Source of the DNA: Leptolyngbya sp. CCY15150
GTDB taxonomy: Bacteria; Cyanobacteriota; Cyanobacteriia; RECH01
Reading direction: 5' to 3'
DNA: 38,241 nt
Assembly: GCF_016888135.1 (NCBI RefSeq)
Contig: NZ_JACSWB010000239.1
Location: 1 to 38,241, forward strand
Part shown: piece by piece, positions 1 through 38,241 of the stretch
How positions within the stretch are numbered: the stretch's first letter is position 1
How the letters are laid out: each line of letters opens with the position of its first letter
Made by a program: the position numbers and the translations under genes
The notes under the pieces: model-generated
What the model was told of the DNA's origin: nothing
Seen by the model: the letters and a program-made list of their open reading frames with translations, nothing else
Database searches by the model: none

Positions 1-23
1 CGCTCTTGGTCTTCAGGTGTCAT
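1..23 (-). CDS. possible 5' end of a gene cut by the window edge
   Basis: An ATG on the minus strand at 23-21 opens a frame reading MTPEDQE up to the window edge. A purine-rich stretch (AGGGAT) lies about 8 bases upstream of the ATG. Only seven residues are visible, so no family can be named, and a chance ATG is possible. It is listed because the 650 bases behind it are non-coding and would suit a promoter region shared by this gene and the divergent sulfotransferase gene. Confidence 0.3.
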
Positions 24-690
24 AGCGAGTGATCCCTAGGGCTACCCTTCTATTCTCCCCCTTGGCACTGTTTTTGCAAAAGTGGGATGCTCCCCTTCCG
101 CTCTGCATTCAGCAGTTTTCAGGATGAGGGCAGTTTTCATACCTAACGTCGCTTCGAGCAAGGTCAACCTCATCCTTTTGCTTCCATGAAGCCGGCTCTA
201 CAAACGAGATTATCATCTCAGCATACCCGAGACATCCAGCATGAGAATTGCAGCTCTTTATCCTAAGCATTCCATAAGCTTTTTACGAATAGCTCTAAGC
301 GGAAACTACTGTGATCGCCTAGGAGAATTTATACGTTAGTTACGCAACATCCAGGGATTTTCATCAACAATTGAAGTGCAAGATCCGTATTATTGCGATT
401 GGCTCTTATGAGTCTTTACGCTAGAAGTTAGGTGCAAGGACATAGAGTCAGGGTAAGCATTTTAGGACTATTCAATGATGTATTTGGGTACTACTTTCTT
501 GCAACAAACTTCATTCCAATACGTCTGTTCATTGAAGGATTAGCACCCTTAGATTAAACCGTAACTATCCTTCTTCAGATAGATGTCTAGCACGATCAAA
601 CCATGCTAGTCTAAGTGCACTAAACATGGGCGTCTCTACGCTATTCTAAACAAAGCTCTTGAACTAAAATTGAACCCGCACAGGCTTGCA
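24..690. other. non-coding stretch before the sulfotransferase gene
   Basis: About 670 bases carry no plausible gene on either strand. The sequence is more AT-rich than its surroundings and nearly free of HIP1 sites. A 10-base direct repeat (GCAGTTTTCA) occurs at 112-121 and 130-139. No tRNA, known RNA or convincing promoter was recognised. Low HIP1 density together with higher AT content could mark a horizontally acquired edge, but that is only an inference. Confidence 0.5.
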
Positions 691-1644
691 ATGACACAAA
701 ACAATTCCCTCAGTGCTCCCTGTTTTTTAGTAGGAGCTGAGCGCTCTGGAACGACCATGCTTAGGCTGATGCTAAACGGGCATCCTCAGCTAGCTTGGTG
801 TAGTGAATCCGAGTTCATTGTGGATCATTTAGCAGCACCAGGATGCTGGCCTGATCTACAGGAATACCACAAACTATTAGACACCGATCGCATTTTTCAG
901 ACCTACAACTTTCATGTCGATCATCGGCTGAGCTACCCTGATTTAGTCAAAGACTTTATGCGACAAAAGCAGGTGCGCGATCGCAAAGAACAGGTGGGTG
1001 CAACGGTGCATCGTCACTTCGATCGCCTCCTATGGATTTGGCCTGAGGCACGATTTATTCACCTCGTTCGTGATCCTAGGGATGTGGCACCATCCTGCAT
1101 TGGCATGGGCTGGGCGGGCAATGTTTGGACGGGGGTGGAGCGATGGCGTGAAGCAGAAGACTTGTGGACAACCCTCAAATCTAAGCTAACCAGCGATCGC
1201 TACCTTGAGGTGCGCTATGAGCTGCTGTTGCAAGATCCTGAAGCCGTCCTCACCCAGATTTGTCAGTTTCTTGGGCTATCCTACAGCGCCCACATGCTCC
1301 GCTATCCAGACTACACCACCTACGATGCCCCGGATGCCCGCCACGCTCAGAAGTGGAAGCAGACGATGAAAAAGAAGGATGTGCAGTTGGTGGAAGCCAA
1401 GGTTGCTCACCTCTTGGTAGAGCGCGGCTATGAACTCAGCGGTCATGAGGTGCTCTCACCCTCCGCGCTGCAGAAAAAAGTGCTTCAGGTGCAAGATCGC
1501 CTAGCGCGAATTCAGGCACGCGTGAGATCGATGGGACTACCGTTATTTGTGGCTGACTACATCATCCGCCGCCTTGGGGTTGAGCCCTGGCAGCGGGCCA
1601 TGCGACTGCGGTTGAATGAACTAGAGCAGGCGGCTCTTAAGTAG
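691..1644 (+). CDS. P-loop sulfotransferase family protein
   Basis: A 317-residue protein of the PAPS-dependent sulfotransferase superfamily, which moves a sulfuryl group from 3'-phosphoadenylyl sulfate to a hydroxyl or amine. The N-terminal 5'-phosphosulfate-binding loop is visible as FLVGAERSGTTMLRLML. The 3'-phosphate-binding element appears as HLVRDPRDVAPSC near residue 135. The acceptor cannot be predicted; related bacterial proteins act on polysaccharides, lipids or peptides. The frame is open from a TTG at 670, but the ATG at 691 has an AGG about 7 bases upstream and places the P-loop at the usual distance from the N-terminus, so 691 is preferred. It converges on folK with a 31-base gap. 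No signal peptide or membrane segment is evident, so it is probably cytoplasmic. Confidence 0.85.
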   Translation: MTQNNSLSAPCFLVGAERSGTTMLRLMLNGHPQLAWCSESEFIVDHLAAPGCWPDLQEYHKLLDTDRIFQTYNFHVDHRLSYPDLVKDFMRQKQVRDRKEQVGATVHRHFDRLLWIWPEARFIHLVRDPRDVAPSCIGMGWAGNVWTGVERWREAEDLWTTLKSKLTSDRYLEVRYELLLQDPEAVLTQICQFLGLSYSAHMLRYPDYTTYDAPDARHAQKWKQTMKKKDVQLVEAKVAHLLVERGYELSGHEVLSPSALQKKVLQVQDRLARIQARVRSMGLPLFVADYIIRRLGVEPWQRAMRLRLNELEQAALK

Positions 1645-1675
1645 TTCTACTTAGCCATCGCTAGCATCCCAATCG

Positions 1676-2227
1676 CTAACCCTCCCATCGCTGGATACCG
1701 GAACAATCACACTGCTGCACGAGATGGGCAATCGCCTGTCCGGTGGTGGGATCGAGCCAGTCTCCAGCGATTTCTGCTAGGGGGACTAAGACGAAGGCGC
1801 GATCGCCCATGCGTGGGTGAGGGATTTGGAGCGTCGGCGTCTGCAGGCAGCGATCGCCAAAGAGCAGCAAATCTAGATCCAGCAGGCGGGGGCCCCAGCG
1901 TTCTCGCCGCACGCGGCCAAACTGGGCTTCGATCATCAATAACGTGCTCAGCAATGCCTCGGGGGTCAAGCTGGTTTCCAGGATCGCGCAGGCATTGAGA
2001 TAGTCCGGTTGAGGCGGCCCCACTGCGGCTGTTTGGTAGATCGATGACCGGGCAAGCAGGGAAATATGGGGAGTCTGCGCTAGGGCATCAAAGGCAGCCT
2101 GCAAAATTTGGTAGGAATCACCCAGATTACTTCCCAGAGCGATCGCGCTTTGGGTGGTTGATTCGGCCCGGCGTAGGATTGGCGAGGTTGGTGCTGCCGG
2201 TTGCATACCCCGTCCGAGATGAGACAT
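1676..2227 (-). CDS. folK: 2-amino-4-hydroxy-6-hydroxymethyldihydropteridine pyrophosphokinase (HPPK)
   Basis: This folate-biosynthesis enzyme transfers pyrophosphate from ATP to 6-hydroxymethyl-7,8-dihydropterin, making the substrate for dihydropteroate synthase. Family marks are the N-terminal ALGSNLGD, then QTAAVGPPQPDYLNA, and the HPPK signature RWGPRLLDLDLLLFG with its Mg-binding Asp pair, followed by IPHPRMGDRAFVLVPL. The 183 residues are slightly longer than the typical 160-170 because of an N-terminal extension of about 27 residues before SAIALGSNLG. A later start is therefore possible, although no better internal ATG is visible. No other folate genes are adjacent, so it appears to be a single-gene unit converging on the sulfotransferase. 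Confidence 0.93.
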   Translation of the reverse strand: MSHLGRGMQPAAPTSPILRRAESTTQSAIALGSNLGDSYQILQAAFDALAQTPHISLLARSSIYQTAAVGPPQPDYLNACAILETSLTPEALLSTLLMIEAQFGRVRRERWGPRLLDLDLLLFGDRCLQTPTLQIPHPRMGDRAFVLVPLAEIAGDWLDPTTGQAIAHLVQQCDCSGIQRWEG

Positions 2228-2300
2228 AGTGCATCAAACCTTTCAACATAATAGGCCGGGCGATCGAGAGCCTTCGGCTAACGTTCAGCTCGTGAGGCTT

Positions 2301-2411
2301 GGATGGGTTACGGCTGCGCCTAACCCATCCTACTGGAACTTGCCGGGTTTCGACGACGCTCAACCCTCTTCCCATAAGGTTTTGATGCGTTACGGCTGCG
2401 CCTCACGCATC
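2301..2411. repeat. cluster of three short palindromic repeats
   Basis: Three imperfect palindromes follow one another between folK and the ferredoxin gene. The first has arms GGATGGGTTA (2301-2310) and TAACCCATCC (2321-2330). The second has GGGTT (2345-2349) and AACCC (2362-2366). The third has GATGCGT (2384-2390) and ACGCATC (2405-2411). The first and third share the core ACGGCTGCGCCT and a trailing CCTAC, so they are copies of one repeat type with compensatory arm changes. A related copy lies near 27481-27509. They resemble the dispersed REP-like palindromes of cyanobacterial genomes and probably fold into hairpins in RNA or single-stranded DNA. Confidence 0.7.
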
Positions 2412-2472
2412 CTACCTGTTCCACGCTGAGCAGACCACGATTTGCTAGAAGAGCGATCGCTGCTTATGTAGC

Positions 2473-2712
2473 CTACCAGGTTGGGTCTACCATGAGGTTG
2501 ATGGTCAAGTCTGCGCAATCCGGCGGCACGGCGGAGATACAGGAACAAATCACCCGACCGTCCTCCAGTTCTACTTCACAGGCATGGCAGGAACCCATCA
2601 GGCAACCCGTGGGAATGCTGATACCAGCCCGTTCAGCCACTTGCAGCAAGGGTTCACCAGCCTCGGCAGCGATCGCAATGTTATCGGGCAAAAAACGAAC
2701 TTGAACAGTCAT
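2473..2712 (-). CDS. plant-type [2Fe-2S] ferredoxin-like protein
   Basis: A 79-residue soluble electron carrier of the plant-type ferredoxin fold. Three cluster ligands lie in the loop GCLMGSCHACEVE (C-x4-C-x2-C), and a fourth Cys lies in VICSCISAVP about 13 residues further on. The family spacing usually has a single Cys there; this protein has two, in CSC. The frame is open further upstream, but the ATG at 2712 starts MTVQVRFLPD, the normal first strand, so the upstream 24 codons are excluded. It is shorter than photosynthetic PetF (about 97 residues) and is probably a minor ferredoxin serving another reductase. The upstream neighbour on the same strand is the pentapeptide-repeat gene, 89 bases away. 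Confidence 0.85.
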   Translation of the reverse strand: MTVQVRFLPDNIAIAAEAGEPLLQVAERAGISIPTGCLMGSCHACEVELEDGRVICSCISAVPPDCADLTINLMVDPTW

Positions 2713-2801
2713 AAACACAGTAGGGATAATGAGCTGATGGTGTAAACCGAAAACGCCGCCCACCGCGTCCGACCATCCATTCAAGGGTGTGGGCGATCGC
2801 G

Positions 2802-3380
2802 TTAACGAATGGCGGTGCTGGGCATATTGGCACCCCGCAAATCGGCTTTATCCAGGATCGTATGTTCAAAAATGGCATCGTGCAGATTAGCCCGACAGAG
2901 GCGAGCCCCTGTCAAGTCGGCCTTACTCAAGTCTGCCCGCTTGAGAATGGCATCCGTCAAGTCAGCAACCCCTAGATCTGCCTCGGTCAACACGGCACGA
3001 CTGAGGTTGGCATCGCTCAGATCGGTGGCGCTGAGGTCAGCGCCATGGAAAATGGCGCGATTACAGTTGGCTTCACTGAGATCCGCCGCCCCCAGTTGGG
3101 CATAGGTGAGGTTGGCGCGACTCAGATTAGCCGCGCTGAGATCGGCTGCTAAAAGCTGGGCTCCGGTCAAATTGGCACGGCTGAGGTTCGCTTCACTTAA
3201 ATCGACCCGTAAGAGAACCGCTTCAAATAGATCGACCCCACTGAAATTAATGCCGCCGAGGCTCAGTTCACTAAGGTTAACCCCACTGAGGTCAACCTTA
3301 GAAACACAGGATTCTTGTCGCCAACGATTCCAAAAATCAATGCCCTTTTTGAGGGTAGCAAGATGCTCTGGATCTGCCAT
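2802..3380 (-). CDS. pentapeptide-repeat protein
   Basis: A 192-residue protein that, after about 25 N-terminal residues (MADPEHLATLKKGIDFWNRW), is a nearly unbroken run of A(D/N)LxX pentapeptides, for example ANLSR, ADLSA and ADLTD. About 27 units would fold into a right-handed quadrilateral beta-helix. Such proteins are abundant in cyanobacteria and mostly of unknown function. The N-terminal LKKGIDFWNRWR segment is a frequent leader in this class. No signal peptide is seen, so it is probably cytoplasmic. The frame also has a GTG at 3395, but the ATG at 3380 gives the familiar N-terminus and is preferred. The DNA is visibly repetitive at a 15-base period, which creates long shadow frames on the opposite strand. 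Confidence 0.9.
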   Translation of the reverse strand: MADPEHLATLKKGIDFWNRWRQESCVSKVDLSGVNLSELSLGGINFSGVDLFEAVLLRVDLSEANLSRANLTGAQLLAADLSAANLSRANLTYAQLGAADLSEANCNRAIFHGADLSATDLSDANLSRAVLTEADLGVADLTDAILKRADLSKADLTGARLCRANLHDAIFEHTILDKADLRGANMPSTAIR

Positions 3381-3568
3381 AGAGTTTGCAATCACGTTCC
3401 AGGTTGCAAGGGATGATAAGCCTTGGTGAGTTAAGACTACAGCCTCATGCCACGCCTTGCCACCGGCTGACTAGCAAGGACAACATGTTAGACCTAGGCT
3501 AACTTGCCTAAAGTATATCTCCGAACGGACAGAAGCCGCTGTTCTTCCGGCAACCAGCACCGCATCCC

Positions 3569-4741
3569 CTAGAAAAAGTCGGGCATCCAGGGAGAGCCGG
3601 TGGCAAACATCTGGGTGGCGATCGCCACGGCCTGATCACTCCCCTCCAACCAGCGCATCCAGCGTAGTTGGGTTGGAGAAAAGAGACCGGTATAGAGCGC
3701 TGCCAGCCCCTGAATCGAGAGCGACAGCCCCTCCCCTGCCTGACGGGTCACCTGTCCTTGCCCATTGGCGACGGAGAGCCGGAAGGTATCGGTATTAGCC
3801 GACAATAAATCATCCTGCACCGTGAGGTAGAGATCCGCCGTGAGGTTTAGGGGATAGCCGCGACATTCTAAAGCCCGTACAACATCGACAATGCGTACCA
3901 TCCAGCGATCGCCATCCCCCGGTTTAGCCTCTTGGTTTGGCAACCCTAGGGCAAGAGGATCAATTAACCCACTGCGCCACTGTACCTGATCAATTTGCGA
4001 TCGATGGGAGCCCAGAAAGGCCCAGAGTGTTTTCAGAGCAGCGGGACTGGTAACCACCCAATCTAATACATCAATCTGGGTGCGATCGCCTTGACGACCT
4101 TGGTGAAATGCTACGTAGCCCTGGGGCTGATCCGTGGGGCCAAACTGATAGAGGAAAAGAGCTTGTTTCGACATGTCGAGGAGATTGTTCCAGAGAACTG
4201 GGGCGCGATCGAGATGGCCGTTGTGATAGGCAGCCTGCTGCTGCTGAAGCGATCGCAGCCTGGCTATATCAACCGCCATAGGACTCACCGGCAAGGGCGG
4301 ATCGGTCACCTGGATGCGATCGCAGTCGATGTGCCACCGATAGCGGGTACCGCCTTGCTCATAGCCCACCTGACGATAGAGACGCTGCACGGCTGGATAC
4401 AGCGTTGAGATAGGGACATGGCGATCCTGTAGCTCCCGCAGCGTCTCTTGCATGAGCACCAGCGCGGCCCCTTGCCCGCGCCATTCTGGAGCCACCGACA
4501 CCGCCGCAATTCCCACCATGGGAACCAGCTTGCCTCCAAACCACTGCCCCATCGGCAGAGTTGCTAGCCCACCCACAAGCTGCGATCCATAGTGCAACAC
4601 CCGCATATTGTCTAGCCCAATCCGTTGAAGATAGCGGGCTTCACGATCAACTGGGGTTACAAAACACTGGCAAACCAACGCATTAAATTGAGCCGCATCC
4701 GACTCGTGAAGTGAGCTAAGTTGAAAGGCCATAGAGGTCAT
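3569..4741 (-). CDS. Eis-like GNAT family N-acetyltransferase
   Basis: A 390-residue protein with the Eis architecture: an N-terminal acetyl-CoA-binding GNAT domain, a second GNAT-like region and a C-terminal sterol-carrier-like fold. The acetyl-CoA motif A region reads AVSVAPEWRGQGAALVLMQ (R/QxxGxG/A type), followed by STLYPAVQRLYRQVGYE. The length agrees with the roughly 400-residue family. The C-terminal ends in a hydrophobic ATGSPWMPDFF; in Eis proteins the C-terminal carboxylate takes part in catalysis. In other bacteria these enzymes acetylate amines, including aminoglycosides; the natural substrate here is unknown. The ATG at 4741 and another at 4732 are both possible starts. The Dps gene lies upstream on the same strand but is separated by a terminator. 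Confidence 0.85.
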   Translation of the reverse strand: MTSMAFQLSSLHESDAAQFNALVCQCFVTPVDREARYLQRIGLDNMRVLHYGSQLVGGLATLPMGQWFGGKLVPMVGIAAVSVAPEWRGQGAALVLMQETLRELQDRHVPISTLYPAVQRLYRQVGYEQGGTRYRWHIDCDRIQVTDPPLPVSPMAVDIARLRSLQQQQAAYHNGHLDRAPVLWNNLLDMSKQALFLYQFGPTDQPQGYVAFHQGRQGDRTQIDVLDWVVTSPAALKTLWAFLGSHRSQIDQVQWRSGLIDPLALGLPNQEAKPGDGDRWMVRIVDVVRALECRGYPLNLTADLYLTVQDDLLSANTDTFRLSVANGQGQVTRQAGEGLSLSIQGLAALYTGLFSPTQLRWMRWLEGSDQAVAIATQMFATGSPWMPDFF

Positions 4742-4763
4742 ACACCCTAGAAATCATCATTGC

Positions 4764-4797
4764 AAAACGCCCACTCCCCAGATTAGAGGAGTGGGCG
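4764..4797 (-). terminator. intrinsic terminator of the Dps gene
   Basis: A perfect 10-base inverted repeat, CGCCCACTCC (4768-4777) and GGAGTGGGCG (4788-4797), encloses a 10-base loop. Read on the minus strand it is followed by TTTTGC. It lies about 45 bases beyond the stop of the Dps gene and before the acetyltransferase start, so it should separate the two transcripts. Confidence 0.85.
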
Positions 4798-4841
4798 ATC
4801 GTCTGTGCAACTAAAGCTTCAAGAAAACCCTAGTCGTCAGC

Positions 4842-5369
4842 CTAGGCAAGACTACCCTTGTTCACCAAATGGGCTTCGAGGAACCAGAGGCGCTTGTCGA
4901 TGGTGCGGGAGATTTCGGTATAGAGATCGGCGGTGTCGGCATCACCAGCATTGTCGGTGACATCGATCGCTTCCCGCACATGGGAGGCATAGAGCGCAAA
5001 TCGTTCAGCCAACGCCGTCACATGCTCAACGCCTTCCACAATCTCGGTAGGATATTCAGGCAGGATGGAGTTGCTAGCCGCCATGCGGGCAGTTCCCAGG
5101 GCGGTGCCCCCCAAGGCGGTGATCCGCTCGGCTACCATATCCACATATTCGTTCAGTTCGCCTGCCATTTCGTCAAACAGTTCATGGAGTTGATAGAAGT
5201 CCATGCCTTTGACGTTCCAGTGGGCTTGCTTGGTCTGAGTTTTCAGATCCAGGGTGGCAGCCAAGGTTTTGTTGAGCAAGTCTGCAACCTGCGATCGCAC
5301 CTCCATCGCCAGATCAATCCGGGTGGGGTAAAAGCGTCCAGTGGTTGCGCGAGAAGTCGTAGCTGTCAT
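4842..5369 (-). CDS. Dps-family ferritin-like DNA-binding/iron-storage protein
   Basis: A 175-residue ferritin-like protein that forms dodecameric cages, oxidises Fe(II) with peroxide and stores iron. The inter-subunit ferroxidase ligands of Dps are visible in QAHWNVKG (His) and FYQLHELFDEMAGELNEYVD (His, Asp and Glu in the usual spacing). The four-helix bundle spans about residues 25-170. The N-terminal tail is rich in Thr, Ser and Arg, as in Dps proteins whose tails touch DNA. The start at 5369 is supported by AGGAG about 9 bases upstream. The downstream terminator makes it a monocistronic unit. A TATGAT-like box lies on the minus strand near 5540, but no PerR or Fur operator was recognised with confidence. 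Confidence 0.92.
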   Translation of the reverse strand: MTATTSRATTGRFYPTRIDLAMEVRSQVADLLNKTLAATLDLKTQTKQAHWNVKGMDFYQLHELFDEMAGELNEYVDMVAERITALGGTALGTARMAASNSILPEYPTEIVEGVEHVTALAERFALYASHVREAIDVTDNAGDADTADLYTEISRTIDKRLWFLEAHLVNKGSLA

Positions 5370-5947
5370 ACGTATGTCTCCTGATAGATCGTCTGTGGAT
5401 GGAAAAATCGGGCAAATCTTAGGGATCGCCTCGCTTGCCTTAACCCCTCCGTGCTTGCAGCGGATCGGGCAGCGGATCGGGCTTTGGTAACCAGCATGGG
5501 TGTCAACACCAGCCGGAGCGATCGCTCTCGAACTTCTATATCATACTCGTAATGAGTTCGACTTAGCAATCCCTCATTGGGTAGAGTTGTGCCGTGAGGG
5601 ATTTTCTATAATCAGGACTACTGATCACAACCACTCGTCAGGGTGTCGGATCTAGACGATTCAGCCGAACGGTGAGACGCGGTGGTGATAGGGCCTGTAG
5701 GTCTTGCTTTGATTGTGCCACGGATCTCCGTTGACCGCCTCTACAAAGAGATAGATTATGCTGAGGAGCAAGCTCTGTTCTGGGGAGAACTCGCGGTCTA
5801 GATCGAAGGGCGATCGCTCTTGGGTATCCTAGCCATCGGGTTGATTGCCCCAGATTGAAGATCCTCACCCCACCCCTCCAGGATGGGAGATGGGCTTTGA
5901 ACACACCTGCACCCTCTTGCTCCCGTTGTTGCCATAGACCCTTGGGC
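5370..5947. other. divergent intergenic region between Dps and the TPR-glycosyltransferase gene
   Basis: About 580 bases with no convincing gene. A perfect 9-base inverted repeat, AATCCCTCA (5568-5576) and TGAGGGATT (5595-5603), runs into TTTT and then a consensus-like TATAAT at 5607-5612 on the plus strand. A second dyad, TCGAAC...GTTCGA, lies just before it around 5529-5560. Promoters for both divergent genes should lie here. The open frame from a TTG at 5855 is treated as non-coding up to the ATG at 5948. Confidence 0.5.
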
Positions 5948-8900
5948 ATGTCTTTTTCCAGCTCTGATCACCTACAAACTGCCCTCCAACACCACCAAGC
6001 CGGTCGATGGCATGAGGCAGCTCAGCTCTACCGTCAGGTGTTAGCCCAACATCCTAGCCATACCGAGGCCCTGAAGCTCTTAGGCACCTTAGCGGAGCAA
6101 ACCCAGGATCTGCCGCTGGCCCTCAACGCCTACCAGGAGGCGATCGCTACCGAGCCCACCCAGATCCATCTCTATCTCTCCCTAGGCCGTCTTTATCATC
6201 GACACCATCAAATCAGCGAGGCGATCGCAGTTTATCAACAAGCTCTAGACCGCGGCGTAGCCGCCGCCACCCTGCAAGCGCAACTGGCCGCCGCACTAGA
6301 TGACCAGCAGGACTACGCCGCCGCTGCCCAACACTACCAGCAGGCGATCGCCCTCGACCCGCAAGATGCCCTGCTGCACCACAACCTTGGCACCGTCTGC
6401 CATAAGCAACAGGATCTGTCCCAGGCCATCCGTCACTACCAACGGGCGATCGCCCTCAAGGCTGACTATGCCAAGGCTCATCTCAACCTAGGCACGGCTC
6501 TGCAGCAGCTAGGAGAAACTCACCAAGCGATCGCCGCCTATGAGCAAGCGATCGCCCTCGATCCCAGTCTGGCCCTAGCCTACGATGCCCTAGGCTCTAT
6601 CTACCTAGCCCTGGGAGATCTGTCCCGCGCTGTTGACTACTACCGACAAGCGATCGCCCTGCAGCCCGACCATGCCGATACCCACGTCAACCTGGCCATG
6701 GCGCTCCTGCGATCGGGCGACCTGGCCGCCGGATTTACGGAGTATGAATGGCGACGGCGAGACCGGCCTCTCCCGGAACCCAGATGGGACGGCAGCCCCC
6801 TCCAAGGGCAAGTTATTTTGCTGCACGCTGAGCAAGGCTTTGGCGATGCCATCCAGTTCATCCGCTACGTATCGGCGGTGGTGCAGCGGGGTGGGCGGGT
6901 GTGGGTGGGCTGTCCGTCGCCGTTGGTGCGCCTATTTCAATCTGTGCCCGGCGTGGAAACGGCGGGTAGCGCCATCGATGCCGGTCAGGTACAGCAGCAC
7001 GCCGCCCTGATGAGCCTGCCCCATCTGCTGGGCACCACCCTAGAAACGATTCCTGCGCCCATTCCCTACATCGATCTAGCCCCGCTCTGGGACACCCGCG
7101 CCCAAGCGATCGCCGCCCGCATAGCTACATTTGCAGAGCAGGTTCCCAGCCATCGCCGCATCGGTTTAGTGTGGGCGGGCAGTGCTGGCAACCCAGATGA
7201 TCAATACCGCACCTGCCCTGCGGCGCTCTTGCAGCCGCTGCTGGCTCAGCCCAAATGTCTGTTTTATAGTCTGCAAGTGGGCGATCGCCGGTCGGAATTA
7301 GCCACCCTCGCTCCCCAGGGTGAGGTACTGGACTTGGGCGATGATGTGCAGGACTTTGCTGATACAGCGATCGCCATCAGTCAACTCGATGGGGTGATCA
7401 CCGTCGATACAGCCGTGGCCCATTTGGCCGGAGCCCTGGGGAAACCGGTGTGGATTTTGCTATCGACCCAGCCGGACTGGCGCTGGTTGGATGAGCGTCG
7501 GGATAGCCCTTGGTATCCCACGGCGCGCTTGTTTCGCCAACCCCAGCCCGGTGATTGGTCAACGGTGATTGCAAACGTGGGAAGGGCGATCGCCCAGGGA
7601 GGCTTGCCCCGCAGCCCCAAGCCGTCTGCGGATCCCAGCCCAGCCCAGCCCGTCGAGCCTCACCTGTCTGTAATCCAACAGGGCTTTGTCCATCATCAAG
7701 CCGGTCGCTTGGAGCAAGCCGCACCGTTCTACCAAAGCATTTTGCAGCAAGACCCCGATCACATGGAGGCGCTGCAACTGCTGGGGACTTTAGTGTGCCA
7801 ACAGCAGCGCTATGCCGAGGGCGCAGACTATTTGCGGCGGGCCCTGGCGCTCAAGCCCACCTATGCCGAGGGCTACTATAACCTGGGCTCGGCCCTGCAA
7901 AACCTAGAGCAATCCGAGGAGGCAATCGCGGCCTTTCAACAAGCGATCGCCCTGCGACCAGACTATCCCGAAGCCCATTTGAACCTAGGCACAATCTATA
8001 AGCGCCGTCAGCAATATGCCGAAGCAGCCGAGCAGTTTCAGGCAGCGATCGCCCTGCGACCGGACTATGCGAAAGCCTGGCGCAGCCTCGGCTCCGTGCT
8101 CCGCATCCAGAACCGCTGTGAGGAGGCCATTCCCTGCTATGAGCGGGCGCTGGCCATCGATCCCACCTATGCCCATGCCTACAGCAGTTGGGGCTATTTG
8201 CTGACCGAAATGGGGCAATTGCCCGCCGCGATGGAGAAATATGAACAGGCGATCGCCCTCGATCCTGACCATGTAGATGCCCAGTTTGGTCGCGCCGCCC
8301 TGCACCTGCGCATGGGCAATTTCCTAGAAGGCTTTGCCGGCTATGAATGGCGCTGGAAGTACGACTATTGTCCACCTCGGGATTTTTTCCAGCCCCTATG
8401 GACGGGCGATCGCTTTGCCGGAAAAACCCTCTTGCTCCACGATGAACAGGGCTTGGGCGATGCCATTCAGGCGATGCGCTTTGTGCCCTTGGTGATCGCC
8501 CTGGGAGGACGGGTGGTGCTGGAATGCCGAGACGTGTTGATGCGCCTCTTTCAAACTGTGCCAGGCGTTGACCAGTGGGTGATCCGGGGTGAACCCCTGC
8601 CTGAGTTTGACTGCCACGCCCCCCTGATGAGTTTGCCATGGTTACTGCAGATCACCCTGGATACCTTACCCAACCAGGTGCCCTACCTATCAGTACCCCC
8701 CACGACCCAGCTCACCCTGCCCGCCACGCCTCCCGGCATCCGCAAGCTGGGCATCGTCTGGGCCGCCAATCCGGTGAACAAAACCGGCAGTAAACGTTCC
8801 TGCCCCCTCGACCATTGGCAGGCGATCGCCCAGCAGCCTGGCCTACAGCTCTACAGTTTGCAAAAAGATCCTAATCCCGAGGATCAAGCCTGGCTACGAG

Positions 8901-11900
8901 CCCATGGCGTGATCGATCTGAGTGGGGCGCTCAGCGACTTGGCAGAAACGGCCGCCGCGATCGCCCAGTTAGATCTAGTGATCACCGTCGATACCGCCGT
9001 GGCCCACCTGAGCGGAGCCCTGGGGCAACCCACCTGGGTTCTATTGCCCGCCATGGCCGACTGGCGCTGGATGGTCGACCGCTCCGACAGCCCCTGGTAT
9101 CCCACCGCTCGCCTGTTCCGCCAAACCACATCGGGAGATTGGTCGCCGGTCATAGCAGCGATCGCTACCGCCCTGACCACCCCATCCTTCCTGGCTCCAC
9201 CGTCCACACCTGTGGATCCAGCCCAGCATCGGTCAATCACTGCAACTTCACCCCAGATCGTCCCAGCCGCCAGCGATCGCCCCTCCCGGTCAGCCCTGCT
9301 AAAAACCGCCGTCGCCCAGCACCAAGCCGGTCAGCTAGAAGCCGCCAAAGCCCTGTACGAACAACTCCGCGATCGCTATCCCCAAGACGGCAACGCCATG
9401 CATCTCCTGGGAGTGATTGCCTACCAATCCGGTGAGCTAGACGAGGCGATCGCTCTTTATCAGCAAGCCCTAGACCGCCTGCCCCACTATGCCGAACTGC
9501 ACAATAACCTAGCCGTCGCCCTCGACAAAGCTGGACAGACGGAGCAAGCCCAAGGGCACTATCAACAAGCAATCGCCCTCAAGCCCGACTATGCCGAAGC
9601 CTGGCACAACCTCGGCACCCTCTACCAAGGACAAGACCGCATCGACGATGCCATTCAGCAGTATCAACAAGCGATCGCCCTCAAACCCAACTATGCCGAC
9701 GGCTACAACAGTTGGGGCAGCGCCCTCAAACGGGGCGATCGCCTAGAAGAAGCTCTCAACTACTACAACCGGGCTCTGGCCTTGGAGCCCAACCACTTGG
9801 AAGCACGCTGTGGCCGGGCCGCCGTCTTGCTCAAACTGGGCCAGTTCACCCAGGGCTGGGAGGACTACGAATGGCGCTGGCAGCATCCCGACTGTCCGCC
9901 CCGGCAGTTCCAGCAACCCATGTGGACGGGAGACGAGGTGCGCGGAACCCTGTTGCTTTATACCGAACAGGGGCTAGGAGACGCCATCCAAATGGTGCGC
10001 TATCTACCTCAGGTGCAGGCCAGGTGCGATCGCCTGTGGATTGAATGCCATCAGCCGGGTCTAGGACGTCTATTCCGCACCCTAGCCGCCAGCCTTGGGG
10101 GAGATATCCAGGTGTTTGAACTCGGTCAGGTACCGGACGGCGTGACCTACCAAGCGCCTTTCATGAGCCTGCCCCGCATCTTCGGCACCACTCTAGAGAC
10201 CATCCCCGCCGCCTGCCCCTATCTGCTGCCCCCCCCGGAAACCCTGGGTCCCCTCCCTGCTCACGATCCCCGTCGTGCCAACATTGGGATCGTGTGGACA
10301 GCCAACCGCTTGAGCAAAACCGGCGAGCAGCGCTCCTGTTCCCTAGATGACCTGAAACCCCTACTCTCTCTGGCGTCTCTGGCGTCCGTGAACCTCTACA
10401 GCCTGCAAAAAGACGTCTTACCCGAGGAACAGGCTGTCCTCGATCGGGCAGGGGTGATTAGCCTGGGCTCCCAGTTCACCGACCTGGCCGACACCGCTGG
10501 AGCGATCGCCCAACTCGATCTGGTGATCACCGTCGATACCGTGATTGCCCATCTAGCCGGGGCCCTAGGCAAACCCACCTGGGTACTCCTCCACCTCTCC
10601 TGCGACTGGCGCTGGTTGAGCGATCGCCCCGATAGCCCCTGGTATCCCACCCTGCGTCTCTTCCGCCAAACCCAGGCTAATGACTGGCAACCGGCGATCG
10701 CCCAACTCCTCGCCCAGCTTCAGGAGCACTACCCGATGACACCGCCCGCCCCCACGCCTACCAAACACATCCTGGGCGTAGGCTGGCCCATGAGCCTGAT
10801 GACCGGCTGGGGAAATTTTGGCATCAACCTCGTCCTTCAGCTTCAGCAGATGCCCGACTTCGCGCCCGTGCTGCTGGCTAAATCCGAGGCCATCGATCAG
10901 CTCAATCCCCTACACCGATCGCTCCTAGAACCGATCGTTGCGGAATACCAACGCCTGCAAGCGCTCCTAGACGCCAACCCCGGTAAACAGCTCCAGCTGA
11001 ATGTGCCGGTGCTCCATGCCCTAGGCAATGGCCTCCAAGGCGGACTCATGCCCAAGCTGCGGGGCGATCGCAATCTGGGGGTGATTTTCCTCGAAGATAC
11101 CCATCTGCCACCGGAGGCGATCGCTCGGGGACGTCAGTATGAGCTGCTGATCGCTGGCTCCCAATGGAACGAAACGGTCTTGCGGGCAGCGGGTCTTGAT
11201 CACGCCTATGCCTCTCCCCAGGGCATCGACCCCACCCGTTTCCATCCGGGCCCCAAATCAGGACTCCTGGGCGATCGCTTCGTGATCTTCTCCGGCGGCA
11301 AGCTGGAATATCGCAAGGGGCAGGATCTTGTGGTGGCGGCCGTGCGCCGCTTCGTGGAACGACATCCCGACACCCTCCTGCTCACCGCCTGGCATAATTT
11401 TTGGCCCCAGTTCATGCAGGGCATAGACCGCAGTCATGTTCAGGGTCTACCGACCATCGATGCCCAGCGCCGCCTTCAGGTCAAACCTTGGTTGGCCGCC
11501 AACGGCATTCCACCTCAACAGGTCATAGATATTGGCCCCATTCCTAACTACCTGATGGGGGAAGTGATCCGAGAAGCCGATGTCGCCGTTTTTCCCAATC
11601 GGGGGGAAGGCGGTACTAACCTAGCAGCCATGGAGTGCCTGGCCTGCGGCATTCCCACGATTCTTTCCGCCAATACCGGTCATTTGGATATCATCGGCGA
11701 GCATTGTTATCCCCTCCGCCACCAAGCTCCCGTGCAGCCCATTGCGCCGTTTGTGGGCGTTGAGGGCTGGGGTGAATCCGATGTGGATGAGATCGTGGAG
11801 GCGTTGGAACAGGTCTACAGCGATCGCTCCACGGCCCGCCAAAAGGGGCAAGCCGCCGCCGAGTTTATGCAGGACTGGACATGGGCCAAGCAAGTGCGCC

Positions 11901-11938
11901 GCATGGGTGAGATTCTTCAACGAACTGGGGTAGTGTAG
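5948..11938 (+). CDS. giant protein: three TPR + GT9-like modules followed by a GT4 glycosyltransferase
   Basis: A 1996-residue protein without a signal peptide or membrane segment. Module 1 (about residues 1-550) has some seven TPRs, then a heptosyltransferase-like GT9 domain. Module 2 (about 570-1080) has six TPRs plus GT9-like. Module 3 (about 1113-1600) has five TPRs plus GT9-like. Every module shows the same landmarks in order: YEWR or YEWRW, EQGxGDAI, MSLP, GxVWxA, SLQ, ITVDT, then HLxGALGxPxWxLL, DWRW and SPWYPT. Residues about 1607-1996 form a GT4 domain with SGGKLEYRKGQDLVVAAV and FPNRGEGGTNLAAMECLACG (ExxxxxxxE type). Proline-rich linkers join the modules. Proteins with one TPR-GT9 unit are common in cyanobacteria and are thought to glycosylate proteins or surface glycans; this activity and its substrate are inferred. 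The frame opens at a TTG at 5855, but the ATG at 5948 begins directly before the first TPR and is preferred. The next gene, sqdX, is convergent and also encodes a GT4 enzyme. Confidence 0.85.
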   Translation: MSFSSSDHLQTALQHHQAGRWHEAAQLYRQVLAQHPSHTEALKLLGTLAEQTQDLPLALNAYQEAIATEPTQIHLYLSLGRLYHRHHQISEAIAVYQQALDRGVAAATLQAQLAAALDDQQDYAAAAQHYQQAIALDPQDALLHHNLGTVCHKQQDLSQAIRHYQRAIALKADYAKAHLNLGTALQQLGETHQAIAAYEQAIALDPSLALAYDALGSIYLALGDLSRAVDYYRQAIALQPDHADTHVNLAMALLRSGDLAAGFTEYEWRRRDRPLPEPRWDGSPLQGQVILLHAEQGFGDAIQFIRYVSAVVQRGGRVWVGCPSPLVRLFQSVPGVETAGSAIDAGQVQQHAALMSLPHLLGTTLETIPAPIPYIDLAPLWDTRAQAIAARIATFAEQVPSHRRIGLVWAGSAGNPDDQYRTCPAALLQPLLAQPKCLFYSLQVGDRRSELATLAPQGEVLDLGDDVQDFADTAIAISQLDGVITVDTAVAHLAGALGKPVWILLSTQPDWRWLDERRDSPWYPTARLFRQPQPGDWSTVIANVGRAIAQGGLPRSPKPSADPSPAQPVEPHLSVIQQGFVHHQAGRLEQAAPFYQSILQQDPDHMEALQLLGTLVCQQQRYAEGADYLRRALALKPTYAEGYYNLGSALQNLEQSEEAIAAFQQAIALRPDYPEAHLNLGTIYKRRQQYAEAAEQFQAAIALRPDYAKAWRSLGSVLRIQNRCEEAIPCYERALAIDPTYAHAYSSWGYLLTEMGQLPAAMEKYEQAIALDPDHVDAQFGRAALHLRMGNFLEGFAGYEWRWKYDYCPPRDFFQPLWTGDRFAGKTLLLHDEQGLGDAIQAMRFVPLVIALGGRVVLECRDVLMRLFQTVPGVDQWVIRGEPLPEFDCHAPLMSLPWLLQITLDTLPNQVPYLSVPPTTQLTLPATPPGIRKLGIVWAANPVNKTGSKRSCPLDHWQAIAQQPGLQLYSLQKDPNPEDQAWLRAHGVIDLSGALSDLAETAAAIAQLDLVITVDTAVAHLSGALGQPTWVLLPAMADWRWMVDRSDSPWYPTARLFRQTTSGDWSPVIAAIATALTTPSFLAPPSTPVDPAQHRSITATSPQIVPAASDRPSRSALLKTAVAQHQAGQLEAAKALYEQLRDRYPQDGNAMHLLGVIAYQSGELDEAIALYQQALDRLPHYAELHNNLAVALDKAGQTEQAQGHYQQAIALKPDYAEAWHNLGTLYQGQDRIDDAIQQYQQAIALKPNYADGYNSWGSALKRGDRLEEALNYYNRALALEPNHLEARCGRAAVLLKLGQFTQGWEDYEWRWQHPDCPPRQFQQPMWTGDEVRGTLLLYTEQGLGDAIQMVRYLPQVQARCDRLWIECHQPGLGRLFRTLAASLGGDIQVFELGQVPDGVTYQAPFMSLPRIFGTTLETIPAACPYLLPPPETLGPLPAHDPRRANIGIVWTANRLSKTGEQRSCSLDDLKPLLSLASLASVNLYSLQKDVLPEEQAVLDRAGVISLGSQFTDLADTAGAIAQLDLVITVDTVIAHLAGALGKPTWVLLHLSCDWRWLSDRPDSPWYPTLRLFRQTQANDWQPAIAQLLAQLQEHYPMTPPAPTPTKHILGVGWPMSLMTGWGNFGINLVLQLQQMPDFAPVLLAKSEAIDQLNPLHRSLLEPIVAEYQRLQALLDANPGKQLQLNVPVLHALGNGLQGGLMPKLRGDRNLGVIFLEDTHLPPEAIARGRQYELLIAGSQWNETVLRAAGLDHAYASPQGIDPTRFHPGPKSGLLGDRFVIFSGGKLEYRKGQDLVVAAVRRFVERHPDTLLLTAWHNFWPQFMQGIDRSHVQGLPTIDAQRRLQVKPWLAANGIPPQQVIDIGPIPNYLMGEVIREADVAVFPNRGEGGTNLAAMECLACGIPTILSANTGHLDIIGEHCYPLRHQAPVQPIAPFVGVEGWGESDVDEIVEALEQVYSDRSTARQKGQAAAEFMQDWTWAKQVRRMGEILQRTGVV
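6344..6657 (+). repeat. HIP1 octamers at exact 102-base TPR period
   Basis: GCGATCGC occurs at 6344-6351, 6446-6453, 6548-6555 and 6650-6657, each exactly 102 bases (34 codons) from the last. In every unit it encodes the Ala-Ile-Ala of the TPR helix-B motif QAIAL. An additional out-of-phase copy is at 6527-6534. The same phase recurs in the TPR arrays of modules 2 and 3. The octamer therefore acts as part of the repeat unit at DNA level. Confidence 0.9.
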
Positions 11939-11995
11939 GCTGATCGAGCAAGATGTGACCCAGCGCAGGCACCCCATCAGAGCCGCGTCGATAGA

Positions 11996-13132
11996 TTACG
12001 CCGCCGACGGCAGGGAGCGGTAGTTGCTCACCACCTCTTGATAAAAGCCTTGAAGCTGTCGCGTAGCCGCCGACCAGCCCCACTTCTCTGCCTCTAAACG
12101 GGCATTGTGCCGGAGGGTATCCCGCTCAGCCTGTTGCGAAAGCAGGCGTTGCGTGGCAGCGATCGCCCCATAGTCATCCATCGGATCAAACAGATAGCCG
12201 TTCACACCATCGGTGACAATGTCGGGAATGCCGCCGGAGTTGGCCGCCACCACCGGGCAGCCGGCCGCCATCGCTTCTAGCAGCACTAGTCCCAAGGTTT
12301 CTGTCCGAGAGGGGAAAATAAACGCATCCGCCGAGGCAAACGCCGTGGCTAGGTCTAGCCCTTCTAAATAGCCCACAAAATGGGTCGGTGTTCCAGCAAA
12401 ATGTTTCTCAAGATCGGCCCGGTAGGGGCCATCGCCCACCAACGCCAAACGAGCATTGGGAATTGCCTCTAGCACCGGACGAATCCGATCAATTTCCTTC
12501 TCCGCCGACAGCCGTCCTACGTAGAGCAGCAAGGGACTCTCAGGATGCCCTTGACTGAGGCGCGATCGCATCTCGGCACAGGTGAGATGGGGCTGGAATA
12601 ACTCCGTATCCACGCCCCGCTGCCACACCGCCACTCGCTCAATGCCGTGGGTGGTGAGCTGCTCCTGCATCGCCGTGGAGGTACAGAGATTAATTTCTGC
12701 CTGATTGTGCGCCACCTTCAACAGTTCCCACATCACCCCTTCCAGCATTCCCAGCCCGTAATGCTCCAAATACTTGGGCAAGTGGGTATGGTAGGACGCC
12801 ACCAAGGGCACCTTGAGGTTCTTGGCATGGAACAGCCCCGCCAACCCCAAAACCGCTGGGTTGACCACATGCACTAAGTCCGGCTGAAATTCTTCAATGG
12901 TCTGCCCAATGGACGGCCGCGGCAGGGCTAGCTTAAGTTCTGGGTAGAGCGGCAGGGGGAACCCCGGCACCCCGTAAATTCTTGCCCCTTTATATTCCGT
13001 TAAGCCACCATCCGGCGACACCACCAACACCTGATCACCCAAGCGCTGTAGGTGCTCCACCGTATGCTTGAGACGGGTAACGATGCCATCAACTTTGGGT
13101 AAAAAGGTTTCAGTGAATAGGGCAATGCGCAT
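11996..13132 (-). CDS. sqdX: sulfoquinovosyltransferase SqdX (GT4)
   Basis: A 378-residue GT4 glycosyltransferase that transfers sulfoquinovose from UDP-sulfoquinovose to diacylglycerol, the last step of sulfolipid (SQDG) synthesis at the thylakoid/inner membrane. Visible marks are the N-terminal RIALFTETFLPKVDGIVTRL, the lipid-side motif ASYHTHLPKYLEHYGLG, the nucleotide-sugar region YVGRLSAEKEIDRIRP, and the EX7E motif in PSRTETLGLVLLEAMAAG. The length matches cyanobacterial SqdX. It lies 192 bases downstream of sqdB on the same strand, which strongly supports the assignment over a generic mannosyltransferase. No strong Shine-Dalgarno is visible before the ATG at 13132. Confidence 0.92.
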   Translation of the reverse strand: MRIALFTETFLPKVDGIVTRLKHTVEHLQRLGDQVLVVSPDGGLTEYKGARIYGVPGFPLPLYPELKLALPRPSIGQTIEEFQPDLVHVVNPAVLGLAGLFHAKNLKVPLVASYHTHLPKYLEHYGLGMLEGVMWELLKVAHNQAEINLCTSTAMQEQLTTHGIERVAVWQRGVDTELFQPHLTCAEMRSRLSQGHPESPLLLYVGRLSAEKEIDRIRPVLEAIPNARLALVGDGPYRADLEKHFAGTPTHFVGYLEGLDLATAFASADAFIFPSRTETLGLVLLEAMAAGCPVVAANSGGIPDIVTDGVNGYLFDPMDDYGAIAATQRLLSQQAERDTLRHNARLEAEKWGWSAATRQLQGFYQEVVSNYRSLPSAA

Positions 13133-13324
13133 GACTTAGAACGGGATGAGGGGACTGTAAGTAGGACAAGACAACAAGCATCACAGCATCAAGACGTACA
13201 GCAAGTACAGTACGTCCCAACCTAGACCAACCCACGTGCCCCATCGAGACGCCGATGTACACCACCCTAAGGTCAGTCAGGTCAGGCGATCGCCCCCAGA
13301 AGAAGCGATCGCCCTGCAACCAGG

Positions 13325-14710
<1,386 letters not shown>

Positions 14711-14742
14711 AAAAATCCCTAGTCCCCTTGGGGACTAGGGAT
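14711..14742 (-). terminator. strong intrinsic terminator of the NfeD-flotillin operon
   Basis: A perfect 13-base inverted repeat, ATCCCTAGTCCCC (14715-14727) and GGGGACTAGGGAT (14730-14742), has a 2-base centre. Read on the minus strand it ends in TTTTT. It lies 62 bases beyond the stop of the last flotillin gene and insulates sqdB. Confidence 0.92.
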
Positions 14743-14804
14743 CAACCATCCCAGACTATATGCCCCGGCCGTATGGACAAGTTCGCCATGGAAGCACTGG
14801 AACG

Positions 14805-16058
14805 CTAGCTGGAGGGCGGCTGCTCCTCCGAGCGGGTGAGATTGCGGACAGTTTGAGCTAGGTCAATGCCGGTGGAAGCACGCAATTGTTCATTCAAGGA
14901 TGCCAACTGTGGCACCGTTCCCCCTTGGGAAGCATCAATCACCGTGACATTTTGCACCGACAGCGGCGGCACCGTGGCGCTCATGGTTTTCAGCAAGATC
15001 TCTAGCTTTTGCAGCAGGAAGATTTCCCGAGCATTGGGGCCAGCCATTTTCCAGGATTCTGCCAGTTGGCGCGTCCCTTCGGCCTGGGCCTTGCCATCTT
15101 CAATGATGCTGGCGGCATCCCCCTGGGCACGGGCGATCGCTCGTTTGCAGTCTGCCTCCGCTGGAGCCACCACATCCGCCTGCAGTTGCTGAATCACCTG
15201 CTTAATGCGCTCTTGCTGCACCGGCAGTTCGGCCTGGGTGCGGGCCACCTCAGAGGCGATCGCTGCTTCGGCTTCGGCAATCAACGCTTGACGACGAGTT
15301 TTGGCATCTTGCATACGGCGCTCGGCATCGGCCTGGGAAATGGCAATGTCGCGATCCAACCGCTTCAGGGCCGTGCGCTTCGCATTATTGACCGAGGTGA
15401 TCGCCGATTCGGCCCGCGCTTGGGCTTCTGCGATCCGGGCATCGCGCAGCAAATCCGCACTTTGCTTACGACCAATAGAGTCTAGATAGCGCACCTCATC
15501 AGAAATATTCTGAATTTGCAGCGTATCCAGCACCAGGCCCATTTGCTCCAGGTCGTCCTCTGCTTCATCGAGCAGACTCTTGGCAAATGCCATCTTATCT
15601 TCATTCACCTGCTCAGGGGTGAGGCTAGCTAAGACACCGCGCAGATTACCCTCTAGGGTTTCCTTGGCAATGGATTCAATTTCCTTACGGCTCTTGCCCA
15701 GCAGACGCTCGATGGCGTTGTGGATGGTGGGTTCTTCCCCCGCCACCTTAATGTTGGCCACCCCTTCCACGGTTAGGGGAATGCCGCCCTTGGAATAGGC
15801 ATTGGAGACCCGTAGCTCGATGATCATGTTGCTGAGATCCATGCGCAGAGCCCGTTCCACCAAAGGCGTTCGCAGACTGCTGCCCCCCTTCACCAAGCGA
15901 TAGCCAATACGACGACCATCGCTCACCGTGCGCGAACTGCCCGCAAAAATGAGCACTTCACTGGGTTGGCACACATAGTAGAGATTGCGAATGATAAAGA
16001 CCGTGGCTCCGGTACCTAAGCCCAACAATCCTAGGATGGTGACAATAATAGCGGTCAT
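14805..16058 (-). CDS. flotillin-like band-7 protein (distal paralogue)
   Basis: A 417-residue SPFH/band-7 protein of the flotillin class, a membrane scaffold that clusters into lipid-ordered microdomains. The N-terminus has one hydrophobic segment (about residues 3-25: TAIIVTILGLLGLGTGATVF). A band-7 domain follows to about residue 190, with ETLEGNLRGVLASLTPEQVN typical of flotillins. Residues about 195-330 are a long Ala/Glu/Gln/Arg-rich coiled coil. The C-terminal part carries the region NAREIFLLQKLEILLKT. Its ATG overlaps the stop of the preceding flotillin as ATGA (16058-16055), so translation is probably coupled. It is a paralogue of that gene, sharing the YSKGG and ETLEGNLRGV blocks. 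Hetero-oligomer formation is inferred. Confidence 0.9.
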   Translation of the reverse strand: MTAIIVTILGLLGLGTGATVFIIRNLYYVCQPSEVLIFAGSSRTVSDGRRIGYRLVKGGSSLRTPLVERALRMDLSNMIIELRVSNAYSKGGIPLTVEGVANIKVAGEEPTIHNAIERLLGKSRKEIESIAKETLEGNLRGVLASLTPEQVNEDKMAFAKSLLDEAEDDLEQMGLVLDTLQIQNISDEVRYLDSIGRKQSADLLRDARIAEAQARAESAITSVNNAKRTALKRLDRDIAISQADAERRMQDAKTRRQALIAEAEAAIASEVARTQAELPVQQERIKQVIQQLQADVVAPAEADCKRAIARAQGDAASIIEDGKAQAEGTRQLAESWKMAGPNAREIFLLQKLEILLKTMSATVPPLSVQNVTVIDASQGGTVPQLASLNEQLRASTGIDLAQTVRNLTRSEEQPPSS

Positions 16059-17473
16059 TGGGAGGACTCCTGTATCGAGGGGGTCGAGGGGTTAGCAAGC
16101 TGCGCTTGGGGGCGCTGACGGTTGAGGGTGCTGGTGACATTTAAACCGAGGGTTTGATCCACCCGTTCTAGGAACTGACGCACCATTTCTGGATAGGCAT
16201 TCACCAAACTAGCGATCGCTTTCCCGTCGCCATTGTCAATCACGTTGATGTTGTGCAGTTCCACCCGCTGGGGAATTTGGGCCGCTTCCTTCAGCACCAT
16301 CTCAATTTGCTGAATCAAGAACACCTCGGACGCGTTAGCCCCCGTATCCATCCACACCTGATTGAGCAGATTGTTCACCTGGGCAGAGGCTTTGGCATTT
16401 TCTGCCAAGGGAGCTGCATGACCTCGGGCCATGAGTTCCTTGGCCTGGCGATCGGCTTCAGCAGGCAGCACTTCATCGGCTTCTAGGCGCAGACGTTCCA
16501 ACTCCGCCCGCACGGTTTGCAACAGTTGCTCAGCCCGAGCCCGAGCTTCCCGTCCGGCTGCATCCGTCCGCTCTTCCTCCGACTTCGCCTGTTGCTCTAG
16601 CTCCGCTTTAATGGTGCGCAGCTCATTTTGCTTGGATTGGATGATCGCCATGGCCTGCCGTTCGGCCACCTCGGCCTGCTGTTCACAGCCAGCTTCAATG
16701 CTTTCGGCTTCGGCCACAGCATCCGACTCTGCCATCTCCGCATCGCGCACAATCTGAGCAATGCGCCGCCGCCCGATGGAACTGAGGTAGTCCACATCAT
16801 CCGCCACGCTTTGAATCTTCAGGGTATCAATGTGCAAACCCAGCTTAGAGAGGTCTTTCGCCACATCACTGGTCATGCGTTCGGCAAATTCCAAACGGTC
16901 TTCGTTGATTTGCTCCGGCGTGAGCAGCGCCACCACCCCCCGCAAATTTCCCTCTAGGGTTTCGCGAGCCACGCGGGTAATCTCGGAGCGATCGCGATCG
17001 AGGAATCGTTCGATGGCATTGCCCACAAGCTGACGGTTGCTGGAGATTTTCACATTGGCGATCGCTTGAATATGCAGCGGTGTTCCCCCTTTGGAATAGG
17101 CATTGCGCACTTCCACCACCACCGGAATGGTGGTCATATCCATGCGCTTCACCGTTTCTAGAATGGGGATAGCAATCACCCGCCCACCAAAAATCACCCG
17201 GTAGCCCTGGTCTTGTCCTTCATCCGTGCGGTGTTTGCGTCCAGACAGAATGAGGATTTCATTGGGATTGCAAATTTTCAAAAAGTTGTTGAGAAACCAA
17301 ATCACCAACACCACAAAAAACAGGGAAAAGGCGATGGGCAACGCGGTACTCAGCTGATCATCATTGCGGCGCGCAGGGGCCGGAGCGCTACCGGGAACCT
17401 GGGCAACATAGTTAGCTTGGACTGGCGGGAAGCCCGTCATGGAATAAAGCTGAAAATTAGTCATAACAACCAT
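16055..17473 (-). CDS. flotillin-like band-7 protein (proximal paralogue)
   Basis: A 472-residue flotillin. A roughly 45-residue Pro/Ala-rich N-terminal extension precedes a membrane segment (about residues 45-65: LPIAFSLFFVVLVIWFLNNF). The band-7 domain then shows VRNAYSKGGTPLHIQAIANV and ETLEGNLRGVVALLTPEQIN. A coiled coil of Glu/Ala/Gln/Arg follows to about residue 375, ending in NASEVFLIQQIEMVLKEAA. ATGs at 17473 and 17464 are both possible starts; neither has a strong Shine-Dalgarno. It sits between the NfeD-like gene, 81 bases upstream, and its paralogue, which it overlaps by four bases. The three-gene order matches the association of NfeD-like proteins with flotillins seen in Bacillus yuaF-floT. 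Confidence 0.9.
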   Translation of the reverse strand: MVVMTNFQLYSMTGFPPVQANYVAQVPGSAPAPARRNDDQLSTALPIAFSLFFVVLVIWFLNNFLKICNPNEILILSGRKHRTDEGQDQGYRVIFGGRVIAIPILETVKRMDMTTIPVVVEVRNAYSKGGTPLHIQAIANVKISSNRQLVGNAIERFLDRDRSEITRVARETLEGNLRGVVALLTPEQINEDRLEFAERMTSDVAKDLSKLGLHIDTLKIQSVADDVDYLSSIGRRRIAQIVRDAEMAESDAVAEAESIEAGCEQQAEVAERQAMAIIQSKQNELRTIKAELEQQAKSEEERTDAAGREARARAEQLLQTVRAELERLRLEADEVLPAEADRQAKELMARGHAAPLAENAKASAQVNNLLNQVWMDTGANASEVFLIQQIEMVLKEAAQIPQRVELHNINVIDNGDGKAIASLVNAYPEMVRQFLERVDQTLGLNVTSTLNRQRPQAQLANPSTPSIQESSQ

Positions 17474-17554
17474 TGAGGATGAAGGGACTTGAAAAACCGC
17501 TACAGATTCCAGAAGGTGCCAGAGTAGAACCTACATCTAGCTTGCACCTCACAC

Positions 17555-18172
17555 CTAGGGGCAATCGGGCGGGGCAGCATCCGGCAGTTGTCCGATCGCA
17601 TCCTGTTGAGAGACCACCCAAACGCGATTCTTGCTCATGCTGACAATGAACACCGTATCGCCCACCTGAAATCCGTTGGGATCGTCCGTCAGCGCCATAA
17701 CGCCTAACGTCGTTCCGCGAATTTGAAGCTGAATCTTGCCTCGACTATTAGCATCAAAGGGAATTTCCACCGTTCCTGAAAGACCGACATAGTCGGTAGA
17801 ACGCACTAAACTATCGATGCGGCGGCGACCCAGTTGTCGCAGGGCGATCGCCACTATACTGCCACAGATCACCCCAATCCCGACAGACGTCAGCACCACC
17901 GTCGCCGCAACCATCTCTGTCGCAGAGAGCAGAATCCCCGACAGCCCAAAAAAGCAGGTGCCAAACGTCCAAAAGCGCAGGCTAAAAATCGGCAGCCACA
18001 GGCCACGACGCCGACGCAGGGGCGATCGCTCCTCCTCATCTCGGCGATCGGCTCCGACATCCATCTCAAATTCCGAGTCAAACTCTGCGCCATCTAGACC
18101 GCCCACGACGGCCAGAAGCACAAACAGGCCGCCCACAAGGCAGCATATCCAATACACAAGCAGCATGGTCAT
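17555..18172 (-). CDS. NfeD-like membrane protein, flotillin partner
   Basis: A 205-residue protein of the NfeD/YuaF type. The first hydrophobic segment is about residues 3-24. A charged cytoplasmic loop follows, rich in Asp/Glu and then Arg (DRRDEEERSPLRRRR). Two more hydrophobic stretches lie at about 58-85 and 88-110. The soluble C-terminal part (about 125-195) matches the small beta-barrel (OB-like) NfeD domain: LSGTVEIPFDANSRGKIQLQ and FQVGDTVFIVSMSKNRVWVV. NfeD-like proteins accompany flotillins and are thought to help assemble or place them. It is first in the operon, so the promoter should lie between 18173 and about 18300. Confidence 0.82.
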   Translation of the reverse strand: MTMLLVYWICCLVGGLFVLLAVVGGLDGAEFDSEFEMDVGADRRDEEERSPLRRRRGLWLPIFSLRFWTFGTCFFGLSGILLSATEMVAATVVLTSVGIGVICGSIVAIALRQLGRRRIDSLVRSTDYVGLSGTVEIPFDANSRGKIQLQIRGTTLGVMALTDDPNGFQVGDTVFIVSMSKNRVWVVSQQDAIGQLPDAAPPDCP

Positions 18173-18479
18173 TCAGCCCGCTGAAACAACTCTCCCCCAT
18201 CGTTCTCCCCTATAGTAAGCCGGGGCTAGAGACCAGACCACTAAGGAGCGGAGAGTCGTCATGGGTTGTAATGGAACCTGGGGGGCGATCGCTCCTCACC
18301 ACTACGATGACCACCGAAGAGCATTACAGAACGAAATGGACTGATTGAAGGAGAGCCAGAAAGGTTCAGGTGATTTCAAAGCCCCTCTACCGACCTGGGA
18401 GAGGGGTTTGGGGTGAGGGTCTTCGAGGGTTGTCCGTCTACCAGTGGAATGGCACAGGGATGAACCCAGCCTGCGGCTC
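18173..18479. other. intergenic region with a dispersed palindrome
   Basis: This stretch lies between the glutathione peroxidase stop and the NfeD start, both on the minus strand. It carries a hairpin with arms CCCCTCT (18382-18388) and AGAGGGG (18400-18406) followed on the plus strand by TTTGGGGTGAGGGT. This is a well-known type of dispersed repeat in cyanobacterial spacers. On the minus strand it may serve as a weak terminator for the peroxidase gene. The NfeD operon promoter must also be here, but no clear boxes were assigned. Confidence 0.6.
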
Positions 18480-18962
18480 CTAGGCTGCCAGTTCCTGCTC
18501 AATAGCTCGCACCAGTTGCGGGTTGTCGGGGGTGACGCTGCTGCGGTAGCGACTGACCACGTCGCCCTGCTTGTTCACCAAAAATTTCTCAAAATTCCAG
18601 CCCACCTCGCCCACCGGCTCCACCTGCGTCAGCCGAGCGTAGAGGGGATGCTGCTGTGGGCCCTTGGCGTGAACCTTATCAAACAGGTCAAAGCTGACGC
18701 CGTAGCTGGTGCTGCAAAAGGTTTTAATTTGCTCATTGCTGCCCGGCTCCTGAGCGCCATAGTCATTACAGGGAAAACCCAACACCCGTAGACCTTGCGG
18801 CCCATAGGTTTGGTGAAGCTTTTCTAAGCCGCCATACTGGGACGTATAGCCACAGTAGGACGCCACATTGACAATTAACAGCACCTGCCCCTGGTACTCA
18901 CCGAGGGACTTGTCCTGCCCGTCCATTGTTTTCACGCTGATATCGCTGATTGTCTGAGCCAT
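18480..18962 (-). CDS. glutathione peroxidase family (thiol peroxidase)
   Basis: A 160-residue Cys-type glutathione peroxidase homologue that reduces hydrogen and lipid peroxides, in bacteria usually with thioredoxin. The peroxidatic Cys is in NVASYCGYTSQYGGLE, followed by the conserved GFPCNDYGAQEPGSN (Gln of the catalytic tetrad) and WNFEKFLVN (Trp and Asn). Length matches the family. The frame is open upstream to 19013, but the ATG at 18962 starts MAQTISDISVKTMDG, the normal N-terminus, and has GAGG about 9 bases ahead. A HIP1 octamer lies directly against this start codon. It is divergent from the HU gene. No operon partner is evident. Confidence 0.93.
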   Translation of the reverse strand: MAQTISDISVKTMDGQDKSLGEYQGQVLLIVNVASYCGYTSQYGGLEKLHQTYGPQGLRVLGFPCNDYGAQEPGSNEQIKTFCSTSYGVSFDLFDKVHAKGPQQHPLYARLTQVEPVGEVGWNFEKFLVNKQGDVVSRYRSSVTPDNPQLVRAIEQELAA

Positions 18963-19333
18963 GGCGATCGCCTCGTTTTCCCTAACGTTGACTAACACTT
19001 TGTTGACAAACACTTGATGGGAACACCGCGATCGCCATCGCCCTGATCACCCTTGACCACCGAGGGAGCGATCGACCATCGAGACATCCCATGCAAATCT
19101 TCCCATTTTCCGAGTCAGTTGGATGAGTCAACCGTCTGGTACTGCGAGGGATCTGCCCTGGACTATCTGCTGATTCCTTAACACTCTGCAACAAAAATGG
19201 AACAAATGTCCTATCTTTGGCGCAGATTGGCGGCTAATTGACCCCAAAATGGCGAAAAAAACCCCTGATCTACATAAATTAAAGGTTTTGCCGTTCCATA
19301 ACTTTGAAGTAACCCTTAGAATGGGTCAGTAAA
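18963..19333. other. divergent promoter region of the peroxidase and HU genes
   Basis: About 370 bases without a gene between two divergent starts. The half nearer to HU is AT-rich (19200-19330), as expected for a strong promoter. No single -35/-10 pair stands out with the right spacing. The highly structured leader of HU follows from 19334. Confidence 0.5.
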
Positions 19334-19418
19334 ATTTCGAGTCTGTGGGAGTTTCAGCCGTTTTACCAGCGAGACTGAAACTTCATGGTCTTACGACGGT
19401 CTTACGACGACTCGAAAT
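19334..19418 (+). promoter_or_regulatory. nested inverted repeats in the HU leader
   Basis: An outer perfect 10-base stem, ATTTCGAGTC (19334-19343) with GACTCGAAAT (19409-19418), encloses an inner perfect 8-base stem, AGTTTCAG (19350-19357) with CTGAAACT (19375-19382). Between the inner and outer right arms lies an 11-base unit (GGTCTTACGAC) repeated exactly in tandem at 19387-19408. If transcribed, this gives a two-tier stem-loop 50 bases before the HU start codon. Regulation of HU translation or mRNA stability is an inference. Confidence 0.65.
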
Positions 19419-19468
19419 ACCAATCACGGCGTTGAACACGTGTTGAGATAGATCTAAGGAGATTTCAT

Positions 19469-19747
19469 ATGAACAAAGGTGAACTCGTGGATGCAGTCGC
19501 TGAAAAGGCGAATGTGACCAAGAAACAAGCTGATGCAGTGCTAACCGCAGCCATTGAATCGATCATGGATGCCGTCTCTGCTGGACAAAAAGTGACCCTC
19601 GTGGGCTTTGGCTCATTTGAACCGCGCGAACGCAAAGCTCGCGAAGGTCGGAATCCTAAGACAGGTGAAGCTATGGAGATTCCGGCAACCACCGTTCCGG
19701 CTTTCTCTGCAGGCAAGCTGTTCAAGGAAAAAGTAGCGCCTAAGTAA
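19469..19747 (+). CDS. HU family DNA-binding protein
   Basis: A 92-residue histone-like protein that bends and compacts DNA as a dimer. It matches HU over its full length: MNKGELVDAVAEKANVTKKQ (helix 1), VTLVGFGSFEPRERKAREGR (family signature) and the beta-arm RNPKTGEAMEIPATTVPAFS with the DNA-intercalating Pro. The start is fixed by AAGGAG 8 bases upstream. Cyanobacteria usually carry one essential HU. It stands alone, with a structured leader upstream and a hairpin downstream. Confidence 0.96.
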   Translation: MNKGELVDAVAEKANVTKKQADAVLTAAIESIMDAVSAGQKVTLVGFGSFEPRERKAREGRNPKTGEAMEIPATTVPAFSAGKLFKEKVAPK

Positions 19748-19770
19748 GCGCGCGATCGCTACGGTCTACA

Positions 19771-19814
19771 AGTCGGGGAGAAGCGATCGCCTGCTTGACG
19801 TCTTCTCCCTGACT
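19771..19814 (+). terminator. hairpin after the HU gene
   Basis: Arms AGTCGGGGAGAAG (19771-19783) and CTTCTCCCTGACT (19802-19814) pair over 13 bases with one G-U wobble around an 18-base loop that contains a HIP1 site. No T-run follows, so it may be a processing or stability element rather than a classical terminator. Confidence 0.5.
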
Positions 19815-19978
19815 GCTAGCTTGGCTCTAGCTAGATGCACCATGTCAGACTCTGAATATCAACATCTGAATGTCAACCATGAAGGTTAGAGGTAGGCAGC
19901 GGATCAGCCCCAGTTAGGCGATCGCCGCCCACCTCGCCAGACGATCTGTAGCGCCAAGAGCGCCAAGATCGACCAAGA

Positions 19979-20009
19979 AGGGGTAGGTTAGGCTACCCCT
20001 AACTTTTTT
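19979..20009 (+). terminator. intrinsic terminator or attenuator just before the phosphatase gene
   Basis: A perfect 8-base stem, AGGGGTAG (19979-19986) with CTACCCCT (19993-20000), has a 6-base loop and is followed by AAC and six T (20004-20009). The Shine-Dalgarno AAGGA of the next gene starts two bases later. It could end the HU transcript, or it could be a leader attenuator of the phosphatase-like gene, because that gene has little room for a promoter after it. Confidence 0.75.
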
Positions 20010-20021
20010 AAGGACAAGGGT

Positions 20022-20483
20022 GTGCCCCAAGATTTGCAGCAAATCTATCAATTTTTGGCGATTTCAGAGGCGATCGCCACGGCTGGCCAGCCCACGGCTG
20101 AGCAGTTGACGGCTATTCAGCAAGCCGGCTATCAGGTGGTGATCAACCTAGCGCTGCCCACCTCGGATGGGGCCTTGCCCGATGAAGCAGGGCTGGTGCG
20201 CCAGTTGGGCATGGAGTATATCGCCATTCCCGTGGCATGGGAACAGCCGACCCCAGAGGACTGCGATCGCTTTTTTGCCGCCCTCGACCAACATCACGAC
20301 CAGCGCATCTTCGTCCACTGCGCCGCCAATATGCGCGTGTCAGCCTTCATGTATCTCTACCGTCGGCTCCGCCAAGCCACCGATGAAGCGATCGCCCAGG
20401 CCGATTTACAGCGCATCTGGCAACCCAATGCCACCTGGCAAGCCTTGATCGATGGATATCTGCAGAAAGCTGAGCCTAGCTGA
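20022..20483 (+). CDS. small dual-specificity phosphatase-like protein (DUF442/BLH-type)
   Basis: A 153-residue cytosolic protein resembling the tyrosine-phosphatase-like domain found in cyanobacteria and in beta-lactamase-hydrolase-like proteins. The N-terminal part reads ATAGQPTAEQLTAIQQAGYQ and VINLALPTSDG; AIPVAWEQPTPED supplies the general-acid-side loop. The P-loop reads VHCAANMRVSAF. This is C-x4-R, one residue shorter than the canonical C-x5-R, so phosphatase activity is uncertain even though the Cys, Arg and following Ser are present. It starts at GTG 20022 with AAGGA 9 bases upstream, directly behind a terminator-like hairpin. Its substrate is unknown. Confidence 0.8.
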   Translation: MPQDLQQIYQFLAISEAIATAGQPTAEQLTAIQQAGYQVVINLALPTSDGALPDEAGLVRQLGMEYIAIPVAWEQPTPEDCDRFFAALDQHHDQRIFVHCAANMRVSAFMYLYRRLRQATDEAIAQADLQRIWQPNATWQALIDGYLQKAEPS

Positions 20484-20787
20484 AGGTAGCGCCACCGATT
20501 GGGAGTATCCACACCATCCTGACAGGTGCGCCATTGCCCTGATTCGGAGCTTGAAACGATATGAGTGATGAAGACGGCAGTAATTGGGGAGAGCGATCGC
20601 CCTACCGATCGTGTCCAGCGATCTGATCTTGCCCGCGATCTGTTACTAAATTTTGCGTCATCCAACGATACATTACTAATCCCACACCTAGCTCAGCTCT
20701 CTCTGAGACAATCTAAAACAGGATTCAACGCATCAGCCTCGTTAGCCTCGATGGTTGCGTTGACGACCCCATAGGAGATCTCGCGAT
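20484..20787. other. intergenic region before chlB
   Basis: About 300 bases with one HIP1 site and no supported gene, hairpin or known RNA. The chlB promoter should be here. Confidence 0.4.
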
Positions 20788-22314
20788 ATGAAATTGGCTT
20801 ACTGGATGTATGCTGGGCCCGCCCACATTGGCACCCTGCGGGTTGCGACGTCCTTCAAAAACGTCCATGCCATCATGCACGCACCCATCGGCGATGACTA
20901 TTTCAACGTCATGCGATCCATGCTGGAACGGGAGCGCAACTTCACCCCCGTGACCACCAGTGTGGTCGATCGCCATGTGTTGGCCCGAGGGTCTCAGGAA
21001 AAAGTAGTCGATAATATCACCCGCAAGGATCAGGAAGAACAGCCCGACCTGATTGTGCTGACCCCCACCTGCACCTCCAGCATCCTGCAAGAAGATCTGC
21101 AAAACTTTGTGGATCGGGCCCAGATGGAGTCCAAGGGTGATGTCATGCTGGCGGATGTCAACCACTATCGCGTCAACGAACTGCAGGCAGGCGATCGCAC
21201 CCTGCAGCAAATCGTCCAGTTTTACACCGAGAAGGCCCGCAAGCGCGACGAACTGCCTACGGATAAAACTGCCAATCCCTCCGTCAATATCATTGGCACC
21301 TCCACCCTCGGCTTCCATAACCAGCACGACTGCACCGAACTGAAGCGGCTGATGGCGGATCTGGGCATTGAAGTCAACACCGTAATTCCTGATGGTGCCT
21401 CGGTGCATCAGCTCAAGAATCTGTCCCGCGCTTGGTTTAACCTCGTGCCCTATCGCGAACTAGGCACCATGACGGCCGACTACCTGAAGCAGGAGTTTGC
21501 CATGCCGGTGGTCGATATTGTGCCCATGGGCGTGGTGGAAACAGCCCGCTGCATTCGCGCCATCCAGCGCATCTTAAACGACCAAGGTGCTGGGGTTGAC
21601 TACGAAGATTTTATTAACCACCAAACCCTCAACGTTTCTCAAGCCGCTTGGTTCTCCCGCTCCATCGATTGCCAAAACCTGACGGGTAAAAAGGCCGTGG
21701 TATTTGGCGATAATACCCACGCGGCGGCCATGACCAAGATTTTGGCGCGGGAAATGGGCATCCATGTGGTGATGGCAGGCACCTACTGTAAATATGATGA
21801 AGACTGGTTCCGGGAGCAGGTGAGCGACTACTGCGATGAAGTCTTGGTGAGCGATGACCATGCCGCCATTGGGGATGCGATCGCCCGCATTGAACCCTCC
21901 GCCATCTTCGGCACCCAAATGGAACGGCACGTGGGTAAGCGCTTGAATATTCCCTGTGGTGTGATTGCCGCGCCTATCCATATCCAAAACTTCCCCATTG
22001 GCTACAAGCCGTTTGTGGGCTATGAAGGCACCAACCAAATCGCCGACTTGGTCTACAACTCCTTCACCCTCGGCATGGAAGACCATCTGCTGGAAATCTT
22101 CGGCGGCCACGACACCAAGGACGTGATCACCAAGGGCATGACCGCCGATACCGATCTGGGCTGGAGCAAGGATGGCTTGACAGAACTCAACCGTATTCCT
22201 GGCTTTGTGCGCGGTAAGGTAAAACGCAATACGGAGAAATTTGCCCGCGATCGCAATATCTCCGAAATTACCGCCGAGGTGCTCTATGCCGCTAAGGAAG
22301 CGATCGGCGCTTAG
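20788..22314 (+). CDS. chlB: light-independent protochlorophyllide reductase subunit B
   Basis: A 508-residue subunit that, with ChlN, forms the catalytic NB component of the dark-operative protochlorophyllide reductase. It reduces ring D of protochlorophyllide with electrons from ChlL. Length is exactly that of cyanobacterial ChlB. The Asp at residue 36 ([12 protein letters not shown]), known as the non-cysteine ligand of the NB-cluster, is present. Other family blocks are [36 protein letters not shown] and [13 protein letters not shown]. The start is supported by AGGAG about 11 bases upstream. chlL and chlN are not within the window on either side, so chlB is transcribed separately here. 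It converges on the EAL-domain gene with a hairpin between them. Confidence 0.97.
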
Positions 22315-22326
22315 GGGTTAACGACC

Positions 22327-22373
22327 CAGATCCCCGACTTCTCCCAGATCCCCGACTTCTTAGTCGGGGATCT
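22327..22373. repeat. direct repeat plus 12-base hairpin between convergent genes
   Basis: The 16-mer CAGATCCCCGACTTCT occurs at 22327-22342 and 22345-22360. The second copy pairs with AGTCGGGGATCT (22362-22373) through a perfect 12-base stem with loop TCTT. The unit GATCCCCGACTTCTTAGTCG is a dispersed palindrome type frequent in cyanobacterial spacers. It lies 12 bases after chlB and 9 before the end of the EAL gene, so it may also serve as a bidirectional terminator despite lacking T-runs. Confidence 0.75.
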
Positions 22374-22381
22374 ATAGTCCA

Positions 22382-25183
22382 TCAAAGGGGTGTAGGCCAA
22401 GGCCATTCTCCAAGGGCGATCGCTTCTTCTGCCTGGTAGGGAGGAATGGGGCGCGAGATTAAATAGCCCTGGGCGGCTTCGCATCCCAGGGCCTGGAGTT
22501 GTTGGAGTTGTGCTTGGGTTTCCACCCCTTCCGCCACCATATCCATGCCGAGGCTGCGAGCCAGAAGGCGAATCATGCGAATGAGTTCTAGGCTTTTGGG
22601 ATCCTGTTCCAAACTGATCACAAAAGAGCGATCGATCTTGAGGGTATCGAAGGGGAAGGTGCGCAAATAGCTTAGGGATGAGTAGCCGGTGCCAAAATCA
22701 TCAATACATAGACGAATGTGGCGCGCTTTCAACTGCTCTAGCACCGCGCTCACCTGGGCTGCATTTTCCATCACCGCCGTTTCCGTCACCTCCAGCTTGA
22801 GGCCAGTGGGCGACAGGCCCGTCTCCTGCAGCACCTGATCGACAATATCGAGGAAATTAGGCTGCATCAGTTGCGCCACCGATACGTTCACCGAGATGGC
22901 CAAGCGAGGATGCTCAGGGAATTGTTGATGCCAATTATGGAGCTGGGTGCAGGCCTGCCGCAGCACCCAGGTTCCCAAGGGCACAATGAAGCCCGTTTCT
23001 TCGGCGAGGGGAATGAAGTCTACCGGCGAGATCCAGGCTTGATGATGCCGCCAGCGCAGCAATGCTTCAAAGCCAATGAGCTGTCTGGTTTCTACCTGGA
23101 TAATCGGCTGGTAGTAGAGCTGAAAGTCTTGGCGATCGAGGGCGCGGTGCATTTCGCTGTCTAACCGGAGGCGATCGAGGGCTTGGGTACGCATCTCTAG
23201 GTCGAAGGCAGCATAGCCCGTGGAGCTTCTCAGCCGAGCATGGTGCATAGCAATGTCGGCCGCTTGCAGCAAGGCCTCTGAGTCGTCGTCACCTTCTTGG
23301 CGCAAGACGAAGCCCAGGGTAATTTGCATAAATACCGTGTGGGTTCCCAAGCTAAAAGGTTGGCTAAAGTCGCGCTGTAGGTCTTCCGCAAATTGGATAG
23401 CTTCTGGCAGGGAGGCGATCGCTTCATGGAGGATAGCAAATTCATCGGTGCCCACTCGGGACAGCATTCCCTGGGCGGGTAGGCTCGTCTGCAAGCGAGT
23501 GGCGATCGCCATCAGCAACTGCTCGGACAACTGGTGCCCCAGGCTATATTTCAGCACCTTAAAGCGCACGAGATCGAGGTGGAAAATGGCAAACGACTGG
23601 GGCTGGCTGGCCGTACTCTCGTCTAATAAAGCCTGGATACGCTGCTGCAGCAAACGCCGCTGGGGAAGCTGGGTCAAGGCATCATAAAAAGCCGAATAGC
23701 GAAGCTGCTCCTCGGCCTGAATCCGCGCCGTCACATCCTGCACCATCGACAAGGTGCCCATCACCTCCCCATTGCCTTGTCGCAGAGGCGTATGGTGCCA
23801 TTCACAGAAAATGGTGCGGCCGTCCTTGGTGCAGTTTTCTTGCAGCATTGGCGTAGAGGTTTCTCCATCCAAACCCGATAGGGGTGCAGGCAGGCGGCGA
23901 TCGCCCGCCATTCTCAACACCCCATCAGGAACCTTGCCCAACATATCAGCCTTAGAATAGCCAAAAACAGCGATCGCGGCTGGATTCCAATCCACAACTT
24001 GGCCCTGGCGATCGCAGATGATGCAAGCAATGGGGCTGCGGTCAAACTGAAGCTGGAGACGCTGCTGTAACTGCTGCGTGTGCTCAAACAACTGAGCATT
24101 AATTAAGGCCATCGCACAGCGTTCCGCCGTGATTTCTAATAAATGAATCTCCGACTCCGTCGAAGCATGGGATTGATGCCATTCCACCTGAAGAACGCCC
24201 ACAAACTGCTGATGCCGCTTGAGGGGCACCCCCAACACATGGCGGGTTTGGGGCAGATTGCCAGAATCGGTGCTAAAGCGAGGATCTTGCCGCAGATCTT
24301 GAATATCCAGCAGTTGCTCCGTCGCCCGAATGATGCGAGCAATTTCTCGATTAATCAAAAAGCTGCTGTACTGATCGGTTCTGGCACCGCCCATGTGGGC
24401 CGCGAGCACTAGATCGTCATCCTGGACAAGAAAAATCAGCCCCAGGTCAGCCGCCATCACCGTCACTAAGCGATCGAGGAGAACATGCAGCAGAGCATCT
24501 ATCTCCAAGGTGCTAACGGCATTGGCTGTCACCAGGTTGAGCGCTTCTAGCTCCCGATTTCTCCGTTGCAATTCCTGCAGCAGCGCCTCTCGCTCTTGCT
24601 TCATCCGCTGCCGTTCGGTGATATCCCGCGCAATGCCAATCAGCCCCTCCACCTCACCGCCAACGTTACAAAGGGGATACTTGGTGGTGAGATAGGTCAG
24701 AGTCTGCCCTTGCATCGTCACCGTTTCTTCAAGCTGCTGCGGCATTTTGGCACCGAGCACCGCCCGATCCGTAGCTTGCAGTTGGATAAAGTCTTCGGCA
24801 GACACATAGTCTCGGTCATCGGTGCCGATGATCTCCGCAGCCGATTTCCCCAAACGCTGGGCACCGCTCGTATTGATCAACCCATAGCGGCCCTGGATAT
24901 CTTTGACAAAGATGGCGTCTGTGGTTCCCTCAATGATGCTGCTGAGCAAGGCATAGCTCTCCCGCAGCGATCGCTCTCCTCGACGGATCAAAAGATAGAG
25001 GAGCACGCTGGTCACCAGGGTAAATAGCCATCCCTTGAGAATACTCACCCGCACCAACAGCTCCGGCGTTGCCCCCAACGACAGCAGAACGCGATCGGAC
25101 AGCAAGATCCATAAGCTGCTCCAGAAAGCATAGGCAAACGGGACAGTCATAGACAGGCGTTTTTTGAGATCAGGCGATTGCAT
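22382..25183 (-). CDS. membrane PAS-GAF-PAS-GGDEF-EAL protein, probable c-di-GMP phosphodiesterase
   Basis: A 933-residue signalling protein. Two membrane segments lie at about residues 13-35 and 47-66. PAS 1 follows at about 75-190 (ending in GIARDITERQRM), then a short coiled coil, GAF at about 220-365, PAS 2 at about 378-495 (MVQDVTARIQAE), GGDEF at about 500-660 and EAL at about 670-920. The GGDEF signature is degenerate (RVGTDEF near residue 577), and no RxxD inhibitory site precedes it, so cyclase activity is doubtful. The EAL domain looks complete: FEALLRW, NVSVAQL, ETAVMEN, IDDFGTGYSS, LKIDRSF, AEGVET and QGYLISRP. It should therefore hydrolyse c-di-GMP in response to signals sensed by its PAS and GAF domains. 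The ATG at 25183 has AGGGGA nearby; a second ATG at 25150 is less likely. Confidence 0.92.
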   Translation of the reverse strand: MQSPDLKKRLSMTVPFAYAFWSSLWILLSDRVLLSLGATPELLVRVSILKGWLFTLVTSVLLYLLIRRGERSLRESYALLSSIIEGTTDAIFVKDIQGRYGLINTSGAQRLGKSAAEIIGTDDRDYVSAEDFIQLQATDRAVLGAKMPQQLEETVTMQGQTLTYLTTKYPLCNVGGEVEGLIGIARDITERQRMKQEREALLQELQRRNRELEALNLVTANAVSTLEIDALLHVLLDRLVTVMAADLGLIFLVQDDDLVLAAHMGGARTDQYSSFLINREIARIIRATEQLLDIQDLRQDPRFSTDSGNLPQTRHVLGVPLKRHQQFVGVLQVEWHQSHASTESEIHLLEITAERCAMALINAQLFEHTQQLQQRLQLQFDRSPIACIICDRQGQVVDWNPAAIAVFGYSKADMLGKVPDGVLRMAGDRRLPAPLSGLDGETSTPMLQENCTKDGRTIFCEWHHTPLRQGNGEVMGTLSMVQDVTARIQAEEQLRYSAFYDALTQLPQRRLLQQRIQALLDESTASQPQSFAIFHLDLVRFKVLKYSLGHQLSEQLLMAIATRLQTSLPAQGMLSRVGTDEFAILHEAIASLPEAIQFAEDLQRDFSQPFSLGTHTVFMQITLGFVLRQEGDDDSEALLQAADIAMHHARLRSSTGYAAFDLEMRTQALDRLRLDSEMHRALDRQDFQLYYQPIIQVETRQLIGFEALLRWRHHQAWISPVDFIPLAEETGFIVPLGTWVLRQACTQLHNWHQQFPEHPRLAISVNVSVAQLMQPNFLDIVDQVLQETGLSPTGLKLEVTETAVMENAAQVSAVLEQLKARHIRLCIDDFGTGYSSLSYLRTFPFDTLKIDRSFVISLEQDPKSLELIRMIRLLARSLGMDMVAEGVETQAQLQQLQALGCEAAQGYLISRPIPPYQAEEAIALGEWPWPTPL

Positions 25184-25381
25184 AGTCCCCTATCATCGGC
25201 GTTTACCTAGTATGACGTTATGGCTTCCAAGACCGCTTCAAAGCAGTCTCAACGGCAGCACTCAGCAATCCTAACCCTCTCAGACTCTAGTTCCAGTGTG
25301 ACGAGGAAAATTCACAAAAACAAGGCATTCCTCAGGGATCAAGGTTGGAAAGATCACGAAGAACCCAAGGTGTATTCCCTA

Positions 25382-25461
25382 ATTCCCGCCATCATCTTGT
25401 CTATACCGTAGGGGCGAGATCTATGCCGTGATTCCCGTCATCATCCTGTCCATATTGTGGG
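25382..25461 (+). repeat. two imperfect copies of a 31-base direct repeat
   Basis: Copy 1 (25382-25413) and copy 2 (25431-25461) both read ATTCCCG(C/T)CATCATC followed by TTGTCTATACCGTAGGG or CTGTCCATATTGTGGG. A related CATCATCTTG recurs near 25686. They differ by a handful of transitions and one gap, which suggests an old tandem duplication. Confidence 0.7.
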
Positions 25462-25816
25462 TTCACCAGCGATCATGATGCGGCATTGCTGAATGAAAGT
25501 ATGACATCGGACTGTGAGCAAGATGCTCACCCTACCAGTGAGACCCATCTAAAGTTATGTATTGGAAAAACCTGAAAATTATCTTTTAGCAAAACTTGCA
25601 AGCATTTCCTAATGCATTTTTTTTAGCTGTGTTGCACCACTACCTTGATGGTGAATGAAGGGTGAGCGAGACACTCACGGTTCGTTAACGCCCATCATCT
25701 TGCGATTCAGCAACGCCCATTAAGCTTCCTTGTTCAGCCTGGAGGTAGTCGTCATCACCCAGGAGGTGAGGGTCTGAGACCCTAACGTCATCAACGTTCG
25801 GGCTTTGCTTTCGTTA

Positions 25817-25899
25817 GGTTGCCCATCAGCCCATAGCCAGCAGCCTGGGCAACCATGAATCTTGTTAAAGAAAGTCTGCTTAATCTAATGCAATTAGAT
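25817..25899 (+). promoter_or_regulatory. inverted repeat and 17-base palindrome upstream of the iron-sulfur/ferritin genes
   Basis: GGTTGCCCA (25817-25825) pairs with TGGGCAACC (25846-25854) around a 20-base loop. About 30 bases further lies a perfect 7-3-7 palindrome, ATCTAAT-GCA-ATTAGAT (25883-25899). It has the size and AT-rich arms of a repressor operator but does not match the Fur, PerR or NtcA consensus. It is about 257 bases before the next start codon. Confidence 0.45.
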
Positions 25900-26155
25900 C
25901 TCAACAAGCTACAATGAAAAAAATTGTTGCTTCAAAGACTGATTCCCAGGTTGTCCTAGGTGGCACCTAGCTAAACAGCCGAAGCCCGGCACGTTTATGA
26001 AAAGTTTTCTACCCCGAGAGTCTCGCCAAAAGGCCGCACCGCCTTGGCTCTATCTATAGATTAAATTCCCTGTAACAACGACCCTGTCAAGTCTTGAGCA
26101 ATTGAGAACTTATTTCACCTGATGTCAACCCTCACCTAAAACTCTGGATCAAACT

Positions 26156-26779
26156 ATGGTAGTTTCCTGCGATCGCATCCCTCAAACCTTTGCCTACACC
26201 GGCACCGTCCTCGCCCTAGACTACAAAGACAATGGCACCATCAAGGGGCTGCGGCTCAGCCATCCCCTGGGCGGCCTTCCCGTCAAGCTTGATAAAACCC
26301 TACGCACCCAGTTGCCGGCCGGCTTGTCGCCCGGTGCCATGGTGCAGGTGTCGGGCTACCAAAAGCCTGGAAAGTATGGCATGAGCAAGTTCACGGCCGA
26401 TCGGCTCATTCTGCAGGCTCAGGGCAATACAGAGTCATCCATGCCGGCCCCTCCCGCCCCTAGAAGCACCAGCAAGGGCGATCGCTCCCCCACCCAAGCC
26501 ACCATCTTGGTCTGCGGCAAGTCGGGATGTCGTAAACGTGGTAGTGCCAAGCTATGTAGTGCGATAGAATCAGCCATGGGCGATCGCTCTACCCCTAGCC
26601 ATGTCTGCGTGAAAGAAGTGGGCTGTATGAAACAATGCAAGGCTGGTCCGCACCTTGTCTTTATGCCCGACAAAGCACGATATAGCCAAGTCAAACCTCA
26701 AGATGTGCCGCGTCTCCTCGCCCAGCACATCGTGCGATCCGCCAACGATTCGGTATCAGATGTCCAACGAGCGATGTAA
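26156..26779 (+). CDS. thioredoxin-like [2Fe-2S] ferredoxin-domain protein
   Basis: A 207-residue protein in two parts. Residues about 8-90 form a small beta-rich domain (TGTVLALDYKDNGTIKGLRL ending in FTADRLILQ) of unknown role. After a Pro/Ser-rich linker, residues about 110-190 match the thioredoxin-like [2Fe-2S] fold of NuoE and HoxE C-termini. The ligands appear as LVCGKSGCRKRGSAKL and EVGCMKQCKAGPHLVF (C-x4-C and C-x3-C pairs, the first with a Gly-Lys-Ser insertion). It probably carries electrons in the cytosol. A bacterioferritin-like gene follows on the same strand, 75 bases downstream, suggesting that the cluster delivers or takes electrons for iron release; this link is inferred. 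The start has only a weak GGAT ahead of it. Confidence 0.82.
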   Translation: MVVSCDRIPQTFAYTGTVLALDYKDNGTIKGLRLSHPLGGLPVKLDKTLRTQLPAGLSPGAMVQVSGYQKPGKYGMSKFTADRLILQAQGNTESSMPAPPAPRSTSKGDRSPTQATILVCGKSGCRKRGSAKLCSAIESAMGDRSTPSHVCVKEVGCMKQCKAGPHLVFMPDKARYSQVKPQDVPRLLAQHIVRSANDSVSDVQRAM

Positions 26780-26854
26780 GTCGCTTTCGATCCGGGCGGT
26801 CATCCGACCTGCCCCTCGCCCATTCTTTATTGATTGACCCAGCATAGCGTTTGC

Positions 26855-27289
26855 ATGAAAGATCTTAATACCGACCAAACCACCACCCTGCTCAATACCA
26901 TCATGGAATTTGAACTCGCTGGCGTGGTGCGCTATACCCACTATTCCCTCATGGTCACCGGCCCAAACCGCATCCCCATCGTGGACTTTTTTAAGGCCCA
27001 AGCTGCCGAGTCTCTGCTCCATGCCCAACAGGTAGGTGAAATTTTAACGGGATTGGAAGGCCATCCCAGTTTGAAAATTGCCCCGATGGAGGAAACGTTT
27101 CAGCATACCGTCCACGACATTCTCCAGGAAAGCCTCAACCACGAACAAAAAGCCCTGTTGCTCTATAAGGAGCTTTTAACCGTGGTGGAAGATGCCAGCA
27201 TTTATCTGGAAGAGTTTGCCCGCACCATGATTGGTCAAGAAGAATTACACAACATCGAAATTAAAAAGATGCTGCGTGATTTTAGCTAG
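26855..27289 (+). CDS. bacterioferritin-like four-helix iron-storage protein
   Basis: A 144-residue ferritin-like protein. Diiron ligands are visible in order: Glu in IMEFELAGVVRY, Glu and His in AAESLLHAQQ (ExxH), Glu in NHEQKALLLYKELL, and Glu and His in QEELHNIE (ExxH). This is the bacterioferritin pattern of an intact ferroxidase site. The length is close to the 150-160 of Bfr. The Met that holds haem in classical Bfr cannot be placed with certainty. The frame is open from a TTG at 26834, but the ATG at 26855 is preferred. It follows the [2Fe-2S] gene and ends before a strong terminator, so the two probably form one unit. Cyanobacteria often have two Bfr paralogues with split roles, and which one this is cannot be told. 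Confidence 0.85.
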   Translation: MKDLNTDQTTTLLNTIMEFELAGVVRYTHYSLMVTGPNRIPIVDFFKAQAAESLLHAQQVGEILTGLEGHPSLKIAPMEETFQHTVHDILQESLNHEQKALLLYKELLTVVEDASIYLEEFARTMIGQEELHNIEIKKMLRDFS

Positions 27290-27322
27290 GCTCGTCTAAG
27301 TCGCACATATCCTCTCGCAAGC

Positions 27323-27361
27323 AAAAACGCGATCGCCCCCATCAGGAGCGATCGCGTTTTT
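27323..27361 (+). terminator. intrinsic terminator built from two HIP1 octamers
   Basis: A perfect 14-base stem, AAAAACGCGATCGC (27323-27336) with GCGATCGCGTTTTT (27348-27361), has an 11-base loop and ends in five T. Each arm contains one HIP1 octamer. It lies 34 bases after the ferritin stop and is likely to end that transcript. Confidence 0.92.
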
Positions 27362-27626
27362 AGCTATAGATCCAATCAACCCTACCTTCAAGACGTCGGG
27401 TCACCTGAGTGCCATGACGTTATGAGTAGAAAACCCTAGGTAGGATGCGTTGCGCTATCGTTAACGCACCAGGCCGAGACAGTGCGTTACGGCTTCGCCT
27501 CACGGCACTACAACTCTTTGTACGACTCTTTGTAGGAGCGATCGCGTTTTGTTAGACAGTCGTTCTGTATTCGATCGAATGTATCTACTCGAATGTATCC
27601 GATCGAACCTGCCTTCGAGATATCGG
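27362..27626. repeat. spacer with REP-like palindromes and a 14-base tandem repeat
   Basis: TGCGTT (27446-27451) with AACGCA (27463-27468) and AGTGC (27481-27485) with GCACT (27505-27509) are hairpins. The latter carries the core TACGGCTTCGCCTCAC seen in the palindromes near 2301-2411. Closer to the next gene, TCGAATGTATC occurs at 27575-27585 and 27589-27599, a 14-base period, followed by a further partial unit. No gene is supported here. Confidence 0.6.
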
Positions 27627-28514
27627 TTAGATTTCCGCCACAGCCCGTTCAATCAAACGGCGGGCTAAGGTTTGAATCCCCGTATGCTCGTAGTATTTGG
27701 AATACATATCTAAAAATGCGCCGATGTAGTCAAACTTGTCTTTCGACACATCCACAAACTTACTTAAGTTGTCAACCACCGCATCCGGCGTTAGGTTTTT
27801 CGAAGACACAAACTTCTCCATCCAGCCCTTTGTTGATTCCACACTTTCAGTGACGAAGTGAAGCTGACCCTTAGGGCTATCCCCTGGAATCATCGATCCT
27901 ACAGCCTTAAAAGTGGAATTTTGGGTAAGGTCTGACGGCTGCATAGACTTGAGAGTTTGCAGTCCCTTAGCAGCAAAGCTTGGGCCAAGGGGCACCAAAC
28001 CATCAAAACAAACTAAGGCTGCCATCCGCATCAGCGATTCGCCGCCATAGTCTGCCAAGGCTTTCAGAAAGTCGCCAATGCTGTCTCCAGGAATGCCGTT
28101 AATTTGGCAAAATGCCACCAGTTCCACCACCAGCTTGACGCAAAGGTCGAGGGTCTGGGCTTTTTCTGGCTTGGGCGTTAGATTTTTCAACACCCCGAGG
28201 AATGAAATATCTTGCCCAATTTTGTTGACCAAGGCGGCTGTACCTAGGGCTCCGGAGGCTGAGTCCACCGTTTGGTAGAGCCATAGGGCCCGCTGATAGC
28301 CCTGGGACTTGTCGTTATATAGAGCGATCGCTCGTTCAGCAATCTGTTTCACCAGCGCCGGATCGGTTTCTCGGGTCACGGTGCGAATGGTATGGTCAAA
28401 ACCAACTAAGTTATCCCACTGTTTAGGAATCACAAAATCCAGCGCCCGTAACGACATAACGGTAACGCCACGGGTGGGCAACTGGTCTACCAGTTCATAA
28501 ATTGGCTTACTCAC
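27627..28514 (-). CDS. protein of unknown function, 295 residues, helix-rich
   Basis: I do not recognise this family. The protein looks soluble and mostly helical, with no signal peptide, membrane segment or cysteine motif. It starts VSKPIYELVDQLPTRGVTV and contains TIRTVTRETDPALVKQIAER and RALWLYQTVDSASGALGTAA. The start is the GTG at 28514, chosen because AGGAG sits 7 bases upstream; the frame continues to 28556 but the extra residues lack support. It follows a lipoprotein gene by 51 bases on the same strand, so the two are probably co-transcribed. Codon use and HIP1 content match the neighbours, so it looks native rather than acquired. Confidence 0.85.
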   Translation of the reverse strand: MSKPIYELVDQLPTRGVTVMSLRALDFVIPKQWDNLVGFDHTIRTVTRETDPALVKQIAERAIALYNDKSQGYQRALWLYQTVDSASGALGTAALVNKIGQDISFLGVLKNLTPKPEKAQTLDLCVKLVVELVAFCQINGIPGDSIGDFLKALADYGGESLMRMAALVCFDGLVPLGPSFAAKGLQTLKSMQPSDLTQNSTFKAVGSMIPGDSPKGQLHFVTESVESTKGWMEKFVSSKNLTPDAVVDNLSKFVDVSKDKFDYIGAFLDMYSKYYEHTGIQTLARRLIERAVAEI

Positions 28515-28565
28515 ATTGATCTCCTGAGAGTTCCAGAAAGGGATACGATCGAACAAGGTGTCCCG

Positions 28566-29078
28566 CTACTCTAAGCGCGCTAATCCAGATAGGTCAAACT
28601 GTTCTAGCCACGCCACCCGATCGCTCCGGGCAAAGGAATCATCCCGCGACTGTACCTTAACCTGAAAGCGATCGCTCACCAAAATTGCCGTTTGCTGGGA
28701 GCCAATATCCACCGCTGGATAACCAGCAATTTGCTCCGTACTATCCGCAAACTTCTGGGCAGAGGCAGGATTGCTCGTCGTATCGTTAATGGACAGCATG
28801 GCGACCGTCGTGCCTCCTTGGTTGAGCTTATATTCAGCAAAACCTTGCTTCTCTTGGGCTGGCACCACCTCTAAGCCATTGGCGGAGGCAGGAAAGAAAC
28901 GGTTGAAATTACTGCCCGCTAAAGCATCCTCAGAAACAGCCTCCGGGGCATTGCGCCCGGTGGTTTCCTGCTGAATCGATTCGTAGGGCGAGGGGGGCTG
29001 AGTACTGCAGGCCGTAGTCAACAGCACCATACTCAGCAAAAGCGACGCCAACACGGTGCGCCATCGCATTGCAGCCAT
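28566..29078 (-). CDS. probable lipoprotein of unknown function
   Basis: A 170-residue exported protein. The N-terminus has a basic start (MAAMRWRT), a hydrophobic core (VLASLLLSMVLL) and a lipobox TTAC with Cys at about residue 24, followed by a Ser/Pro-rich tether. The mature part is about 145 residues and contains GGTTVAMLSINDT, AQKFADSTEQIAGYP and VSDRFQVKVQSRDD, suggesting a small alpha/beta domain; no family is recognised. Of several in-frame starts, the ATG at 29078 is best because AGGAG lies 7 bases ahead. The downstream gene is the 295-residue unknown, so the pair may form a functional unit linking the membrane surface and the cytoplasm; this is inference. Confidence 0.8.
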   Translation of the reverse strand: MAAMRWRTVLASLLLSMVLLTTACSTQPPSPYESIQQETTGRNAPEAVSEDALAGSNFNRFFPASANGLEVVPAQEKQGFAEYKLNQGGTTVAMLSINDTTSNPASAQKFADSTEQIAGYPAVDIGSQQTAILVSDRFQVKVQSRDDSFARSDRVAWLEQFDLSGLARLE

Positions 29079-29479
29079 AGACATGCTCCTAATTGCAAAA
29101 ATGTAGCGTGAGGGCAGCCGGAACAGGTGCGATCGCCCTCTCGTCAAACATACTAAGATGAAACTTTTAATTAAGTCATGAGTCTACGTCTAAGCACCCA
29201 TGACACCTCTTCCGTCTAAGTCTAGCGGATTTTAGTCCAGCCGAGGCCGTTGGGAGCGATCGCCCTGAGTCAAACCGGCTCTGTCCCATAGCCAACGTTC
29301 AGAAGGGAGGCAACAGGCTAGAATGGTCGGACAGGTCTCACCAAAGCTGTTCTGAGCGATCGCCATGGGTTGGGTGCATAATATCCCCTGAGAATTGATG
29401 ATTTCACCCGGATAATCGGGCATTCTTGGGGTAGGAACCTATTGAATACATCCTATTTAAACCTCAGTGCATAACCACC
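29079..29479. other. divergent intergenic region
   Basis: About 400 bases between the lipoprotein gene and the divergent membrane protein gene. A 63-codon minus-strand frame at 29232-29423 has no ribosome-binding site and is not accepted. The AT-rich patch near 29158-29175 (AACTTTTAATTAAG) may be part of the lipoprotein promoter. No hairpin of note was seen. Confidence 0.4.
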
Positions 29480-30244
29480 ATGTCAGTCTCCTTCGTCTTG
29501 GTCAGCACCAGCCTGGCACAAACACCTGAAGCAACCCCATCTGGGTTGCTGCAAAGTTCAACCCCTTGGATGATTTCATCGGGATTGCTGTTGGTGCTGC
29601 TGGTTGCAGGGGGCGTAGTCGGCAAACGAAAACTTGACAAGATTGCCAAGCAAAAGCGGTTTGAAGAGTTTAAGAATCGTGAACTTCAGAAAAAACTGCG
29701 GCTCGCCCTCCAAACCATCAGCAAAATGGAGCGCAACCCAGATTTGATTCACTCGCGGGAATTTAACCTCGACTATCTGCGGATGCGGATGGAAGAAGAG
29801 CAGTTCAAATTCGCCATTGTCAATCAGATCAAGATCAAGGTGAAGGAAAAGATTTCTGTGGCCCTGCGTCCGACTCAAAGCGATCGCGGCGGCATTGTCG
29901 GTATTGCCAGCGGTGGACGGTTGGTAGACGAAATTTTTGACGTGGAATATAACCTCCACAACTCTCCTAAGAAAGTCACGCGGGTCTTGTTCCGCATTCA
30001 AATTAAGCTGACCAAGTTACCGACCCAGCCCACCTCGGAAACCATTCGCCAGATTATTGACTGCCTAGCTAAGTTCATGAGTCCGGGGGGAGAAGCAGAC
30101 AACTGGCAGCCAGTAATTCAAAGCAAAATTGCCACCCTCCACTGGGATCAAAAAGCGAAACCGACTCCCCTGTTGGTGCTAGAACAACTCCACGACGGAG
30201 CCAACGTCACCTATCGCACCACCCGCATGGCCACGGGACGATAG
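29480..30244 (+). CDS. single-pass membrane protein of unknown function
   Basis: A 254-residue protein of no family known to me. The first 14 residues could be a short signal (VSFVLVSTSLAQ). A clear membrane segment spans about 32-50 (ISSGLLLVLLVAGGVVG), followed at once by a basic, strongly charged helix (KRKLDKIAKQKRFEEFKNRE). The rest (about 75-250) looks soluble, with a coiled-coil-like stretch and then an alternating beta region ending in TYRTTRMATGR. Topology with the C-terminal domain in the cytoplasm is suggested by the positive residues after the segment. It converges on the M48 protease gene with nine bases between the two stops. Confidence 0.8.
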   Translation: MSVSFVLVSTSLAQTPEATPSGLLQSSTPWMISSGLLLVLLVAGGVVGKRKLDKIAKQKRFEEFKNRELQKKLRLALQTISKMERNPDLIHSREFNLDYLRMRMEEEQFKFAIVNQIKIKVKEKISVALRPTQSDRGGIVGIASGGRLVDEIFDVEYNLHNSPKKVTRVLFRIQIKLTKLPTQPTSETIRQIIDCLAKFMSPGGEADNWQPVIQSKIATLHWDQKAKPTPLLVLEQLHDGANVTYRTTRMATGR

Positions 30245-30253
30245 GGATCCTAG

Positions 30254-32254
30254 TCATATCCGAGGCTTTTTAGGAGTAGATACAAACTCCGGCGAGGTTT
30301 CCAGCAGGGCCGCCACCCGCGCCTGCATCTGTAGATGACGTTCGACTCCTTCGTAGCGATAGGGGTTATAGCCGTTGGTCTGGATTTGATCGGTCATCCT
30401 ATCAATCCGCTCGGAGGTATCTGGGTGGGTGGATAGCCAAACGGGGGCAACGGGGCGATCGCTTTGTTCTTGTTGCAGGGTCACCATCAGGTTTTGCAAC
30501 CCATCGGCGGCATAATCCGAACTTGCCAAAAGGCGCGTGCCCAACTCATCGGCCTGGCGTTCCATATCCCGGCTGTAGCTGAACACCAGTAAATTGGTAC
30601 CCAGCCCGCCGTAGGGCACCACCTGCAGAAGATTGGCCGTCAGGTTGCCCTGGGTCACCAGTTGAAACCCATGGGACAACACGGCATGGGCCAGTTCATG
30701 GGCAATCAGGCCTGCCAATTCGGCTTCCGACTCGCTTTGCAAAATGGCTCCAGCGTTGATAAAAATTTTGCCCCCCGGCAAGGCAAAGGCATTCAAGGTC
30801 TCGTCTCTGACCACGTAAAACTCATAGTCAAACTCATCTCGTCCAGCCAGTTCTGCTAATCCATGGCCAATCTCATTGACGTAGGCCACAACCTCCTCGT
30901 CTTCAACCATATCTAAACGGTTCAGGGCACGGTTGGCGATCGCTTCTCCCACCGCTGACTCGCCCCGCAGCATCAACATCGTCGTTTCAAGAGCCGAAAA
31001 TGGCCCAAATAAGCCCCCAGTCAAGGCATAGCCAATCGCCCCGGTAAACACATTGGCGATCGCATTGGCCCGCAGTCGATTGCGCAGTCGCGACTGAAAC
31101 CGTCCCAGATAGTCATCCGCCAAGATGCCCATCTCCTCCGCCGTTTCCGCATCGGGGTTGAACAAGGAAAATTGGCGGGCAGCTAACGAGGCTTCCAACC
31201 ATTGTTCATCGGCCACCAAAGCTGCTACCCGCGCCTGGGCCAGCTCGGCATCATGGGGATATAGATTCACCGCTCGCTCTAGAACCAAAACGGCATCGGC
31301 GTGGCGATCGTAGGCGCTGAGCATCTCCGCATAGAGCAAATGGCCGGGAATGAACGCGGGCTCGGTTTCTGTCAGCAGCTCCAGCGGCACCAAAATGCGG
31401 GTTTCTAAATTGCTGGTCTGGCCCTCCAGAGCCTCCCGCCAGTAGACCCCCGCCGCCGGAGACAGTTGGGCCGGATCGCGATAGGGTAAGGGGCGATCGC
31501 GATCTTCTGCCCTGGTGAACCCCTGCCCCTTAGCTTGGCGATACAGCACCTCGGCTTCTTCCCGCCGTCCTTGCTGGAAGAGGCGATCGGCATGGATCAA
31601 AAGCTGCTGGCGGGACGTGGGAGAGTCCTCATCCGCTGCCTCTGGCTTGGCGGAAGTAGTCGGTGTTCTAGGCTTATCGGCCTCCTCAGGATTTTCTAGG
31701 CTTAGATCGGCGTCATCTGGCGTTACATGTTCTCCCTCTGGCGTCGCCTCGACCTCAATCAACGACGCAGGATCATCAACTGGTGGGGCAGCTACTGGTG
31801 ATGTACTGGCCTCAACCGGCGGCACATCACTGGAACTTGGGGACATATCTAGCGGCTCAAGCGCTTCCGAATCAGGCGCTTGGGCATGACGATCGAGGGT
31901 CTGGATCGTCTCATCCGTTTCCATCGTCACAGGAGACAGATGCAGCGCCTGGCTGTCTCCAGGCCAGGCCCCATCGCCATAGACTAAGAGCGATCGCTCC
32001 TCCTTCCGCTCCAGGTAGGACAGATGACGAACCGGCTGATGCTCCAGCCCGTGAGCAGAGTCTGAAGCTATGGTGGGAGATAGGTTCTCCCGCGTCTTGT
32101 CAGGCTCAGAGGTCGGTTGGGCGATCGCTGCCAAAGACCATAACGTTCCCCCCGTTACCAAGCTACCCACCATCACCATCCGTAGCCAAAGAGCAGACCT
32201 AGACAGGGAAGCGATCGCGTTAGGAATCCGGGATGCTAAGAGTGATGTATTCAT
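30254..32254 (-). CDS. M48-family metalloprotease with TPR region
   Basis: A 666-residue exported or membrane-anchored protease related to BepA/HtpX-type M48 enzymes. A signal or anchor helix lies at about 24-45 (LRMVMVGSLVTGGTLWSLA, followed by AIAQ). A long acidic, Ser/Pro/Thr-rich segment fills about 50-210. TPR-like helices span about 215-390 (FQQGRREEAEVLYRQAK; AVLVLERAVNLYPHDAE). The protease domain lies at about 430-640 with zinc motif LIAHELAHAVLSHG (HExxH near residue 518) and third-ligand region SRDMERQADELGTRLL. The TPRs stand before the protease domain, the reverse of BepA. It probably works on outer-membrane or periplasmic proteins. The disordered acidic linker is unusually long for the family. 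The ATG at 32254 is the only reasonable start. Confidence 0.9.
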   Translation of the reverse strand: MNTSLLASRIPNAIASLSRSALWLRMVMVGSLVTGGTLWSLAAIAQPTSEPDKTRENLSPTIASDSAHGLEHQPVRHLSYLERKEERSLLVYGDGAWPGDSQALHLSPVTMETDETIQTLDRHAQAPDSEALEPLDMSPSSSDVPPVEASTSPVAAPPVDDPASLIEVEATPEGEHVTPDDADLSLENPEEADKPRTPTTSAKPEAADEDSPTSRQQLLIHADRLFQQGRREEAEVLYRQAKGQGFTRAEDRDRPLPYRDPAQLSPAAGVYWREALEGQTSNLETRILVPLELLTETEPAFIPGHLLYAEMLSAYDRHADAVLVLERAVNLYPHDAELAQARVAALVADEQWLEASLAARQFSLFNPDAETAEEMGILADDYLGRFQSRLRNRLRANAIANVFTGAIGYALTGGLFGPFSALETTMLMLRGESAVGEAIANRALNRLDMVEDEEVVAYVNEIGHGLAELAGRDEFDYEFYVVRDETLNAFALPGGKIFINAGAILQSESEAELAGLIAHELAHAVLSHGFQLVTQGNLTANLLQVVPYGGLGTNLLVFSYSRDMERQADELGTRLLASSDYAADGLQNLMVTLQQEQSDRPVAPVWLSTHPDTSERIDRMTDQIQTNGYNPYRYEGVERHLQMQARVAALLETSPEFVSTPKKPRI

Positions 32255-32399
32255 TAAGATGGCCCTAAATGACGCTCGTTAGAATAGACTCAGCGCAGGC
32301 GATCGCCATTCATCTATTGCCGTTCGCTTGCTCCTCTGTTCGTACTCGTACCCGTTAGATTTCAACGTCGAAATCTCATAACGTGATGTTCCACCTTGA

Positions 32400-32912
32400 A
32401 TGGCACAATTTTCGATCATGAGCAGCATGAACAACAAAACCGTCGCCTACATTCTCTGGGCAGTCTGGCCCCTAACTGGGCTGGCGGGTCTCCATCGCTT
32501 TTATAACAAACGCTATGTGTCTGGCTTTGTTTGGTTGATCACGTTCGGGCTCTTTGGAATTGGGCAAATCATCGACCTCTTCTACATTCCCGACATGGTC
32601 GAAGCCCATAATGCTGACATCCGAGCGAAGCTAGGCATGTCTCCCTACGGAGTGCCGCTCAACGGTTCTAACACGCCCGCCCAAGTCATGCCCCCCGCAC
32701 GCCCCCGCACGGCTGACCAATTGATGGTTGAGCTAGCTAAAGCAGCCCATAACCACAATGGCCGACTATCGGTCACCCAAGCCGTCATTGCCACCGGCTG
32801 CACCTTTGACGAAGCTGAAAAAACCCTGCGCACCATGTTTAAGTCCGGCTATGTCGGGCTAGCCAATGATCCCGACTCCGGCGCGGTGGTCTACGAATTT
32901 GTAGAGCTGTAA
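32400..32912 (+). CDS. TM2-domain protein with a C-terminal helical domain
   Basis: A 170-residue protein. Residues about 12-70 are a TM2 domain: two membrane helices joined by the short polar turn of this family (AYILWAVWPLTGLAGLHRFY, NKRYVSGFVWLITFGLFGIG), ending in the conserved QIIDLFYIPDMV. After a Pro-rich linker, residues about 100-170 (TADQLMVELAKAAHNHNGRL, then SVTQAVIATGCTFDEAEKTL) look like a small winged-helix-like domain. Function is unknown; TM2 proteins are often linked to surface or stress roles. ATGs at 32400, 32418 and 32427 are all possible starts and none has a clear Shine-Dalgarno. It converges on the response regulator gene with a shared terminator. Confidence 0.85.
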   Translation: MAQFSIMSSMNNKTVAYILWAVWPLTGLAGLHRFYNKRYVSGFVWLITFGLFGIGQIIDLFYIPDMVEAHNADIRAKLGMSPYGVPLNGSNTPAQVMPPARPRTADQLMVELAKAAHNHNGRLSVTQAVIATGCTFDEAEKTLRTMFKSGYVGLANDPDSGAVVYEFVEL

Positions 32913-32936
32913 CAACGGGAGTCTCTACCCTAGCGA

Positions 32937-32968
32937 AAACGCCCCTCAACCCAGGCTGAGAGGCGTTT
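32937..32968. terminator. bidirectional terminator between convergent genes
   Basis: AAACGCCCCTCA (32937-32948) pairs with TGAGAGGCGTTT (32957-32968) with a single mismatch around an 8-base loop. The stem ends in TTT on the plus strand and in TTTT on the minus strand. It sits 25 bases after the TM2 gene and 21 after the response regulator gene, and can serve both. Confidence 0.82.
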
Positions 32969-32988
32969 AAGACCACGTTGGTATCGCG

Positions 32989-33636
32989 TTAGGCCATGCT
33001 GTTCTCAATCGCCCAGCGGGCCAGCTCGGTACGGTTATGCAAACCAGTTTTGCCTAGCATATTGCTCACATGGCTTTCAATGGTGCGCTGACTCACGCTC
33101 AGCCCTTCGGCAATTTCCCGGTTAGCCATACCCCGAGCGACATACTGCACCACCTTTAATTCCGTTGGCGTCAGCTCCACATCAAAAGGCACGTGAATCT
33201 TAGGCCCATCATCTGGGCCGCGATCCTTACGCTTGGTTAGGCGCTCGCCATGCTTGAGCGATGCTTCCACTTGAGCCACAAGCTCTTCCGGCTCAAAAGG
33301 CTTCACCATATAGACATCTGCGCCAGTATTCAAACCTTTCACGCGATCTTGACTCTGGCCCTTAGCAGATAGGAATAAGACCGGAATCCAACTGGTGCGC
33401 GGGTCTTTGCGAACGTGCTCCACTAGGGAATACCCGTCCATTTCCGGCATCATAACATCACAAATAATCAGATCAGGAATATCGTCTTCCAAAACCTCTA
33501 GGGCTTCACGACCATTCTCCGCAGTAATGACTTCATAACCGCGAAATTCTAAGTAATCTTTGACTAACAGGATAAGATTTGGGTCATCATCAATAAGCAA
33601 AAGCCGCTTCTGTTCCCCTGCGCTTCTTTCCGTCAT
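32989..33636 (-). CDS. NarL/LuxR-type response regulator, Ycf29/Rre1-like
   Basis: A 215-residue two-component regulator. The receiver domain spans about 10-125: LLLIDDDPN (acidic pocket), LIICDVMMPEMDGYS (phosphoacceptor Asp) and YMVKPFEPEEL (Lys). After a basic linker, a LuxR-type helix-turn-helix spans about 152-212: LTPTELKVVQYVARGMANRE, then IAEGLSVSQRTIESHVSNML. The overall look matches the cyanobacterial Rre1 regulator, whose counterpart in red-algal plastids is ycf29 and which is tied to heat and osmotic stress signalling. That identity is from memory of the family and is held at moderate confidence. No histidine kinase gene is adjacent. The upstream region has alternative stem-loops. 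Confidence 0.9.
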   Translation of the reverse strand: MTERSAGEQKRLLLIDDDPNLILLVKDYLEFRGYEVITAENGREALEVLEDDIPDLIICDVMMPEMDGYSLVEHVRKDPRTSWIPVLFLSAKGQSQDRVKGLNTGADVYMVKPFEPEELVAQVEASLKHGERLTKRKDRGPDDGPKIHVPFDVELTPTELKVVQYVARGMANREIAEGLSVSQRTIESHVSNMLGKTGLHNRTELARWAIENSMA

Positions 33637-34126
33637 GCTTTACCACCGCTATGCCTAGGTCTACGTTAACTAAATCAGGCTTTTTAAGCCAAATAATGAG
33701 ATGAAAAGGTGAATTCTCTACAAACTCTCAAGATTAGCTGATAGATCACAGCCTGGGTTGTGATTTAGCCAAATCACAGAAGTTTGTAGATCTAAATCAA
33801 GATTGCCATTCAATGCATCAAGATCACCCAGATCTCTAATGAATGGGAGAGCACATCGACGTCAGTTCTGCATAGAATGCCCCTGAACTGATAAGAGCTT
33901 GCATAGACATGCTATGAAACATTGGTAGAACTGCCGATGCAATGACCGACGTCTCATGATACAGTATAGCGCCACTTATCTTTCAAATATTAACGCCTGC
34001 CCTAGAGGTCATGGGAGCATTTTTGCGTTTCTTGACCTGCAGTTTACAATGTATGGCGGCATAGTGCCCAGTTTAGTCTTCCAAGACGTTTAGAAATGCG
34101 CACTACACTACACGAGCCCTCCAAGA
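33637..34126. other. intergenic region upstream of the response regulator
   Basis: About 490 bases, AT-rich, with no gene and no HIP1 octamer. It holds a short hairpin GGCTT-TTT-AAGCC near 33679-33691 and a set of overlapping inverted repeats at 33745-33778 described separately. The regulator's promoter should lie here on the minus strand. Confidence 0.5.
33745..33778. promoter_or_regulatory. overlapping inverted repeats with TGTGAT/ATCACA arms
   Basis: ATCACA (33745-33750), TGTGATTT (33759-33766) and AAATCACA (33771-33778) share one central arm. The centre can pair with the right arm (8 bases, loop AGCC) or with the left arm (6 bases, 8-base loop). It lies 110-140 bases before the response regulator start. 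The half-sites resemble CRP boxes, but the spacings (N10 and an inverted N8) differ from the TGTGA-N6-TCACA of cyanobacterial SyCRP1. Confidence 0.5.
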
Positions 34127-34642
34127 TCAGGCACTCCCATCGCAGACATCCGCCTCATGGGTCGCGGTGAGCAAGGATTCTGCCGATGTCTGATCATCAT
34201 CAGCATCGTGATCGTTAGCATCATGATCGTTAGCACCATGATGCTGAGCCGGGCTGGGCAAGGGGTGGTGTAAGAACATGTACTCATCCACCGGTTGGTT
34301 ATGGATCAGATGCTCTTGAATGATCCGCTCAATCACCTCAGGAGTAGCGCTGTGATACCAGGTGCCATCGGGGTAAACGACCAGAATAGGCCCCTGTTGG
34401 CAGACACGCAGGCAGTTGGCCTTGGTGCGAAACACAGAAATGGGTGAACCAGCGATCGCTGAATCTAACTTGAGTTCAGCCAATCGGGCTTTCAGGTAGT
34501 TCCAAGACTCTAAGCTAGCAGCCAGGTCGCAGCATTTTGGCTTAGAGGCTTCTGCGCAAATCAGCACATGGCGCTGCACCGTGGGAATGCCTAGGCGCTG
34601 GGCGCAAATTTCAAGGGACGACGGTGATGGATTCGAGGACAT
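34127..34642 (-). CDS. thioredoxin-like [2Fe-2S] ferredoxin with His/Asp-rich tail
   Basis: A 171-residue protein. Residues about 20-115 form the thioredoxin-like [2Fe-2S] fold: [15 protein letters not shown], then a helix ([14 protein letters not shown]), then [20 protein letters not shown]. Ligand candidates are the Cys pair of the first block and C-x3-C in the second. [20 protein letters not shown] is typical of cyanobacterial members. The last 45 residues are a hydrophilic, His- and Asp-rich tail ([17 protein letters not shown]) coded by 15-base tandem repeats; it may bind metal or be a free linker. The role is electron transfer in the cytosol, partner unknown. No strong Shine-Dalgarno precedes the ATG at 34642. 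cobS lies 69 bases upstream on the same strand. Confidence 0.87.
34203..34247 (-). repeat. three 15-base tandem repeats coding the His/Asp tail
   Basis: Units at 34203-34217, 34218-34232 and 34233-34247 share the pattern GCA(T/C)C(G/A)TGAT, and encode variants of H-(D/G)-A-(N/D)-D. Being in-frame, the unit number can vary without breaking the gene. Confidence 0.75.
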
Positions 34643-34711
34643 GGCAGGGTTACACCAGGGCGAACTTGAACATGGGTCAACAAGACCAGTAACTAGCCTT
34701 CTTTACAGGGG

Positions 34712-35515
34712 TCACGATGGATAACCCGCTGCAAACACGAGCAAGATCAGCGTCTCTGTCCATTCTACGACTGCTCCGTAGCTGTCGCCGGTATGGCCAC
34801 CCAGTTGGCGACCAAAGCCATAGGCCACCAGGGGAGCGATCGCCCCTCCCGTGAGCGCTAGCAGGGCTAGGGGCCAGGCAGAGCCACCCGTCCCCAGGGG
34901 TAAAGCACAAACGCCCACCATTAGCAGCAGACCTGGCAGAAGATCCCAACCGGAGCGCAGGGCTGCTTGATGGAGAGCGCCTTTGCCGGTGGCTTTCAGG
35001 TAGGGATAGTAGGCGATCGCCACCTGTTGTCCCCAGCGCCCCCACCCTGCCGCCGCCGTCAGGGCCAAGAGATGACCCTGGGCTAGACTGGCCAAGGCCG
35101 TAGTCTTGAGCAGCAAGATGGCGATCGCCACCATGACCGCAAAGGCTCCCGACGCACTATCGGCCATCACGGACAAACGGCGATCGGGAGCGACGGCTAA
35201 GCCATCAGCAGTGTCCATGGCTCCATCCAGATGTAGCCCGCCGGTGATCCACAGCCAGACGCAAACCACCAGGCTACTGCGGAGTAGATCCGGCAGCCAG
35301 ATCGCCAGCAGGCTATCCCCTAGACCTAGCCCCACCCCCAGCAGGACACCCACCACCGGGGCCCAACAGGACACCCGGTCAAACGCCAGGGTTGTGCCCG
35401 GTGTTAACGGTAGCTGGGTATAAAACAGCAGAGCGGCCAGCAGTTGCCGGGGAAACGAGGCGATCGCCGCTGGGATCGCCTTCCATGCCCCCCCGTTGAG
35501 AGGATCAAACGCCAT
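34712..35515 (-). CDS. cobS: adenosylcobinamide-GDP ribazoletransferase (cobalamin synthase)
   Basis: A 267-residue membrane enzyme that joins adenosylcobinamide-GDP and alpha-ribazole, closing the nucleotide loop of cobalamin (in cyanobacteria usually pseudocobalamin). The motif GGLHLDGAMDTADGLAVAPD, with its metal-binding Asp residues, is diagnostic; SVMADSASGAFAVM and GGHTGDSYGAVVEWTE follow as in the family. Six or more hydrophobic segments are visible. The frame is open to 35677, but those codons read as a basic, unstructured leader. The ATG at 35515 (MAFDPLNGG) gives the family's usual length. No cobU, cobT or cobC is adjacent, and no cobalamin riboswitch was recognised upstream. Confidence 0.93.
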   Translation of the reverse strand: MAFDPLNGGAWKAIPAAIASFPRQLLAALLFYTQLPLTPGTTLAFDRVSCWAPVVGVLLGVGLGLGDSLLAIWLPDLLRSSLVVCVWLWITGGLHLDGAMDTADGLAVAPDRRLSVMADSASGAFAVMVAIAILLLKTTALASLAQGHLLALTAAAGWGRWGQQVAIAYYPYLKATGKGALHQAALRSGWDLLPGLLLMVGVCALPLGTGGSAWPLALLALTGGAIAPLVAYGFGRQLGGHTGDSYGAVVEWTETLILLVFAAGYPS

Positions 35516-35753
35516 ATATCGTGTTTTTCGCGGATCGGGATGAGGGCAAGCCGTAATACGGAGTAGACAACCATCATACCCAGTTCTTCTAATCATGACG
35601 GTCTGTCGCCGTTTTAGGGCACAGAGGTTGGGGTTGTCTCGACGGTTGACGTTAGCTAAACGGTTGACTTCAGCCAAACAGCGGAGGGCTAATCGTTCCG
35701 ATGGACTTAATAATGGAAAGGATAGACGTCAGCCCTATCAGGCTTACCATTCC

Positions 35754-35787
35754 ATTTAGGTGCAGAGATGGGCAATAGCACCTAAAT
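35754..35787 (+). terminator. stem-loop with T-run, no gene upstream
   Basis: ATTTAGGTGC (35754-35763) pairs perfectly with GCACCTAAAT (35778-35787) around a 14-base loop and is followed on the plus strand by TTT. It looks like an intrinsic terminator, yet no plus-strand gene precedes it within 3.8 kb apart from opposite-strand cobS and ferredoxin. It could end an unannotated small RNA or be a cobS leader hairpin. Confidence 0.5.
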
Positions 35788-35923
35788 TTTGGTTGAAACT
35801 CGTTGCCCAGAAAAGAATTCAGTGGCTTTTGACCATGCCAGAGCGCGAATGGTGAGATAAGATCGAGGCATCCAACGTCCAAGCGATCGCATCCATGCGG
35901 AGCCGTCCCTGCCCAAGCTTGTC

Positions 35924-35941
35924 CACACCTTTAAAGGTGTG
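35924..35941. promoter_or_regulatory. perfect 18-base palindrome, operator-like
   Basis: CACACCTTTAAAGGTGTG is a perfect dyad without spacer. This suits a dimeric regulator binding between divergent promoters better than an RNA hairpin. The bound protein is unknown. Confidence 0.5.
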
Positions 35942-36185
35942 ACGCGATCGCATCCTGGGAGTTCCAACACTAGTCGTCCGTTCATAACGATTGATAGTCT
36001 ACCCACTGTGATGGCAGTTCTGAGCAATGCCTAGGCACAATCTCAGAAACCACAACGGGGCGATTTACCATTCCAAGGTTCTCCTGTCATAGCCCCTAAT
36101 TTCCTGGACTTTGTCATCAGCACCCCCTGATTTCGCCCTGCTGCCCCTGCCCTGCTACGCCTCATTTACATCAAGGCTTCCTCCT

Positions 36186-36647
36186 ATGACGCACGATTCC
36201 CATTCCTCCAGCCATACCAAGTTGCCGGCCCCTTGTATTGTTGACACGGGCATCATTGTGAACAAGCGAGACATGCTCCGCCTCCTCGCCGATCTCGGTC
36301 GGGTTCACTATGTCTATCAACAGGGTGGCGACGTCATTAGCGAAGGAGAAGGGTATGTGGTCGATGTGTTCTCAGATATGGGGCAATCGACATTAGTGGC
36401 TAACCACACTCTCTACTTGAACGTTCAAAGTTTTGACTATCTTGAGCTGCAGCGATCGCCTCAAAACAGCGCTGTGTTCAACCTAATACAAGATGATTGG
36501 CATTTGCGTCTCTTGCCGTTGTCCAATCCACTCCAAGAACAAACCACCCGCAACCTCAATGCCGCCGCGTTAGAGGCCGTGGTGGCTGAAGTTCTGTCCG
36601 CAGGATGGGACATGCGCATGGATGATGAAGACAACTTTTCTCTCTAG
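36186..36647 (+). CDS. small protein of unknown function
   Basis: A 153-residue protein that I do not recognise. It begins with a Ser/His-rich tail (MTHDSHSSSHTKLPAP) and then reads as a compact alpha/beta domain: VDTGIIVNKRDMLRLLADLG, HYVYQQGGDVISEGEGYVVD and ANHTLYLNVQSFDYLELQRS. It ends in an acidic helix and tail (EVLSAGWDMRMDDEDNFSL). No membrane segment or metal motif is seen. The ATG at 36186 is chosen over an upstream non-ATG at 36111 because the upstream part looks untranslated and lacks a ribosome-binding site. It lies 157 bases before tgt on the same strand; a GGAGCGATCGCTCC palindrome at 36717-36730 stands between them. Confidence 0.75.
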   Translation: MTHDSHSSSHTKLPAPCIVDTGIIVNKRDMLRLLADLGRVHYVYQQGGDVISEGEGYVVDVFSDMGQSTLVANHTLYLNVQSFDYLELQRSPQNSAVFNLIQDDWHLRLLPLSNPLQEQTTRNLNAAALEAVVAEVLSAGWDMRMDDEDNFSL

Positions 36648-36804
36648 CCAAGATCACCATCTCTGCCAAGATCTGAGCAGATCCATGCCGCCGGGCATCC
36701 GTTATCAACATCTAGGGGAGCGATCGCTCCTGCGAATTGCCAGGACACCGTGAACCGGGCATACTGATAGAACTCTTAAGCGCGGCAAGGATTGCAGAGC
36801 CACC

Positions 36805-37917
36805 GTGGGATTTTCGTTTGAATGTCAAGGACAGTGCAGCACCACCCATGCTCGGGCAGGCGTGTTTCATACACCCCATGGTGTCGTTGAAACCCCACGG
36901 TTTATGCCCGTGGGCACGTTAGCCAATGTCAAAACCGTGACGCCAGCCCAGCTCAAGGCGACCGGAGCCCAGATGGTGCTGGCCAATACCTACCATCTGC
37001 ATCTCCAGCCCGGCGAGGAGATTGTGGAAGAAGCCGGCGGACTCCATCAGTTCATGCAGTGGCATGGGCCCATGCTGACCGACTCGGGTGGCTTTCAGGT
37101 TTTCAGCCTCAGCGACATGCGGGTGATTGAGGAAGAAGGGGTGACCTTCCGATCGCCTCGGGATGGCCGGATGATTCACCTCACCCCGGAGCGCTCGATC
37201 CAGATCCAGAATGCGTTGGGGGCAGATGTGATCATGGCGTTTGATGAATGCCCGCCCTACCCCGCCACCTACGAAGCCGTGGCCGCCGCCACCGATCGCA
37301 CCTACCGCTGGCTGAAGCGCTGCATCACCGCACACCAACGCCCCGACCAAGCCTTGTTTGGCATTGTCCAAGGCGGCGTCTACCTCGATCTACGCCAGCA
37401 GGCCGCCCGGGACTTGGTGGAGCTCGATCTGCCCGGCTATGCCATCGGCGGCGTCAGCGTGGGCGAACCAGCAGAATTTATTGAGCCGATTGTCAAGGCA
37501 ACCGCGCCTCTGCTGCCCTTGAACAAGCCACGCTACCTGATGGGTGTGGGCAGCTATCGAGAAATGGCCCAGGCGATCGCTGCTGGCGTAGACTTGTTTG
37601 ACTGCGTGATTCCCACCCGATTAGGTCGCCATGGTAATGCGCTGGTCAAGGGCGAGCGCTGGAATTTGAAAAACGCTGGATTTCGCCGCGACCATCAGCC
37701 CATCGATGCCGACTGCCCCTGCTATACCTGCCAAAACTTTACCCGCGCCTATGTCTGCCACCTGCTGCGATCGCAGGAAGCCCTAGCTTATACACTCATC
37801 TCTATCCACAACATTACAGAACTGATCCGCTTCACCCAGCGCATCCGCGAGTCTATTCTCAGCGATCGCTTCACCACAGACTTTGCCCATTGGCTACAGC
37901 CCAGGGGCGATCGCTGA
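36805..37917 (+). CDS. tgt: queuine tRNA-ribosyltransferase (tRNA-guanine transglycosylase)
   Basis: A 370-residue TIM-barrel enzyme that exchanges guanine 34 of tRNAs with GUN anticodons for the queuosine precursor preQ1. The start is GTG at 36805, giving the family's N-terminus [18 protein letters not shown]; no better ATG exists and no strong Shine-Dalgarno is seen. Active-site Asp residues are in [11 protein letters not shown] and [14 protein letters not shown]. The zinc site shows [18 protein letters not shown], followed by the distal His in SIHNITEL. Length agrees with bacterial Tgt (about 370-385). The C-terminal residues QPRGDR are encoded by a HIP1-containing end. No other queuosine genes are adjacent. 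The gene is intact and ends 18 bases before a truncated minus-strand gene. Confidence 0.96.
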
Positions 37918-37934
37918 CCATCCACGAAAGCGGT

Positions 37935-38030
37935 CTAGGTGTTGAAGCGCCATAGCTCTAGGCCCCGAGTGCCATCATTGGCCACGAAGTAGAGGACATC
38001 ATCAATCCCAATCAAGCTATATTCCCTGGG
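37935..38030 (-). pseudogene. C-terminal remnant of an ELWxxDGT-repeat protein gene
   Basis: On the minus strand, 31 codons read PREYSLIGIDDVLYFVANDG and then TRGLELWRFNT before a TAG at 37937-37935. The segment LYFVANDGTRGLELWR is the signature of the ELWxxDGT (hyalin-like) repeat seen in large secreted or surface cyanobacterial proteins. Going upstream in the frame, a stop codon occurs at once where the sequence changes to the end of an IS200/IS605-type element. The gene therefore appears cut by insertion, with its main part expected beyond the right edge of the window. Confidence 0.75.
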
Positions 38031-38049
38031 TTAGTGCTCTTGACATCCT

Positions 38050-38081
38050 CTCCACCCAATCGCTAGGCGATATGGGTGGAG
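38050..38081 (-). ncRNA. subterminal hairpin at the tnpB 3' end, candidate omega-RNA scaffold end
   Basis: CTCCACCCA (38050-38058) pairs with TGGGTGGAG (38073-38081), and ATCGC (38059-38063) with GCGAT (38067-38071), with one bulged base and a 3-base loop. The stop codon of tnpB is within it. In IS200/IS605 elements such right-end hairpins both mark the element end and form the scaffold of the RNA that guides TnpB. The transcribed guide would then be read from the flanking ELWxxDGT remnant. Confidence 0.55.
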
Positions 38082-38241
38082 ATTCCTTGGATCGCCCCAA
38101 AGAGTTCCTGCTTCACAGCCAGCCAGCTAGACTGAGTGACCCCCGCCCCCGCCGCATCGACTCCACAGGCATTTTCTATTCCCCGTTGCCCACGGGTACG
38201 AATGACTTGAGCTGCCGCCACATCACGGGGTTTGATTGACC
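38063..38241 (-). CDS. tnpB: RNA-guided nuclease TnpB (IS200/IS605 OrfB), C-terminal part only
   Basis: The last 58 codons of a minus-strand frame that runs off the window. It reads SIKPRDVAAAQVIRTRGQRG and then IENACGVDAAGAG, ending in GISTHIA before TAG at 38065-38063. The RDVAAAQVI block matches the last RuvC motif of TnpB, whose Asp is catalytic, followed by the usual Gly-rich, variable tail. TnpB uses an RNA from the element's right end to cut the empty donor site and so keeps the element in place. The frame is clean to the edge, so the gene may be intact. Confidence 0.8.
   Translation of the reverse strand, partial: SIKPRDVAAAQVIRTRGQRGIENACGVDAAGAGVTQSSWLAVKQELFGAIQGISTHIA

Follow-up and report, generated by a model that had tools for sequence, protein, structure and literature searches.

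The question raised by this locus is what function is served by a single protein in which a TPR-glycosyltransferase unit is repeated three times ahead of a glycosyltransferase of another class. The gene lies in a 38,241-nucleotide stretch of DNA from Leptolyngbya sp. CCY15150 (the window), where it forms one open frame on the forward strand (5948..11938) of 1996 codons and a stop, with the order (TPR-GT9-like)x3-GT4. The landmarks YEWR, EQGxGDAI, MSLP, ITVDT, HLxGALG, DWRW and SPWYPT each occur exactly three times in the protein, while 2000 shuffles of it yielded 41 matches for all seven patterns together, so that the triplication is far beyond chance. Pfam analysis of the whole protein recovered many TPR repeats, three separate stretches matching PF01075 (GT9) and, towards the C-terminus, GT4-type models. 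The frame, the landmarks and the Pfam matches thus bear out the architecture proposed in the initial annotation, and the cytoplasmic location proposed with it is supported by sequence prediction, which found neither a signal peptide nor a strong transmembrane segment.

A draft assembly of 304 contigs, as is the case here, might produce such a frame by collapsing or joining neighbouring repeated genes, a danger that the initial annotation had itself raised. It was checked and rejected. The same three-module gene is present in two congeneric assemblies, with identities of 95% (L021) and 92% (L022) and with the protein start MSFSSS recurring in L021. The modules are also too diverged for misassembly, and versions with five, six and seven modules sit in single-contig chromosomes (L078, L053 and L052). 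The chance that the frame is false is therefore negligible.

All domains of the gene lie on the forward strand. TPR array 1 (about eight repeats, 5960..6703), array 2 (about six, 7670..8317) and array 3 (about five, 9281..9847) were recognized by both the Pfam TPR models and our own TPR profile; the first was modelled as a superhelix with pLDDT above 90, and the third is likewise covered by a structure model. Each array precedes a GT9-like domain. That of module 1 (residues 263-565, 6734..7642) has conserved D, R, D-T and H residues and an AlphaFold model with pLDDT 93.6 and pTM 0.90; those of module 2 (residues 796-1093, 8333..9226) and module 3 (residues 1304-1600, 9857..10747, also modelled) follow, and the modules have the layout of FlmG, an N-terminal TPR part and a GT-B-type domain in a soluble protein without a transmembrane segment. 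The PF01075 alignment is confined to some 33 of 247 positions, namely the donor-site stretch around VDTxxxHL, and 'GT9-like' is therefore the safe name. Module 2 scores 25.1 bits against the curated cut-off of 22, and 12 of 12 aligned modules match (E up to 0.01); on genome DNA module 1 alone reaches 21.3 bits, slightly below the cut-off. When hhalign was used to compare the modules with a true GT9 encoded in the same genome, 33 columns aligned, with a probability of 19%. A GT-B-type alternation was present in the predicted GT9-like model. PF13844, the OGT/GT41 catalytic domain, was absent from the listed Pfam matches of the whole protein and from those of the modules and GT4 domain scanned alone. 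The best Foldseek matches were SPINDLY and OGT, both TPR plus GT-B protein glycosyltransferases, although the TPR part contributes to these matches and the whole-model TM-scores are low (0.2-0.43).

The donor-site D-T...H residues and an N-terminal GxGD are present in all three modules, with the D and the H each kept in 245 of 246 modules across the family, as would be expected if none of the three lacked a donor pocket. Every module is under purifying selection, dN/dS being 0.17-0.18, 0.09-0.14 and 0.17-0.21 for GT9-like domains 1 to 3 and 0.08-0.13 for the GT4 domain; the earlier view of three intact copies therefore holds. The proposed status of modules 2 and 3 as the younger pair fared less well. 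KTG (residues 945 and 1457) and SLQKD (residues 970 and 1485) are indeed confined to these two, and the GT9-like domains are 54% identical between modules 2 and 3, compared with 48% for 1 and 2 and 45% for 1 and 3; however, tree support for the pairing was only 74 and a grouping of modules 1 and 2 was not rejected.

The C-terminal GT4 domain (residues 1606-1996, 10763..11935) carries the motifs FSGGKLEYRKGQD and EGGTNLxAME, the latter of the EGxxNxxxE type and invariant in the family alignment. Its Pfam matches above cut-off are PF20706 (GT4-conflict, 48 bits), PF00534 (43.3 bits) and PF13692 (38.9 bits), and it is included in the structure model. The domain was found in about 11% of the sampled cyanobacterial genomes.

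Contrary to the initial impression that a threefold TPR-GT9 protein joined to GT4 is unusual, the gene represents one size class of a family of (TPR-GT9)n-GT4 proteins with n from 1 to 7 and lengths of up to 4169 residues. The host genome also carries a paralogue with n=2, and in L190 a GT41 domain is fused to five GT9 modules and GT4 in one frame of 3724 residues. The family is widespread and apparently undescribed: published work was searched for fusions of TPR with GT9 or GT4 and for glycosylation of oscillin or of Gemmatimonas flagellin, with nothing relevant emerging, and no family repeating a TPR-transferase unit one to seven times with a second transferase class at the end was found in the literature searched. 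Among cyanobacteria it is most developed in the filamentous lineages Microcoleus, Trichodesmium, Okeania and Hormoscilla. In these filaments, the glycosylation of surface proteins is important for adhesion and gliding.

The gene neighbourhoods of the relatives, which include flagellin, pilin and adhesin-like genes, are informative as to possible substrates. In all eight family-bearing genomes among the 150 Gemmatimonadota sampled, the fused TPR-GT9-GT4 gene immediately follows flagellin/FlgL-like and FliW genes; Pfam recognized flagellin domains in the gene upstream of it in five of these genomes (L128, whose locus is identical with L155; L154; L156; L157; L160), and FliW was confirmed by Pfam in L128. 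In L157 the genes after the enzyme also include a flagellin, scoring 119 and 86 bits, and FliD, at 110 bits. The parts of the family occur unfused in Alphaproteobacteria, where GT4, TPR-GT9 and (TPR-GT9)3 genes accompany HlyB/HlyD-type genes and serralysin-C-terminal proteins (L138, L139 and L181), (TPR-GT9)3 adjoins a flagellin-N protein (L183), and GT4 adjoins flagellin (L180) or FlgK (L166 and L176) or lies near cadherin/Calx-beta giants and GT41 (L171 and L173). Two small cyanobacterial genomes also have unfused parts on either side of pilin genes and a GT41 enzyme; in one of these, L057, Pfam identified two N_methyl pilins between the GT4 and GT47-TPR-GT9 genes, with the GT41 gene adjacent. 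A GT41 gene is likewise a neighbour in L176.

No substrate-like neighbour was seen beside the window gene, whose neighbours (sqdB/sqdX-like, HPPK, GNAT-SCP2 and band-7 genes) were judged unrelated, or beside most fused cyanobacterial genes. A regex scan of the cyanobacterial loci for RTX and pilin genes detected an adjacent RTX protein at L053 only; its negatives are weak because it missed the Pfam-confirmed pilins of L057. Neighbour clustering among the cyanobacterial relatives reflected mostly lineage-local synteny, with a GT2-type gene recurring.

Taken together, the window gene probably encodes a cytoplasmic multi-site protein glycosyltransferase, in which a surface or filament protein held by the TPR arrays receives sugars from the GT9-like and GT4 sites before export. 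Each TPR superhelix would grip part of a substrate on its way to the cell surface, either a filament subunit or a large repeat protein that is secreted, and a sugar would be transferred by the GT-B domain that follows the superhelix; the C-terminal GT4 would add a further sugar of a different kind, and the protein would be exported once the glycan had been completed on it in the cytoplasm. The modules would most likely act in succession, so that their number would set the length or composition of the glycan. The initial suggestion of a glycan built on a TPR-bound protein thus gains support from the flagellin, FliW, T1SS, pilin and GT41 genes near the relatives. On the basis of this genomic linkage, the flagellin/FlgL-FliW, FlgK, secreted, cadherin/Calx-beta and pilin proteins are candidate substrates, with Ser/Thr as the presumed acceptor. 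Cyanobacteria have no flagella, and the cyanobacterial substrate must therefore differ from that in Gemmatimonadota. For Synechococcus elongatus, PilA is reported to be glycosylated by Synpcc7942_0051, a protein of the TPR-GT41 type (PMC9260433, PMC12288463 citing Suban 2022). As counterpoints to the glycosyltransferase reading, linkage alone is no proof of modification, the GT9 match is short, and the lineage-wise grouping of modules also fits parallel duplicate activities.

How the modules divide the work is less certain. It is possible, though put forward tentatively, that they form a co-linear assembly line in which module number and order encode the length and sequence of the glycan on the TPR-held surface protein, much as module order is used in polyketide synthases, some forms have a loading module of the GT41 type, GT4 performs the closing step, and lineages acquire new surface glycans through module gain and loss. 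The five-module order is fixed in Microcoleus-type filaments, which is compatible with sequential action and is no proof of it. Alternatively, several copies of one activity may act in parallel, giving avidity for a repetitive substrate or modifying it simultaneously, with GT4 adding a common cap. This is a real, if not the probable, explanation. It would account for the near-invariant hallmark residues and for the grouping of modules by lineage rather than position when distant proteins are compared: modules of one protein are often each other's closest relatives in Microcoleus, Hormoscilla and Trichodesmium/Okeania, and very short branches join Hormoscilla modules 1, 2, 5 and 6. Differentiation is suggested, however, by the Microcoleus-type n=5 proteins, in which identity is 77-84% at the same position across species against 55-64% between positions, and by the fact that about half of the residues differ between the window modules.

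A soluble synthase of polysaccharide or lipid-linked glycan (LPS, capsule or exopolysaccharide), of a kind with the multidomain capsule polymerases, appears unlikely. GT9 is the heptosyltransferase family, the capsule-synthesis multienzyme 8qoy tops the Foldseek list of the GT9-GT4 model, and GT2, FkbM-type and other carbohydrate genes lie near some cyanobacterial relatives; yet its neighbours revealed no gene for capsule export or a polymerase, the linkages of the relatives are those described above, and a TPR array ahead of each GT domain fits protein binding. An effector of biological conflict or defence, as the name of the best GT4 match would imply, is highly improbable, given that generic GT4 models score nearly as high, PADLOC returned no match, no defence genes were noted nearby, and inheritance is vertical and positionally stable with low dN/dS.

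Single TPR-glycosyltransferases (FlmG, OGT) and multidomain capsule enzymes are already known. Should the glycan be fixed by the number and order of the modules, its sequence could be read from the gene. Tractable systems for testing this link are offered by the one-module forms of Gemmatimonadota and the unfused ones of Alphaproteobacteria, which adjoin flagellin and secreted-protein genes.

The family is best read as a variant on the known FlmG/OGT-like TPR glycosyltransferases. In Caulobacter crescentus, the TPR domain of FlmG binds flagellins and its GT domain is needed for their glycosylation (PMC7591256). FlmG is a cytoplasmic protein with a TPR part at its N-terminus and a GT-B glycosyltransferase at its C-terminus and is flagellin-linked, as are the Gemmatimonadota and Alphaproteobacteria relatives; the likeness is one of layout, FlmG having 596 residues, one module and no GT4, and a substrate, flagellin, which cannot be that of the cyanobacterial proteins. 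A PF01075 match in the control genome of Caulobacter is at most a hint that the GT domains are homologous. The GT41 enzymes OGT and SPINDLY (PDB 7yea, 8dtf) and the cyanobacterial PilA-modifying Ogt share the TPR superhelix and GT-B arrangement, and GT41 enzymes are neighbours and once a fusion partner of family genes; however, it is GT9 and GT4 models that the present catalytic domains match, and several of these domains occur per chain. With GT9 heptosyltransferases such as WaaC (PDB 2gt1; D261, T262 and H266 of the chain) the VDTxxxHL donor-site stretch is common, although only some 33 residues align by sequence and the domains here are TPR-fused, repeated and without LPS-core context. The Actinobacillus enzyme 8qoy also carries several glycan-building domains on one polypeptide, but it makes a capsule polymer, whereas this family interleaves its two to eight glycosyltransferase domains with TPR arrays and has relatives with protein-export neighbours.

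The uninterrupted frame at window:5948-11938 (+) encodes a protein of 1996 residues, in which Pfam recognized long TPR arrays, three stretches matching PF01075 (GT9) and a GT4-type domain at the C-terminus. Each of the seven landmarks (YEWR, EQGxGDAI, MSLP, ITVDT, HLxGALG, DWRW and SPWYPT) occurs exactly three times in it, as the initial annotation had claimed; 2000 shuffles of the protein gave 41 matches for all seven patterns combined. The GT9-like domains share 45-54% pairwise identity. The same three-module gene was found in two congeneric genomes (95% and 92% identical), one of them Leptolyngbya sp. DLM2.Bin15 (locus L062), and single-contig chromosomes bear relatives with five, six and seven modules (L078, L053 and L052). 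An assembly artefact, which the initial annotation had named as a refutation, is thereby ruled out, and the frame is a genuine gene. Compared with the congeners, every GT domain showed a dN/dS of 0.08-0.21, indicating that selection keeps every module; only a 32-residue linker preceding the third TPR array was relaxed (0.27-0.59).

The architecture had been thought unusual, but profile scans of the fetched loci revealed a family in which the gene is no singleton. The (TPR-GT9)n-GT4 proteins comprise 23 with one module (frames scored complete, part of them fragments of broken frames), nine with two, ten with three, three with four, 22 with five and one each with six and seven, the last being the longest (4169 aa). 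A second copy in the host, on a separate contig, has two modules. The GT4 domain occurs in 42 of the 390 sampled cyanobacterial genomes (27 of 160 genera), mostly within frames of more than 900 aa, and in 20 of 385 Alphaproteobacteria and 8 of 150 Gemmatimonadota sampled. In Alphaproteobacteria, Verrucomicrobia and one Deltaproteobacterium it is a stand-alone gene, often adjoining at least one TPR-GT9 gene, so the fusion unites partners that are also linked when separate. The GT4 genes of L120 (a record labelled Akkermansia) and L124 (Poribacteria) are 51-52% identical to the cyanobacterial one; these are possibly mislabelled or mixed bins.

Of the 246 modules compared, 245 retain the GxGD Asp and 245 the VDTxxxHL His; the VDT Asp is present in 240 and the RSC Arg in 239, with Lys in its place in six. 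All four are present in the three window modules, in agreement with the earlier reading that no copy had lost its hallmarks. At L138 and L139 (Rhizobiaceae), Cys replaces the VDT Asp in the third module of a (TPR-GT9)3 protein and in a single TPR-GT9 gene, and these modules may be inactive or altered. The VDTxxxHL stretch aligns with D261-T262...H266 of WaaC (chain 2gt1); since sequence resemblance to true GT9 enzymes is limited to it, "GT9-like" is the proper name. Modelling with AlphaFold gave good structures for TPR1-GT9-1 (mean pLDDT 93.6, pTM 0.90) and TPR3-GT9-3-GT4 (88.1, 0.68), for which the top Foldseek matches were SPINDLY, human OGT and 8qoy, a capsule multienzyme, with low whole-model TM-scores driven in part by the TPRs.

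A tree built from 89 GT9-like domains shows that grouping across distant proteins tends to follow protein or lineage and not position, so that independent multiplication of modules must have happened many times. Every position of the Microcoleus-type five-module proteins forms its own orthologue group (77-84% identity for the same position between species vs 55-64% between positions); judged by sequence, their modules are differentiated and their order stable. KTGxxRSC and SLQKD are indeed confined to the second and third window modules, and the proposal that these are the younger pair agrees with the preferred pairing in the tree (support 74), but neither a pairing of modules 1 and 2 nor a single clade of all three was rejected. 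Hormoscilla sp. GUM202 (L185, L186; G395 contig 10) carries around 29 GT9-like modules, around 14 of them within three neighbouring frames in 25 kb, which are either one broken giant gene or several genes. On the single-contig chromosome of genome G020 (L051/L052), a (TPR-GT9)4 gene without GT4 adjoins a GT2-type gene and a seven-module gene, giving 11 modules in about 22 kb.

No neighbour informative for substrate was found around the window gene. Convergent with it lie genes for a GT4 enzyme and a sugar epimerase (window:11996-14473 (-)), presumably sqdX and sqdB of sulfolipid synthesis, and a sulfotransferase (PF13469) gene is located about 4 kb upstream (window:670-1644 (+)). The relatives offer more. 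In every one of the eight Gemmatimonadota genomes that carry the family (L154-L161), a flagellin/FlgL-like gene and fliW precede the fused TPR-GT9-GT4 gene, making this a candidate flagellin-glycosylation locus. In L157 the other side of the fused gene is occupied by FliD (110 bits) and a flagellin, whose Flagellin_N and Flagellin_C domains score 119 and 86 bits. HlyB/HlyD-type genes and serralysin-C-terminal proteins adjoin GT4, TPR-GT9 and (TPR-GT9)3 genes in Rhizobium and Agrobacterium; in other Alphaproteobacteria, flagellin-like genes (L180, L183), FlgK (L166, L176), or giant cadherin/Big/Calx-beta proteins with a TPR-GT41 enzyme (L171, L173) lie near GT4 or (TPR-GT9)3. Two small cyanobacterial genomes (L057, L058) have two type IV pilin genes between GT4 and GT47-TPR-GT9 genes, and a TPR-GT41 gene beside this cluster. 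PilA of Synechococcus elongatus is reportedly glycosylated by a TPR-GT41 protein, and pilA adjoins an Ogt gene in many cyanobacteria (PMC9260433, PMC12288463). In cyanobacterium G087, L190:7032-18203 (+) encodes a 3724-aa frame of GT41 (PF13844, 92.9 bits), five TPR-GT9 modules and GT4; a 1645-aa TPR-GT41-TPR-GT9 frame precedes it. A GT2-type gene with a SIIVPA.NCE motif recurs next to fused genes in several cyanobacterial lineages (L052:986-2284, L189:4428-5918 and L190:19039-19899).

These neighbours (flagellin/fliW, HlyB/HlyD with serralysin-type proteins, FlgK, cadherin-type proteins, pilin and GT41) point to pre-export glycosylation of surface and filament proteins as the family role. Polysaccharide synthesis is a rival role; a conflict system has little support. 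In the favoured mechanism, the TPR arrays would hold the substrate, the GT9-like sites would put sugars on it and the GT4 would contribute another; the data themselves show the anatomy of the protein, its conservation and the genomic linkage, and substrate class, acceptor and order of action are what we infer. Assembly-line action of the modules is a possible and more novel reading, the rival being that they act in parallel, multivalently. No description of the (TPR-GT)n-GT4 layout was found in the open-access literature searched. TPR-glycosyltransferases and multi-transferase proteins are both already known, and for a TPR-held protein served by a glycosyltransferase there is a precedent in FlmG of Caulobacter crescentus, whose TPR domain binds flagellins and whose two domains are both required (PMC7591256).
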